This document shows, piece by piece, positions 1-64,000 of a stretch of 64,000 nucleotides of DNA. The stretch spans positions 1,240,001-1,304,000 of the forward strand of contig NZ_LT907980.1 in the NCBI RefSeq assembly GCF_900215155.1. The letters are read 5' to 3'. A program made the position numbers and the translations under genes. The first letter of the stretch is position 1. Every line of letters starts with the position of its first letter. The stretch comes from Marinobacter sp. LV10R510-11A (GTDB lineage: Bacteria > Pseudomonadota > Gammaproteobacteria > Pseudomonadales > Oleiphilaceae). The notes under the pieces are model-generated. The model ran no database searches. It had not been told where the DNA came from and saw only the letters and a list, made by a program, of their open reading frames with translations.

Positions 1-2296
1 TGGTTAATGCTGAGGTGTAAACCAGGTTGCCGTGATCCGGCTGCGGAACACCGCAGCGAATAGTTTTGGCTGGCAGGCCGCCCAGTTGATCTTCCTTAAC
101 GCGGCGAAGCATAAACGGGCCGACGGTATCCCGTAGCCCTTGACCCAGTGTGCTTCTCACTTCGTCGCGGCTTTCTTCATCAGCCGCAAGAATCGGCTTT
201 ATCCAGGTATCCCGAAACGTTGTCCAGTTACCAAGCAAGCCCGGCTGCGCCGTGTCCATCAGACACCAGAAGTCGCCAAGGCTGTTTTCCACCGGGGTAC
301 CCGTTGCGAGTAACTTAAAATCTGCTTTTAAGCCCTTGGCAGCCCGGGCTTGCAATGTATTGGGGTTTTTGATGTTTTGGGCTTCGTCGAAAATCACCAT
401 GCCCCAGTCGATTCGGCACAGGGAAAACTGGTAATCCCGAAGTGCCTGATAGGTCGTGAGGACCAGCCGCCTTTCCTGATCCAGCCTTTTGGTGCCGGCT
501 TCCGGCCCGATGTGCAGTGCGTAGCGAATTGCGTCTTGATCCAAAATCTGGTCATTGTCGAGGATCTCCGCCATTTGTGCGGCTTCCCGCTTCTCGCCTT
601 TTACGCGGAACTTGGTCAAATCACGACCTGACTGCAACACGACAATGTCCTTGAAAGGGATACCGTTGTAAGTGGCAGCCACCTCATCTTCCCAGTTCTC
701 AAGCAAGGTGAGCGGCGCGACTACCAGTATGGGCTTCTGTTGCTTCCGAGATGCCTTCTGACGACTCAGATACTCGCCCACCGCCACAAGGCTCATGTAG
801 GTTTTGCCAAGCCCCATATCGTCTGCAAGTAATGCTCCCTGCAACCGGTACAGATTATCTGCTTGCTCTTGCCGGGCATGCTCAATCAATCCCAAAAGCC
901 ATAAGATACCTTCTTTTTGGTGCGGAAATGGCTCTCGCGCGTACTGGCTCCAATCTGGCTGATCATTGTTCGATACATCTTTTGCCTTTTGCCGAAGCTC
1001 TTCGTGCAGCTCTTCAGCATCCTTAAGGACAAGGCTCAGCTTCTCTTGTGTCGCAGGCGTGTCGTCATTGATGATCGGATCTTGCAGATCCGGGTTTCGT
1101 AACCTGTCACCGATTTGTTCGAGTTGGGTCGATACCGATTCTCTGTTGGAAATATCAATCGTCTCCCCCCCAAAGGCGACGGTATCGGCACCCTGCCCCC
1201 AGGCAGCTTCCACGGCCTCCTGAAACTGAGTGAGCTCTTCTTCTGATTGGATGACCTTGGGCAGTGCCTCGGGTGGCGCGGGTAATTTGTCGAGTGCAAA
1301 CCAATCCTGTTTTTTGGCATCGGTCTCACCAAATTCCATGTGTTGGAGTTTGCCAATCCCTTCCACCCGGACGGAAAATCCGAGTTCAAGGTTCACCAGT
1401 GCCGCATCCAGAAAAGCGCTGGGAGTTTCAATAAACTCCCGAACCCTGTCAGCAGGAATTCTTCGATTACCTAGAACCTCTTTAACGGCCTCGATTTTCT
1501 CGGGCTCAAGCAAGACGACCCTCTTTCCAATACGAAGTGCACCTCCCTTCTCCGCGTCAAAATCCAGCTGGTCCCATCGCCGTCCAAGCTCTTCCGGTGA
1601 AGTTCCATCTCCGAGGCTCGGACTCAAAAAGAGGCTTCCATCAGGCATTTTGGTGGCTGTGACCCCAACACCCTCGGGAACAACCACATCCAGCTTTTCG
1701 AAATGCCCAAGGTCCAGTTTCATACCGTTGCGTTGGGCTGTCTGAAGCTCCGCCATCAAACGTAAATTCGCGCCCTCACCTCGTCCTTCCGGTGCGAGTT
1801 GCTGATGATATTCCAAGGCAGTAAGTGCGAAGAGTTCCGCTTGTGAAAGCCGGTACCCTTCTGTCGACGTTAAATAAAGGAACGGCCCCTTTAGGTTGAA
1901 AGGAACATCCTGACCTTCGACGCTAGCCGTTGCATTTACGCGGAAACCGCTGTTTCCCGTTCGCCCATTAATCTCGGTGGTAAAGCCGCCGGAAAATCTC
2001 ACTGGTAACTTGAGAATCTCAGCCTGCTCGTCATCCAGTCCGGCCACGTCTTCAGCGCTGACGTGGAACCCGTTGGCCATGGGCTCTGCCAAACCTTGCT
2101 CTTCCAACATTCGCAAAGCAATCAGCTGCATTTTCTGAAGCGCCGGTCCGTTACCTTGCTTTAACTCGGCGAACTCCGGGAGATCGATGAAAAAAAGGAC
2201 ACCGGAGGAATCAGCGCGAAACTGAAAACCAGACTGCGCGGTGACGTTTTCTTGTTCGCCAGAGACCATTGAGCGAAGGAGATCGAACAAGCCCAT
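1..2296 (-). CDS. zorD: ZorD, SNF2-family helicase of type I Zorya (partial)
   Basis: The reading frame starts at 2296 (ATG after AGAGGATTCTC, 15 bp beyond the zorC stop) and stays open to the left edge, giving about 765 N-terminal residues. The first ~450 residues show no motif I recognise. A superfamily 2 SNF2-like ATPase core follows: Walker A DDMGLGKT (near 800-830), Walker B DEAQ in VIFDEAQNIKN, and motif III-like LATGTPVENS. The C-terminal helicase lobe lies outside the window. In type I Zorya, ZorD is the helicase/nuclease effector acting on phage DNA after the ZorAB motor senses infection. The assignment rests on gene order zorA-zorB-zorC-SNF2 and on motifs. A stand-alone SNF2 protein is the alternative, which the operon context makes unlikely. 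Confidence 0.88.
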   Translation of the reverse strand, partial: MGLFDLLRSMVSGEQENVTAQSGFQFRADSSGVLFFIDLPEFAELKQGNGPALQKMQLIALRMLEEQGLAEPMANGFHVSAEDVAGLDDEQAEILKLPVRFSGGFTTEINGRTGNSGFRVNATASVEGQDVPFNLKGPFLYLTSTEGYRLSQAELFALTALEYHQQLAPEGRGEGANLRLMAELQTAQRNGMKLDLGHFEKLDVVVPEGVGVTATKMPDGSLFLSPSLGDGTSPEELGRRWDQLDFDAEKGGALRIGKRVVLLEPEKIEAVKEVLGNRRIPADRVREFIETPSAFLDAALVNLELGFSVRVEGIGKLQHMEFGETDAKKQDWFALDKLPAPPEALPKVIQSEEELTQFQEAVEAAWGQGADTVAFGGETIDISNRESVSTQLEQIGDRLRNPDLQDPIINDDTPATQEKLSLVLKDAEELHEELRQKAKDVSNNDQPDWSQYAREPFPHQKEGILWLLGLIEHARQEQADNLYRLQGALLADDMGLGKTYMSLVAVGEYLSRQKASRKQQKPILVVAPLTLLENWEDEVAATYNGIPFKDIVVLQSGRDLTKFRVKGEKREAAQMAEILDNDQILDQDAIRYALHIGPEAGTKRLDQERRLVLTTYQALRDYQFSLCRIDWGMVIFDEAQNIKNPNTLQARAAKGLKADFKLLATGTPVENSLGDFWCLMDTAQPGLLGNWTTFRDTWIKPILAADEESRDEVRSTLGQGLRDTVGPFMLRRVKEDQLGGLPAKTIRCGVPQPDHGNLVYTSALT

Positions 2297-2311
2297 GAGA
2301 ATCCTCTTTGT

Positions 2312-4237
2312 TTATTTGAACTTATGGATAAATTCCGGTTTTACGACCCAGGTATGCATGTCCTCCCTTTTGACATAAGGCGCCAAAGGCCCGGCGAACA
2401 TTGCAACCAGCTCTTTCAGCGCAAAACCTAAGAGGACTGCTACATGTCTAGCCTTCGCTCCTGGGTTATGGGCGAGGTAACCCAGTACTGTTTTTTGCTG
2501 TTCAGAAAAGCTGTTGAGATCCTCCTTCCTCTCGGTTCTGACGCTTTGAGAACGGGCACCATCTCGATCAGTTGCTGATACAGACGGGCTTCCTCGCAGG
2601 AACTTATCTGCGGCATTCGTCGGTTTTCTGCCAGAAAAAAGATCCTCATACTTAGGAGGTGTTCGTTTTGGGGAGTGGTGGGGTGCTACAACCTTCAGGT
2701 GCTCTGGCAACTCTTTAGGTTCAGGCACCCAGACTTTTGGTGATTTGACGACTGGGTATCCATGAATGGCGAGATGCCCCCTGTATTCAGCTGCGCTGAG
2801 GAGCGACTCGATATCAAGCTCGATACCTTGCTCTGCCAGAAAATTAATCACCTTGGATTGCCAGGTTCCATTGTGAGTGACTGCATCATAAGGCAGGTCA
2901 TACATCGCTTTATATTGCGCCGGAGTTATGTGAGTTAATTCGCCTGGCGTAAATGAGGTGTGGTCATACGAACCGACAATTTTCCCAGGCGGGGCAAGGT
3001 AAACCCAGATTTTGAAGTTGTGAGAACCCTCCACGAGATGAAAATCACCACAGTCAACATAAATGATAGCTTTGTCGGATAGCCCTCCCTCTAAATTAGC
3101 AAAATTTGTTTTGATTTCATCCCCAAGAAGCCTTTTAACAGTTCCCTCAGTGCGACGCCCTAGCATCAGCCGGGTGTTGCGAATGAGCTTCTGCTTATAG
3201 AGTCCCTCAAGAAATCGCTTGCGGGCCGGAAACATTCGCTTAAGCCCCGCATCGCCACTTTCTAACCCGTACTGCTCCAGCGCTTGCAAGAATAGCTTAA
3301 GATCTTCTTTAGACAGCCACCCCCGGACTTTCTCGATCCGGGCCGCGCCCAAGGGTTTCCACCATTCCTGATAGTTCCTTGACGAGCTCTTAATGCGAGG
3401 ATCGCCCGCAATACCGATTACAAAATCTTGCCAGGCCTCCGACACATCGGAGCCCGCTCTGTCGATTATGACCTCCAGCGCAGCATGCCCAATGCGTTTG
3501 TCTTCACCAAAGGGGGCTCGACTGACGGAAGGCTTCAAGAGTTCATCGAATACCGGGTCCCACTGCCCCGATGCCACACCGTTGAGCGTCTTGATGTAAT
3601 AATGCGCCCGGCACAAATCCCCGTATCGGCCCGCGTCATAGCCAACCAAACCGAATGCCTCAAAGCGTTGCTCAAGCTCCTCACCACTTTCACGAACCTT
3701 GTCTGAGAAATTTGCCGGCCCTTCAACGCCAATGAGCCAATCGAGATTTTTCTGGAGAGCTACGATCGGGTCCCTCGTCGAGAGGTCTCGTTGTTTTTGG
3801 GGAATCTTCAGGACCTGAGATCGAATGACAGCCTCAATACTACCGAATAGACCATTGTCCACCTGATCTAGCTGGTCGAATTCCTCAAAATACAATTTAC
3901 CGATCTGGAGGAGGGTCGTGCGGGTTAGCCTTGGTTTTTGTCGCTCGACTAAGGCATTGACAACGGAGGATCGGCAGCTCCTTTTCAGCACGCCCTTTTC
4001 GTTATTCCACAGCCACGTTAACGCGCGCGCTCCGAGCCGTTTTTCGATCGCATCATAAATATCCGTGAGATCGGCACGTTCAACGGATCGCCGCAAACGA
4101 CCGCACATGGCGTCAAAAGCATCACCTCCACCCGCCGATTGAGCGAACCTCTCGGTTTTGGCCAACAAGCGAGACCAGCCAGCCTCGACGTCATTTGGCC
4201 ACTCTGAGACCAAGTTTGGTGGCGGGGGTAACTTCAT
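2312..4237 (-). CDS. zorC: ZorC, EH-signature protein of Zorya
   Basis: 641 aa soluble protein without membrane segments or a catalytic motif I can name. Its position between the MotB-like gene and the SNF2 helicase is that of zorC, whose family carries the so-called EH-signature domain. The start MKLPPPPNLV overlaps the zorB stop by 4 nt (ATGA), so translation is probably coupled. ZorC acts together with ZorD as the cytoplasmic effector pair of Zorya and is thought to bind DNA. The central part (about residues 280-360) is rich in Arg/Lys and aromatic residues (for example KRMFPARKRF), which would suit nucleic-acid binding. That last point is inference. Confidence 0.85.
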   Translation of the reverse strand: MKLPPPPNLVSEWPNDVEAGWSRLLAKTERFAQSAGGGDAFDAMCGRLRRSVERADLTDIYDAIEKRLGARALTWLWNNEKGVLKRSCRSSVVNALVERQKPRLTRTTLLQIGKLYFEEFDQLDQVDNGLFGSIEAVIRSQVLKIPQKQRDLSTRDPIVALQKNLDWLIGVEGPANFSDKVRESGEELEQRFEAFGLVGYDAGRYGDLCRAHYYIKTLNGVASGQWDPVFDELLKPSVSRAPFGEDKRIGHAALEVIIDRAGSDVSEAWQDFVIGIAGDPRIKSSSRNYQEWWKPLGAARIEKVRGWLSKEDLKLFLQALEQYGLESGDAGLKRMFPARKRFLEGLYKQKLIRNTRLMLGRRTEGTVKRLLGDEIKTNFANLEGGLSDKAIIYVDCGDFHLVEGSHNFKIWVYLAPPGKIVGSYDHTSFTPGELTHITPAQYKAMYDLPYDAVTHNGTWQSKVINFLAEQGIELDIESLLSAAEYRGHLAIHGYPVVKSPKVWVPEPKELPEHLKVVAPHHSPKRTPPKYEDLFSGRKPTNAADKFLRGSPSVSATDRDGARSQSVRTERKEDLNSFSEQQKTVLGYLAHNPGAKARHVAVLLGFALKELVAMFAGPLAPYVKREDMHTWVVKPEFIHKFK

Positions 4238-5025
4238 TGAGTCAAATCAACTTTAGACCGCACTTTTTCATAGTCCTCACTGCTTGGACGGCGAATTGTG
4301 AACCTAATATCAATCCGTCTATTCTTACTAAAATCCGACTCTGTTTTCTGGTTCTTTATTACAGGTCTGGTTTCCGCATAGCCACTGACAGAAAAAAGCG
4401 TTTTATTGTCGCCATTTTCAAGATCGCCGAGCTTGCCTCGTTCAGGTAGGGCCTGCTCCCAGAACTGCCAAAGAGAAATAGCCCGGAACGTCGACAGGCA
4501 CCAGTTCCCTTTGGAACCACACAATTTTCCATAGAACGGGCGACTGTCGGTATGACCCTCTACAAAAACGGTATCCAGATAACTTGAACGGTCCTCTTTA
4601 GAAATTAGCTGGTGCAGGACCTCACCGATTTCATAGGCTATATCCTGATACTGACGGCCAATTTCATTTGCGCCAGTATCAAATCCGAGCAGTTGATTTG
4701 GAATCCTCAGGACCGTGCTATTCTCACTGACCTCAACCTGAATTCCCCTTTTTTGCAGAATGTCAGCGGCTTCCGTCAATATGTTTCGCCGGACTTCTTC
4801 CGCCTTTCGAAGCATGGAAATTTCTTCCTCGACCTCAACGACTTGCTCCTGCAGCCGCTCACGCTCTTTTTCCGCCTGCTCCTGTAATTCCATGAGCTGG
4901 AGTATCAGAATCACAGACGCCAGGATGAAGATAACAAGAAGCCCGGACATGACGTCGGAGAATGACATCCAGTATGGATTCTCCTCGTCGACCGCTATCG
5001 GCTTTTCAGAGCGCAGCAACGCCAT
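4234..5025 (-). CDS. zorB: ZorB, MotB/OmpA-like stator subunit of Zorya
   Basis: 263 aa. One transmembrane helix lies near residues 26-45 and begins with FSDVMSGLL, whose Asp corresponds to the proton-carrying aspartate of MotB/ExbD proteins. A short coiled coil (residues 47-80) follows. The C-terminal OmpA-like peptidoglycan-binding domain shows VFVEGHTDSRPF and the terminal RRIDIRF signature. The ATG at 5025 is preferred because GGAGG lies 7 nt upstream and the zorA stop overlaps as TGATG; a TTG at 5028 is also in frame. ZorB with ZorA forms the envelope-anchored, ion-driven motor that senses phage entry. The peptidoglycan-binding motif residues look intact. Confidence 0.93.
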   Translation of the reverse strand: MALLRSEKPIAVDEENPYWMSFSDVMSGLLVIFILASVILILQLMELQEQAEKERERLQEQVVEVEEEISMLRKAEEVRRNILTEAADILQKRGIQVEVSENSTVLRIPNQLLGFDTGANEIGRQYQDIAYEIGEVLHQLISKEDRSSYLDTVFVEGHTDSRPFYGKLCGSKGNWCLSTFRAISLWQFWEQALPERGKLGDLENGDNKTLFSVSGYAETRPVIKNQKTESDFSKNRRIDIRFTIRRPSSEDYEKVRSKVDLTQ

Positions 5026-7061
5026 CAACGAGCCTCCAGTTCATCAAGAATGCTGCTCATGTTCTCAACGACTCTGAGCATAGAATCCGCATAAGCCCTT
5101 GAGCTGGTGTCCCACTTCTCCATTCGGTCTTTCATTTGTTGATTGACTTGCGAGGAGTAGGACGAAAGCCAGGACTCCGCCTGTTTTTCAATTTCCAAAA
5201 CCTGATTTGCCATATTTTCAGACAAGTCGTTGAACTCGGTTTTAATGGATCTGAGCCATTCCTGTTGGTGACTCTTTAGCTCGCCGAAGCCCTCATTCGT
5301 CAGTTTGGCCGCGTTGCTATACTGTTCGATACTTTCCCGGACGGTTTGCTGGAGCCCTTCAAGCAAACGCGACTGTTCACTCAACCTTTCTGTCAGGGCA
5401 GAATTTTGTTCACCTGCAGACTCGATGCCAGACAAAACATCAGTCATCTGGGTACCAAGCATTTCTGTGGCCTGGCGTACTTGAGTGCTGAGCATGCCAA
5501 GTTGATTTGAGCTGCTATCCAGATGTTTACTGCTGGTAGACATAGACTCAGTAACCAGCCCCAGCTGATCCAGGATTTCTCGGTGCTGCTCTGCCAGCTG
5601 CAAGCTCTGTTGCTGTGTTGTCCTAACAGTCTCGGCAATATTGTTCAGGAGACTTTGCTGCTGTTCGGAGACCTTTTGGTTTTGCTCTCTGAATCGATCT
5701 TGCTGGAGATTCTCCCTCTCGTCCGAAGCGGTCATTTGAGCGTTGAGACGGCCGATCATTTCTTCCGTCATTCCGCTGAAGCTTTGCTCCATCGCCTCCT
5801 GACGATGAGTGGCAGTTTCAGCGGCTTTCTGATTACGATCCTCAGCTGCTTCCAATTGCTGCTCAACTCGTTCAGAAAAATTCCCCATCAGTTTATCGAA
5901 GCGTTCGTCCAGCGCTTTTTGGCTGTTTGCCGAAGACTCAGTAACCTTTGCGATTTGCTCATCGAATCGTCCGGCCTGCTGTTGTGAGCTTTCAATCTGC
6001 CGTTCCTGCTGCTCGTTAAGCTTGGTAAACAAATCACCTAGCTGGGAGCTCATACCTGTCACCGCCGTGTTGACATCCGAAGCGGCCTGTTCAAGCAAAG
6101 CACCCTGATTCTTCGCCGCACCGCTAACACCCTCGACAAAATCTCCCACCAAACGCTCTAGAACCTGATTGGATTGTTGACTGGCATTGCTCACCAATGA
6201 CTCGATCGCTGGTGCCATTATATTGTTCAGTGCCGATGTGAATGCCTCCTCCATCGAATCACTGACACCCTTGATGCTTTCCTGTAACCGATCCCCTATG
6301 CGCTCGTGAAGCTCCTGCAACGCTTCTTTGCTCTCTCTGCTGCTATCAGCGATGTGCACCAAAGACTGTTCAGCAGGAATTCTCGGATAAAGGAAGTCAA
6401 TTTCCTGCTGAACACTCCGGATCTGCAATAGCGCTGAGCGTTCCAGGAATTTCTCAATCATATTGAGCACAAGACTGAGGCCGATACCCCACACTGACGT
6501 CATGAAGGCGACGGAAGCGCCCTGAATGAGACTGTCGATACCACTACGCAGTTCAGAAACACCCGAGGTTGGGGCAAGATCTAGACCATTCAGACCAACC
6601 GTCAGCCCCACAAAGGTACCCAACACACCAATTGCGACAAGAAAGCTGGGAGTTGCTGCAAGCAGACGACTCCCCGTTAGACCGGTTGCTAATGTTCTGG
6701 CATTGAAAAAATGATCCGCGTCCAGGGTATTATAAAGAGACTTCTGATCGCCCGAGATCACGAGACTTTCATCGAACTCTCGCCAAACCTTGCCTATCTC
6801 GACGTTTTCGAGCTGGAGGGCTTTCTGCAAGACCTCTCGGCGGTTAGCCGCGAGTGCTTTCTTATCTTGATTGTCGATAAGACTTTTTAGCGCTCTGAAT
6901 CGGCGCTTAAAGTGCACGAAATGCCGGTTTATCGCAATGAATGCGACGACGAACACGAATGCCATGACCAGCCAAAAAAGAGTGGCGAGACCTTGCGGCG
7001 AGCTCTTTGCTAATGCTGAAAAGTCCGGTAGGAGATGCCGTAGCAGATTAAGAAAGTCCAT
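5025..7061 (-). CDS. zorA: ZorA, MotA/TolQ/ExbB-like channel with long coiled-coil tail
   Basis: 678 aa. Predicted membrane helices at about residues 26-45, 138-160 (FLVAIGVLGTFVGLTVG) and 182-203, the last two forming a MotA/TolQ/ExbB channel core. From about residue 210 to the end the protein is a Gln/Glu/Ser-rich coiled coil of nearly 470 residues, the hallmark of ZorA: a tail reaching into the cytoplasm from the pentameric motor. It is the first zor gene. The 42 bp gap to the phosphatase gene upstream contains TTGACA but no well-spaced -10, so either read-through or a weak own promoter is possible. Type I is assigned because zorC and zorD follow, not zorE. Confidence 0.93.
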   Translation of the reverse strand: MDFLNLLRHLLPDFSALAKSSPQGLATLFWLVMAFVFVVAFIAINRHFVHFKRRFRALKSLIDNQDKKALAANRREVLQKALQLENVEIGKVWREFDESLVISGDQKSLYNTLDADHFFNARTLATGLTGSRLLAATPSFLVAIGVLGTFVGLTVGLNGLDLAPTSGVSELRSGIDSLIQGASVAFMTSVWGIGLSLVLNMIEKFLERSALLQIRSVQQEIDFLYPRIPAEQSLVHIADSSRESKEALQELHERIGDRLQESIKGVSDSMEEAFTSALNNIMAPAIESLVSNASQQSNQVLERLVGDFVEGVSGAAKNQGALLEQAASDVNTAVTGMSSQLGDLFTKLNEQQERQIESSQQQAGRFDEQIAKVTESSANSQKALDERFDKLMGNFSERVEQQLEAAEDRNQKAAETATHRQEAMEQSFSGMTEEMIGRLNAQMTASDERENLQQDRFREQNQKVSEQQQSLLNNIAETVRTTQQQSLQLAEQHREILDQLGLVTESMSTSSKHLDSSSNQLGMLSTQVRQATEMLGTQMTDVLSGIESAGEQNSALTERLSEQSRLLEGLQQTVRESIEQYSNAAKLTNEGFGELKSHQQEWLRSIKTEFNDLSENMANQVLEIEKQAESWLSSYSSQVNQQMKDRMEKWDTSSRAYADSMLRVVENMSSILDELEAR

Positions 7062-7103
7062 TTAGATATCCTGAATTGTTATAATGTGTTCTGTTGTCAA
7101 AGC

Positions 7104-8042
7104 TTAAACTTGACCGCGGGACACGTAATAAAAATTTTCTTTCAGAAGCTTACTTTCCCCATCCCATCGATAAGCACAGAGCTTCCCCCCATGCTTTCCG
7201 GCAACACTGTAATCCAGACATGCTATATGGTCATTGAGCGGTTCTGGCTCTCCACTCATCCAGTAGTGCCCAACGAACACAGATTTTTTGCCGTCATAAC
7301 CAGGAAGAATATGCGCCTCCACTGGGTCGTGAGGAATCTTATCGATCTCTGAGCCAGGCACCATAGCCAAATCGCGATAGGTCAGTTTTTCTGTTTGCCA
7401 CCACTTGGCTCGCACGTCGGTGCGTTTATTTTTTTCTTTATCAAGGAAGTAGTGGCCTTTCGGCAGAGGTAATTCGAGGCCTTTTAGGAGGGTTTCGATA
7501 GCGTCATAGGCCTCGCTGTCCTTGCGGCTGGCTTGCTCCCATGCATCCGAAAGCAACCGGTTTTCATCATCCGTGTATTGAGCGATTTTGCTCAGGTATT
7601 CAGGATGCCAGCAGGCGTGAACGACGCGCAGTTTCGGAAGGTCCAGGTAAACCGGCAAGGTTTTAAACCACTCAATAAAGAGTTTGTGAAGTTCGCTGTC
7701 CTCGCCTACCTGATCCAGAAATTCCTGGTGCTGGCTCTGGTTCTTATCGGTATGAGCGCGCAAATGCTCACCCTTTTGTTCCGGATCCGGCGTAGCCCAG
7801 GCGACAGCGTTGTATTCATGGTTACCCATCACGGCCAATGCTTTGCCCTTATCGACCATCGCTTTGGCAATCTGAACCGTTTCAACTTGCTCCGGGCCCC
7901 GATCCACAAAATCACCCAGGAAAATCACCTGGCGCTCGTCCGGGTGCTGCCAAACGCCGTCGATTTCTTGGTAATCCATTTTGGTGAGCAGTGCTTTAAG
8001 CTCGGTGGCGTAGCCGTGAATATCGCCAATCAAGTCGTACAT
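7104..8042 (-). CDS. PPP-family metallophosphatase (Ser/Thr phosphatase-like)
   Basis: 312 aa with the ordered calcineurin-like phosphoesterase motifs GDIHG (residues 7-11), GDFVDRG (about 43-49), GNHE (about 73-76) and a later histidine in VVHACWH, followed by GHYW. These are the metal ligands of the PPP family (Ser/Thr protein phosphatases, diadenosine tetraphosphatases). The substrate cannot be told from sequence. It sits 20 bp downstream of the 215 aa gene and 42 bp upstream of zorA on the same strand, so it is probably co-transcribed with Zorya. PPP enzymes are also common housekeeping proteins, so a role in defence is inference. Confidence 0.85.
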   Translation of the reverse strand: MYDLIGDIHGYATELKALLTKMDYQEIDGVWQHPDERQVIFLGDFVDRGPEQVETVQIAKAMVDKGKALAVMGNHEYNAVAWATPDPEQKGEHLRAHTDKNQSQHQEFLDQVGEDSELHKLFIEWFKTLPVYLDLPKLRVVHACWHPEYLSKIAQYTDDENRLLSDAWEQASRKDSEAYDAIETLLKGLELPLPKGHYFLDKEKNKRTDVRAKWWQTEKLTYRDLAMVPGSEIDKIPHDPVEAHILPGYDGKKSVFVGHYWMSGEPEPLNDHIACLDYSVAGKHGGKLCAYRWDGESKLLKENFYYVSRGQV

Positions 8043-8062
8043 CGATAGTGAGCCTTCACCGG

Positions 8063-8710
8063 TTACTGCATGGATTCCCGCTCACTGGAAGTAATGAGCT
8101 CTATTTCCTGACTTGTAGAGGCTTTATTGGGTACTGGCCCTTCGCGCTTGCTCAGCACCTCACCATTTTGAGCTAACAGGTAGGCTTCGTCTTTTTTGTA
8201 ATAAAACCAATACTGCTGGATCTCACCCCAGATCCCAAGGTCACCACCCGTTTCGTAGATATGTTCCCGAACCTTACACTGCGCTCTGCCCAGCTGTCTG
8301 TCCATCGACAATCGCCAGAAGCCTTTAGGGAAATCCAGGTAGCGCTGGTGTTCACAGACCGCAAGGGCAAAGAGTGGCTGGCTTTTGCGCTGAAATGCAG
8401 TATCTATCCAGATGTAGGGCTTGAAAGCTGTGCGCTCTTCTTCCAGATATTTCTTGGCTCGGGTGATGCGTTGGTCTGCCAGCGGCATACCCATGCCAGT
8501 TACGGTGCACAGCGCCCGCAGAAAACCTTCGCTACTGTATTTGAAATCGAAGCCGCTATCGTCCAGGCCAAACTCCGGACTTTCCAGTACGTTCTGCAGC
8601 CGCTCAAAATTGGCGGAGGTTGGCTTTTGATAACCCATAGCCTTCAGGATCTCCTCCGACGGGATGGCAGCAGTACGCAGCATTAGGTCAGTTTTGAAGT
8701 TATCGATCAT
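8063..8710 (-). CDS. Uncharacterised 215 aa protein, paralogue A
   Basis: Starts MIDNFKTDLM at 8710, overlapping the upstream 87 aa gene by 11 nt. I do not recognise the family. It is clearly homologous to the 213 aa product at 9087-9728. Shared blocks include MIDNF at the N-terminus, MGYxKPSxxNxERLQ, FKPYxWxDTxF, RYLxFP, and a C-terminal IWGxIxxYWFxY followed by EGPVxNxA. It is soluble, has no signal peptide, and is rich in aromatic residues in the C-terminal third. Tight linkage to the phosphatase and zorABCD suggests an accessory role in the defence operon, which is inference. Confidence 0.75.
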   Translation of the reverse strand: MIDNFKTDLMLRTAAIPSEEILKAMGYQKPTSANFERLQNVLESPEFGLDDSGFDFKYSSEGFLRALCTVTGMGMPLADQRITRAKKYLEEERTAFKPYIWIDTAFQRKSQPLFALAVCEHQRYLDFPKGFWRLSMDRQLGRAQCKVREHIYETGGDLGIWGEIQQYWFYYKKDEAYLLAQNGEVLSKREGPVPNKASTSQEIELITSSERESMQ

Positions 8711-8963
8711 GGCTGGCTCCTTCCAGTTCATTGATGACTGGCTGCAGGACGGTGGTATTGAATGGATCGCCGTCATAAAACCAGTGACCGATTTCTTTTT
8801 CCAGGGCGGACGCTAGGTCCTGCCCTGTCTGCAAGCGCTTGGACACGTCTTCGGCGACGTAGTCGTATTCGTCGTAACAGTCGTTTTCCTTACAGCAGGT
8901 GTGCATCGGGTCACTTTCAAACAAGGCTCTGGAGATTTGGTCGGTGGTTAGGTGCCTGTTCAT
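8700..8963 (-). CDS. Uncharacterised 87 aa acidic protein
   Basis: Starts MNRHLTTDQI at 8963 with an excellent AGGAGGGCAAA ribosome-binding site. An upstream in-frame start at 9071 would run through the palindromic operator and is rejected. The product is strongly acidic with a cysteine-rich patch (HTCCKENDCYDEYDY), which might bind metal, and contains HWFYDGDPF. No family recognised. It overlaps the following 215 aa gene by 11 nt (translational coupling). A decayed relative starting MNIYLTTA lies at 9953. It is the first gene after the perfect operator palindrome and so probably heads the defence operon. Confidence 0.75.
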   Translation of the reverse strand: MNRHLTTDQISRALFESDPMHTCCKENDCYDEYDYVAEDVSKRLQTGQDLASALEKEIGHWFYDGDPFNTTVLQPVINELEGASHDR

Positions 8964-9000
8964 TTTGCCCTCCTTTACTAAATTCATCTTAAAACGGGTA

Positions 9001-9019
9001 TGCGACACATGGGGTCGCA
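9001..9019. promoter_or_regulatory. Palindromic operator, copy 1
   Basis: TGCGACACATGGGGTCGCA: perfect 6-bp arms TGCGAC/GTCGCA around a 7-nt spacer, 38 bp upstream of the start of the 87 aa gene. Related palindromes occur at 9991 and 10567. The sequence on the gene side (TTTTAAGATGAAT) is also conserved in copy 2, so operator and promoter were duplicated together. Binding by the nearby WYL regulator is inferred. Confidence 0.6.
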
Positions 9020-9086
9020 GTATCAGTGAGCGCGGCTCCATGAGATCTTTGAAAAGAGGGCTCCCTTCCATCCCATTAAATGGATT

Positions 9087-9728
9087 TCATTTATAAAGGG
9101 CCTTGTTCATGGCCTCAATTACCGGGCTTGCCGCCTGATTTGTCACCGGCCCTTCGTTTTTTGCAATAATTTGGCCGTCCGGTGCCAACCAATAACTGCG
9201 ATTGGGCGCATAAAAAAACCAGTAACGCTTGATCGTCCCCCAGATCAGCAGCTCGCCTTCCGTTTCTCGCATATGTTCCTGTACCAACTCTTGCGCTTGC
9301 ACCAACTGCTGCTCCGGGGTGAGCCTTAAAAGCCATTCAGGAAATCCTAGATAACGCCTGCTTTCGAGAGCCGCCAACACAAAAACAGGCTGGTTTTCAC
9401 GTTTAAAATCGGTGTCTACCCACAGATAAGGCTTGAATGAAGCGCGGTCATCGTCTGTTTGGCGTTTAATACGAGCAATATTTGCGGCACATTCATCCAA
9501 AGGCAACTCTAGTGCCCGGCACAGCTCATGGACGAATTCATGGCTCTGGTATCTAAAATCATAACCGCCAACTTCCAGCCCCAGGGTTGAACTGCTCAGC
9601 ACCTTTTGTAGGCGTTCGAGGTTAGTCGCTGACGGTTTGTGGTATCCCATTTTTTTGAGAATGGCTTCGCGAGACGATTCCGACTCGTTAACCTGCGCAA
9701 TCAGGTCTGCTCTGAAATTGTCGATCAT
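9087..9728 (-). CDS. Uncharacterised 213 aa protein, paralogue B
   Basis: Starts MIDNFRADLI after AAGGAGG. Homologous over its full length to the 215 aa protein at 8063-8710, with conserved blocks MGYHKPSATNLERLQ, FKPYLWVDTDF, RYLGFPEW and IWGTIKRYWFFY, but diverged in between. No catalytic motif seen. It ends 123 bp before the 87 aa gene, the gap being occupied by operator copy 1. The two paralogues with their small upstream partners look like a tandem duplication of a two-gene unit, in which the small partner of this copy has decayed. Function unknown. Confidence 0.72.
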   Translation of the reverse strand: MIDNFRADLIAQVNESESSREAILKKMGYHKPSATNLERLQKVLSSSTLGLEVGGYDFRYQSHEFVHELCRALELPLDECAANIARIKRQTDDDRASFKPYLWVDTDFKRENQPVFVLAALESRRYLGFPEWLLRLTPEQQLVQAQELVQEHMRETEGELLIWGTIKRYWFFYAPNRSYWLAPDGQIIAKNEGPVTNQAASPVIEAMNKALYK

Positions 9729-9854
9729 TCGGCCTCCTTGATTAACGCTGACAATGAAGCTGCGCCGTTACGCTCCCAATAAGATCAGCTGCTCCGCCAT
9801 GGCTGAAATGGTCCCGCCCCACGACAAAGGCTCCAGCCAGCTGATGGGTATTGC

Positions 9855-9953
9855 CTATTTGCCCCATGCGGCCCTGGCAATCGGGCCGGTAACGGCACCC
9901 ACGTTCTCGGCATCGTCACTCAGGTTTGCCGCTGTTGTTAGGTATATGTTCAT
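9855..9953 (-). pseudogene. Remnant of a second copy of the 87 aa gene
   Basis: A short frame begins MNIYLTTA, like the MNRHLTTD start of the intact small gene, behind the same conserved leader (GATGAA...TAGGGTGAAATG, with a damaged ribosome-binding site). It stops after 32 codons. No clear continuation of the 87 aa protein is seen in the other frames before the 213 aa gene begins at 9728. Read as the truncated partner of paralogue B. Confidence 0.5.
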
Positions 9954-9990
9954 TTCACCCTACTTTATTGATTTCATCTTAAAACGGATA

Positions 9991-10009
9991 CGCGACATAT
10001 GGAGTCGCT
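9991..10009. promoter_or_regulatory. Palindromic operator, copy 2
   Basis: CGCGACATATGGAGTCGCT: arms GCGAC/GTCGC with a 7-nt spacer, in the same position relative to the downstream minus-strand start as copy 1 (38 bp). It also lies 48 bp upstream of the plus-strand 111 aa gene, so it could control both directions. Confidence 0.55.
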
Positions 10010-10056
10010 TTAGCCTGCTAGTCTGGCAATAGAGTATAAAAACAGGGAGAAAACGT

Positions 10057-10392
10057 ATGAACCGTGCAGGAAAAGAAATGGCTAAGAAGCGTGCAGAAGA
10101 ACGCAAAGGCCTGAGTGCGGAGGAGGTTTTTAAGCTGGATCAGCTCAAATCGCTCACCAGGAAAGTTCACTTCGAAATGTTTCCAGAGGAATACGACGAG
10201 CAAATGGATTCTATTTCAGATGCCCAAGACCGCCGCCGGGGCAAAAACCCAATGTGTGCTGAGTACGTTGCCAAGGTGAACGATCGTCGAAAAGTGTTGG
10301 GGGTTTCGCCGCTGGGTGACAATGGCATGCCTACTGATAAGGAAAGCTGGGAGGTTGCCCACACTGAAGCGGAAAGACGATGCCACAATTAA
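10057..10392 (+). CDS. Uncharacterised 111 aa basic protein
   Basis: Starts MNRAGKEMAK with AGGGAGA 7 nt upstream. Highly charged, Lys/Arg-rich N-terminus (KEMAKKRAEERKGLS), central segment HFEMFPEEYDEQMD, no membrane helix, no recognised domain. It is the only plus-strand gene in the defence block, divergent from the duplicated genes and sharing operator copy 2 with them. The size and charge would suit a DNA-binding or small regulatory protein, but that is a guess. Confidence 0.6.
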   Translation: MNRAGKEMAKKRAEERKGLSAEEVFKLDQLKSLTRKVHFEMFPEEYDEQMDSISDAQDRRRGKNPMCAEYVAKVNDRRKVLGVSPLGDNGMPTDKESWEVAHTEAERRCHN

Positions 10393-10633
10393 TAGAACAA
10401 AAGTTTTTTATTGCGGTATCGGGAACCAGTAGTACGTATCGTTTAAGGTGAGGCCGGCCGCGAACTGCAGGTTCATTCACTGAATCCATTCCTTTATCGA
10501 CTCAAGCATTGTTATTCCTTATCTCCTGCCATGGCTGCCATTTACCGACCAATGCTAACAAGGCAATGCGACATTGCTTGTCGCCTATTACGGCGTTTAT
10601 GGGAAGAGCGCGAGAGCAATCGGAACTCAGAAG
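10393..10633. other. Intergenic stretch with minimal remnant ORFs
   Basis: 240 bp between the convergent 111 aa gene and the WYL regulator. On the minus strand it has AGGAG-type sites followed only by very short frames (MLESIKEWIQ, then MNLQFAAGLTLN, 22 codons). It holds operator copy 3, so it may be a third decayed operator-gene unit. No gene called. Confidence 0.4.
10567..10585. promoter_or_regulatory. Palindromic operator, copy 3
   Basis: TGCGACATTGCTTGTCGCC: arms GCGAC/GTCGC with the same 7-nt spacing as the other two copies. No intact gene starts next to it. It lies 48 bp beyond the 3' end of the WYL regulator gene. Confidence 0.5.
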
Positions 10634-11626
10634 TTACCGCGTGCGCGCGAGACCTTGCGCTAGGGTGGATGCAGTCTCCTGACGTAACCAGTCCGGCTTA
10701 ACAATATCGCAATGGACTGCTTGTGCGGTCAGCCACCAGCGAAGATCCTGGGTATCGCCAACGGTCACGGTGATTTCGAAGGTCTCTTCGTCGATATCCT
10801 TCGTGACCTGGTCAAAGCCAAGTGGCGATTCCATCAGCTGGTTTAGAGCCGGTTTATCACATCGAAGGTGCAAAAATATCGGCTCCCTGGATTTGAGTAT
10901 GCCCATGGCGCCGGAATGAATGTAGAGGTCCAGATCAAAATCTTCCGGCCGCTCAACAGGCTCTTCGACCAGTTCTCCAGCTGACGCACGGTGAAGTACC
11001 AACTGGCGGAAGCCTTCCCGGCCGTCAATCATTCCAATGAGATAAACGTTGGGATCGCGAAATATCAATCCAAACGGATGCACGCGAATGTCTTCCGGTG
11101 CCGGCCAGGTTCTCGCCTGGTAGGTCAGGCTGCACTGGTAAGCCTTCAGCAGAGCCTCCGTTACCGTTTCGAGTACATCCGCATTGATCGCGGGACGCTG
11201 GCCACTGAGCCCTCGGTTTATCACCCGCACGCGGTCTGGCCATTTTCCAAGCGGGTTTTTACCTCTGACCAGTGACTTCTGGGCCTCATCGAAGTGGGGC
11301 TTCAGATGGGAAAGTGCCCTCGGGGGCAAGATAGGGGTCAGGTAAGCTCTTGCCAACTCAAACGTGAGTGCAGCGGGCAAGTCCAGTGCGGGGATAACAT
11401 TGATCGTGGCCTCGCGATCGAACGACCAGCCATAAGGCCGAGTGTTCTCATCGACCTGCAACGGAAAATAAGCGCTCAGTTTTTCCAAATCCCTTTGAAT
11501 TGAGCGCATGGTCACGGAGAACTCTCGATCCTCCAACCGAGACGCAAGTTCGCTGGTTGTGATTGAGCGTGGATAACGAGGCACCATTCGGAGCATCGTG
11601 AGGTAACGGACGGCGGTGCTGGACAT
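10634..11626 (-). CDS. WYL-domain transcriptional regulator
   Basis: 330 aa. N-terminal winged helix-turn-helix (residues 1-60, ITTSELASRLEDREFSVTMRSIQRDLEKLS), a linker, a WYL/Sm-like domain (about residues 165-235, with HPFGLIFRDPNVYLIGMIDGR) and a C-terminal WCX extension. WYL regulators such as BrxR and CapW repress defence operons and are thought to respond to a nucleic-acid or nucleotide ligand. It lies at the edge of the Zorya island on the same strand, so it is a good candidate to bind the GCGAC-N7-GTCGC palindromes. No copy of that palindrome lies in its own leader, so autoregulation is not shown. Confidence 0.87.
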   Translation of the reverse strand: MSSTAVRYLTMLRMVPRYPRSITTSELASRLEDREFSVTMRSIQRDLEKLSAYFPLQVDENTRPYGWSFDREATINVIPALDLPAALTFELARAYLTPILPPRALSHLKPHFDEAQKSLVRGKNPLGKWPDRVRVINRGLSGQRPAINADVLETVTEALLKAYQCSLTYQARTWPAPEDIRVHPFGLIFRDPNVYLIGMIDGREGFRQLVLHRASAGELVEEPVERPEDFDLDLYIHSGAMGILKSREPIFLHLRCDKPALNQLMESPLGFDQVTKDIDEETFEITVTVGDTQDLRWWLTAQAVHCDIVKPDWLRQETASTLAQGLARTR

Positions 11627-11746
11627 GGTGCTTTCCTTGCCAGGTTTTCCATCGGGGCAGACAACGGATTCTGTGGCGTCACTCTAGTCAAACTTGATAG
11701 AGGAAGCCAGAAAACTGGAAAACTGCAGGCTTAACCGACCTGTGAA

Positions 11747-11776
11747 CACGCCCCCTGCTAACGGGGAATTCGCGTG
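11747..11776 (-). terminator. Possible terminator after the umuC-like gene
   Basis: Imperfect hairpin, arms CACGC/GCGTG and CCCC/GGGG with a bulge, directly behind the stop at 11777. No T-run follows, so intrinsic termination is doubtful. Confidence 0.3.
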
Positions 11777-12847
11777 CTACCCCACACCTGGTAACGCTTG
11801 CCAATCCGTCGTGTATGCCGGCGAAAGATGCGTCCGCCGCATGGCATAAACCTCAGGCCCGGCCTGTCGGGCCATATAGAGGGTTGCTCTGGATTTCCGG
11901 TTGATCTCGTCCATCACAGCCATCAGCCTCTGGGATTTCTCAGCACTGGGTTTGCCGGCATCCGCTGTTTCAAACAAGTCGTCCTGCAAGCCGGTTTCAT
12001 CCATCAGTTCACTGAGCATCACGCCGGCCTTGGCGTAGTCGTAACCCTCACGATACATGGATCGGAGCAGATTCAACGCCTGTTGCACTAAAACGCGGGA
12101 ATCCTGAGTGGCGTTTATCAGGCGGATAGAGGCACTTCTTGAGTATTGGGAGGCCGATGTTTTAAAAGGATTGGTACGGACAAACACCATCAGCTCCCCG
12201 GCGTATTGCTGACCGCCCCTGAGTTTTTCTGTCGCTCTGCTGACATAGTGCGCCACCGCTTCTTCCAGATCTGCCAGGGCCTGAATCGGTTGGCCGAACG
12301 ATCGAGAGCACATGATCTGCTTTTTCGGCGGCGGTGCGTCCTCCCACGGCAGACAGTGAATGCCGTTGAGCTCCCGGGCGGTTCGTTCCAGTACAACCGA
12401 GAAACGGTTCCTGAGTGTGGCCAGGTCGGTATCCGCCAATTGTAACGCAGTGACAATACCCATCGTGTGGAGTTTGGCGGTGAGCTTGCGCCCGACACCC
12501 CAGACCTCTGCTACCGGCACGCGAGCCATCAGTCGCCGTTGCCGGAGCGGGTCGGTGAGGTCCACGACCCCGCCCGTGGCCCGGTATTTTTTCGCGCCAT
12601 AGTTCGCCAGTTTTGACAGTGTTCGGGTCGGGGCTATGCCGAAGCGACGGATTTCGTCTTTGATATGGTGAACTGGCACACCCATTTTGATCCCAAGCGC
12701 TTTCGCTTCTTTCGAACGGGCCACCACACAGCCATCGTTATTTGAGAGAACCACAACCGGTGTGTCCCGCAGATCCGGCCGGAAGAGCTTCTCGCAAGAG
12801 GCGTAAAAGTTATTGCAATCAACGAGCGCAAAGACCGGTTGCGTCAT
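11777..12847 (-). CDS. umuC: UmuC-like Y-family polymerase lacking its catalytic SIDE segment
   Basis: 356 aa, against about 420 for UmuC. The N-terminus (VDCNNFYASCEKLFRPDL, SNNDGCVVARS) holds the first catalytic Asp. At RRFGI the sequence jumps directly to APTRTLSKLANYGAKK. About 70 residues are missing, including the SIDE motif with the Asp-Glu pair that coordinates the catalytic metals. The frame is kept and the rest (helix-hairpin-helix, little finger, C-terminus) reads normally. Such a protein should not polymerise DNA. It could still bind DNA, RecA or the beta clamp, or simply be decaying. It overlaps the CLCA_X gene by 4 nt (ATGA). The order of loss of its SOS promoter and of this segment is unknown. 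Confidence 0.88.
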   Translation of the reverse strand: MTQPVFALVDCNNFYASCEKLFRPDLRDTPVVVLSNNDGCVVARSKEAKALGIKMGVPVHHIKDEIRRFGIAPTRTLSKLANYGAKKYRATGGVVDLTDPLRQRRLMARVPVAEVWGVGRKLTAKLHTMGIVTALQLADTDLATLRNRFSVVLERTARELNGIHCLPWEDAPPPKKQIMCSRSFGQPIQALADLEEAVAHYVSRATEKLRGGQQYAGELMVFVRTNPFKTSASQYSRSASIRLINATQDSRVLVQQALNLLRSMYREGYDYAKAGVMLSELMDETGLQDDLFETADAGKPSAEKSQRLMAVMDEINRKSRATLYMARQAGPEVYAMRRTHLSPAYTTDWQALPGVG

Positions 12848-13593
12848 CCGGCTTTGGTCTGTTCCCGATACAGTGCCGCGCCCAGGGCCTCGAAGTAGGT
12901 CTGAAAGGTATCGTTAATTCGCTGTCGCTGGACGCCCGCCGGGTACAGCCCCGCCTGGGCCTCGTCGGAATACACCGTGCCCCGCACCAGAAAGCTGTTA
13001 CGGGGCTGGCTGTCTTCGACGAAAGCTTCAAACGCCCGGGCACAAAGCTCTTCCGGTTTGGCGTAATAGAGAAGTTTCAGTCGTTGATCGGCCTTCTGTG
13101 AGGCAAGAAACAGCGGACTGGGTGACGCACCATCTTCGGTAAGCAAGATAGCCTGAAAGCAGTTGCTCAGCCGTTCATTAAGCGGATGCTCTTTCTGGTT
13201 CGCGCTGTTCAGCCAGCCACTGGAGGCAAAACCATGCCTATCCAGATTCCGGAACGCCTTGTTTCCCATGTAGTGGTCGAAGGCGTGGAACCATTCATGG
13301 GCGAGACTCCCTGCTCCGGCGTTTTTGGCTAACGCCAACTGCCGAGTCGCCGGGATATAATGTGCGGCCACCCCTAGCCGCCCACCAATTCCGTACTGCA
13401 GGCCCAGCGAGCCTCGCAGGGAAACAAGTGCTTCCGGCCCCTGAAGAATGGTCATCAGATTGATCAGCGCCCGATAGAACCGACCAGCCGCTCTGTCCCG
13501 CTCTTCAGGGGTTACCCAACGCCCAACTTCGATGTTACGAAAATCGAATCGGCGCCTCACTGTGATAAAGGACACCGAAGCTTGTGCCGTCAT
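12844..13593 (-). CDS. CLCA_X-family protein with HEWFH metalloprotease-like motif
   Basis: 249 aa from the ATG at 13593 (AAGGGG 7 nt upstream). It resembles the CLCA_X family (LPD1-type domain) found beside umuC in Marinobacter and relatives. It contains SLAHEWFHAFDHYMG, a perfect HExxH zinc motif, and an ELCARAFEAFVED segment that could supply a third ligand. There is no signal peptide, so it should be cytoplasmic. It replaces umuD as the gene upstream of umuC. The start lies 70 bp from a former LexA box now split by an IS, so SOS control is probably lost. A proteolytic role (for example on LexA-like or polymerase partners) is speculative. Confidence 0.75.
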   Translation of the reverse strand: MTAQASVSFITVRRRFDFRNIEVGRWVTPEERDRAAGRFYRALINLMTILQGPEALVSLRGSLGLQYGIGGRLGVAAHYIPATRQLALAKNAGAGSLAHEWFHAFDHYMGNKAFRNLDRHGFASSGWLNSANQKEHPLNERLSNCFQAILLTEDGASPSPLFLASQKADQRLKLLYYAKPEELCARAFEAFVEDSQPRNSFLVRGTVYSDEAQAGLYPAGVQRQRINDTFQTYFEALGAALYREQTKAG

Positions 13594-13674
13594 GACTACC
13601 CCTTTCATTTCAGTGACTGAATCAGATTTAACATCAGCGAAATTCGCAGCTTACGCCAATTACTGTTTTTATGT

Positions 13675-14708
13675 GGCGCTGTTGTGCTTACCTGTTGGCA
13701 GGCCACTCCAAACTGGGAATCGCCCCCCGAACCCAAACAATATCTTGAAACTCCTCCCTTTCGTCCATAAAGCGGAACCACGCCAGGTAATTGTCCACGC
13801 GGGCCGTTCCGACACCGTGGAAGCGCTTAAGCCAACCCTTCCAGCGTTGGGTAAAATTGTTCAGGGTCTGGATGTGGTAAACACCCTCAACAACCCGGCT
13901 GTTATCCTTCGCAATCAATCGCTTATGCTCAAGATGGTCAAACGTCTTCACCATTTCTACATAGGAAAGGTTGCCATCTGTGCACAAGACGGAGTTCTCG
14001 CGGATCACTGGGGCCAAGGCTGCGATAATTTCCTCCTTAGTGTCGTGCTCTAGAACATGGTGGGTAATGTGTCCGGAGCGATCCAGCGCCAATGCGATGG
14101 GCACCTGAGTCACCTTACCGCCCCCACGTTTACGGGCTGGCCGAGGCATCGTCTTTTTTCCCTTGAAGGACTCCGGCAGGAATGTCTCGTCGGCCTCGAT
14201 GATGCCGGACAACGACGTAGCCTTATGATCTCTGGGACTGCTTAGAAAGGCATGACGCCAGCGAAAGGCCGTGCGTAGGCTGACACCGGTCACCTTGGCC
14301 GCTTTGCGTAGGGATAGGCCATAGCGCATCGTTTCCACATACTCTAGCCAGAGCTCTTCTTTACGCATGCGGTACAGCGGGCTACCCACCAGCGCGTTGA
14401 AGGTCTTTGCGCAATGTTTACAGCGGTAGCGCTGGCGCTCATTCCCGGATGATCCCCAGCGAATAAACATCTTGGACTGACAATAAGGGCACTGGGTAAC
14501 CGCCTCTTCACTGGCCGTCAGCGTCTCGTAAACAGCATCCAGTTTGACGCGTTTTTCAATATGATGCCGTAGCTTTTTCAGCTGTGGGGTGGTGAAGTCA
14601 GGAACGCGGCGTAGAAGGTCGTTGAAATCATCGTGCTGCACGGTAGCCTCCAAATACATTCAGGTATGGAGTAAGTGTAGACCACCAACAGGTAAGCACA
14701 ACAGCGCC
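13675..14708 (-). mobile_element. IS1595-family insertion sequence, complete
   Basis: 1034 bp. Perfect 24-bp terminal inverted repeats at 13675-13698 and 14685-14708 (outer bases GGCGCTGTTGTGC). Perfect 8-bp target duplication TTTTATGT at 13667-13674 and 14709-14716, the length usual for IS1595. One intact transposase gene. The flawless ends and duplication point to a recent insertion. Confidence 0.96.
13688..14659 (-). CDS. IS1595-family transposase
   Basis: 323 aa. N-terminal zinc ribbon (CPYCQSKM ... RYRCKHCAKTF), a helix-turn-helix (LSLRKAAKVTGVSLRTAFRWRHAF) and an ISXO2-like DDE domain with ADET, CTDGN and the family segment HIQTLNNFTQRWKGW ... RVDNYLAWFRF. Full length and uninterrupted, so probably active. 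Confidence 0.94.
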   Translation of the reverse strand: MYLEATVQHDDFNDLLRRVPDFTTPQLKKLRHHIEKRVKLDAVYETLTASEEAVTQCPYCQSKMFIRWGSSGNERQRYRCKHCAKTFNALVGSPLYRMRKEELWLEYVETMRYGLSLRKAAKVTGVSLRTAFRWRHAFLSSPRDHKATSLSGIIEADETFLPESFKGKKTMPRPARKRGGGKVTQVPIALALDRSGHITHHVLEHDTKEEIIAALAPVIRENSVLCTDGNLSYVEMVKTFDHLEHKRLIAKDNSRVVEGVYHIQTLNNFTQRWKGWLKRFHGVGTARVDNYLAWFRFMDEREEFQDIVWVRGAIPSLEWPANR

Positions 14709-14912
14709 TTTTATGTACAGTATACTGAAGACCAACGCTTGGAGAGTCAATACGAGCAGTGTGAGTTATCAAACTCACATATAAATGTACTAACGAATGC
14801 CAGTCCTTATGGGCCCTTATGGCCAGTGGGGGCAGATGCACCGCACAGGCCTTGTATTTTGTATACTGTCCCCGGTTTTGCGCTTTGGCTTCCCGGGTTG
14901 ACGAACTAACCT

Positions 14913-15983
14913 ATGGACATTGATGGAACAGGGGTAGCAGATTTGAAAATTCGATTAACTGAATTCAGCCACGGTGCGGGCTGCGGCTGTAAGATTGCAC
15001 CGGATGTTTTAGAGCGAATCTTGCAAACCAAGGTTCCACAGTTTTCAGATCCCCGGCTGCTGGTGGGAAATGAAAGCCGAGATGATGCGGCCGTCGTCGA
15101 TATTGGTAACGGGATAGGCATTATCAGCACAACAGACTTTTTTATGCCTGTTGTTGATGACCCGTATGACTTTGGGCGAATTGCTGCCGCCAACGCCATC
15201 AGCGATGTTTATGCCATGGGCGGTAAGCCGCTGATGGCAATTGCAATTCTAGGATGGCCCGTGAATGCTCTGGCTCCGGAGATTGCATCCAAAGTGATAG
15301 ATGGCGGCCGAATGATATGCGGCCAGGCAGGCATTACGCTGGCTGGTGGTCACAGTATTGACGCACCGGAGCCAATCTTTGGGCTTGCTGTTACCGGTCA
15401 GGTTGCCACTGATCGGATTATGCGTAATGACCGTGCCCGTGAAGGTGACCTGCTTTATCTCACTAAGCCGCTCGGCGTCGGCATTCTCACCAGCGCATCG
15501 AAGAAAGGTCTACTGACAGACGCTGACCTGGCTTTGGCCGTGGAGAACATGACAACGCTCAATAAGCCAGGGTTGGTATTTGCAGAAATAGATGGCGTGC
15601 ACGCAATGACAGACGTTACCGGCTTTGGGTTAGCTGGGCATCTTCTTGAAGTTTGTCGCGGTAGCGGGTTGTCTGCCAAAGTGAATTTGCGTGCGCTGCC
15701 GGTAATGCCGAACCTGTCCCCTTATATTGAGGCTGGGTGCATCCCCGGAGGCACTTATCGTAATGCAACGGCCTTTGGTTCTTGTGTTCACAATATGACG
15801 GAGAGTGGTTCTCTTATCATGTGTGACCCTCAAACAAGTGGTGGCTTGCTAGTGGCTGTGGCTCCTTCTGCAAGGGTAGAATTCGAGCAAGCCGCGAAAA
15901 GCCAGGGAATTACGGCCAGCCCGTTTGGGGAAATGGTGGCGCAGTCTGGTGGTGCAAGCAGCAGCCTTCTTTATGTGGAGTGA
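14913..15983 (+). CDS. selD: Selenide, water dikinase
   Basis: 356 aa. Makes selenophosphate from selenide and ATP for selenocysteine and selenouridine synthesis. The N-terminal catalytic loop reads GAGCGCK, so the usual Sec/Cys position is Cys, and the glycine-rich loop and ATP-binding residues DDAAV and TDFFMP are present, as are the AIR-synthase-like N and C domains (ADANAIS-type [28 protein letters not shown]). The ATG at 14913 has no good ribosome-binding site; a TTG at 14943 preceded by AGGGG is a plausible alternative start. The usual partner mnmH (selU) or selA/selB is not adjacent, so those genes must lie elsewhere if the pathway works. Confidence 0.93.
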
Positions 15984-16041
15984 CTGAGCTGATTTCATTG
16001 TTTGGTGGTTGTATTGCCGGGAGCCTAGCCGACGGGTTCAT

Positions 16042-17484
16042 TCAGCGGATGGTTATCGCACTAAGGGTTCGGGCAAGCTCGATCATCGGCGCGGGATAGA
16101 CACCGAGCAGTATCACCAATCCCACTACAGCAAGCACTGCCAGCCCCCCTGCCCGAATGCCCCAATCATCGGATGCGTCGCGACGGTGCATTCCCGGCTC
16201 GGCCATAAACAGTGTGATTATAACCCTCAGATAGTAGTAAAGCCCGATGGCGCTGCCAAGGATGATGCCACCCACCAGCCACCAGCTCTGGGCTTCAACG
16301 CCCAGAGCAATTAGATAAAACTTGCCGATGAAGCCGACGGTCGCCGGAATGCCCGCCAACGACAGCATAGCCACGGTCAGTACTGCGGTCAGGTACGGGC
16401 GCCGCCAGAACAGGCCGCGATAGTGGTGCAGCCCTGCTGCGTCTTCGCCGCTGGCAGTGCTCGAGATCAGAATGACCACGCCAAACGCCGCCAGAGTGCT
16501 CAACACGTAGGTGATCAGGTAGACCCCTCCCGTTTCCGCCGCCAGACCGTCCGCGACCACCAGCACGATCAGCAGGTAGCCGAAATGAGCAATCGACGAA
16601 TAGCCAAGTATGCGCTTGAGGTTAGACTGCGTCAGCGCCAGCAGGTTGCCGATTAGCATGCTGGCAAGTGCCAGCCAGGTAAGCACCGTGCGCAGCCAGT
16701 CACCTTGCAGGGCTGGCACCGACAGCATCAGTCGCATAAGCAACACGAACACCGCCACTTTGCTGGCGGTGGCCAGAAAGGTGGTCGCCGGCGCCGGCCC
16801 ACCCTCGTAGACGTCCGGGGTCCATAGATGAAATGGCACTACTGAAAGCTTGAAACCCAGACCCACGAGCATCAGGCCAACGCCCGCCAGGCCCCAGACA
16901 CCGGTGTTCGAATCAAGGCTAGCCATCAAAACGTCGATCCGTAACTCACCAGTCTGAGCATAGAGCAGCGCCATACCGAACAGTAAAAAAGCGCTGGCGG
17001 CGGCAGAAAGAATCAGGTATTTAATGCCGGCTTCAAGGGAGCGCTGCTCATGGTAAGCGTAGGCCAGCATTCCATAGAGCGGCATGGATAACAGCTCCAG
17101 GCCGATGAACAGACTGGCCAGATGCTGACTCGCTGCCAGCACCAGGCCCCCAGCCGCCGCGCACAGCAGCAGAACATAGAACTCTTCGCGGGCGCCGTGA
17201 AAAGTCTCAAGATAGGCATGGGACAGGATCGCGCAAACCAGACTCGACGCCAGTATCAAGATCCCGGCCAATAGCGCCAGACCATCAAAATCGAGCAGTG
17301 GCGTGTGTACAGGAATCACCCGCCAGGCAAACACCTGAGCGATCAAAGCCAGCCCCAGACCCAATACGCTGGCAGCAACCGTTACGGCGTGCTCGCGACG
17401 CCAGGCGATACCAAGCATTACCGCGACAGCCGTCGCGGCCACCAGCATCATGGGCAGATAGGCGATAAGAGCAGCAACGGGCAT
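16042..17484 (-). CDS. nuoN: NADH-quinone oxidoreductase subunit N
   Basis: 480 aa, about 14 transmembrane helices, an antiporter-like proton-pumping subunit of the complex I membrane arm. Contains the proton_antipo_M block (LASLFIGLELLSMPLYGML with the key Glu; KLSVVPFHLWTPDVYEGGP). Last gene of the nuo operon; its ATG overlaps the nuoM stop (TGATG). It converges on selD with 58 bp between. Intact and of normal length. Confidence 0.97.
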   Translation of the reverse strand: MPVAALIAYLPMMLVAATAVAVMLGIAWRREHAVTVAASVLGLGLALIAQVFAWRVIPVHTPLLDFDGLALLAGILILASSLVCAILSHAYLETFHGAREEFYVLLLCAAAGGLVLAASQHLASLFIGLELLSMPLYGMLAYAYHEQRSLEAGIKYLILSAAASAFLLFGMALLYAQTGELRIDVLMASLDSNTGVWGLAGVGLMLVGLGFKLSVVPFHLWTPDVYEGGPAPATTFLATASKVAVFVLLMRLMLSVPALQGDWLRTVLTWLALASMLIGNLLALTQSNLKRILGYSSIAHFGYLLIVLVVADGLAAETGGVYLITYVLSTLAAFGVVILISSTASGEDAAGLHHYRGLFWRRPYLTAVLTVAMLSLAGIPATVGFIGKFYLIALGVEAQSWWLVGGIILGSAIGLYYYLRVIITLFMAEPGMHRRDASDDWGIRAGGLAVLAVVGLVILLGVYPAPMIELARTLSAITIR

Positions 17485-19055
17485 CAGCGGGCCTCCGGCA
17501 TCAGCATAGTGGTCGCACCCGGCCCGGTATCGACTCCCGGCTCAGGGGCGCCCGGGATCTCGAACAGCCGATGCACCTCGCCCATGGCGGCGTCGGTGGT
17601 ATCAAGTAGCGGCTGGGGGTAGATGCCAAGCCATATCAGGAGCACGACGATGCTCAGCATCATGGCAAATTCTCGGGTATCAAGCCCCTTTAACGGCGTC
17701 TCGCTGCGTGGCGGGCCATAGTGCACGCGCTGCATCAGGATCAGCGAATAGATCGCCGCCAATACCAAGCCAAAACTCGCGATCACCACCACCCAGGGTG
17801 CCGTGGCAAAGGTGCCGAACAGCACCATAAATTCGCCGACGAAATTGGCGGTGACCGGTATTCCCAGCGAAGCAGCAATAAAGAACAGCCAGAACCCCGG
17901 CAGACTCCCCAGTCGTCCCCATAGTCCGCCCATCTTATCCATCTCACGAGTATGCAGGCGCTCGTATAGCTGTCCGCTTAGGATAAATAACCCTGCGGCA
18001 GAAAAGGCGTGGGCCAGCATCAGTATCACCACGCCCTGCAAAGCCAGCACAGAGCCGGAATAAATGCCGATCAGCACGAACCCCATGTGGGCGATACTGG
18101 TATAGGCGATGAAACGTTTAACGTTCTGCTGCCCGCAGGCGAGTATTGCACCGTAGTAAATACCCAGTAGCCCAAGCCCCATGGCGATGGGCGCGAATGC
18201 CTGGGAGGCCTCTGGAAACAGCGGCAAAGCAAAACGCATCATGCCGTAGGCGGCAGTTTTAAGAAGTATCCCTGCCAGATCTACGCTGCCGGCGGTAGGT
18301 GCCTGAGCATGGGCATCCGGCAGCCAACCGTGCAGCGGCACCACCGGAAGTTTGACCGCGAAGGCGATAAAGAAACCCAACATCAACCACGTGGAAAGTG
18401 TCGGCGACAGCGTGGTCTCCAGCAGCACCTGATAGCTGAAAGAGTACTCACCGGTGTTGGCATGATGAGCGAACACCAACCCCAAGATAGAGACCAACAT
18501 CAACAGCCCGCTGGCCTGGGTATAGATGAAGAATTTGGTGGCCGCGCCAATACGGGTTTTGCCCTTTGCACCGCTGTGGCCCCAAAGGGCAATCAGGAAG
18601 TACATCGGCACCAACATCAGCTCCCAAAAGAAGAAAAACAGGAACAGGTCAATAGCCAAAAACACGCCGGTAACGCCGGTGAGAATCCACAGCAAGTTAA
18701 GGTGGAAGAAACCAATCCGGCGTACAATTTCGTTCCACGAACACAGCACCGCCAACACGCCGAGAAAGCTGGTTAGCGCGATCAATACCAGCGACAAACC
18801 ATCCATGGCAAGGTGAAAGCTGATGCCAAAGCGCTCGATCCAGTCCACCTGATATTCCAGCGCCCACCGGGTTGCCGTGCCATCTAGCGCGGGCATATGA
18901 AAATCGAGCTGCGTCCACAGCCACAGCGAGATCAACAGCTCGGCCAGCATGGTGGCAAGCGCGATCCAGCGCGTTGGCTTATCGCCAAACCGCTCAATCT
19001 GCCAGCATAAGAGCCCCCCGATGAAAGGGATCACGATTAACCACACCAGTATCAT
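17484..19055 (-). CDS. nuoM: NADH-quinone oxidoreductase subunit M
   Basis: 523 aa, about 14 membrane helices, an antiporter-like subunit. FFFFFWELMLVPMYFLI carries the conserved glutamate and KLPVVPLHGWLPDAHAQAPT the lysine/proline-rich half-channel motif. Follows nuoL after 37 bp and overlaps nuoN by one base. Normal length for the family. Confidence 0.97.
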   Translation of the reverse strand: MILVWLIVIPFIGGLLCWQIERFGDKPTRWIALATMLAELLISLWLWTQLDFHMPALDGTATRWALEYQVDWIERFGISFHLAMDGLSLVLIALTSFLGVLAVLCSWNEIVRRIGFFHLNLLWILTGVTGVFLAIDLFLFFFFWELMLVPMYFLIALWGHSGAKGKTRIGAATKFFIYTQASGLLMLVSILGLVFAHHANTGEYSFSYQVLLETTLSPTLSTWLMLGFFIAFAVKLPVVPLHGWLPDAHAQAPTAGSVDLAGILLKTAAYGMMRFALPLFPEASQAFAPIAMGLGLLGIYYGAILACGQQNVKRFIAYTSIAHMGFVLIGIYSGSVLALQGVVILMLAHAFSAAGLFILSGQLYERLHTREMDKMGGLWGRLGSLPGFWLFFIAASLGIPVTANFVGEFMVLFGTFATAPWVVVIASFGLVLAAIYSLILMQRVHYGPPRSETPLKGLDTREFAMMLSIVVLLIWLGIYPQPLLDTTDAAMGEVHRLFEIPGAPEPGVDTGPGATTMLMPEAR

Positions 19056-19092
19056 AAGCGTTGCATCTCCTTATCCGGGTTGTGCATCATTC

Positions 19093-20988
19093 CTAGAACA
19101 CCAGCGCCAGGCTCAGCAGGATCAGCGTGGCCCCGACCACCATGGTGGCAGCATACCCACGCAGCTTGCCGGTCTGGGTGCGAGAGAGTCCGAAATGCAC
19201 AGCACGCAAAGCATGGGCAATCAAACGGAAGAAGGCGTCAAACAGATCGCCCCGCATTATTCGAACTAAGCCGCGATAGGGCCGTACCAGAAGCCAATCG
19301 AAAACAATGTCAAAACCCCACGCAAGGTTCCACCAAGCCCACAACCCAGCACCGATGCCCTGCTGAGTGATGTGTGTTAGCCAGTCGCGCTTGATGATAA
19401 ACAACCAGGCGCCCAAGCCAAGACCGATCAACGCCGTGGCCGACGCGATCAACTCAAGTGCGGTATGCCCCGCTTCCATGCCCTCGCCGGGACTAACCGG
19501 TAAGACCCCGCTCAGCGGCGGCACAATCCAGGCGCCTAGGAAAGTCGAGAGCACGGCCAAGATCACCAGTGGCAGACCATGGGCCAAGCCTCGCCCTGCC
19601 TTGGAATGACGGGCACCGTCGCTCTTCATTTCACCATGGAAGATGCCAATGACCAGACGCGTGGTGTATAGAGAGGTCAACAACGCGCCAATTAAACCGG
19701 CGATCAGTAGCCCTTGTTGATCCGCCGCGAAGGCCTGCCAGAGAATTTCATCTTTGCTGTAGAAGCCTGCAGTAACCAACGGCAAAGCCACCAGTGCGGC
19801 ACCACCGACAATAAAGCCCATGTAGGCAAGAGGCAGCTTGCGCCATAGGCCGCCGAGACGGCGTATATCCTGTTCGTGATGACAACTGATGATCACCGCC
19901 CCGGCTGAGAGAAACAGCAGTGCTTTAAAGAAGGCATGAACCATCAAATGGAAGACGGCCGCGTCGAAAGCGCCAACTCCCAGCGCAAGAAACATATAAC
20001 CAATTTGGCTCATGGTGGAATAGGCCAGTACCCGTTTGATGTCGGTCTGGGCCAAGGCTGCGAAGCCAGCCATCAGTAGCGTCAGGGCACCGATCAGCCC
20101 CGTCAGGAAGAGTGCCGTAGGTGCCAGCTCAAATATCCCGTGCATGCGCGCGATCAAATACACCCCAGCGGTGACCATGGTCGCGGCGTGGATCAGGGCC
20201 GACACTGGCGTGGGGCCGGCCATGGCGTCGGCAAGCCAGGTGTGCAGCGGTAGTTGGGCAGACTTACCCACGGCTCCACCCAGTAGTAACAGTGCCGCCA
20301 GCTCCACCGTTGAATCCCCGGCTTGCCACATCTGCGGTGCGAGAGAAAGGATCTCGGCAATGTTCAGGGTGCCGAGTTTAGCAAACAGCAAAAACATACC
20401 TATGGCCAGGAACACATCGCCGATGCGGGTAATGATGAAGGCTTTGAACCCTGCCCAGCCGTTGGCACTGTTCTGATAGTAGTAGCCGATCAGCAGGTAG
20501 CTGCACATGCCGACCCCTTCCCAGCCCAGGAACAGCAGCAGCAGATTATCACCTAGTACCAGTAGTACCATGCTGAACACGAACAGGTTCATGTAGGTGT
20601 AAAAACGCGTAACGCCTTCATCGCCGCGCATGTACCAAGCGGCAAACAAATGAATCAGAAAGCCCACGCCGGTAATAATGCCGAGCATGGTCAGCGACAG
20701 CCCATCCAGGGCCAACCCAATAGTTGGCTGAAACTCCCCCACGGATATCCAGGTCCACAGGGTCACGATTTGAGGATGGCTGGCGTTCGCCGCGTCGTTG
20801 ACAAAACCCAGTGTCAGCAATGCGGTGACCAACGCGGCCAGTCCCACGCTGCCGACTCCCACAATGGAACTGATACGATAGCCAAGCTTGCCCCGGGAAA
20901 AGGCCAGAATCAGCGTTCCTGCCAGAGGTAGCAGGAACGTTAGCGGCAGCAATAGCGCCGTCGAAAGCAGTGACGTTATCATGTCCAT
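19093..20988 (-). CDS. nuoL: NADH-quinone oxidoreductase subunit L
   Basis: 631 aa, the largest antiporter-like subunit, with about 16 membrane helices and the C-terminal amphipathic lateral helix plus last anchor. Motifs FLGWEGVGMCSYLLIGYY (key Glu) and KSAQLPLHTWLADAMAGPTPVSALIHAATMV are complete. Starts within the nuoK stop (TAATG). Confidence 0.97.
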   Translation of the reverse strand: MDMITSLLSTALLLPLTFLLPLAGTLILAFSRGKLGYRISSIVGVGSVGLAALVTALLTLGFVNDAANASHPQIVTLWTWISVGEFQPTIGLALDGLSLTMLGIITGVGFLIHLFAAWYMRGDEGVTRFYTYMNLFVFSMVLLVLGDNLLLLFLGWEGVGMCSYLLIGYYYQNSANGWAGFKAFIITRIGDVFLAIGMFLLFAKLGTLNIAEILSLAPQMWQAGDSTVELAALLLLGGAVGKSAQLPLHTWLADAMAGPTPVSALIHAATMVTAGVYLIARMHGIFELAPTALFLTGLIGALTLLMAGFAALAQTDIKRVLAYSTMSQIGYMFLALGVGAFDAAVFHLMVHAFFKALLFLSAGAVIISCHHEQDIRRLGGLWRKLPLAYMGFIVGGAALVALPLVTAGFYSKDEILWQAFAADQQGLLIAGLIGALLTSLYTTRLVIGIFHGEMKSDGARHSKAGRGLAHGLPLVILAVLSTFLGAWIVPPLSGVLPVSPGEGMEAGHTALELIASATALIGLGLGAWLFIIKRDWLTHITQQGIGAGLWAWWNLAWGFDIVFDWLLVRPYRGLVRIMRGDLFDAFFRLIAHALRAVHFGLSRTQTGKLRGYAATMVVGATLILLSLALVF

Positions 20989-21296
20989 TATCCACGCATC
21001 CTGCTGACCGCATCGATATCCAGGGATTTGAAGCGTTGGTGCAGTTGAATCAACAACGCCAAGCCGACCGCGGCCTCTGCAGCCGCCAGCGTGATCACCA
21101 GCAGAAACATGACCTGGCCTTCCGGCTGCTGCCAGGCCGCGCCGGCGACGATAAAGGCAAGCCCCGCGGCGTTGAGCATGATCTCAAGGCTCATCAGTAT
21201 AAAGATCATATTGCGCCTGAACATCAGGCCAGCCAGCCCCAGCGCGAACAGAATGGCTGCCAACACCAGACCATGTTCCATGGGTACACCGTTCAT
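20988..21296 (-). CDS. nuoK: NADH-quinone oxidoreductase subunit K
   Basis: 102 aa, three membrane helices, with the conserved Glu pair in the [13 protein letters not shown] and [16 protein letters not shown] segments. The start MNGVPMEHG at 21296 overlaps the nuoJ stop (ATGA). A longer upstream frame is rejected because it would run through nuoJ. Confidence 0.96.
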
Positions 21297-21823
21297 GGAG
21301 CTTCCTTGCCAATCTTTGAATCCGACCCTAGCTGGCGTAAACGTCCGACATGAGAGGCCGTGACCAGCGCTGCCAGCAGCAGCAAAGCGCTGAGTTCCAC
21401 TACCAGCAGCCAAGGGCCGAACAGAATCGTGCCCACCTGCTTGGCGCTCAGCACATCACCCTGCACCAGCACGCCCCCATCGCCGCGCAACAGTAAGTCG
21501 ATCAGCGTCAGCAGCAAGACACCGGCGAGCAGCGATGGCCCCAGCCACGTGCGCGGTTGCAACCAGGCGCGCTCCTGGGCGACCGCCGCCTCGCCCAGGT
21601 TAAGCATCATCACCACAAAAACGAACAGCACCATGATTGCTCCGGCGTAGACGATAATCTCAAGCGCCCCCGCGAAGGGCGCACCCAGGGCAAAGAACAC
21701 CATGGCCACGGCCAGCAATGACACCACCAGATACAGCACCCCATGCACTGGATTGGGATTGCTGATAACCCCCAGGGTCGCCAGCACCGCGACCAGACCG
21801 CTCAGGTAAAATGCGTATTCCAT
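21293..21823 (-). CDS. nuoJ: NADH-quinone oxidoreductase subunit J
   Basis: 176 aa, five membrane helices, with the conserved [21 protein letters not shown] helix that carries the pi-bulge in complex I. Overlaps nuoK by 4 nt. Separated from nuoI by 73 bp containing a hairpin. Confidence 0.96.
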
Positions 21824-21863
21824 GTTTCTCTCTCCATTCTTCTCCCCTCCTTTCCGCTTCTCT

Positions 21864-21886
21864 CCAGCGTAGCGTAGCGGCGCTGG
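21864..21886. other. Intercistronic hairpin between nuoI and nuoJ
   Basis: CCAGCG and CGCTGG form a 6-bp stem around an 11-nt GC-rich loop in the only sizeable gap of the distal operon. It may act in mRNA stability or processing. No T-run follows. Confidence 0.35.
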
Positions 21887-21896
21887 CGATGCGGCT

Positions 21897-22436
21897 TCAG
21901 GGAAGCAGCGTGGTGACCTTGATCGGCTCGTATTCCGCCACGCCCTTACCCTTGTCTTTGCCGGCGATGGCCATGCCCGCTACCTTGTAGAAATTATAGT
22001 TGTGGTCCTTGCCAGGGCCGCTAATCAACAGATCTTCCTTTTCATATACCAGCTCTTGGCGGTTGTATTCACCCATCTCGAAGTCTGGCGTTAGCTGGAT
22101 CGCCGAGGTCGGGCAGGCTTCTTCACACATGCCGCAAAAAATGCAGCGCGAAAAGTTAATGCGAAAGAATTCGGGGTACCAGCGCCCATCTTCCCTTTCG
22201 CCCTTCTCCAACGAGATACAAGCCACCGGACAGGCAACGGCGCACAGATTGCAGGCCACGCAACGTTCCTCGCCATCCGGATCCCGGGTCAGCACAATGC
22301 GCCCGCGATAACGCGGCGACAGATAGACTTCTTCTTCCGGATAGTTGACGGTTTCGCGCTTGCGAAACCCATGCATAAAAACCATACCCAGGGTGCGCAA
22401 TTGCGACCAAGTACCTTTTAAAAGTCCCTTGTACAT
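21897..22436 (-). CDS. nuoI: NADH-quinone oxidoreductase subunit I (two 4Fe-4S)
   Basis: 179 aa ferredoxin-like subunit of the connecting module. Two CxxCxxCxxxCP motifs: [12 protein letters not shown] and [12 protein letters not shown] (clusters N6a and N6b). The start [10 protein letters not shown] at 22436 matches the usual length of about 180; an upstream in-frame start at 22490 would lie close to the nuoH stop and is less likely. Confidence 0.96.
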
Positions 22437-22473
22437 AGCAGTTGCTCCTCGTTCATGATCGGTTCGAATGCTC

Positions 22474-23484
22474 TTATCCTGGCGCCACAAGCAGTATCAC
22501 TGCGCCGGTTACCAGCAGGTTGATCAGCGTTAGCGGCAAACAGACAATCCAGCCGAAAGTCATCACCCGGTCGTAACGCGGCCGAGGCAGCGAGGCCCGC
22601 ACTAGAATGAACAGCATCAAAAAGACACTGATCTTGAGTACAAACCAGACAATGGGTGGCAGCAGCGGCCCGTGCCAACCGCCGAAGAATAGCGTCACCA
22701 CAAGCGCGGAAATCAGCAGCATGCCGACATATTCGCCAATAAAGAACATGCCAAATTTCATGGAGGAGTATTCAACGTGATAGCCGTCTGCCAGCTCCTG
22801 CTCCGCTTCGGGCTGATCGAAGGGGTGACGGTGCACCACCGCGAAGCCGGCAATAAGAAAGTTACAGAAACCCAGAAACTGGGGAACGATATACCACAGG
22901 TCCTGCTGAGCGTTGACGATCTCGCGCAGGTTGAAGGTGCCCGCCATGGCAACAACACCCATCAATGACAGCCCCATGAATACCTCATAGGAGATGGTCT
23001 GAGCCGAAGAGCGCATGGCACCGATCAGCGCATACTTGTTGGCACTGGCCCAGCCGCCCAGCAGCACCGAGTAGACATTAATGCCGCCCATGGCCAGAAA
23101 GAACAGCAAGCCGATGTTCCAGTCCGCCACGCCCCAGCCCGGCGTGATGGGGATAATCATGAACGACAACAACAGCGATGCCATAGCAATCGCCGGGGCC
23201 AGCACGAAGAGAGTCCGGTCGGCAAAGGGCGGTATCCAGTCTTCCTTGAAGAAGATCTTGATCATATCGGCGACCACTTGCAGAGAGCCGAAGGGGCCCA
23301 CCCGGTTGGGACCGTAACGGTCTTGCCACCAGCCCAGCAGGCGACGCTCTACCACCGTGAGGATTGCCCCCACCAGCACCGCTACCAGCAGAATGACCAC
23401 TGCCTGGATCATGGCCACGGCGATATCCATCACCGCCGGGGTCAACCATTCGGGTCGCCAGTTACCAAGGGTTATCCAGCTCAT
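22474..23484 (-). CDS. nuoH: NADH-quinone oxidoreductase subunit H
   Basis: 336 aa, eight membrane helices, forms the quinone site with NuoB and NuoD. Shows [18 protein letters not shown], the [10 protein letters not shown] loop and [20 protein letters not shown], the charged E-channel loop. Overlaps nuoG by 4 nt. Confidence 0.97.
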
Positions 23485-26225
23485 TCGCGCGCCTCCTTAT
23501 GGTCGGGGCCCGAAGCCTCAAGCCTGGCCCAATCGCCGCTGCTGAATTCGCTGGATATTCCTGCCGGTATGCTGACGATACCGGCCGGTAAACGCTGATC
23601 GCAGCGTAATGGCAGGGTAAGACACGCGGTCTCTGTTTCCAGTGTCAGCGATGCGCCCTGCTCAAACCCCCGCCGTGCCGCATCTGCGCTGGATAAACCA
23701 ATGGTCGGCAGTTCCGCACGTTCTTCAATGGGCGCGGAGCGGGAGGAAGTTTCCTCGCCGCCAAACAGTCGCGGCAACACCAGCAGCTGCCAACGATCCT
23801 GTTGCGGTTCGAAGGCCGCGGGGATATCGCTGGCATAGCGATACGCACCGGGGCGCGGCGCAACCAGGCGCACGCCGGGATCGCCGCCACGCAGATGTCC
23901 GCCCACTTCGTCGGTAAACTTGTTCCACGCCTGGTGCGAGTTCCAGCCTGGCGCCCAGGCGAACGGCACTTCCTTACGAGGCCGATCGAAACCACTGTAA
24001 CCTTCCATGGAAAAGGTGAAGGGCGTATCCGGATCTTGAGGCGTTCGCGGTTCGCTCACCGCTATGTTGGCACGCAGAGACGTTCGCCCACTGAAGCGAT
24101 GTGGGGCCCGGGCCAACTTAACGCCTTTAACTCGATAATCCGCGCTTAGAGAGCTCGCAACAATGTCTGCCAGTGCCGGATAATCCTGGGCACAGGCCTC
24201 AGTGGCCTGGTCCAAAGTAATGGTGCTGTCCTCGCCGCGAATGAGGCTGATACGCAGGGCGTGTAGCCAGCGCCAGCTTTCGTGAATGCGGGACTCCGGC
24301 CGCATATAGCTCGTATCGAAGACCTGGTAGAACCGCTGGGCCCGGCCTTCCAGATTGACCAGCGTGCCGTCCGCCTCGGTGAAACTGGCGGCGGCCAAGC
24401 CAAGCCTGGCGCGCTGCCAGGTGCGGGTGCGCTGGTGATCAAGCACGACCAACGCGGTTGCCGTATCTAATGCGGCCTCAACCCGCGCTTCCGGCAGCCG
24501 GACGTACAGGTCGTTTTCCAAAACCACGAGGGCATCTGCCCGGCCTTCGACGATTTCATCCAGAGCCCACTCCAGTGGACGACCGCCCAGCATGGTAAGG
24601 CCGGTGCTGTTGGCTTCCCGGCGTATCAACATCAGCCCGGCGCGCCTGGCGCGCCGTGACAGCGCACGGGCAATACTGCCCGCCGCATCGAGCACCTGGG
24701 TTGATTCCAATGAGCCACCGCTGATCACCAGCGGTCTTTTTGCTGCCATCAGTTGCCTGGCCACTGCCTGCGCCGCCGTGGCAAGGGTTTCATCAAGCCC
24801 TGTCACCGCCGGTGCGTTCTCATCGATAATATGGGCAATGGCGAAACCCAAGCGGGCGATGTCCGCAGGCGCTAACTGCCAGCTACCGGCACTGATCTCG
24901 TCGAGTTCGGTGGCGCTGGGGTAGGCGATGAACAGTGGGTGTCGGTTGTCCTGGGCGAGGATCTTGACCGCTTCGGCGTTCCAGATTGGGATGCCACGTT
25001 CTTCCGCCAAAGCATCGCGCCGGGCCAGCACTGCCTGGCGCAATGACAATGCCAGACGTGCCGCGCTGTGCATCAGGTCCTCGCCAAGCACCAACACTGC
25101 GTCGTGGGCCTCCACCTCCCGCACTGTGGGAATCGGCAAGCCGCAAGAGCTCTCCAGTTCCGCCATACGCTCAAGACAAGCCTGCTCAGCGGCGGCGACA
25201 CCACTAGAGAAGTTGTCCCGGCCGACTAACTTGATCAGCTGATGATTGCTTTCCAGGCTGGCCCGTGGCGAACCTATGCCAATCACCCGTTTGGCGCTGC
25301 GCAGCAGATCAGCGCCGCGATCCAGCGCCGGGTCGACTTCCAAGATGACGGTGTTATCCGCTTGCTCACTACGCCATTCAGGCTGGCGCGGCCGGTCGGT
25401 GCGATTGACGTAGCCGTAGCCGAAACGTCCGCGATCGCATAAGAAGTAACGGTTAAGTTCACCGTGATAGCGATTCTCAATGCGGCGAATCTCACCGTAG
25501 CGCTCCCCCGGGCTGATATTGCAGCCCACCGCGCACTGATGGCAGACACTGGGCGCAAACTGCATGTCCCATTTGCGGACGTAGCGATCCGAGTGGGTTT
25601 GATCAGTGAACACGCCGGTGGGGCACACTTCGGTCAGGTTGCCGGCAAACGGACTCTCCAGAACGCCTTCCTGATGGCGCCCGAAATACAAGTTGTTGTT
25701 CGAGCCGAAGACGCCGAGATCTGTGCCGCCGGCGTAGTCGTTGTAGAAGCGCACGCAGCGATAGCAGTTGATACAGCGATTCATCTCATGGGCAACAAAC
25801 GGCCCCAGGTACTGGTTGCGGTGGGTGCGCTTGCGAAAATCGTAGCGGCGCCGGCTGTGGCCGGTCATCACCGTCACGTCTTGCAGATGACAGTGGCCGC
25901 CTTCTTCGCAGACCGGACAATCGTGAGGGTGATAGGTCATCAACCACTCCACCACCTCCGACCGGAATGTCTTGGCTTCCTCGTCGGCGATGGAGATCCA
26001 GCTATTGTCTGTAGAAGGCGTCATGCACGACATCACCAGTTTGCCCTGGGTGTCGTCCTTGTCCTTGTACTGCTTGACCGCGCACTGACGACAGGCACCA
26101 ATGCTGTCCATGGCCGGGTGCCAGCAGAAATACGGAATGTCCAGCCCCAAAGACAGGCAGGCGTGCAGCAGATTATCCGCGCCGTCTACTTCGTAGGCTT
26201 TGCCGTCCACGTGAATCGTCGCCAT
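23481..26225 (-). CDS. nuoG: NADH-quinone oxidoreductase subunit G
   Basis: 914 aa iron-sulfur subunit of the NADH dehydrogenase module. An N-terminal 2Fe-2S domain ([17 protein letters not shown]), the His-ligated cluster N3 motif ([12 protein letters not shown]), [10 protein letters not shown] (N4) and CHQCAVGCN in the molybdopterin-like region, which corresponds to the extra N7-type cluster site of some bacterial enzymes. The rest is the molybdopterin-oxidoreductase-like fold without cofactor. Overlaps nuoF by one base and nuoH by four. Confidence 0.96.
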
Positions 26226-27577
26226 CAGCTCACCCCTTCCAGCGATGTACTAGCGATGCCAGCCTCAAATTCTGCCCGGAAGAGTTTGAGGGCCGATTCC
26301 AGCGGCATCATTGCCCCCGGCGCATGGGCGCAGAAAGTACGCGGAGAATTCAGCCCTAAGGTGTGCTGCTCGAGGATCTCGATATACTCTGGCTTGCCTT
26401 CACCTCTCTCCAGCGCCTGCAGGATTTTTACTGTCCAAGGCAGACCATCGCGACAAGGGGTGCACCAGCCGCAGGACTCCCGGGCAAAGAATTGCTCAAG
26501 GTTGCGCAGCAGCGAGACGATGCTCTGGCGCTCACTGACCACAGCTATCAGACCGGTGCCAAGACGGCTGCCGTATTGTCCGATCGTATCAAAGTCCATG
26601 GGCAGATCGAGATGCTCCGGCAACAGAAAACCGGTGCTGCCGCCACCGGGCAGCCAGGCCTTGAGGGTATGGCCCTCGCGCATACCGCCGGCGCGTTCGA
26701 GGATCTCCCGGCCGCTGGTGCCAATGGGCAGCTCCCAGAGGCCCGGACGTTCGACTAACCCGGAGACGCCATACAGCTTTGTGCCACCATCCCCACTGAG
26801 CCCGCCGGATAGTCCTTGATACCAGTCTGCACCGTGCTGCATAACGCTAGGCACATTGCACAGAGTCTCCACGTTGTTAACCACCGTGGGTTTGCCCCAG
26901 GCGCCAGATTGGCCGGGAAACGGCGGCTTGGCCCGGGGGTTAGCGCGCTTACCTTCCAGGGAATTGATCAGTGCGGTTTCTTCACCGCAGATGTAGCGCC
27001 CGGCACCTGTGTGTAAGGCGATATCGAAATCGAAGCCGCTGCCGGCGATGTCGCTTCCCAGCAGGCCGGCCTGCCGTGCCTCTTCGATGGCCAGGGCCAC
27101 GGAGCGCGCCGCCTCCACGTATTCGCCGCGCAGGAAAATATAGCCATAACAAGAGCGGTTGGCATAGCCCGCGATGATCATGCTTTCAATCAGCAGGTGC
27201 GGCAGCTGTTCCAGCAGCAGGCGATCTTTGAAGGTACCCGGCTCCATCTCGTCGGCATTACAGATCAGGTAGCCACGGGGCAGATGATCTCCTACCTGTG
27301 TCAGGCCCCACTTGACCCCGGCGGAGAAACCACCGCCGCCCCGGCCACGCACATTGGCCTGTTTCATGGTGTCGATTATGTCGGCAGGTGTGCGCTGTGT
27401 CAGGGTTTGTCTTGCGCTCTGATAACCCTCCTTCGCACAATATTCCTCGAACCCGACCCGGGCGCCGTCCTCGCGTAGTCGCCAGGTCAACGGGTGTGTC
27501 TCAGCGTGGCGCTCCTCGGCACTCTGGCGCAGCTGGCAGTGATAGCGCAGCCGTGAATCTTTCGGTATCACCGTCAT
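26225..27577 (-). CDS. nuoF: NADH-quinone oxidoreductase subunit F (NADH/FMN binding)
   Basis: 450 aa. NADH-binding [14 protein letters not shown] near residue 100, the FMN-site segment [15 protein letters not shown], and the N3 4Fe-4S ligands in [12 protein letters not shown]. Receives the hydride from NADH. Overlaps nuoE by 4 nt. Confidence 0.97.
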
Positions 27578-28098
27578 GGATAGGCCTCCAGAAGTTCATC
27601 CAGGTCGTCTGCTTCGATGGGGCCGAAAGTATCATCGCCAATCATCATCGCAGGGCCGCGATCGCAGGCTCCCAGGCAGCACACCGGCAGCAGAGTAAAG
27701 CGGCCATCTCCCGTAGTCTGGCCGAAGCCTATGCCGAGACGCTCACTCAAAACCTCGCTCAACGCTTCATAGCCGGTGAGGAAGCATGAGCTGCTATCGC
27801 ACAGCAGGATCACATGACGCCCCACGGGCTGGCGAAAGATCAGGCTGTAGAAGGTAGCAACGCCCTCCACCGCTCCGGCACCGACGCCGAGCGTTTCGGC
27901 GATGGTAGCAATCGCTCCATCTGGCACCCAGCCGTGGCGTTTTTGCACGATTTTCAGCGCCTCAATGCAGGCTGCCTGGGGCTGCTCGTAATGGTCGCGT
28001 TCCGTGAGCATGGCTCGGCGATCGTCCTCGTGCAGCTGAAAGCCATCGGTTGCGATGAGGTCTGTGGCTGTGCTGAAGGGTATGAATGTTTGCGGCAT
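27574..28098 (-). CDS. nuoE: NADH-quinone oxidoreductase subunit E (2Fe-2S)
   Basis: 174 aa thioredoxin-like subunit with the four 2Fe-2S ligands in [12 protein letters not shown] and [11 protein letters not shown] (cluster N1a). Starts 2 bp after the nuoCD stop. Confidence 0.96.
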
Positions 28099-28100
28099 AA

Positions 28101-29888
28101 TCAGCGGTCCACGTCGGCCATGACAAAATCGATACTGCCCAGATGCGCGATCAAATCCGGCACAAAGCCACCGCGCATCAGCACAGGAATCTGCTGCAGA
28201 TGCGGAAAGCTCGGCGTGCGAATGCGCGTGCGATAGCTCATGGTGCTGCCGTCACTGGTCAGGTAATAACTGTTGATGCCTTTGGTCGCTTCAATCATCT
28301 GCAGTGACTCGTTACCGGGCAACACCGGCCCCCAAGACACCTGCAAAAAGTGGGTAATCATCGTTTCAATATGTTCAAGCATGCGCTCCCGGGGCGGCGG
28401 AGTGGTCAACGGATGATCCGCCTTGTAGTCCCCTGCAGGCATGTTATTGATGCACTGCTGAAGAATTCTCACGCTCTGACGCATCTCCTCGATGCGCAGT
28501 TGGCCGCGGTCGAAAGCGTCGCCGTTTTGAGCTAGTGGCACCTCGAAATCGAAGTTCTCGTAACCGGAATAGGGGCGCTTTTTGCGCAGATCAAAATCGC
28601 AGCCGGTGGCGCGCAGATTGGGGCCGGTGACGCCCCAGGCCAAGGCGTTCGCGGTATCGAAGGCAGCAATGTTTTTGGTGCGATCGCGAACCATCGAGTT
28701 TTCCATCATCGCCCGCTCGTATTCCCTCAGCCGGGGGGGCATCCAGTCAACAAAACCTTGCATAAGCCTGTCCCAGCCTTTCGGCAGGTCCTGCATCACG
28801 CCGCCAATGCGAAACCAGGCCGGGTGCATACGAAAGCCGGTGATCGCCTCAATCACGTCGTAGCCCTTTTGGCGGTCGGTAAAGGTATAGAACACCGGCG
28901 ACATGGCGCCAAGATCCTGCAAATAAGTGCCCAGAAATAGCAGGTGGCTGGTAATACGGAACAGCTCTGCCATCATCACCCGAATCGTTTGGATGCGCGC
29001 GTTTACCTGTATGCCAGCGAGCTTCTCCACTGCCAGCACGTAGGGCAGATTGTTCATTACGCCGCCCACGTAATCGATACGGTCGGTGTAGGGAATGAAG
29101 CTGTGCCAGGACTGGCGCTCGGCCATTTTCTCTGCACCACGATGGTGGTAGCCGATATCCGGCACGCAGTCGATGATCTCCTCGCCGTCGAGCTGCAATA
29201 CAAGGCGAAATGCGCCATGGGCGGACGGATGATTCGGCCCCAGGTTAAGAAACATGAAATCAGTTTCATCGTTTTTACGTTTCATGCCCCAGTCTTCAGG
29301 CTTGAACTTCAGGGCTTGCTGTTCTCGTTCCTGGCTCGCCACGGTTAGGGTATAAGGATCAAATTCGGTCGCTCTGGCATGGTGATCCTTACGCAGTGGG
29401 TGGCCCTGCCAGGTAGACGGCATCAAAATGCGGGAAAGGTTGGGGTGTCCGTCAAAGTGAACACCGAACATGTCCCAGACTTCGCGCTCGTACCAGTTGG
29501 CGTTGGGGTAGACCGGGATCACTGTAGGCAAAGACAGATCCTGCTCGAGGAGCGCCACCTTAAGCATGATGTCGCGATTGCCCGATACGGACAGCAGCTG
29601 ATAGAACACAGTGAAATCGGCTTCGGGCAAGCCATGGCGATGACTGCGCAGGCGCTCGTCAACCGCTGACAAATCAAACAGCATCTCGAATGGTTCGGGT
29701 AGCTTGCGCAGCGTTGCCAGCACCTCAACCAGTGCGTCCCGGCTCACCCACAACACCGGCATGCCCGTCAAAGTGGGCTGTTCATGGAGCACCTGGTCAC
29801 CAAAGCGCTCTCGCAGCATTGCCACGAGGGAGCTGGCCCGATGGTCGGGAGCGGCTGCCGCGCTGGTGTTGGGGTTAACAACGCTCAT
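28101..29888 (-). CDS. nuoC: NADH-quinone oxidoreductase fused subunit C/D
   Basis: 595 aa fusion, as in E. coli and Pseudomonas. The 30-kDa NuoC domain spans about residues 30-190 ([27 protein letters not shown] is its signature), followed by the 49-kDa NuoD domain ([34 protein letters not shown]), which lines the quinone cavity with conserved His and Tyr. Complete. Confidence 0.97.
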
Positions 29889-29943
29889 TTTAACAGTGTC
29901 CCTCTCGCTCTAAGGTGCGTGAGAATATCTGGAAATTCTTGGG

Positions 29944-30624
29944 TTAAACGCTGTCCGGTGTCCGCAGCTCTGTCACCTGAATACGCCGATCGCGATGCTT
30001 CTCTCGCTGGGACGGCATTTCTGCGCGGTACACGCCCTGGTCGCCAACTACCCAGGATAGTGGGCGACGCTCCTTTTGAATCGAGTCTTGCAGCAGCTGC
30101 AAGCCCTGCAAAAAAGCTTCCGGGCGCGGCGGGCAGCCGGGCACGTAAACATCCACCGGCAAAAACTTGTCAACGCCCTGCACCACCGAATAAATATCGT
30201 ACATGCCGCCGGAGTTGGCGCAGGAGCCCATGGAAATCACCCACTTGGGCTCGATCATCTGGTCGTAGAGTTGCTGGATAATCGGCGCCATCTTCACGAA
30301 ACAGGTACCCGCAATAACCATGAAATCCGCCTGCCGCGGCGAAGCTCGGATGACCTCGGCACCGAAACGGGCGATGTCGTGGGGTGACGTAAACGCCGTG
30401 GTCATCTCTACGTAGCAGCAGGACAGGCCAAAGTTATAGGGCCACAGGGAGTTCTTGCGCCCCCAGTTCACCGTCGAATTGAGTACGTCTTTAAGCCTGC
30501 CGGTGTACACGCTACGGTGCACCTGTTGCTTCATCGGGTCTTCGACGCGTTGTTGTTTACCTAAAGGGTAGCGATCGTTTTCTGCTGCCAGTGCATCTTC
30601 GGCCCGGGTAAGGGTGTATGCCAT
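29944..30624 (-). CDS. nuoB: NADH-quinone oxidoreductase subunit B (cluster N2)
   Basis: 226 aa. The consecutive cysteines in GLSCCYVEM plus those in GTCFVKM and [10 protein letters not shown] ligate the terminal 4Fe-4S cluster N2 that reduces quinone. Lies 32 bp after nuoA. Confidence 0.97.
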
Positions 30625-30656
30625 GGTGTGCCTCCCAAATGAAAACCAATAAGTGA

Positions 30657-31067
30657 TTACTTTCCTCGATGTAGCCGATCACGGCCTACGGGAGCCCAGT
30701 CCAATGCTCCAGAACGGTAGTCATAAACCAGCCCAGCAAGAAGTATGGCGATAAATACCGTGGCACCCCAGAAGCCGCCCCAACCTACCTCGCGCACCGA
30801 CACGGCCCAGGAAAACAGGAACATGGCTTCGATATCAAAGATCACGAAGAGCATTGCAACCAGATAGAACTGGATGGAAAAACGCTGGCGTGCGCTACCC
30901 GTGCCGATGATGCCGCTTTCGAAAGGCAACCCTTTGCTGGGCCCCTGACTGCGCCCGCCGAGCAGCGCGGAGACGCCGATCATGAAAGCGCACAGGCCTA
31001 TGACGGCCAGGACAAAAAGCCCCGTGGCCCAGTACTCGGCAATCAACGCTGTCCCATCCTGTTGCAT
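30657..31067 (-). CDS. nuoA: NADH-quinone oxidoreductase subunit A
   Basis: 136 aa, three membrane helices, with the LPFESGI loop and [11 protein letters not shown] helix typical of NuoA. The start [10 protein letters not shown] at 31067 (AGGATAGCT before it) gives the family length; an in-frame ATG at 31151 would add 28 unusual residues. First gene of a 13-gene operon reading to 16042, with promoter in the 31.07-31.33 kb region shared divergently with acnA. Confidence 0.95.
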
Positions 31068-31093
31068 AGCTATCCTGCTAATGGCTTCTATAA

Positions 31094-34144
<3,051 letters not shown>

Positions 34145-34255
34145 CTTAATCGCTGGCATGGTGAAACAGGCACCAACTGGCTGGCCTGCATTCGTAGCAT
34201 GGACAAACTCGATGATCCGTTTCGGCTGTATCACTGCCATACGGAAGCAGCAGTC

Positions 34256-34521
34256 ATGAATCATAGGTCGCGACCTCGATCACCACATGTGCAAGTCTAT
34301 CGTCTGCAGATCACCTCGGTGCTGTCTTTTGGTCATCGACTGAGTGGACTCTTCCTTAGTCTTGGGGCCGTATTGCTGGTGGGATGGTTATTAATGGCCG
34401 CCACCGGGGCGCAAGCCTTCACTCATCTCAATGCCTGGTTTGGCTAGGAGTGGCAATTCCGACCATTCTATTACTCATTGCCTTGTTCTGGCATATGGCA
34501 CTGGCAATCACCGTCGGATAG
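34256..34521 (+). pseudogene. sdhC: Remnant of sdhC joined to an sdhD-like segment
   Basis: Begins MNHRSRPRSPHVQVYRLQITSVLSFGHRLSGLFL-type sequence (the SdhC signature SPHxQVYR ... H RxSG with the heme-side His), then stops after LNAWFG. In the next frame GVAIPTILLLIALFWHMALAITVG continues, which looks like the membrane helix of SdhD rather than SdhC. The product is a frameshifted stub of the succinate dehydrogenase membrane anchor genes with the middle deleted. Confidence 0.65.
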
Positions 34522-34833
34522 CCAAAAGTAACCCATAACGCACCACGGAAATGCTGCAAACCACCACGCCTCAACTACCGGATTATGATGTGAGCGATGC
34601 TCCGGAGTGCTCAGCGGTGCATCGAACGCCTTCGTATGCCCCCGAATGCAATAGCCACACTGGGTAACGTGCGCTACAGCCACTGCAATCAGCTGCTTCG
34701 TTTTCTTATCCAGAGCGCCGTCAGCGAACACCTTTTGGCTGAATTCCTGAAAGGCGTCGTGGATCTACGGTGCCAGGGATGCTCGCTGTTTATTAGTCTT
34801 CAGCGTGGCGTAAGGGTAGAGATGTTCGGACAT
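34471..34833 (-). pseudogene. AhpD/carboxymuconolactone decarboxylase-like pseudogene
   Basis: Starts MSEHLYPYATLKTN at 34833 after AGGAGA. It has an in-frame TAG after SLAP, continues IHDAFQEFSQKVFADGAL, DKKTKQLIAVAVAHVTQC and GYCIRGHTKAF, then loses the frame before the family's C-terminus (EAWWFAAF may be the shifted rest). The CxxC-xxH core typical of peroxidase-like AhpD proteins is visible. Dead by nonsense and frameshift. Confidence 0.75.
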
Positions 34834-34851
34834 GTGCTTTCTCCTGTCGCT

Positions 34852-34888
34852 TTTCTATAAGATATGTAATAAATAAATCTTATAGAAA
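34852..34888. promoter_or_regulatory. 12-bp perfect inverted repeat upstream of the AhpD-like pseudogene
   Basis: TTTCTATAAGAT (34852-34863) and ATCTTATAGAAA (34877-34888) around 13 A/T-rich nt, 19 bp before the start codon. AT-rich dyads of this kind are typical operators for Rrf2-type or similar regulators; the cognate protein is not in the window. Confidence 0.55.
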
Positions 34889-34961
34889 GTCAACGAGAGT
34901 ACATCGCATTAACATGATTGGGATTGGTGGTGATTGGCTTTGATCGCGTGTCGACCTATTT

Positions 34962-35050
34962 GCACCGGCCGAGGCTGACTAATACCCGCACGGCGGCATT
35001 CTGCCGTATGTACTGCGACAGTTACTCGAGTTGGCGGGTAGCTGCAGGTA
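34962..35050 (+). pseudogene. Second copy of the acnA 3' end
   Basis: Aligns with the end of acnA (about 34056-34131): GAGGC(C/T)GACTA and CACGGCGG(T/C)ATTCTGCC are shared, encoding [14 protein letters not shown] in both. An in-frame TAA replaces the Tyr codons. It is the last trace of a second acnA, or of a tandem duplication, with nearly everything else deleted. Confidence 0.75.
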
Positions 35051-35072
35051 ATATCCGCGACATGCCTTTTAG

Positions 35073-35104
35073 AATCGTAACCAGGCCCAGCCCCGGTTAC
35101 GATT
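35073..35104. terminator. Hairpin behind the aldehyde dehydrogenase gene
   Basis: AATCGTAACC and GGTTACGATT form a perfect 10-bp stem, 4 bp beyond the stop of the minus-strand aldehyde dehydrogenase. There is no clear T-run on the minus strand. Confidence 0.5.
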
Positions 35105-35107
35105 GCA

Positions 35108-36487
35108 TCAGGACTGATTCACCATAATAGCCTTCACATTCACGAACTCGTGCATGCCAAAACCGCCATGTTCGCGGCCATAACCGCTTTGCTTTACCCC
35201 GCCAAAAGGCAGATTGGGCAGCGCTAGGTTGTAGCCATTGATATTGATCATACCGGTGTCGAATTCATCTCGCGCCAGGCGCACGGCCTCCTCTTCGTCA
35301 GCCGAAAAAATGCCGCCTCCCAAGCCATAGATAGAGTCATTCGCAACCCGCATAGCCTCGGCTGCATCCTTTACTTTGATCAGCGCAGCCACCGGGCCAA
35401 ACAGCTCATCGTCATAAGCTGGCTGCCCGGGCGCGACGTTTTCCAGCACGGTTGGGGGATAGTAAAAGCCTTTGCCTTCGGGAATTTCACCACCCAAAGA
35501 ACAGGTTGCACCGGCCTCGATAGACTTCCGAACCTGCTCATGGAGCCCGTCTCTGAGGTCTTCGCGCGCCATCGGTCCCATTTTAGTATCGCTATGGGTG
35601 GGATCACCAAAGGATAGCTTCTTCATTTCGGCCAGGTAAGCATCCCGGAACTCGTCATACACCGCTTCTTCAATGATAAATCGTTTCGCTGCCACGCAAG
35701 TTTGGCCCGCATTGTAGGTACGGCCTTGGACACAAATTTTGGCTGCTTTCTGGATATCGGCATCTGCAAGCACCAGGTAGGCATCGTTGCTACCCAGTTC
35801 AAGCACGGTTTTCTTCAGCACTTTAGCAGCACGCTGGGCCACGGCTCGGCCCGCGTTGGGGCTACCGGTCAGCGTAACGCCACGCACCAGTTTGTGCTCG
35901 ATGACCGCGTCTGACACCTCGTGGTCAATCAGCAGCGTGCGGAACGCGTGTTCCGGCATACCGGCATCCCTGTAAAGCTTTTCAACTTCCAGCGCCATGC
36001 CCCATACATTGTTAGCGTGTTTCAGTAGCACGGTGTTACCAGCCATGAGATTGGCGGCGCTATAACGGATGACCTGGTAGAGCGGAAAATTCCAGGGTTG
36101 GATGCCGTAAATCACACCCAGAGGCTGGTAGGAGACTACTGCACGGCCACCCGAAAGCTCCCGTGTTTCATCCGCCAGTGCCTTGGGGCCCTGTTCGGCG
36201 GTGTACTCACAAACCGCCGCACACAGCTCACATTCCTGTTTGCCCTCAGCGAGGGTTTTACCCATCTCACGAGTCATCAGCGCGGCGTAGTCGTCTTGGC
36301 GCTCCCGAATTAGCGCGGCGGTTTTACGCAAAATATCTACGCGTTCGCCGAACCCGGTTTTGCGCCAGCTAAGAAAAGCATGATGAGTTTGTTCGACAAT
36401 GCTCTCTGCCTCATGGCGGGACATCATAGGATAGGTTTCAAGAACTTCTTCCGTGGCGGGATTGATGGTCTTATGTGTGTTTGACAT
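35108..36487 (-). CDS. NAD(P)-dependent succinate-semialdehyde dehydrogenase (Sad/YneI type)
   Basis: 459 aa aldehyde dehydrogenase. Catalytic Cys in TYNAGQTCVAAKRF, general-base Glu in VLELGSNDA, Rossmann segment TLTGSPNAGRAVA. The short N-terminus and the QPWNFPLYQVIRY segment fit the Sad/YneI group, which oxidises succinic semialdehyde to succinate. Clear GGAGG 8 nt upstream of the ATG. Monocistronic, divergent from katE. Substrate by family resemblance only. Confidence 0.88.
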   Translation of the reverse strand: MSNTHKTINPATEEVLETYPMMSRHEAESIVEQTHHAFLSWRKTGFGERVDILRKTAALIRERQDDYAALMTREMGKTLAEGKQECELCAAVCEYTAEQGPKALADETRELSGGRAVVSYQPLGVIYGIQPWNFPLYQVIRYSAANLMAGNTVLLKHANNVWGMALEVEKLYRDAGMPEHAFRTLLIDHEVSDAVIEHKLVRGVTLTGSPNAGRAVAQRAAKVLKKTVLELGSNDAYLVLADADIQKAAKICVQGRTYNAGQTCVAAKRFIIEEAVYDEFRDAYLAEMKKLSFGDPTHSDTKMGPMAREDLRDGLHEQVRKSIEAGATCSLGGEIPEGKGFYYPPTVLENVAPGQPAYDDELFGPVAALIKVKDAAEAMRVANDSIYGLGGGIFSADEEEAVRLARDEFDTGMININGYNLALPNLPFGGVKQSGYGREHGGFGMHEFVNVKAIMVNQS

Positions 36488-36902
36488 CAGGTTGCCTCCT
36501 CGATGGGCAATGACGGGCGAACCCGTATCAGGTCAACCGTCATAAAATGGTACTGCTAGCCAAATATATCATGGCCGCCCACGCCCCAAAGGGAAGGTTA
36601 CATAACTGTATAACTCACAACGACCTGAGCGGCAGAGACCAGCGAGACGCCCAAAATAGGCACGGCGAATCCAGACCTTCGCGCCCTACACGTGCAATAA
36701 AATCATATTTTTGTGACTAAACTTTAACCATTCGCCTCAAGCACGATGGTGTCACCTTCAAGCCGATCATGGCGGCAGTCTTAAATATTTGTCATAACGC
36801 CGACCAGAATCCCGCGGGCGCACTAAGCTGTATTGGATCGCCCCTAATTGAAGGCGGCGGAAAACGTCGAATTCTGAACACTGCAGAGAGAGGAGCCCGC
36901 TC
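36488..36902. other. Divergent intergenic region between the aldehyde dehydrogenase gene and katE
   Basis: 415 bp without a gene. Must hold both promoters. The AT-rich stretch near 36700-36730 could contain a -10 element. AGAGAGGAG at 36884-36892 is the katE ribosome-binding site. No operator palindrome found by eye. Confidence 0.4.
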
Positions 36903-39002
36903 ATGTCTGACTCCAAAAACCCGTCGCAGCACGCCAAAGGCAAGGGTGGCGAATTACATCAACACGCAGACACCACCCACCCGACCATGACTACGCAGCA
37001 AGGTGCTCCTGTCGCCGATGATCAAAACTCCCTGCGCGCAGGCGCGCGCGGTCCGGGGCTGTTGGAAGACCACGTAATGCGTGAAAAGATCTTCCACTTC
37101 GACCATGAGCGTATTCCAGAACGCGTTGTTCATGCTCGCGGGGTTGGCTTTCACGGGTACTTCGAGAACTACAGCGATCAGTCGGAACTCACTGCAGCAG
37201 ACTTGTTCCAGCGCCCGGGTGAACAGACGCCCGTTTTTGCGCGATTCTCAACGGTTGCTGGCAACAAAGGGTCCGCAGATCTGCCCCGCGATGTTCGCGG
37301 CTTCGCCACAAAATTTTACACACGCCAAGGCAACTGGGATCTGGTGGGCAATAATATGCCGGTGTTTTTCATTCAGGACGCCATGAAGTTTCCCGACCTG
37401 GTACACGCGGTGAAAGAAGCGCCGGATCGCGGTTTTCCACAGGCCCAGTCGGCGCACGATAACTTCTGGGACTTTGTCGGACTGATGCCAGAGAGCATGC
37501 ACATGCTGATGTGGACCATGTCTGACCGAGCCATCCCGCGATCGCCCCGTTTTATGGAAGGTTTTGGTGTGCACAGCTTTCGCTTTGTGAACGCACAGGG
37601 CGTATCACAATTTGTGAAATTTCACTGGAAACCCAAGCACGGTATGCAATCGGTGGTGTGGAACGAAGCTCTAAAAATAAACGGTGCCGACCCGGACTTT
37701 CACCGTCGTGATATGTGGGACGCCATTCAGCGCGGCGACTACCCGGAGTGGGAGTTAGGCGTGCAGATATTTGATGACGCTTTTGCTGAAAAATTCGAAT
37801 TCGACATTCTGGACGCCACCAAGCTGATTCCCGAAGAGCAGGTGCCCATTACGCCCTTGGGTAAAATGGTGCTGAATCGCGCTGTCGATAACTTTTTTGC
37901 CGAGACCGAGCAGGTCGCCTTCTGCACTCAGAATATCGTGCGCGGTATCGATCACTCCAACGATCCTCTGCTTCAAGGCCGGAATTTTTCTTACCTGGAT
38001 ACCCAAACCAAACGTTTAGGTGGCCCTAACTTTACCCATATTCCCATTAACGCTCCCAAATGCCCCATGCATCATTTCCAGCAAGATGGACACATGGCGA
38101 TGACCAACCCCACAGGCCGCGTTAATTACGAGCCCAACAGCTGGGAAAATAACCCGGGTCCCCGTGAAAATCCGACCGACGGTTTCCATAGCTACGCAGA
38201 GGAGATAGAAGGCACGAAAGTTCGCGAACGCTCACCCAGCTTTTCAGATCACTACAGCCAGGCCGGGCAGTTTTACATCAGCCAGACCGATACCGAACAA
38301 GGCCACATAGCCGATGCCTTCGTGTTTGAATTGAGCAAGGTTGAGCGCGCGGATATTCGCCTGCGCATGGTCGCTCATCTGCGGAATGTCGACGAGAGTC
38401 TAGCAAAAACTGTGGCGGATGGGCTTGGGCTCGAGTCGCTTCCTGAGGCACCAACACCCGCTGCAACACCCCGTAAAGACCTTCCCTCTTCAGACGCACT
38501 TAGCATTTTGAAGAACGGCCCGGGCAGCTTCAGCGGTCGCAAACTAGGCGTGTTTGTCAGCGAAGGCACCGACGCGAAAACATTCGATGCTCTCAAAGCA
38601 GCCGCCGAAAAAGAAGGGGCAGTTGTCGCCGTCATTGCGCCTCACATTAGCGGCGTATGTGACAGCAATGGGCGCAAGATACCGGCAAATGAAAAGATTG
38701 ATGGCGGCCCTTCCGTGCTGTTCGATGCCGTTGCCCTGATGCCCGGTTCGCAGGGCTTAGATCAGCTGGCAAATCACGGCCCAGTGCGCGACTTTATTAA
38801 TGACGCCTTCGCACACTGCAAATTCATTGGCTTTAACGAGTCCGCCAGAAAACTGTTTAAAGCTGTGGGTATCGAGCAAAAACTGGATGACGGCTGCCTA
38901 TTACTGGATGCCAACGAAGCAGACGATGCTGCGTCTAATTTCATCGAGAAGTGTCGGAGCCTGCGTTATTGGCCCCGAGAAGGAGCCATCAATAAAGTGT
39001 AG
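36903..39002 (+). CDS. katE: Large-subunit catalase HPII
   Basis: 699 aa clade 2 heme catalase. Contains the distal His in [15 protein letters not shown], the Asn in the [15 protein letters not shown] segment, and the proximal heme Tyr in [16 protein letters not shown]. The extra C-terminal flavodoxin/glutamine-amidotransferase-like domain of HPII catalases runs from about residue 545 ([22 protein letters not shown]). Decomposes hydrogen peroxide in the cytoplasm. Strong AGAGAGGAG upstream. Followed after 13 bp by a DedA-type gene, probably co-transcribed. Confidence 0.96.
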
Positions 39003-39015
39003 ATTTTCAGGAGAC

Positions 39016-39630
39016 ATGATGAAAGACGGAACTTCGCGCCAACCCAAGGGACTAGCCCGCATTAAAGGGCTGGCGCGACGACTGATATACTCCCGACACG
39101 CTTTCTGGGGATTAGGTATTGCGTCTTTTCTTGAGTCCATTCTCATACCCATCCCGCTCGAGGCAATCCTCATTCCCTTGATGCAGGCCCGCCGCAGTCA
39201 GATATTCCTCCTCAGTACTATTGCCCTGCTCGGCTGTCTGGCAGGCGCCACTGTTGGCTATTATGTCGGCTATTTCGTGTTTGATGCCGTCGGGCAGCAG
39301 CTCGTGGATATGATCTCAACGCCCGAGCAATTCGAGCAAGTGCGCATGCGAATGGAGGAGGACGGGTTCTGGTTCGTCATGAGTGTAGGTGTTATTCCGA
39401 TTCCGTTTCAGATTGCCATGCTAGCAGCCGGTGCAACCAGCTATTCCTTCTTCCTGTTTATGCTCGCGTCTGCCTTGTCACGGGCACTGAGATACTATGG
39501 TCTGGGGCTGCTGGTTGTTATTGCAGGCAATCGTGCTCAAGCTATTTTCGAACGTCACAAAGTGTCTGCTATCATCGTGATTACAATAGTTGTGTTTGTG
39601 ATTTGGGGCTGGGCTTTATTGAGCGGTTGA
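39016..39630 (+). CDS. DedA/VTT-domain membrane protein (YqaA-like)
   Basis: 204 aa, four to five membrane helices, with the SNARE-associated/VTT core: FLESILIPIPLEAILIPLM, a conserved GATVGYYVGY helix and VIPIPFQIAMLAAGAT. These proteins are thought to flip or move lipids. The start at 39016 (AGGAGAC just upstream) is chosen because a longer frame would overlap katE by about 200 bp. Probably in one operon with katE. Confidence 0.85.
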   Translation: MMKDGTSRQPKGLARIKGLARRLIYSRHAFWGLGIASFLESILIPIPLEAILIPLMQARRSQIFLLSTIALLGCLAGATVGYYVGYFVFDAVGQQLVDMISTPEQFEQVRMRMEEDGFWFVMSVGVIPIPFQIAMLAAGATSYSFFLFMLASALSRALRYYGLGLLVVIAGNRAQAIFERHKVSAIIVITIVVFVIWGWALLSG

Positions 39631-39776
39631 CCAAAAAAATTACTCTTTCCCGGCTTGTGGTCTATAAATAACCAGACGTGAGGTTATTTTCTCGTAACAG
39701 ATCGTTCGCGCGCTTCTACATTTGCTATTCAAAAAGACAATATAACTGCCAAAGGTTATTGCGAGACTCAATTCGG

Positions 39777-42167
39777 ATGATGTCAAATCCAGCAGGCAAG
39801 ACCACAATTTCTTCACTTGATTTTCTCCCTAGTGGGAGCGAAATGGGCCGGTTTATCCGCGACCATGACTGGTTTGATAGCGCTCTCGGTTCGCCTCAGC
39901 AGTGGTCACAATCACTGCGTACCGTATTGCGGCTGATGCTTAATACGGCACAACCGATGGCGGTTTTTTGGGGCGAACACGGCACCTGCCTATACAACGA
40001 TGCGTTTCGTCAATCCCTCGTTTCCGAGCAGCATCCCGACTCGCTGGGGCAGCCTGCAAGTGAAGTCTGGAGGGAAACCTGGCCCATGATCGGTTCAATC
40101 ATTGAACAGGTCATGACCGACAAGGGCGCGGGCAAACAAATAAATCACACGGTTCCCTTTACCCTCCATGGTCGCCAAGACAATACCTACTGGACATGCA
40201 GTTTCAGCCCTGTAGATGATCAAAGTGCCCCCGATGGCATCGGCGGGGCGCTCGTAATTTGCAATGAAATCACAGACCAGATGTATGCCAATCAGACCCT
40301 CGACACAAAATGCGAACAACTCACCCAGATGTTCAACAAGGCCTCTGCGTTTATGGCGCTAATGAGCGGGCCTGACCATAAATTTGAACTTTCTAACCCG
40401 AGTCATAACCAGATTGTAGTCCATCGCCCTGTATTGGGTCTGCCCGTCGCAGAGGCCCTGCCTGATGCTGTGGAACAAGGCTCTGTGAGCATCCTAGATC
40501 ATGTCTTTACCTCTGGTGAGCCTTATATTGCGAACCGTGCTAAATATAGCGTTCAGATAACGCCGGAGGCGCCTATTAAGGAGCGCATCCTCAACTTTGT
40601 TTATCAGCCAGTGCTTGGGCCGGAGGATGAAGTCAGCGCGATCTTTGTAGAAGGAACCGATGTAACGGACCAAGTGCAGGCGCAGGAGGAACTGCAGCGG
40701 GTTAACAGTGAGCTGGCCGATACCGTGTTCCGCCTGAAAGCGATTGAACGACGAAAGAGTTTTCGTTTGAAACTAACTGATCGGCTGCGTCCGCTCCTGG
40801 ATCCGAATGAGATCACAGCTGCCGCAACCGAATTGCTTGGTCAGTTTTTGGGCGTTACCCGCGTGTTCTATGGCGACTTCTCAGAGTCGGGCGACACGGT
40901 AACCGTAAGACCCGGGTGGACAAGAGATGGCGCAGAATCAATGGTCGGGGACGAGCTTCGATTAGAGGAGTTTGGCCCTGTAGTTGCGTCTCAGATCCAG
41001 GCCGGGGACGCTTTTGTACTTAGTGATGTGACCACTGACGAGCGTTCTGCCGCCTTTGCCCCGGCATACCTCGATAGGGGAATAAAGGCTGTCCTGGCGG
41101 TTCCCGTTATCAAAGCCGGCTCGTTGCGCGTGTTGCTAGGAGTACATGATTCCAAAGTCCATAATTGGTCAGCGGTAGACGTTGCCTTGGCTGAAGATGT
41201 AGTGGACCGGACGTGGGCGGCTGTTGAATCTGCCCGTGCGCAGGCCGAGCTTCGCCGAGAGCGAGACCATAGCAGACACATTCTGGACAGCATGACGGAA
41301 GGCTTCATCTCAATATCCGCTGACTGGACCATAACTCATTTCAATGCTGAAGCGGCGCGTATTAGCCGACAACCCGTTCGTGACGTCATCGGGAGGACAC
41401 AATGGGAGGTTTGGCCGGAGCTGAGAGGCTCCGCTATCGACGACTTGTACGTCGGAGTCAGGCAAACCGGCAAAGCGAGCACGATGGAACTGCCCTTTGT
41501 GCTTCCTGGCGATTATCACGCATGGATAGAAATAAGAGCCTACCCTGCCCTTGATGGCGCGCTTGCGGTGTTCTTTCGGGACATTACCGAGCGCAAATTG
41601 GTCGACGAAGAAATACGTCACGCATCACTGCACGACCCCTTAACGGGTCTGCCGAACCGGGCCATGTTGTTTGAGTATGCAACCCACTTATTGCCTCACA
41701 ACCTGCGAGCTTCACAATGCGCTGCAATACTGTTTCTCGATCTGGACCGCTTCAAGCCAATTAACGACACCCACGGACACGAAGTTGGCGACATGGTGCT
41801 CAAGGAAGTATCCAGCAGGCTTTCACTAAGCCTGCGTGCAGAAGACCTGGTAATCAGAATGGGCGGCGACGAGTTCGTAATCCTGCTACAAGATATAGGC
41901 GTTTCTGCCTACGCCGCAGAGGTAGCCCTCCATATTATCAGGAAAATCAGTGAACCTTATCAGGTGGGAGAACTGGCGCTGTCGATTTCAACGTCCATCG
42001 GCATCAGCATGTTCCCGCGCGATGGTGAAGACATTGATACATTAGTGAACCATGCCGACGCTGCGATGTATCAGGCCAAGCAGGAAGGCAGAGATAATTT
42101 CCAGTTCTACTCCTCGGCGTTTACTGCGGGTATCCAACAACAGAACAGGATTGAACAGGCGCAATAG
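39777..42167 (+). CDS. PAS-PAS-GAF-PAS-GGDEF diguanylate cyclase, possibly C-terminally truncated
   Basis: About 796 aa from the ATG at 39777. N-terminal PAS-like block (MGRFIRDHDWFDSALGSPQQW), a second PAS (about residues 180-300), a GAF domain (about 330-500), a third PAS and a GGDEF domain with RMGGDEFVILL and the inhibitory RxxD site (RAED) five residues before it. It should make c-di-GMP in response to a ligand bound by the sensors. It ends shortly after the GGDEF domain (NRIEQAQ) exactly where foreign PA14-coding sequence begins. GGDEF proteins of this architecture often carry an EAL domain next, so a phosphodiesterase half may have been lost. Confidence 0.88.
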   Translation: MMSNPAGKTTISSLDFLPSGSEMGRFIRDHDWFDSALGSPQQWSQSLRTVLRLMLNTAQPMAVFWGEHGTCLYNDAFRQSLVSEQHPDSLGQPASEVWRETWPMIGSIIEQVMTDKGAGKQINHTVPFTLHGRQDNTYWTCSFSPVDDQSAPDGIGGALVICNEITDQMYANQTLDTKCEQLTQMFNKASAFMALMSGPDHKFELSNPSHNQIVVHRPVLGLPVAEALPDAVEQGSVSILDHVFTSGEPYIANRAKYSVQITPEAPIKERILNFVYQPVLGPEDEVSAIFVEGTDVTDQVQAQEELQRVNSELADTVFRLKAIERRKSFRLKLTDRLRPLLDPNEITAAATELLGQFLGVTRVFYGDFSESGDTVTVRPGWTRDGAESMVGDELRLEEFGPVVASQIQAGDAFVLSDVTTDERSAAFAPAYLDRGIKAVLAVPVIKAGSLRVLLGVHDSKVHNWSAVDVALAEDVVDRTWAAVESARAQAELRRERDHSRHILDSMTEGFISISADWTITHFNAEAARISRQPVRDVIGRTQWEVWPELRGSAIDDLYVGVRQTGKASTMELPFVLPGDYHAWIEIRAYPALDGALAVFFRDITERKLVDEEIRHASLHDPLTGLPNRAMLFEYATHLLPHNLRASQCAAILFLDLDRFKPINDTHGHEVGDMVLKEVSSRLSLSLRAEDLVIRMGGDEFVILLQDIGVSAYAAEVALHIIRKISEPYQVGELALSISTSIGISMFPRDGEDIDTLVNHADAAMYQAKQEGRDNFQFYSSAFTAGIQQQNRIEQAQ

Positions 42168-42329
42168 TTGGGTTTCGTCGTCACCAGTGATGTAAAAACG
42201 GTAAGCACCATCCAAAGGTGGCTCGATATAACCTCTGACCAGCGCGCCGAAGTTATCGCCGCGGTTTCGGGGGGAATCGAGACTGGTTATTTCAAGCACT
42301 TCGTGGGGGTTGTGGGGGCGCGCGCTCAA
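42168..42329 (-). pseudogene. PA14-domain gene fragment
   Basis: Minus-strand frame HPHEVLEITSLDSPRN-like followed by GDNFGALVRGYIEPPLDG and AYRFYITGDDETQL, a typical PA14 core (GxxVRGYIxPPxxGxYxFxIxxDDExxL). It breaks at DETQL, at the junction with the diguanylate cyclase, and on the other side meets the IS30 element. About 54 codons survive. Confidence 0.7.
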
Positions 42330-42334
42330 TAACT

Positions 42335-43405
42335 AAGTGCAACACCCTCTAATCGAGTACCGTGTTGCCATGGAAAAACACTATCATCACCTTAGTACCA
42401 CCGACTGCGTTACGCTCATGTTCCTGAAGCGCCAGGGCCTAAGCCTTCGTGCCATTGCCAGTGAGCTGAACCGTTCACCCAGCACCCTGAGCCGGGAATT
42501 GCAGCGGCGTACGGTTGAAGGCCGACTCTATGATGCCGAAGCAGCAGGACTCGCAGCGCGTTCAGCACGTTTGCTATGCCGACCCCGGCGCAAGTTGGTC
42601 GAGGGCACTGACCTCCATGAAGTGGTCGTCGACATGCTGCGAAACAAGTGGTCTCCTCAGCAAATCAGCGGCACACTGAAGACCATGTTTCCTCATCATC
42701 CTGAGTTTCAAGTCTCACATGAGACCGTGTACAAAGCCATTTATGCCCAGCCTCACGGCGAGCTGCGCAAGGAGCTGATTACCTGCCTGCGTCAGGGTCA
42801 CACCAAGCGCCGTCCCCGTGCTGGCGGGGTTGATCGTCGCCAACAAATCCCGGATCTGGTCAGCATCCACTTGCGACCGCCGGAAGTCGAAGAGCGACTG
42901 CTGCCTGGGCATTGGGAAGGCGACTTGATCAAGGGTGCCTTCAATCGCTCGGCCGTTGGCACCCTGGTGGAGCGTGTCAGTGGTCTGGTATTCCTGGCCA
43001 AGATGGATGGTGCCACCGCCACAGCGGCCGTTCAGGGCTTCAGTGCCGCGTTGAATCGGGTACCGCTGGAGATGCGCCAGACCTTCACTTACGACCAGGG
43101 TCGCGAGCTGGTGCGCCATGCTGAGATCACCCAAAAGACCGGCACGGCGATCTACTTCGCTGACCCGCACAGCCCCTGGCAACGAGCCATTAACGAGAAC
43201 ACTAATGGCTTGTTGCGGCAGTACATGCCGAAGGGAACCGACCTGTCTGTGTTCAGCCAGGATGAATTGGACGCTTTTGCCTTCCAGCTCAACACTCGGC
43301 CTAGAAAGCGGTTAGGCTTCAAACCACCGCTGGAGGTGTTTATGGATTTGATCAACCGTACCCAGGAAGCGCCATCAGGCGTTCATTAAACCGAGTGTTG
43401 CACTT
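42335..43405 (+). mobile_element. IS30-family insertion sequence
   Basis: About 1071 bp bounded by inverted repeats AAGTGCAACAC (42335-42345) and GTGTTGCACTT (43395-43405), imperfect further in. One intact transposase. Flanking bases ACT and GGA do not match, so no target duplication is visible; one end may have been rearranged after insertion. Confidence 0.9.
42370..43389 (+). CDS. IS30-family transposase
   Basis: 339 aa. N-terminal HTH (LSLRAIASELNRSPSTLSRELQRR), then the DDE integrase core: GHWEGDLIKG (first Asp), TYDQGRE (second Asp) and INENTNGLLRQY (Glu). Intact. Confidence 0.94.
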   Translation: MEKHYHHLSTTDCVTLMFLKRQGLSLRAIASELNRSPSTLSRELQRRTVEGRLYDAEAAGLAARSARLLCRPRRKLVEGTDLHEVVVDMLRNKWSPQQISGTLKTMFPHHPEFQVSHETVYKAIYAQPHGELRKELITCLRQGHTKRRPRAGGVDRRQQIPDLVSIHLRPPEVEERLLPGHWEGDLIKGAFNRSAVGTLVERVSGLVFLAKMDGATATAAVQGFSAALNRVPLEMRQTFTYDQGRELVRHAEITQKTGTAIYFADPHSPWQRAINENTNGLLRQYMPKGTDLSVFSQDELDAFAFQLNTRPRKRLGFKPPLEVFMDLINRTQEAPSGVH

Positions 43406-43704
43406 GGAGTTGGAGACCGCCCAGGTTTGTTTGGTTTATAATAATTTTTATCCACATATCAGCTTATTAGAGACTTTTATTGATGTAATAAGTGAAGTCA
43501 AAAATGTACTTTGGGGTCTATGGAAATCAATTGTTTAAGTTAGCGTTGTAGCCACGCACCTCGGCCTCTTGGCGCTGAGTTATCCGCTGATCCAAACCAG
43601 CATTTCTCATCCTTCTTCGCTTTCTCACTAGCTCTTACAGCTGACGCATTCCCACTGTTCACCTGCAAGCTCTTCGGAGCACTCACCACAAACTACTCGA
43701 ACCG
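43406..43704. other. Intergenic stretch between IS30 and the betA remnant
   Basis: About 300 bp, AT-rich on its left side, no gene. Contains the 81-bp repeat listed separately. Nothing else seen. Confidence 0.5.
43493..43573. repeat. 81-bp dispersed repeat, copy 1
   Basis: Starts TGAAGTCAAAA and ends CGGCCTCTTGGC. About 84 percent identical (13 mismatches by eye, no gaps) to 49663-49743, in the same orientation, with a perfect 20-bp core around TTAAGTTAGCGTTGTAGCCA. No coding frame. Sequences on either side are unrelated. Confidence 0.75.
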
Positions 43705-45331
43705 TTAAAGCTCATCAGCCCGCCGCCGCGGTGTTCCTTCGCGCTGCTTCTTACCCCCGTCCGAGGCTACGTATGAAGCGGCCCCGGACGGTTCGAGGAG
43801 CCCTTTTGCAAGTATGTGATCAGCGGCCTTTTCGCCGATCATGATTGTGGGGGCATTGATATTGCCGTTGGTTACTGCGGGCATGATTGAGGAATCCACA
43901 ACCCGCAGGTTTTCCACACCGTGTACCCGGCACTCGTTGTCGACCACCGCTAGTTCGTCAGTGCCCATGCGGCAGGTGCCGCAGGGGTGGTAGGCGGTCT
44001 CGGCGCTGTGGGCAACCCAGTCATCAATCTCGTCGTCCGTTGTTACGTCCGGGCCCGGAGAGACCTCTTCTCCGCGGAAGGGATCGAAAGCCGGTTGGGC
44101 GAATAGCTCACGGGTAAGGCGGAGACCATCCCGGTACGCCTGCCTGTCGGCCTCGTCCGAGAGATAATTGAAGAACATCCGTGGCGGATCTTCCGGATCA
44201 GCGGAGCGCAATTTCACCCAGCCCCGGCTTTTTGGCTTGTTGGCGCCCAGATGTACTTGGAAGCCGTGCCCTTTCACGGCACTGGAGCCATCATAGGCGA
44301 TCGCCCCAGCCAGGAAATGATACTGCAGGTCGGGATAGCGGAGGCCCTGCCGGCTGCGTATGTAGCCATTGGATTCGAACTGATTGCTCGCCCCCAGGCC
44401 CGTGCGAGTCAACAGCCAGCGGGCACCGATCCAGGCCTGGGCCAATGGATTCAACCAGCCATTGAGCGTGATCTTCTGGGTGCAGCGGCGCTGAACCCAG
44501 ACTTCGAGATGGTCGTGGAGATTCTCCCCCACCCCGGGCAGGTCATGGACCACCTCAATGCCATGTTCGCGAAGCTGTTCCGCAGGCCCGGAAGATGTGG
44601 CCCTTCTGCTGGTACTCCACCCCCACGGCTCGCTTTCCTTCCATGATGATCCGCCGTGTCAGGGCATGCATCTCCAGCGAAAGGTTGCTGCGTTTGAGGG
44701 CCGGTTTCAGGTAAGCGTTGGCGGTGGATGACCGCACACCGTTCCGGACACTCATGTCCATGCGGCAGAAGCCCTCCTGCCGATAGCCGTTGTAGTCCTC
44801 GGTGCGGCCGTAGCCAGCTTCATCCCCGGCCTGAATGAACGCCCGATAGAGCGGATTGCGCATGTTGTTGCCATTACACACCCCCACTGGCCCATCGGTA
44901 TCCCGGTAGGCATCCGCTCCATAGATACAATCTTCGGCCCTGCGAAAGTATGGCAGTACATCGGCATACCCCCATCCTTCGGCACCCAGGGACTCCCATT
45001 CCTCGAAGTCGCCCGCCGAGCCCCGAACGTAGGCCATACCATTGATGGATGAGGAGCCGCCGATAACCTTGCCGCGGGCCTGGTGCAGAGTGCGGCTGTT
45101 AAGTCCGGGTTCAGGTTCCGTATGCAGTTGCCAGTCGAAGCGGGGCTTGCTCAGCGGAATGGAGAATGCCAGCGGCATCTGGATATAGATCGAGTTGTCC
45201 TTGCCACCGAATTCCAGCACCAGAACGTTGCTGTTGCCATCGGCACTCAGTCGGTTGGCGAGAACAGAGCCGGCCGAACCGGCTCCGATGATGACGTAGT
45301 CGACTGTGCGGTCGAAACTTTTATCAGTCAC
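43705..45331 (-). pseudogene. betA: Broken choline dehydrogenase-like GMC oxidoreductase
   Basis: The N-terminal part (44555-45331) starts [20 protein letters not shown], with the FAD GxGxx[21 protein letters not shown] and GDFEEW segments of choline dehydrogenase. It leaves frame after KGHIF. The C-terminal part (43705-44553 frame) resumes at [21 protein letters not shown] and continues to the active-site HPCGTCRMG and N-rich PTIMIGEKAAD. The stretch expected between (HARREVLLSAG...-type, about 20 residues) is missing, so a deletion plus frameshift split the gene. Not functional as one enzyme. Confidence 0.88.
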
Positions 45332-45386
45332 GTGGCAATACTCCTTTTCTGATGGCCGGAGGTCTTTTTGCGTTCAGCACAGGCCT

Positions 45387-47098
45387 TCACTCTTTTTCAG
45401 GATCGCCCAGACCCGGCATAGAGACATCGCCCGGCGCTTCTCGGAGGCGCTGCAGATAGGCCAGATGACGCTCATACTGATCGAGAATATCCGCGATGAT
45501 CTGGGACCGACCGTAGTCCATCAGGTCGTAACCCTGGCCGCCATTAATCAGGTGTACTTCCAACCGGTAATAAGTGCTGGTCTCGGAATGAGGTCGAATG
45601 GCGAACGCGGGCATTGGAACTGACCGTGGCCAAACCTGATAGGTGAAGTGGCCATCGCCTCCAAGGTCTACGTCCAGCGAAAGATGGGGCTCATCCTTGT
45701 CCCGTCGAATATCTGCCGCCACGCCCTTGTTTCGAAGCTCGTCACGGATCTCCTCCATGGCCGGGCGCACCGTCTCATCCATGAACTTGAGGGCGCCCTT
45801 GCGGTCCGGAAAGCTCATGGCCCGGGCAAGCCGCTGGCGCCAGGAAAGCGATTTGCCTTCGGCGGCCGTGGGCATCCCGTGCATGGGACTCATGGCGTGC
45901 TTAAGTGTTTCGGTCTTGAGAGCACTGAACAGACCAAACATCATGAAAAACAGCACCACCGAGAATGGCAGACCCATAATGACCACCGTGCCCTGAAGGG
46001 CGCCCAGCCCGCCGGCCATCAGCAGTGCCAGGGTCAGCAGGCCGATGATCACCGCCCAGAGGATGCGCATCCAGACCGGGGCGTCATGGTTCACATCCGT
46101 GAGGATGGAGGTTAAGTTGGACAGCACCAGCGCCCCCGAGTCGCCGGAAGTGACGAAGAAGACAAGAGCCAGGATGGATACCACAACAGTGGTGACCCCG
46201 GTCCAAGGCAGGCTCTGCATAAATATGTAGATCGACGAGGCCGGCGTTTCGACAGCTAGCTCACCGAATTCCTGGGCACCGTTCATCACCATGTCAATGG
46301 CACTGTTGCCCATGATCGACATCCAGATCATCATAAATGTCAGCGGAAGTATCAGTGTCCCTATGGTGAACTGGCGGATCGTCCGCCCGCGGGAAATACG
46401 CGCCAGGAACAGGCCAACGAATGGCCCCCAGGCGATCCACCACGCCCAGAAGAAGAGTGTCCAGGCATTCAGCAGAAACAGAGTCGGCCCCGCAAGCAGC
46501 ACGAAGATCACCAGGGCAGTGGCCAGCAGCATGTTGAACTCCGACAGGCGCCGGATTCCACGCTCCACGCCACTGATGGCCGATAACGTGGCGAAAACCA
46601 CGATCATGGTCACCAGCAGTGCCGGTAACTGAAGTAGGCCAGCGACATGCCCCAGCCGGAAATGCCCCAGTGCAGAAACGTCAGTTCCATCGCATGGCGT
46701 GCTGCCTCTACCGTACCACCCTCGCCCTGAGGCGGATTGAGGAACTGTGCGACCGGTTCGGAAATACAGAAAAACAACAGATCGATCCCGATACCCGCGG
46801 CAAATAGCATGGATGCCCAAGAGACCAGGTTGAACTCAGGCTTGGAGTGATCCGGGCCCAGGCGGATGTCGCCGAAGCGCGATGCCGCGATGAAAATCAC
46901 GAAAACCAGGTAGGCCACCACGGTCAGAAAGTAGTACCACCCGAAGGTGTCCGAGACCCAGCCGAGAAGCGTGTTGATCAGACCCTCGGCATTCTCGGTG
47001 AAAAACATCGTCCACAAGGCGAACACCACGATGAGGATTGAGGATCCGAAGAAGACCACCGGATAGTCCGCCTCGAATCCCTCAACGGTGGCCCGCCG
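45387..47098 (-). pseudogene. betT: Broken BCCT choline/betaine transporter (BetT-like)
   Basis: N-terminal frame VEGFEADYPVVFFGSSILI through ASMLFAAGIGIDLLFFCISEP and FLHWGISGWG to SLAYFSYRH, then a switch to the second frame at LVTMIVVFATLSAISGVERG. About 80 residues with several membrane helices of the BCCT core are missing at that point. The rest, including FFWAWWIAWGPFVGLFLARISRGRT (the substrate-site tryptophan helix) and the long BetT-type C-terminal cytoplasmic tail, is in frame to 45387. The start of the gene was also lost in a deletion joining it to betB. Confidence 0.88.
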
Positions 47099-47101
47099 GA
47101 G

Positions 47102-47386
47102 ACCGCGTTCTCGATATTGGCATCATCAAATACCACCAAGGGAGACTTGCCACCCAACTCCAGGGTGACGGGTGAGCGCCTGGCCTGCGAAGTACTCGAG
47201 GCAATCGGCCCCGGAATCCACATCCGCCTCCGGGGTTTCGGAAATCGGTTTGCCACCATCGCCGGCTTCGGCCACCTCGCAGATGACCTCATCCGTTGCC
47301 GGATTCAGAGTGGCGAACCATCGGGACTGCTCCCCGCTGACGGATTCTCCGGCGATCCACAATCCACGGCGTGCTATTTTACCCAT
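47102..47386 (-). pseudogene. betB: Betaine-aldehyde dehydrogenase remnant
   Basis: Starts MGKIARRGLWIAGESVSG at 47386 after AGGAGATGCACC. Three patches of a betaine-aldehyde dehydrogenase survive: the N-terminus to ATDEVICEVAEAG, a middle piece PISETPEADVDSGADCLEYFAGQA, and, in another frame, VTLELGGKSPLVVFDDANIENAV from the catalytic domain. Each pair is joined by a deletion, and the third runs directly into betT. Confidence 0.82.
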
Positions 47387-47599
47387 GGTGCATCTCCTGA
47401 AAGAATGTACCTCACGCAAAAAGTATAGGTTACTATTTCGCCATTTCTACAAAACCTGGGACAGATTTATTTTCCATGAGAAAATATTGCTTGCATGGCA
47501 TTTACCGATGCTGCCGGCCTTGGAGTTTTCGAGGCCAGACATTGTTCTCTACGACGCGGGGATAGATGTTTTCCACGTACGACTACAGAGGCGCACGTT

Positions 47600-49195
47600 T
47601 TATGAAATTGACTCATCGTTCCTAAGCGCTTCGATCTCCGCAGCAGGATCGTAACTTAGGCGCTGCGCCCGGTTGGCAACGTATTCCTGGACAATTTCCT
47701 GAATCGGCTGACTAATTGTTGGGCTGTCTAGCATTGGAAATTCGTTTTTGAGTTTATGGCTGACCTGGCCGTCGTTATGTTCAATAGAGCGCATAATTCG
47801 ATCAAGATGTTCATCTGGGCCCTCCAGAAAATCCTTCACGTGGTCGCGTGCATTTACGTACGCACGGTGTGACTGAATCTGATGGCGCATCTCATATTCA
47901 ATCGTCTCGTGAACAACGTGGAATAGATATTCAGATTGCTCAGTGAGATCCGGATAGCGCCATGCGGGCCTCAGCCCACCATTTCCAGAAAACTCGAAAT
48001 CTGACACCACGCCATCGGCATACGTCGTCCGGTTTCCGAACTGAATATCGCTGATAGTTTTGGCCATCATGGGACGGGAATACGCTTCAAGAGCTTTATC
48101 GTAATCAAAGCGACTGGCGCTGCTTTTGGTAATCGTAGACGATACTGGCAATAACAAAGGCTCCGGTACTGCCGAGTCACGGCGAAGCGTGTCATTAATA
48201 AGGAAACGGGATATGCGGCCATTACCGTCTGCCATTGGGTGAATGAACACAAATCCAAAACTGGCCACAGCTGCCCGGATGATAGAGTTCTCATTCTGAG
48301 TCCTTTCCATGAACGTCTGCAGGCCCTTGAGCATAGGCTCAACATCCTCGGTGGGGGGAGCCACGTAATGCACATACGTGCCCATCTCTCGCGTCCCTGA
48401 TCCAACAAAAACGGGGGATTGCCTCAGACCATGACGAATGGTGCTGACACCCAGAATGTTGTCCTGAAGTTCCGTTAACGCCTCGGAGGTAAGTGGTGTG
48501 TCGAACCGCCCACAATACCGGCCCATCGCCAATGCAAAGCGATGAATTCTGCTCTTCTGATCGCCCTCGCGCTCTATCGCGAAGCTGGCTCGACTTTCAC
48601 GAATGGTCAACCAGACAGCGCTCCGCGTCATCATATCGGCACCGTAATCTTCCTCCATACCCTGAAGTCGACCTGCACAATCGTAGTTTTTGATCAGCTC
48701 CAGCAGTTCCGTTCGACGGATGATTGGGCAAAAATAAGGAGTGCCAGGAAGATTGTCGTTAATTCGCCAGCGTGGGTTTTTGATCGGAGTATCAGAAACC
48801 ACCACGTGTCTTGGATCAAGCAGATTGCGATAGGTACCAGTTATGGCTGGTACTTGCAGAGTGTCGTCGGTCAACCACTCGTACAAGAAGCCTGCTTTAC
48901 GTGCGTATTGCCCAGTAGGCTCGGAAGCAATCCAGTCTGTCAGCGCCTGCTTACTCATTTTGGCAAATGCGTGAGCCAGTAATTCGAGATGGATACCCTC
49001 GTGCTTGAGAGCAAACGCAAGATGCGCAATAGGTGTGTCATCCGGTTTTGCACTGGAGCGAAAGGTTTCGTATCGAACACCCTCTTGGAACATAGTTTTG
49101 CGGTCGCGTCCAATCCGACTGAGAACTGGCAATTTCTGAGTGATCGGCAAACTGAAGTGCTCTCGCAACCATGCGTAGCCTATCCAGGAATCCAT
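47600..49195 (-). CDS. Fic-domain protein (AMP-transferase family)
   Basis: 531 aa. The catalytic motif HPMADGNGRISR (HPFx(D/E)GNGRxxR) lies near residue 315 and a possible N-terminal inhibitory helix SFAIEREG near residue 210, the class II arrangement where a Glu blocks ATP binding. Fic proteins transfer AMP (or other nucleotides) to target hydroxyls. The extra N- and C-terminal parts (about 170 and 180 residues) are not recognised. No antitoxin gene adjoins it. Intact between decayed genes and a tRNA fragment. A 16-bp palindrome lies in its leader. Confidence 0.88.
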   Translation of the reverse strand: MDSWIGYAWLREHFSLPITQKLPVLSRIGRDRKTMFQEGVRYETFRSSAKPDDTPIAHLAFALKHEGIHLELLAHAFAKMSKQALTDWIASEPTGQYARKAGFLYEWLTDDTLQVPAITGTYRNLLDPRHVVVSDTPIKNPRWRINDNLPGTPYFCPIIRRTELLELIKNYDCAGRLQGMEEDYGADMMTRSAVWLTIRESRASFAIEREGDQKSRIHRFALAMGRYCGRFDTPLTSEALTELQDNILGVSTIRHGLRQSPVFVGSGTREMGTYVHYVAPPTEDVEPMLKGLQTFMERTQNENSIIRAAVASFGFVFIHPMADGNGRISRFLINDTLRRDSAVPEPLLLPVSSTITKSSASRFDYDKALEAYSRPMMAKTISDIQFGNRTTYADGVVSDFEFSGNGGLRPAWRYPDLTEQSEYLFHVVHETIEYEMRHQIQSHRAYVNARDHVKDFLEGPDEHLDRIMRSIEHNDGQVSHKLKNEFPMLDSPTISQPIQEIVQEYVANRAQRLSYDPAAEIEALRNDESIS

Positions 49196-49550
49196 ACCGC
49201 TTACCTTTTTATTTGATCCGTAGTTTCCGTTATTTCGCTTATCCTACCGTATTATTGATCAATAATGACTGTAAAACCGTTTTTTTAATTAGATATTGCT
49301 GTAATTGAATGAATTCATCCGAGGTCAAAACGATAGATAAGGGGGAGCGAGCAGGATAGACGCTATGCAAGATGATTATCGGTTACGCAAGCGACCGAAA
49401 CGTAATTTGAACGACGATCAAATTAGACCGTAAGAGTCGGAGTTATTAACCCCTAAACACGGATGGTTTTTTGGGTATAATTTGGATGATTTTTGGGTGA
49501 GAAACTCATCCATTTCGAAGGGAAATAACTAGATAATAATGGGGACATAA
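49196..49550. other. AT-rich intergenic region upstream of the Fic gene
   Basis: 355 bp without a gene. Contains the Fic promoter region and the palindrome at 49251. Ends at the tRNA-Cys fragment. Confidence 0.5.
49251..49266. promoter_or_regulatory. 16-bp perfect palindrome in the Fic leader
   Basis: ATTATTGATCAATAAT, fully symmetrical, 56 bp upstream of the Fic start codon. Size and position suit a repressor operator; the protein is unknown. Confidence 0.5.
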
Positions 49551-49596
49551 TGGAGGCGCGGGTCGGAATCGAACCGGCGCACGCGGAGTTGCAGTC
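49551..49596 (-). repeat. 3' half of tRNA-Cys: putative attachment site of an island
   Basis: 46 nt identical but for one base to the 3' end of the complete tRNA-Cys at 57516-57589, same orientation, running from the encoded CCA through the T-arm to the anticodon region. Sequence diverges right after GCAGTC. Shared bases ATAA also precede both copies. Such tRNA 3'-end duplications are the attachment repeats left by tyrosine-recombinase integration. Confidence 0.85.
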
Positions 49597-49662
49597 TTGT
49601 TGACATTATAGAAATAATCGACTAAATATCATTGCGTTAGCTCTTTTTATTAACGTTAAATA

Positions 49663-49743
49663 TGAAGTCAAAATCGTACTTTAAGGCCTATGTAAATCAG
49701 TAGCTTAAGTTAGCGTTGTAGCCACCTACAGCGGCCTCTTGGC
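49663..49743. repeat. 81-bp dispersed repeat, copy 2
   Basis: Same as 43493-43573 at about 84 percent identity. It begins 66 bp inside the tRNA-Cys fragment. Origin unknown; it could be an old element end or an island-end sequence shared by two integrations. Confidence 0.75.
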
Positions 49744-49800
49744 ATGTCGCGGGCAGAGTTCGATGGAATGGATGCGGATAGGAACAGTTGGAATTTCCCC

Positions 49801-49840
49801 ACAATGCCAAGCCCGAGGCCTCTTTTGAGTTTGGCATTGT
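49801..49840. other. Hairpin upstream of the IS3 transposase
   Basis: ACAATGCCAA and TTGGCATTGT form a perfect 10-bp stem around a 20-nt loop that contains a GAGGCCTC palindrome. Could limit transcription into the element. Confidence 0.45.
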
Positions 49841-49916
49841 CCCCCTCTGCCAGCCTAGTTGTCCAGTTGGCGATTTCGCCTAAATTCATGTCAGATTGGG
49901 CGGTATGAGAGCAGTC

Positions 49917-50210
49917 ATGCCACGTTATTCCGAAGAACGAAAAGCGGCCGTGTTGAAGAAGTTGTTGCCTCCGCAGAACCGCAGTGTGGTGCAGGTGGCC
50001 GCAGAGGAAGGCATATCGGATGTGACTCTGTATAGTTGGTTAAAACAGTGTCGACAACAAGGAGTGCCTGTGCCGGGTTATCGTAATGCTGGAGACGATG
50101 GGTCTCCTGAAGCCAAGTTGGCCGTCGTGATCGAAACGGCCTCGTTGCTGGTGCTGTCAAAAAAGCTCGAAGCCTTGTACGGCGAGGACCCGGACAGCGA
50201 GGACAGCTGA
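49917..50210 (+). CDS. IS3-family OrfA with internal deletion
   Basis: 97 aa from the ATG at 49917 (MPRYSEERKAAVLKKLLPP). HTH region VVQVAAEEGISDVTLYSWLKQ is normal. It passes from AVVIETASL straight to LVLSKKLEALYG. Related OrfA proteins have about 60 more residues between two similar ETA(A/S)L segments, so a deletion by recombination between these repeats is likely. The leucine-zipper region would be lost, so transposition may be impaired. Confidence 0.75.
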   Translation: MPRYSEERKAAVLKKLLPPQNRSVVQVAAEEGISDVTLYSWLKQCRQQGVPVPGYRNAGDDGSPEAKLAVVIETASLLVLSKKLEALYGEDPDSEDS

Positions 50211-50257
50211 CACCGCTGACCGAACGTACAAGGCTGTTAAATGACTATGACGAAGCT

Positions 50258-51223
50258 GTGGCCAGTGGCGCAGCCCGGTATAAGGCGGCCAGCTTGATGG
50301 AGCTGAGCCAGCGCACGTTGAAGCGCTGGCGACGCGCTAATGGCGCTGTGAAGGAGGATCAACGCCCGCAAGCGGAGCGCGTTGTGCAGCCACACCAGCT
50401 CACTCACGCTGAAGAAGCGGCCATTCTGGATACCTGCAATGAACGGGAGTATCAGAGCTTGCCACCGTCCCAGATCGTGCCTCGACTGGCTGATAAAGGG
50501 CTTTACCTGGTCTCTGAGTCCTCATTCTACCGAGTGCTCAAAAAGTACCAGCAAGTGAATCATCGGGGCCGCATGAAACCGCCGCGCAAGGTCCCTGAGC
50601 CCACCAGCTTTACCGCCACAGGCCCGAACCAGGTGTGGAGCTGGGACATCAGCTATTGCCCCTCAGAGGTGCGCGGTCAGCACTGGTATCTGTACCTGAT
50701 CATGGACATCTACAGTCGCAAAATCGTGGCGTGGGAAATCCACGAATCAGAGTCCGGCGAGCTTGCCAAAAAGCTCATTGATCGAGCTCTGTTGCGCGAG
50801 AGATGTTGGCAAAACCCACCGGTGCTGCACTCAGATAATGGCGCGCCGATGACGTCCTACACGCTGAAAGCGCGGCTGGCAGAACTGGGTATGTTGATGT
50901 CCCACAGCCGACCCAGGGTGAGCAACGATAACCCGTACTCAGAGTCGTTGTTCAAGACGCTGAAGTACTGCCCGAAGTGGCCCGCCAAAGGCTTTTCATC
51001 ACTAGCGGCGGTGCGCAAATGGATGCTGTTGTTCGAGCAAGCCTATAACGAAGAGCACCTGCACAGCGGCATCAACTTCGTGACGCCAGCACAACGGCAC
51101 CAAGGTGTTGATGCAGAGTTGTTAGCCAAACGTGAAGCGGTTTATGAACGAGCAAAGAGTCTGAATCCCAGGCGTTGGTCTGGTGACATTCGAAGCTGGA
51201 ACGGATGCGATCCCAATACTTAA
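50258..51223 (+). CDS. IS3-family OrfB transposase
   Basis: 321 aa. HTH_21-like N-terminus (QIVPRLADKGLYLVSESSFYRVLKKY) and the rve DDE core with WSWDISYCPS, LHSDNGAPM and NPYSESLFKTLKYCP. The same frame is open upstream (PLTERTRLLNDYDEAVASG) into the end of OrfA, so it is normally made as an OrfAB fusion by -1 frameshifting. Catalytic residues intact. Confidence 0.9.
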   Translation: MASGAARYKAASLMELSQRTLKRWRRANGAVKEDQRPQAERVVQPHQLTHAEEAAILDTCNEREYQSLPPSQIVPRLADKGLYLVSESSFYRVLKKYQQVNHRGRMKPPRKVPEPTSFTATGPNQVWSWDISYCPSEVRGQHWYLYLIMDIYSRKIVAWEIHESESGELAKKLIDRALLRERCWQNPPVLHSDNGAPMTSYTLKARLAELGMLMSHSRPRVSNDNPYSESLFKTLKYCPKWPAKGFSSLAAVRKWMLLFEQAYNEEHLHSGINFVTPAQRHQGVDAELLAKREAVYERAKSLNPRRWSGDIRSWNGCDPNT

Positions 51224-51446
51224 CAATATTTACCTGCATGACATGGTCACCTCATACCAGAACCTTTTCAGCATCTCGCACACCAACATTCGCAAGCAAA
51301 TGTGGTCGCTTGTCAAATTCATCTACCCAGAGCATTTCCAGCACTTGAAGCCTATGTATAGAAGAACTACTGTCCAAGTGTGGATGATTTTCCGATTACA
51401 TTGATTGATTTCTAAAACGACGCAGATCGGACCTATGAGGACGCTC

Positions 51447-51965
51447 ATGAGTGAGTCAACTAATCGCAAGTCCGTGTTGGCCTCCACGGTCAGACATCCA
51501 GTGACGCTGGTCCCCATGAGGGCTCGGTTTGTAGCATTGTTGACAGTGCTGGTATTGGCGAATCTTCCCGCCATCACCTTTGCGCAATCATCGTGCCCCG
51601 GCATTCACGTGAAGATTCTGGACATCAGAAACAGCGCTGGAGCGATAGCTTGCGCGCTTTTCAAAACGTCAGAGGGCTTTCCTACTGAGTTTCTGCGCTC
51701 AGCAACCAATATCATAATGACGAAGGTGCAGGATACGGAGGCGCGTTGCGATTTTGTAGACATCCCGCCGGGAACCTATTCCCTTGCCGTCATTCATGAT
51801 GAAAATATGGACGGCAAGCTTGGCACCAACGGGATAGGGATGCCCACCGAAGGCTACGGTTTTTCAAACGGTGCAAGCGCCTTGATGGGTGCGCCTTCGT
51901 TCGAGGCCGCCAGGTTTCCGTACGATGGGCAAAACTTGGACCTGACGATCAGCTTGAATTACTGA
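51447..51965 (+). CDS. DUF2141 secreted protein
   Basis: 172 aa from the ATG at 51447 (GAGG 6 nt upstream); an internal ATG at 51516 would give a textbook signal peptide (MRARFVALLTVLVLANLPA, cleavage after TFA). The mature part fits DUF2141: VKILDIRNSAGAIACALFKT, the core DIPPGTYSLAVIHDENMDGKLGTN and GMPTEGYGFSNGA. Probably periplasmic. DUF2141 genes often sit near lipid- or pigment-modifying genes; function unknown. It converges on the desaturase. Confidence 0.83.
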   Translation: MSESTNRKSVLASTVRHPVTLVPMRARFVALLTVLVLANLPAITFAQSSCPGIHVKILDIRNSAGAIACALFKTSEGFPTEFLRSATNIIMTKVQDTEARCDFVDIPPGTYSLAVIHDENMDGKLGTNGIGMPTEGYGFSNGASALMGAPSFEAARFPYDGQNLDLTISLNY

Positions 51966-51991
51966 GTGACACCCATCTTGTTCTGTGAAAT

Positions 51992-52008
51992 GTGGGGGCT
52001 GACCCCAT
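51992..52008. terminator. Short GC hairpin between convergent genes
   Basis: TGGGG-GCTGA-CCCCA, followed by TTAA, in the 57-bp gap between the DUF2141 and desaturase genes. Could terminate both or be a REP-like palindrome. Confidence 0.4.
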
Positions 52009-52022
52009 TAACACTTGATTCC

Positions 52023-53051
52023 TTATCCGACGCTCGCCTCCCTGAAGGAAACCAGCCGCCTTTTGTCCTCGTCCCAGAGCGCCAGGCGTATTGAATCGAT
52101 GCTTTCGCGCAGCGTGATCCGGTTGAATGTTTTAAGTTCCGGGTAGTCCTCCAACACCTCGGGCAGGCGGTAGGAAGGGATTCGGCTAGCTAGATGGTGG
52201 ACATGGTGCACGCCGATGTTGGCGCTGAACCAGCGCAGGATACCCGGCAGTACATAGTAGGAACTGCCCTGCAGCGCGGAGTCATAGGCATTCCAGTGTT
52301 CATCGTGTTCCCAGTAGGTGGCCTCGAACTGATGCTGGACGTAGAACAGCCAAACCCCCATGGTGGTGGCGAGCAGCGTGATCGGGATCTGGATCAGCAG
52401 GAAGGGTCCCAGTCCAACAAACCAGATTACGCACGTTGCCAGAACCGCAATGGCCGCATTGGTGCCCAGGGTACTGATCCAGGGCATCCAGCCAGCACGC
52501 ATGAATCCGAAAGGCAGCCGGTAGTCCAGCAGGAAAGTGTAAGTGGGTCCGAAACCGAATAGCACCAGAGGGTGGCGATAGAGGCGATAGCGCCATTGCT
52601 GCCTCCGCGGCAGGGCTTGGTATTCGCGCACTGTGAGGGTGTCGAGCCCGCCAATTTGCGGCCGGTCCAGGTTGCCAGAGTTGGCATGGTGGAGGTTGTG
52701 GGAGTGGCGCCAGAAATCATGAGGGGTAAGGGTAAGCACACCGATGATACGGCCGACCCAGTCATTGACGCGCCGCGAATGGAAAAACGACCTGTGGCTG
52801 CAGTCATGCTGGATCATGAACAGTCGTACCAGGAATCCCGCAGCAGGGACGGCCAGCACCAGCGCCACGGGCCAGTATCCGGCACTGACAGCCAGCCACA
52901 TCAGAACCCAGATCAATGCAAACGGGAGTGCGGTGATCAGGACCTCCGCAATACTGCGTGCCAGGCGTGGCTTGCAATATGCTCTGAGCGTCTGCCTCAG
53001 AGATCTGGGGTCAGTGGTGAACTCGGAGGTCGATGCTGATGGTGTGCTCAT
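52023..53051 (-). CDS. Membrane fatty-acid desaturase (omega-6/delta-12 type)
   Basis: 342 aa, about four to six membrane helices. The three His boxes of acyl-lipid desaturases are complete: HDCSH (about residue 82), HSHNLHH (about 117) and HHVHH (about 275, in NIGVHHVHH). Di-iron enzyme that introduces a double bond in membrane acyl chains. Third gene of a minus-strand group CFA-synthase-like, flavoprotein, desaturase; 160 bp separate it from the flavoprotein. Confidence 0.9.
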   Translation of the reverse strand: MSTPSASTSEFTTDPRSLRQTLRAYCKPRLARSIAEVLITALPFALIWVLMWLAVSAGYWPVALVLAVPAAGFLVRLFMIQHDCSHRSFFHSRRVNDWVGRIIGVLTLTPHDFWRHSHNLHHANSGNLDRPQIGGLDTLTVREYQALPRRQQWRYRLYRHPLVLFGFGPTYTFLLDYRLPFGFMRAGWMPWISTLGTNAAIAVLATCVIWFVGLGPFLLIQIPITLLATTMGVWLFYVQHQFEATYWEHDEHWNAYDSALQGSSYYVLPGILRWFSANIGVHHVHHLASRIPSYRLPEVLEDYPELKTFNRITLRESIDSIRLALWDEDKRRLVSFREASVG

Positions 53052-53211
53052 AGTGATTTTGCCTCGAATCCGGGGTCTTAAACACCAAGTCTACATTAAA
53101 GCCCGTATTGCAACTGTACGCTACCGTACGTTCTAAACCGTGCTGGCATGGCAGGTGACCTCGGGCCCGAAGGAATGGCGTTCATAGATTGTGGCGATGG
53201 TTGCAGGGTAG

Positions 53212-54336
53212 CTACAGTGCAGACTCCAGCGGCGGTACTTGCTGGTGCAAAAACCACTTTTCGGTCACCACTTTGCGTGTAAACCACTGGGACCGCATCA
53301 GGCCGCTGGCCAGGGGCAGCTTTACCCAGTCTGGCATTTGCCAGCTGGATTGATCGTTCAGTGCGCGGGTGCCAAAGCGCTCGGAAATCGCCTCGCCGTA
53401 TCGCTGCAGATTGCGGGCTGATACATCAGACACTTGCCGGATAACGTCTGCGGCTATTAAGGCCGATTCAATGGCGGGACGAATACCTTCGCCACTTTGG
53501 GTATACGCGAGGCCAGCGGCATCGCCAATCAACATTATGCCGTCATCTACCAATGGCCGCTCTGCGTGCGCGTACAACAGATAGGCATGACCCTTGAACC
53601 GCCCTGGGAGGTCAGCGGGAATGCGACCCTGGGCTTTCATGTCGTCAACAAAGTCATTGAGATGATCCGTCAGCTTGTGGTTGTCCTCACGACCAAGGCC
53701 GATATTCAGGAAGTTACCCTTGCGGAATACCCAGGCATAGCCTTTCAGGTCACGGCAGAACCAGAGTTCCGGTGTATCACCCCGGGCCTGGCAGGCGCTG
53801 GCCTGGGCGGGGGTCATTTCGAACTCGATTTCTTTTGCGGCTACCACGGTTTCATGGCTGCCGGGGCCTTGCCCCAGTTTTTTGGCGACGGGACAGAAAT
53901 GACCGCCCGCTCCAATCAATAGTGGGGCTTCAAAGGTGTCGTTGATCACCCAGTTGCGGCCTTTCTGCTCGATGGATTTAACCGGAGTGTTCAACTGCTT
54001 GCTGGCGCTCACCCGGTCCAACAGATAGGCATCGAACTCACAGCGGCGAATACCGTAACTGACCGTTTCACCATGATCGTTGTCGACAGGAGCCTGACCC
54101 ATCATACCGATTCGGAAAGCACTGATGGGCTGTAAGGTTCGCCCTCGGGCGTAATCGTCCTGATCGATTTCCAGCGTATCCATCACGGCCGGCGTCACCC
54201 AGCCAGCGCAGGTTTTATCTCGTGGAAAATCCTGCTTGTCGATAATCAGCACCCGTTTACCGCTTTTTTCCAGCGACCAGGCCAGGGTCGACCCGGCAGG
54301 GCCGCCGCCAATAACGATGATGTCATAGTGATCCAT
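53212..54336 (-). CDS. Geranylgeranyl-reductase-family FAD oxidoreductase
   Basis: 374 aa. FAD Rossmann motif IIVIGGGPAGSTLAWSLEKSGKRVLIID, DKTCAGWVTP (the conserved CxG of the family), the substrate-cavity signature LKGYAWVFRKGNFLNIGLG and GDAAGLAYTQSGEGIRPAIES. These flavoenzymes reduce isolated C=C bonds of lipids (archaeal ether lipids, chlorophyll side chains) or oxidise related substrates. Only 18 bp from the methyltransferase upstream, so they are probably one operon and may act on the same fatty acid. Confidence 0.85.
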   Translation of the reverse strand: MDHYDIIVIGGGPAGSTLAWSLEKSGKRVLIIDKQDFPRDKTCAGWVTPAVMDTLEIDQDDYARGRTLQPISAFRIGMMGQAPVDNDHGETVSYGIRRCEFDAYLLDRVSASKQLNTPVKSIEQKGRNWVINDTFEAPLLIGAGGHFCPVAKKLGQGPGSHETVVAAKEIEFEMTPAQASACQARGDTPELWFCRDLKGYAWVFRKGNFLNIGLGREDNHKLTDHLNDFVDDMKAQGRIPADLPGRFKGHAYLLYAHAERPLVDDGIMLIGDAAGLAYTQSGEGIRPAIESALIAADVIRQVSDVSARNLQRYGEAISERFGTRALNDQSSWQMPDWVKLPLASGLMRSQWFTRKVVTEKWFLHQQVPPLESAL

Positions 54337-54354
54337 AGATGGGCTCCATATCGG

Positions 54355-55668
54355 CTAGGACTCCGGCGCAGCGGAAGTGCTGTAGAGGTGTTTGCGGGTC
54401 GGGAGCAGGTTGTTGTTATCCCCGTGAGTAAACACAACCTGGAACAGTTGCAGGGAGCCCGCCCGGAAGGCCGCAGTAGAACCCGCCAGATACATGTGCC
54501 ACGCCCTGGTGAAATGCGCGTCATACAGTTCGGTGACCTGGTCCTGGACACTTTCAAATCGTTCCATCCAGTGCTCCAGGGTGGCGACGTAGTGCAACCG
54601 CAGGTTCTCCACGTCCAGCACCGAGAAATCGCCGCTCTCACAAATGCTCATGAACTCGCCGATGCTGGGTGGGTAGGCGCCGGGGAAAATACGCTTCTCA
54701 ATCCAGGCGTTCATCAACATCGGGCGGTTTCGACCGATACTGTGCAGCAGCGCCATACCCTCTGGTTTAAGGGAACGACGAATCACCCGGGCCATCTCGC
54801 TGTAATGGTCCTTGCCCACATGCTCCAGCATGCCGATAGAAACAAACGCGTCGTACTGGCCCTCGATATTACGGTAATCGTCCTCAATGTATTCGATCAG
54901 ATGGCTCAGGCCCTGTTTTTCAGCCTCCGCGCGCGCAAAGGCCAATTGCTCCCGGGAGATGTTGTAGGCGTGGACTTTCACACCGTATTGGCGGGCCATA
55001 TACCGTGCCAGGCCGCCCCATCCACAGCCAGCCTCGACCACGGTCTGGCCGGGTTGGAGCCGCAATTTCCGGCAAACGTGTTCCAGCTTTGCCAGCTGTG
55101 CCTGCTCCAGGGACAGGTCCGGGCTTTCGTAGTAGCCACAGGTGTACTGCATTTCGGCGTGGTCGAGCCAGAGCTTATAGAATTCGTTGCCCAGGTCGTA
55201 ATGGTGGTGAATGTTTTCCCTGGCATCTGAAACGCTGGTAGAGCGGGGGTTATGGTTGCGCCAGACAGCTTCAAGCCATTTTGGCCACTTCTCCCTGGCT
55301 TTGTGCACGGCCCGGTATAGCGCCGTCATCAGGTCTGACAGATCCCCCTCGACTTCTAAACGTCCGGAGCTGTATAGATCACCAAATGCCAGGTTGGGAT
55401 TACTGACCAATTGATAGAGGGCTTTGGGATCGGCCAGCCGGAGAGTGAAGCTGGCGGCGCTGAGGTCTGATTCAATGATTTCGTCATTCCATAGCTGAAA
55501 TCGAACGGGCGGATTGCCTGCCATTCTCAAAAACTTTGCAATTAACCAGCGTTCGTAACTGTGGGGCTTGCGATCCGTGCTTTCCTCTACAGCCGCTATG
55601 GATAACTTATGGGGCCGGTTAGTCGGCTGGTCCTGCAGGGTGTCTGCCTTCCTGGTGCTCTGGCTCAT
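54355..55668 (-). CDS. Cyclopropane-fatty-acid-synthase-like methyltransferase
   Basis: 437 aa from MSQSTRKADT at 55668 (GAGAGGATCT before it). N-terminal lipid-binding part (about residues 60-150), then a SAM methyltransferase fold with HHYDLGNEFYKLWLD, YTCGYYES, the SAM loop VVEAGCGWGGLARYMA and DAFVSIGMLEHVGKDHY. Family members methylenate unsaturated phospholipid acyl chains to cyclopropane or 10-methylene products. The following reductase makes a two-step modification plausible. Confidence 0.92.
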   Translation of the reverse strand: MSQSTRKADTLQDQPTNRPHKLSIAAVEESTDRKPHSYERWLIAKFLRMAGNPPVRFQLWNDEIIESDLSAASFTLRLADPKALYQLVSNPNLAFGDLYSSGRLEVEGDLSDLMTALYRAVHKAREKWPKWLEAVWRNHNPRSTSVSDARENIHHHYDLGNEFYKLWLDHAEMQYTCGYYESPDLSLEQAQLAKLEHVCRKLRLQPGQTVVEAGCGWGGLARYMARQYGVKVHAYNISREQLAFARAEAEKQGLSHLIEYIEDDYRNIEGQYDAFVSIGMLEHVGKDHYSEMARVIRRSLKPEGMALLHSIGRNRPMLMNAWIEKRIFPGAYPPSIGEFMSICESGDFSVLDVENLRLHYVATLEHWMERFESVQDQVTELYDAHFTRAWHMYLAGSTAAFRAGSLQLFQVVFTHGDNNNLLPTRKHLYSTSAAPES

Positions 55669-55826
55669 AGATCCTCTCGCTCCCTGATGCTTGCTGGCAT
55701 TCACTTATTTGGTACGTCTCACGTCAATGCGCCCGATATAGCCACTTCCCGATGCCATACCGATGACACCCAGTGTCAGTATAGAAAACAGGCGGGTTTT
55801 GTCACGTACTCTCCCTTTTTCAGTTG

Positions 55827-56658
55827 CTAGGGAAAAGCGACCATTTTTCCCTGGCTTTCATCCCATAGCTTGAGCCAGAAAGCCGTCAGGCTCTGCCTCA
55901 AAGTCAAAGGTTTTCTGGCCCGCACGGCAGGCACCTCGTTGTAACACTCGGGTAAACGATAATTAGGAATTCGAGCGTTAAGATGATGGATATGATGGTA
56001 CCCGATGTTCGCTGAAAACCAGCGCAGAATGTTCGGCAGTTGATAGTAGGAACTGCCCTCCATGGCGGCGCGGGTCCCACTCACTCTTTCGGGCCCAGTA
56101 ACCGCCTTCAAACTGATGCTGAACGTAGAACAGCCAGATGCCGCCCATACCGGCGAGCCAAAGTACAGGCAGTTGAATCAGCAGATACGTCTGCCAACCC
56201 ATCGTTTGGGCGGCAACAAGGAATACGCCGACAATGGCAAGGTCCGTCAACACGACGCTCATACGCTGTTTGTGCTGCACTTTTCGGCTCGGCAACCGGT
56301 TGCTCAGCAAGAAATTGAAAATAGCGCCGAAGCCCCGTGTATCGAGATTGGCGTAGCTGACGTGGTGACGAAGGTGGCTAAGGCGCCAGTCGTCGAAAGG
56401 CGTAAAAACGAGCACCCCTAAAAGGCGCCCCAAGAAACCAGCTGCCACGACCGAGAGCGCCAGTGTCCACCAATAGGAAAAATCGTGCCGGATTGAGAGG
56501 ATCATCAAGTACCACAATCCGGCATACGGGACCATCGTATTGATGAGCTGCCAAATCGCCTTGCCGCGACTGGGACTACGATAGGGCGAGAGTGCCGGGC
56601 GCGCGTCCGGGATGCCGAAAAAGACTTTACGCTTGGGGATACAGCGATGGCCCAGCAC
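55827..56658 (-). pseudogene. Ruined second fatty-acid desaturase
   Basis: Homologous to the desaturase at 52023. The N-terminal frame passes from VVAAGFL directly to GRLLGVLVFTPFDDW, deleting the first His box (HDCxH). A second in-frame deletion after LDTRG removes the middle. A frameshift near 56090 moves the last part (SSYYQLPNILRWFSANIGYHHIHH) to another frame. The second and third boxes remain (HLRHH, HHIHH). Not functional. Confidence 0.88.
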
Positions 56659-57341
56659 AAGAGGGCTCCGCCGCGCGCACGGACGAGGAGGTAACCCCTT
56701 TCAGTATCACCATTGAAAGCATTGAGCTGACCGACAGCACCCTCCAGTTTGCGAATTACTCACTGCCGTTGCCCTTCTCAACGAGCATCCACACCCTGAA
56801 CGGACAGATATCGACCTTGAACTCCACCTCGGATCAGCCGGCGCGTGTGGATCTAGAGGGTCAGGTCGCGGAGTATGGCCTGGCGCGCACCGACCTGCTC
56901 CGTCCCCAGCGCGAGCGCATCGCCAAGCTACGCGAGGCCCTCAACCAGCGCCCGGCGCTGGCCCTGGAGCTTGCCGGTCCCTTCAGTCGAAATTTTGATG
57001 GCCCGGCCCTGCAACGTGAGAAAGCCATCGAAACCCTGCGGCAACGCTTGGCTGAGGCGGATCGTGAAGTTGCGGATCCCAGCCTGACGGCCGAGTCCAA
57101 CCAGGATATTGTCGAGACGATGGTCACCACGTATTACCCGGAGGGTGACCTGGAGGCAGTCCAGACGCGTTTCACTGAAAAACAGAATGAGTCATCCGGC
57201 GGAGCGGGATTGGACGCCCTGGTCGACCCAAATGCGGATGCCAGTATCGCAACTGACCGAGTGCGTCTTCTGGATCCCAAAAAGATCGATTCAGTGGACG
57301 GCGAGCGCGTTGCCATGAAAGTTGGTATCACTGCGGATTGA
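56592..57341 (+). pseudogene. DUF748/AsmA-like gene remnant
   Basis: Homology starts near FSITIESIELTDSTLQFANY (about 56700), typical of the DUF748 envelope proteins, then jumps at QVAEYG to the family's C-terminal region LARTDLLRPQRERIAKLREA and onward. The first ~30 codons belong to unrelated sequence overlapping the ruined desaturase. Start and middle of the gene are missing. Confidence 0.7.
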
Positions 57342-57515
57342 AGCAAGCGACTGCCCCTGCCTGACCAGTTCAAAAATCCGCAGAGGTATGCCAGTTTTCT
57401 CGTCTCGACTTAATCATTTACAACGGGAACTGGCAGCCGTCATCGGAGTTCACGAGGCTTCTGGACAAAATACCAAGAGTTGACCAATGTAAGATACTGA
57501 TATGAAAGGAAATAA

Positions 57516-57589
57516 TGGAGGCGCGGGTCGGAATCGAACCGGCGTACGCGGAGTTGCAGTCCGCTGCATGACCACTCTGCCACCGCGCC
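57516..57589 (-). tRNA. tRNA-Cys (GCA)
   Basis: 74 nt. Acceptor stem GGCGCGG/CCGCGCC, D-arm GGCAGAGTGGT-like, anticodon loop with GCA (CTGCAAC), TTCGAAT T-loop, encoded CCA. Its 3' half is repeated at 49551, so it is the integration site. Confidence 0.96.
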
Positions 57590-57652
57590 TAAAAAGATCG
57601 AAGGAATCGAGTCTTTGTGCTCTCAGGTAGGCATTGAGAGACTTGAAGTAAT

Positions 57653-57727
57653 TGGAGCGGGAAACGAGATTCGAACTCGCGACCCCAACCTTGGCAAGGT
57701 TGTGCTCTACCACTGAGCTATTCCCGC
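57653..57727 (-). tRNA. tRNA-Gly (GCC)
   Basis: 75 nt. Acceptor GCGGGAA/TTCCCGC, TAGCTCAGTGGTAGAGCA D-arm, anticodon loop TTGCCAA, TTCGAAT T-loop, encoded CCA. 63 bp upstream of tRNA-Cys, the Gly-Cys order common in Gammaproteobacteria. Confidence 0.97.
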
Positions 57728-57882
57728 TCTTCACTGCTTAAGCTAGTTATCGAAGCAATGCCCCGACAACGGATGCGTATTCTACGGATTACGGCTCTTT
57801 CGTCAATACCTTTTTTTAAGTTTTTGTTTTATCGGAGGTTTGTGAGTAATTTTTAACCAGTTGCAGCCTATAGTTTCAAAGT

Positions 57883-60525
57883 TCAAAAGTTTAAAAGCTT
57901 CAAAGCCTCAAGATCCCGTGGCTCAACGCCTAGATCCCGCCATTTTTCGGGGTGGCAGGTAAACAGCAGTATCTGGTGCCGGGTCGCGGCATCGAACAGG
58001 ATACGCTTCATGCCATCTAGGCGCTCAGCATCGCTGTGCACTAATGTGTCGTCCAGAATGATCAGCGTTGGGCGCCCTGCTTCCTGCAACAGATCGGCGT
58101 AGGCCAGGCGGCTGATCAAGCCCATTTGTTCCCGGGCGCCAAAGCTCAGCTCGGCCATCTGGCCCAGTTCACTGCCCCGGCTGAACTTGCCTGGCGTCAG
58201 GTTTTCATCCACTTCTAGGCTGGCTTCTGGAAACAGCACGGTCAGGTAGTGATCCAGGTGCTTCTGTAACGGCGCTTGTAGCCGGCGTGTCAGGGCTTGG
58301 CGCTTTTCTTTCAGCAGGCTCAGCAACAGGTCTAGCGCCTTGGCCCTTCGATCCAGCTCAAGGTACCGGCGGTTAACGTGCTCCAGCTCAGCCACGTGTT
58401 CGTTGTGTTGCTCCTCCAGCCCTTCTGCGCCCCAAGCTTCAAGCCTTGCCCTGATTTCACTCAGTTCCAGGGCTCGCTTTTGCTGAGCTATTTCTTGGTG
58501 TTCGGCGGTAGCTCGGAAGCGCTCAATGTCCTGCTTAACAAGCTCAGGGCGTGCCTCGTTGATTGTTGCTTCGCGCTCTTTGAGGGCAGTTTCAAGTTGT
58601 GCCTGCTGGTTTTCAGCGGCGGTGATATCCTGGGTAAGCTTTTCAATTTGCTGCTGTCGCTCGGGGCTATTCAGCTCATCTGTCATTCGCTGCCACTCGC
58701 GGTGGGCCGCCTCACTAGCGTGGCGAGCTTTCAGCAACTGGGTTTCCTGGTGTCGCTGATGGGATTCTGCGTCCGCCAGCCGTTGTTCCGCCTGTTTTAA
58801 CTCAGTTTCCACAAGGCTCAGGGACTTTTCGTCTCCTTCAATGGCTGCAGCTTGCGGCAAGGCTTCAAACTCGGAAGTGCGGGCCAGTAGTTCGGATTCT
58901 CCGTCTGCTCTTGCTGAATGCAGCCGCTCAATTCCATTCGGGGCCAGGGATTTCAAGAGCTCATCAAAGCGCTGTATCTGTACCTCAGCATCCTGAAGTC
59001 GCCCCTGTTTAACCTCGGCCGCCTCAACTGACTCTACCGCCAGCGCAGCTAATTGCTGCGAAAGAGACTGCTCCAGCCTCTCAAGTTGGCGGCGGAGGCT
59101 TGCAAGGTCGTCACCACCGGGCTGAATACCAAGGCTACCCAAGCCGGGAATTTCGAGAACACTGGGCTCCATGAGAAGCTTTTCACCCTGCCCCTCAATG
59201 CTCTGCTCATCCAGAACCAGGCCTTTGCCTGGGTCCAGATTCCAGGTAACACGGGTGGCAACGGTCTGAATGCGGATAGTCGCATCATCCAGTTCGCGCT
59301 GGGCCTGCTTAAGTTGGCGCACAGCACCCGCATCAATCTGATTCAGTTGTTTCTGTTTGCGGGCGCCATCCAGCGATGCCTGAATGCCTTTGGCCGTCTC
59401 TTGGCTCTGCTTCAACTTGGCCAGCTCTGCTTCCAGCCTCGCACAGTCCTTTTTCAGACGCTCCCGTTTGTCTCTGAGATGAGCCTGCTGCACGGCTCCG
59501 GTGGCGAGCTGGTATTGGCTGCGGGCGCTTTTAACCGCCTTCACCAGTTCAGGACTGGCAAGTTCTTCCTGTTCACGTTGTTTTCTGGCGTTCTCGTAAC
59601 TTTTGTGACGCTGCTCCAGCTGTTCGCTCTGGTTGCGCCAGTGGGCCTGATTCAACTGCAGCAAAGAGAGGTTTTGCTGCAGTTGAATCAGGGAGTCTTT
59701 TCCACGGCTTTGTTGTTCCTGCAGCGCCTCAATTTCCCGGTACTTTGTTTCTGCAAGCTGCATGCTATGCCGAGCCGTTTCCCAAGGACGCTCTCGGCTG
59801 GCTTTGTCGTGCTCAATCGCCAAGCTGCCCAAGCGGTCTACCTGTACCTGATACTGTTCAACCCGGGCCTGCAGATCGGTCACCTGCTGCTGCAGAGTTT
59901 CCCGGTTATTGGCTAGGGTTAAGTAGTCACCCCGAGGTTTTCCGGTGGCTGTCAGCAGCTCTTTTCTCTGCTGTTCCACGGCCTGGATAACTTCATCACC
60001 ACCCGTACTGGCCACGTCGCCTACCAGGTTGTTCAAAGCAGACTTTAGATGACCGCCGGCGTGCAAAACGGCCTTTTCAATATCCTGCCCGGTGCCCTGC
60101 TCGACCCAAAGCAAACCCGGAATACCCCAATGCTCTTCTTTGCTAGCGCCCTTTTTGGGGAATTGATAACCCAGCAATTCTGCAAGCTTCTCTTCGGCTT
60201 CTTCACCGCTAAACCCCGTGCTATCAATCAACAAATCACAGCGGTGCCGCTTAAGGAAGCGCTTGTCCAATCGCCAGTGCTGGCCATTATGTTCAAAAGA
60301 GAGCTCAACCGTCGGCGCAGCCGAGGAATCTCCCCAGGGCGCAAGGTCCTCAGCGGATTTTGATCGGTAGCGCTCAAAAAACGCCGCGCGAATGGCGCGA
60401 ACCAGCGTACTTTTACCAGATTCGTTGGGGCCGTGTATCAGGTTGATACCGGGCTGCAGGTTACCCAACTCAAAGCCCTGCCGGAACTGGCGAAACTGCT
60501 CAACCCGTAAACGCTGAAGCTTCAT
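57883..60525 (-). CDS. SbcC/Rad50-like ATPase (YhaN type)
   Basis: 880 aa. N-terminal Walker A GPNESGKST, a long central coiled coil (about residues 190-760), then C-terminal ABC signature LSFGAREQ and Walker B LIILDDTL. Partner of the nuclease upstream in DNA end processing. The N-terminal segment GIPGLLWVEQGTGQ is typical of YhaN rather than classical SbcC; a zinc-hook CxxC is not seen. Overlaps the nuclease gene by 4 nt. Confidence 0.9.
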   Translation of the reverse strand: MKLQRLRVEQFRQFRQGFELGNLQPGINLIHGPNESGKSTLVRAIRAAFFERYRSKSAEDLAPWGDSSAAPTVELSFEHNGQHWRLDKRFLKRHRCDLLIDSTGFSGEEAEEKLAELLGYQFPKKGASKEEHWGIPGLLWVEQGTGQDIEKAVLHAGGHLKSALNNLVGDVASTGGDEVIQAVEQQRKELLTATGKPRGDYLTLANNRETLQQQVTDLQARVEQYQVQVDRLGSLAIEHDKASRERPWETARHSMQLAETKYREIEALQEQQSRGKDSLIQLQQNLSLLQLNQAHWRNQSEQLEQRHKSYENARKQREQEELASPELVKAVKSARSQYQLATGAVQQAHLRDKRERLKKDCARLEAELAKLKQSQETAKGIQASLDGARKQKQLNQIDAGAVRQLKQAQRELDDATIRIQTVATRVTWNLDPGKGLVLDEQSIEGQGEKLLMEPSVLEIPGLGSLGIQPGGDDLASLRRQLERLEQSLSQQLAALAVESVEAAEVKQGRLQDAEVQIQRFDELLKSLAPNGIERLHSARADGESELLARTSEFEALPQAAAIEGDEKSLSLVETELKQAEQRLADAESHQRHQETQLLKARHASEAAHREWQRMTDELNSPERQQQIEKLTQDITAAENQQAQLETALKEREATINEARPELVKQDIERFRATAEHQEIAQQKRALELSEIRARLEAWGAEGLEEQHNEHVAELEHVNRRYLELDRRAKALDLLLSLLKEKRQALTRRLQAPLQKHLDHYLTVLFPEASLEVDENLTPGKFSRGSELGQMAELSFGAREQMGLISRLAYADLLQEAGRPTLIILDDTLVHSDAERLDGMKRILFDAATRHQILLFTCHPEKWRDLGVEPRDLEALKLLNF

Positions 60526-61655
60526 TGGGCCACCTCGGTGTCCTTTGATGTCAGCAGGCTGGCCAGAATGGCTAGGGCATCCCGTGCTACTTCTGCGTCA
60601 CCATCAACGTCGGCAGTTTGCTGTCTTTTTCGTAGTTCCTGAACCACTTCTCCGAGATAGCCATCTGCATGCAAGGCGGCGATGTCATCCTCAGTAGGTT
60701 CCAACTGCAGTCCGGTTCGGTCACAGGTAACGCTGCGGTACCTTGCCTCTGCTATGGAAAGTGCATCGATCAGTTTTTGATCACCGGCCAATGTAAGCGT
60801 GCCGCTCAGCTTCAAGTCCAGAACCGAGGCTTCAGGCAACTGGTTGATTCGATGCAACAGCTCATCCAGGTCGGAAGGCACGGACAAAGTCTCTCGCCAC
60901 TGGTGCCATTGATAGCGTGCGGTTTCATGCCGGGTAACCTTCGGTGTCGCGCCCGGTTCTTCGATATTAACAATCAAGACATACCCCGCATCGTTATTGC
61001 GGAAGCGTTCCGGCTCTGGTGTGCCGCTGTACCAGGTACGCTCGTTGATCTCCTTTACACCGTGCCAGTCACCCAGGGCCAGGTAATCCAGCTTTGCGGT
61101 TTGTGTTCGGTCTGGGGCGATGGGGTTTGTGGAGTCAATGTCCTCTGGCAGCACACCCTGCACACTGCCGTGGGCCACGCCTACTCTCAGCATATCTGAG
61201 GGCGTTTCTAACTCGTCAAAGGGCTGGGTCAGATCGCCGTAGGTATGGCGCTGCGTTAGAGGTGCCGCCAGCACGGCAATACCCTGCTCTGGCAATGGGA
61301 CAACACCGGATTCAAGCGCGAGGTGTACGTTTTCTGGGACCGCATCAAGGCGCCTAGCGCGCGTCCAAACACTCTCTGCAAGCGCCGCGTCGTGATTACC
61401 GGGTAGCATTACCCAAGGGCCGGCAAAGCCACGGGTGGCATTAAATACCCGCCGAATGGTGCGATCGGAGACCGTTTGGGCATCGAACACATCACCTGCC
61501 ACCAGCACTGCATCACACTGGTGCTCTGTGGCCAGCGCAGCCAGCTTCTCTATGGCCTCGTAACGTGCTTCAACGAGCGCTGCACTGTCTTCAGTATCAA
61601 ACCGGCTGTACGTGCGGCCCATCTGCCAGTCAGCTGTGTGTAAAAATCTTGGCAC
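60522..61655 (-). CDS. SbcD/Mre11-like nuclease (YhaO type)
   Basis: 377 aa from the GTG at 61655 (AGGGAG 7 nt upstream), which places PRFLHTADWQMGR at the N-terminus as in the family; further upstream in-frame ATGs are less well placed. Calcineurin-like nuclease with HTADWQMG, VAGDVFD, PGNHD and VGVAHGS metal motifs. Acts with the ATPase below on DNA ends. Divergent from the TPP-riboswitch operon. Confidence 0.92.
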   Translation of the reverse strand: MPRFLHTADWQMGRTYSRFDTEDSAALVEARYEAIEKLAALATEHQCDAVLVAGDVFDAQTVSDRTIRRVFNATRGFAGPWVMLPGNHDAALAESVWTRARRLDAVPENVHLALESGVVPLPEQGIAVLAAPLTQRHTYGDLTQPFDELETPSDMLRVGVAHGSVQGVLPEDIDSTNPIAPDRTQTAKLDYLALGDWHGVKEINERTWYSGTPEPERFRNNDAGYVLIVNIEEPGATPKVTRHETARYQWHQWRETLSVPSDLDELLHRINQLPEASVLDLKLSGTLTLAGDQKLIDALSIAEARYRSVTCDRTGLQLEPTEDDIAALHADGYLGEVVQELRKRQQTADVDGDAEVARDALAILASLLTSKDTEVAQ

Positions 61656-61704
61656 CCGTTTTCTCCCTAAAAGAAATGGCATTGTGAGCATGGTACACTC
61701 AAAC

Positions 61705-61792
61705 CAACTCAACGGGGTGCCGGGCAAATGCCGGGCTGAGACCATACCCGCGGAACCTGATCCGGATTATGCCGGCGAAGGGATTGAGCACT
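61705..61792 (+). promoter_or_regulatory. TPP riboswitch (THI element)
   Basis: Canonical order: CGGGGTGCC, GCTGAGA, ACCCG, AACCTGATCCGG and ATGCCGGCGAAGGGA. It lies 75 bp before thiB. A short hairpin (CACCG-GCTT-CGGTG, 61792-61806) follows and may form part of the expression platform. Thiamine pyrophosphate should switch thiBP off. Confidence 0.97.
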
Positions 61793-61867
61793 CACCGGCT
61801 TCGGTGGGGCCCGCGGCACGGTTGCCTTTTATGGTTACCCCAGATCTGCTGCGGAGGCTACAACATC

Positions 61868-62872
61868 ATGCTCATTCGAGCGCTTACACTGCTCCTGTTC
61901 ACTTTGGCCTCTGTGCCGGCAAACGCTCAAAAGGCATCTTCTCTCACAATTTATACCCACCCGTCTTTTGCTGCCGAATGGGGCCCCGGGCCTGCTGTTA
62001 AAAAAACTTTCGAGAAGACGTGCAATTGCCAGATTAACTATGTGGTTTTGGATAGCGGTGGTGACATTCTTCAACGCCTGCGCCTTGAAGGCAAAAGCAC
62101 CCAAGCCGACGTGGTGCTGGGGCTGGATACTGGCACCATGGAAACAACGCGGCAGACGGGTTTGCTGGCGAACCATGAAATCGATCTATCCGCCCTGAAC
62201 TTGCCGATCGACTGGCAGGATTCAGTATTTGTACCTTACGACTGGGGCTACTTCGCGTTTGTTTACGATACCGAAAAACTACCTAATCCGCCGGAGAGCC
62301 TGGAAGCGCTTATCGCAGCGCCTGATGATTTAAAGATCATTATCCAGGATCCCAGAACCAGCACACCCGGCCTTGGGCTGCTGTTATGGATGCGCCACGT
62401 ATACGGCGATCAGGCTCCAGAAAAATGGCAGCAGCTTAAGGGCAAAATTCTCACCACAACCAAAAGCTGGAGCGACGGCTACTTCTCGCTGTTCATGAAC
62501 GGCGAGGCGCCTATGATTATGTCCTACAGCACCTCTCCTGCGTACCACATGGCGGTGGATAAAACTGACCGGTACCAGGCTGCCGAATTCAAGGAGGGCC
62601 ACTACCTGCAAGTTGAAGTTGCAGCATTGGTGCAATCATCCGACCAAAAAGAACTGGGCCGAGCGTTTCTCGACTTTATGCTAACCGCCGATTTTCAGCG
62701 CCACATTCCTTTGAAAAACGTCATGTATCCAGCCACGGATCTGGGCGACGAGCTGCCAGAGGTGTTCGATAAGCTGATTCAGCCCTCAGAGGCACTTTAT
62801 TTTGACCCGAAAGTGGCAAACGACAATCGGCGTGAATGGCTGAATGAGTGGCTCGACGCAATGACCCGCTAA
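61868..62872 (+). CDS. thiB: Thiamine ABC transporter substrate-binding protein
   Basis: 334 aa from MLIRALTLLL at 61868 with GGAGG upstream; the frame extends to 61769 but that lies in the riboswitch. A signal peptide (residues 1-20, cleavage after ANA). The ThiB/TbpA body shows LTIYTHPSFAAEWGPGP, DVVLGLD, VPYDWGYFAFVYD and PMIMSYSTSPAYH. Binds thiamine or its phosphates in the periplasm. thiP follows after 20 bp. Confidence 0.95.
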   Translation: MLIRALTLLLFTLASVPANAQKASSLTIYTHPSFAAEWGPGPAVKKTFEKTCNCQINYVVLDSGGDILQRLRLEGKSTQADVVLGLDTGTMETTRQTGLLANHEIDLSALNLPIDWQDSVFVPYDWGYFAFVYDTEKLPNPPESLEALIAAPDDLKIIIQDPRTSTPGLGLLLWMRHVYGDQAPEKWQQLKGKILTTTKSWSDGYFSLFMNGEAPMIMSYSTSPAYHMAVDKTDRYQAAEFKEGHYLQVEVAALVQSSDQKELGRAFLDFMLTADFQRHIPLKNVMYPATDLGDELPEVFDKLIQPSEALYFDPKVANDNRREWLNEWLDAMTR

Positions 62873-62892
62873 ACCTAAATGTGCCCACTCTG

Positions 62893-64000
62893 ATGAATCC
62901 TAACCGGCACCCTGCACCTTTCAGCCGCCCCGGATGGCGGCTCTGGCCCGGGCTGGCCATCGCCAGTGCACTCATAGTACTGGCGATGGCGGGGCTGGGT
63001 GCGTTGGTATGGGAGGCCTCGCTCCCGGATCTGAGCGAGCTCTGGCGTAACCGTTATCTACGCACCGTGGTTACCTTTACCGTTTGGCAGGCGTTTCTCT
63101 CTGTTGTGCTCAGCCTGCTTGTGGCCATTCCTGTAGCCAGAATTCTAGCCAGGCAACCGGCCTTTCCCGGTCGTTCAGCTTTGCTCCGCTTAATGGAGCT
63201 CAGCCTTGTGCTTCCCTCAATTGTGGCGGTATCTGGCCTGGTGAGTGTTTATGGGCGCCAAGGCTGGTTCACGGGTTTAGCCGGCGACTGGCTGGGCACG
63301 TCCTGGAACCTCTACGGTATCAACGGTATTGTGCTGGCCCACGTGTTTTTCAACGCGCCCCTGGCCGCACGGATTCTTTTACAAGCCATTGAGAACGCAC
63401 CGCCATCCCAGCGCCGGGTTGCCGCGCAGTTGGGGCTTGGGCGCTGGTGGTATTGGCGTGCCGTGGAGTGGCCGGCGGTGAAACCCGTGATGCCTGGCCT
63501 TGCGGCTCTGGTTTTCACCCTGTGTTTTACCAGTTTTGCCATCGTAATGACCCTCGGCGGAGGGCCAGCGGCCACCACCATTGAGGTTGCCATCTACCAG
63601 TCGTTGCGCTTTGAATTCGATGCCGGCCAGGCCGCTCTTCTTGCCATGGTTCAGCTGGTTATCTGCGGCTTTCTTTGGTGGTTGGCGGCCCGTAAAGGGC
63701 TCACCGCATCGCTACTTCCGGACCGGCGGGTTGCTTCACACCGGAGTAAAGCAGGCAGCTCAGTTTGGGCACGCTTGGGGGACGGGGCAGCTATGGTAGT
63801 GTTTGTGCTGTTCCTGTTGATGCCGCTGATTGCCATTTTACTTCGGGGACTGCCGGGGATGGGTTCTGCTTTCTTCCCGGAAGGCTCTTTCTCTGTAAAC
63901 CCCGCCTTGCTCGATGCCACGCTGAGAAGCCTGGCCATCGCTCTGCCCGCCGGGCTCATGTCGGTAAGCGCCGCACTGCTGATTCTGGCTTGCGGAACCA
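62893..64000 (+). CDS. thiP: Thiamine ABC transporter permease (partial)
   Basis: Starts MNPNRHPAPF at 62893 and runs off the right edge with 369 residues visible. Multi-helix permease with the ABC permease EAA-type loop (AAQLGLGRWWYWRAVEWPAVKP). ThiP is a duplicated permease of about 530 aa; here the second half begins near the edge. thiQ presumably follows outside the window. Confidence 0.93.
   Translation, partial: MNPNRHPAPFSRPGWRLWPGLAIASALIVLAMAGLGALVWEASLPDLSELWRNRYLRTVVTFTVWQAFLSVVLSLLVAIPVARILARQPAFPGRSALLRLMELSLVLPSIVAVSGLVSVYGRQGWFTGLAGDWLGTSWNLYGINGIVLAHVFFNAPLAARILLQAIENAPPSQRRVAAQLGLGRWWYWRAVEWPAVKPVMPGLAALVFTLCFTSFAIVMTLGGGPAATTIEVAIYQSLRFEFDAGQAALLAMVQLVICGFLWWLAARKGLTASLLPDRRVASHRSKAGSSVWARLGDGAAMVVFVLFLLMPLIAILLRGLPGMGSAFFPEGSFSVNPALLDATLRSLAIALPAGLMSVSAALLILACGT

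Follow-up and report, generated by a model that had tools for sequence, protein, structure and literature searches.

A convergent-looking preference for LexA operators among IS1595-family insertion sequences, best explained by direct sequence recognition

Introduction

Tn7 is a well-known case of an element that enters a specific host site beside a conserved gene, attTn7 at glmS, and it uses a dedicated target protein (TnsD-type) and a neutral site. Within the IS1595 family, ISMsa1 and ISCsp2 have the same transposase domain as the insertion sequence (IS) described here, along with terminal inverted repeats and 8-bp target duplications. Sequence-specific insertion into a palindromic intergenic site is described for ISs that target repetitive extragenic palindromes (REP), including ISPsy8, ISPa11, ISPpu9/10 and others. 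In the accessible part of PMC1525189 the REP-targeting ISs that are named belong to the IS3, IS110, IS4, IS256 and IS5 families, not to IS1595, and evidence is cited for IS1397 and ISKpn1 that the transposases themselves set target specificity. Here we analyse a window of 64,000 nucleotides from Marinobacter sp. LV10R510-11A (contig NZ_LT907980.1, positions 1,240,001 to 1,304,000), in which an IS1595-family element lies within a LexA-like box upstream of a CLCA_X-umuC operon, and relate this event to insertions of other IS1595 elements.

Results

Read letter by letter, the box CTGT-TTTTATGT-ACAG is interrupted by a 1,034-bp IS1595-family element (13663-14720), in the following arrangement:

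13663-13666, no strand: CTGT half-site of the split LexA box, CLCA_X side, read from the sequence
13667-13674, no strand: first copy of the 8-bp target duplication, TTTTATGT, read from the sequence
13675-14708, minus strand: IS1595-family insertion sequence, 1,034 bp, with 24-bp perfect inverted repeats (13675-13698 and 14685-14708)
13688-14659, minus strand: IS1595-family transposase gene, 323 aa from the first ATG
14709-14716, no strand: second copy of the 8-bp target duplication, TTTTATGT, read from the sequence
14717-14720, no strand: ACAG half-site of the split LexA box, selD side, read from the sequence
14913-15983, plus strand: selD, the divergent neighbour (NF002098, E 5.7e-159)

The initial annotation had placed an IS1595 insertion exactly in the core of a LexA box, with the N8 as its 8-bp duplication, and this is borne out base by base. 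Joining the flanks rebuilds the empty site, which on the CLCA_X strand reads TACTGT-ACATAAAA-ACAGTA. Today the half-sites are 1,050 bp apart and the operator is no longer complete; indeed, no complete CTGT-N8-ACAG remains in 13300-15000, where three matches to 7 of the 8 half-site bases persist. Such near-matches occur at chance level across the whole window (23 observed vs 20.2 expected). The split box itself exceeds chance expectation, a fraction of 3.6e-4 of the window's positions matching 7 or 8 of 8 half-site bases at N8 spacing.

The element itself combines the hallmarks of the family, namely a DDE transposase, terminal inverted repeats (agreeing at 24 of 24 bases) and an 8-bp target duplication. 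Its transposase matches the IS1595 model NF033547 (E 1.9e-46, 158.7 bits against a cut-off of 75) as well as PF12762, and judged by eye a GTG at codon 7, after GGAGG, may be the true start. By database annotation the nearest named elements are ISMsa1 and ISCsp2. The same genome holds five window-type copies that are 98.6-100% identical over their full length; the perfect ends and the 98.6-99.7% identity of the sister copies fit the earlier description of the insertion as recent. A search with the window IS DNA gave no match in plasmids, no relative was found in viral contigs, and a megablast search of E. coli genomes with the ISCsp2-like IS DNA from locus L243 found no relative.

Was the interrupted site a LexA operator? 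The source genome, a complete chromosome of 4,436,489 bp, encodes LexA (TIGR00498, E 7.2e-74), and the rebuilt TACTGT-N8-ACAGTA lies at a promoter, as expected of a LexA-regulated promoter before insertion. The pattern with at most one mismatch occurs at 10 places in this genome, hardly more than the 8 of its reversed control, so that matching the string is not in itself proof of an operator. We compared 29 close CLCA_X homologues (the homologous loci without the window's own). A box-like site is kept directly upstream (~120 bp) of CLCA_X in 20 of them, the remaining nine having umuD directly upstream instead; none of the CLCA_X loci examined showed the uninterrupted site next to selD, where the window has it. 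In 16 of 18 aligned promoters, drawn from the 20 boxed loci, TTGAC precedes the box by ~24 bp. Because close homologues without the IS keep the box directly upstream, we judge the window box to be real: the close group has a conserved type of promoter, with which the joined window site agrees. Among 30 more distant CLCA_X loci (L012-L041, 57-62% identical) no good box was found directly upstream (best score 0.73 of 1), so that the SOS promoter characterises the close group only.

The window insertion belongs to a wider target preference that the initial annotation had missed. IS ends were located by inverted repeats and 8-bp duplications, with the motif playing no part, and three clades (window-type, ISMsa1-like and ISCsp2-like) were pooled and set against other IS1595 members found in the same way. 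Among insertions with exact duplications, 22 of 24 in the three clades match 7-8 of 8 half-site bases, and 16 of 24 match all 8. By clade, the 7-8 of 8 matches amount to 6/8 for the window-type, 10/10 for the ISMsa1-like and 6/6 for the ISCsp2-like elements. The other IS1595 insertions gave none in 32, the best reaching 5 of 8 (Fisher 1.3e-13). Two of the counted loci, L115 and L205, share an operator (flanks 94-96% identical, ISs 82%); merging them as one event leaves 21/23 (Fisher 3.0e-13). The exceptions are L093 together with L095, at GCGA-GAAAATAG-CCCA (core 2), and L102 (core 5).

Several loci stand outside the 24 and 32. Five have CTGT and ACAG on the two sides and no exact duplication (L101, L117, L139, L207, L247), and others have one flank only, either CTGT (L116, L125, L245, L246, L252) or CTGG (L096/L100, L192). 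Two more count against the preference: L110, with a transposase identical to that of ISMsa1 in L205 and perfect ends, shows neither box nor duplication, and L104 has one half-site only. Duplicates were merged (L004 and L005 into L002; L099 and L114 into L094; L111 and L112 into L123; and L188, L189, L195, L228, L229, L122 and L130 with their originals). Controls with no clean duplication or with an implausible length were dropped (L109, L143, L144, L156, L178, L190, L191, L196, L200, L202, L204, L213, L234-L242 and others without ends). At L206 the IS lies upstream of the integron integrase gene intI; no clear ends were found for it and a CTGT close by has the wrong spacing, and this locus was not counted. 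Separately, another IS1595 group, with ends CCTGATTA (L106, L142, L167, L177 and others), may have its own target rule; by eye it tends towards TCA-N8-TGA, with weak symmetry.

Pooled over 16 events of the window-type and ISMsa1-like clades, the target reads TACTGT-(AT-rich)-ACAGTA, and the T and G of CTGT are invariant (2.0 bits each). Sites at SOS genes carry on average 3.78 of 4 flanking TA bases and 7.00 of 8 A/T in the core. Sites beside non-SOS genes carry 2.92 and 5.69, respectively, against 0.52 and 3.70 for random 7-of-8 sites of the window. The match thus extends into flanks and core also beside non-SOS genes, which we count in favour of an operator preference.

SOS-type genes have an insertion immediately upstream in eleven events. 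The gene is CLCA_X in three species (the window; L139; L127/L226) and umuD at L009, L131, L115, L103 and L205, the last annotated umuD-umuC. Further insertions lie upstream of lexA, followed by imuA (L229), upstream of a gene for an SOS response-associated peptidase, without an exact duplication (L247), and upstream of a PA0069-family radical SAM gene (L126). PA0069 is one that we take to belong to the Pseudomonas LexA regulon; a literature search for it in that regulon found no paper. At the related CLCA_X loci L224 and L226, ISs of two different clades occupy the same operator. The transposase gene points away from the SOS gene in 9 of the 11 events and towards it in two (the window and L226), a bias that is not significant (p 0.065). 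For thirteen of the 22 matches no adjacent gene is recognised here as SOS; these other events adjoin an Rpn-type nuclease gene, tnpB, a repeated element that we call X, or unknown genes. In one genome (G112), two ISMsa1-like copies (L126 and L113) are separated by ~1.5 kb, one occupying the box upstream of the PA0069-family gene and the other apparently within that gene.

The Marinobacter genome alone illustrates the preference. All five window-type copies sit in CTGT-N8-(A/C)CAG; three of them (L002, L004, L005) have long identical flanks, corresponding to element X, and were counted as one event, and L003 is inserted in a diverged relative of X. Similarly, four ISMsa1-like ISs all lie in CTGT-N8-ACAG. 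Their transposases are 41-44% identical to the window's and 74-100% to that of the reference L009, which is itself in this genome and adjoins a umuD-umuC pair. Thus all nine complete ISs of these two types (9/9) lie in the N8 of such a palindrome. Element X (L002, L004, L005, L006) encodes an IS1-like zinc-ribbon protein, and immediately upstream lies a palindrome of 38-45 bp that includes TACTGT-N8-ACAGTA; a search of the genome allowing up to 3 mismatches found this palindrome nowhere uninterrupted.

In a tree of 43 transposases the box-targeting sequences form separate window-type, ISMsa1-like and ISCsp2-like groups, interspersed with relatives that do not target the box. The tree requires four label changes, at least three of them on well-supported branches. 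Parallel gains, or one gain with several losses, may account for this pattern. For the ISCsp2-like group, whose transposase is ~25% identical to the window's, parallel gain is the simpler of the two. A single common clade of box-targeting elements was rejected (p-AU 2.8e-40, under the model).

The genes and promoter that the insertion separates are as follows:

11777-12847, minus strand: umuC-like gene, 356 aa, whose SIDE motif is lost through an in-frame deletion of 72 codons, from sequence comparison
12844-13608, minus strand: CLCA_X family gene, 254 aa (NF041907, E 1.4e-102; LPD1 domain)
14722-14750, minus strand: likely original CLCA_X promoter, TTGACT (14745-14750), 17-bp spacer and CAGTAT (14722-14727); the TTGAC is conserved and the -10 was assigned by eye

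The initial annotation expected that neither side would keep both half-sites and that the operon would escape LexA. The first part stands, the operator being split with no intact second box nearby, and from the split operator we infer that LexA control of the window operon was probably lost. The old promoter, whose candidate -10 is weak (3/6 matches), is now separated from CLCA_X by the IS, lying on its selD side, and reads into the transposase gene, which has the same orientation. The outward IS promoter once suggested as a source of constitutive expression was not supported: a scan of 13450-15000 returned no sigma-70-like site at threshold. It also returned no terminator-like site at threshold, and because neither kind of site appears in this interval, read-through from the old promoter via the IS into CLCA_X-umuC is possible.

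The UmuC deletion is of exactly 72 residues, including SIDEAF, which are present in all nine UmuC proteins compared (9/9), and its flanks are otherwise well conserved; the protein scores below the NF002955 cut-off (400.2 vs 431) and lacks the catalytic SIDE motif. With this motif missing, the regulatory question concerns mainly CLCA_X. The genome has a second CLCA_X operon (L219, 1188500-1193600) with a LexA-like box upstream and a shortened umuD, in which a stop falls within the family match; no umuC was found at L219 among the Y-family matches. Both CLCA_X operons of the genome therefore look partly decayed at the sequence level, and the operon may have had little remaining use when the IS inserted. 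By eye, the CLCA_X protein carries a zinc-protease-like HEWFH motif, and in at least six relatives (L063, L065, L067, L069, L077, L081) its gene lies between umuD and umuC. A metalloprotease-like partner of polymerase V would, to our knowledge, be new.

Discussion

The position of the insertion, its duplication, the recurrence of such events, their restriction to certain clades and the neighbouring genes are all read directly from sequence. Together they suggest, with a probability that we put at roughly 0.8, that three groups of IS1595 elements prefer the LexA-operator sequence TACTGT-N8(AT-rich)-ACAGTA, the N8 becoming the duplication, and that the transposase reads the half-sites directly. 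Direct sequence recognition appears to be the best explanation of this convergent-looking preference. In the most likely mechanism, the transposase (zinc ribbon, helix-turn-helix and DDE domain) would read the two CTGT half-sites of the target and the cut would place the N8 of the operator as the 8-bp target duplication; LexA itself need not be present. Most good matches in a gammaproteobacterial genome are SOS operators, so the elements would keep landing in the promoters of SOS genes. In the window, the separated half-sites should no longer allow a LexA dimer to bind, and the old promoter stays joined to the IS on the selD side, directed at the transposase gene with CLCA_X-umuC behind it.

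The host protein might instead mark the target, the transposase or the target complex binding LexA on its operator, comparable to the role of TnsD-type proteins in Tn7. Targets that resemble whole operators, including TA flanks and AT-rich core, and the 11 events at SOS-type genes would fit such guidance; we nevertheless consider it unlikely, since poor operators are hit as well (CTGG-ACGAGAAG-ACAG in an Enterobacter plasmid, L243, and CTGG-ATGCCCAT-ACAG, L113) and LexA bound to a box should cover the cleavage points. Considerably less probable is a general taste for palindromes, in which any symmetric AT-rich 8-bp core with symmetric flanks would serve and LexA boxes would be hit as common palindromes. 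Box-clade targets are indeed symmetric at 4.96 of 6 flanking pairs, compared with 2.13 for control ISs and 1.53 for random sites, and a slight symmetry is seen in other IS1595 members too, but mere symmetry would not make the T and G of CTGT invariant in 16 matching events. That random insertions survived only in intergenic operators, the window being a lucky case, is hardly credible even though insertions outside genes are better tolerated, for 22 of 24 matches against a background of 3.6e-4 per position has a binomial probability of about 5e-74 and the 32 insertions of related ISs, which passed through the same filter, include no match.

Beyond direct recognition by the transposase, a bolder proposal is that the clades independently evolved their landing on LexA operators and that insertion is SOS-gated. 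LexA would shield the site in undamaged cells and DNA damage would uncover it, so that the elements would rewire active damage promoters (even that of lexA) and sometimes place the transposase behind an SOS promoter. We regard this as tentative, and somewhat doubtful in its entirety. More generally, a mobile element that inherently favours the operator of a global stress repressor would be well placed to rewire the SOS regulon, with lexA and the operons of mutagenic polymerases within its reach. Such an element also makes it testable whether insertion can be coupled to DNA damage through competition between repressor and transposase for one sequence. Should the preference have more than one origin, as the tree suggests, sister transposases with and without it should reveal the residues that read the target.

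Our literature search, which covered mainly openly available papers and took in passages of PMC1525189 and PMC12561309, found no report of a LexA-operator preference for IS1595, ISMsa1 or ISCsp2. In L205 it is ISMsa1 itself that occupies a umuDC operator, whereas the other IS1595 members tested lack the preference (0/32). The REP-targeting ISs resemble the elements described here in their sequence-specific insertion into a palindromic intergenic site, but their targets are repeats without a known regulator site, whereas the elements studied here enter an operator bound by a global repressor. Likewise, the window-type IS shares with Tn7 a defined host target next to a conserved gene; unlike Tn7, however, the window-type IS has one transposase gene, and the function of its target site is destroyed.
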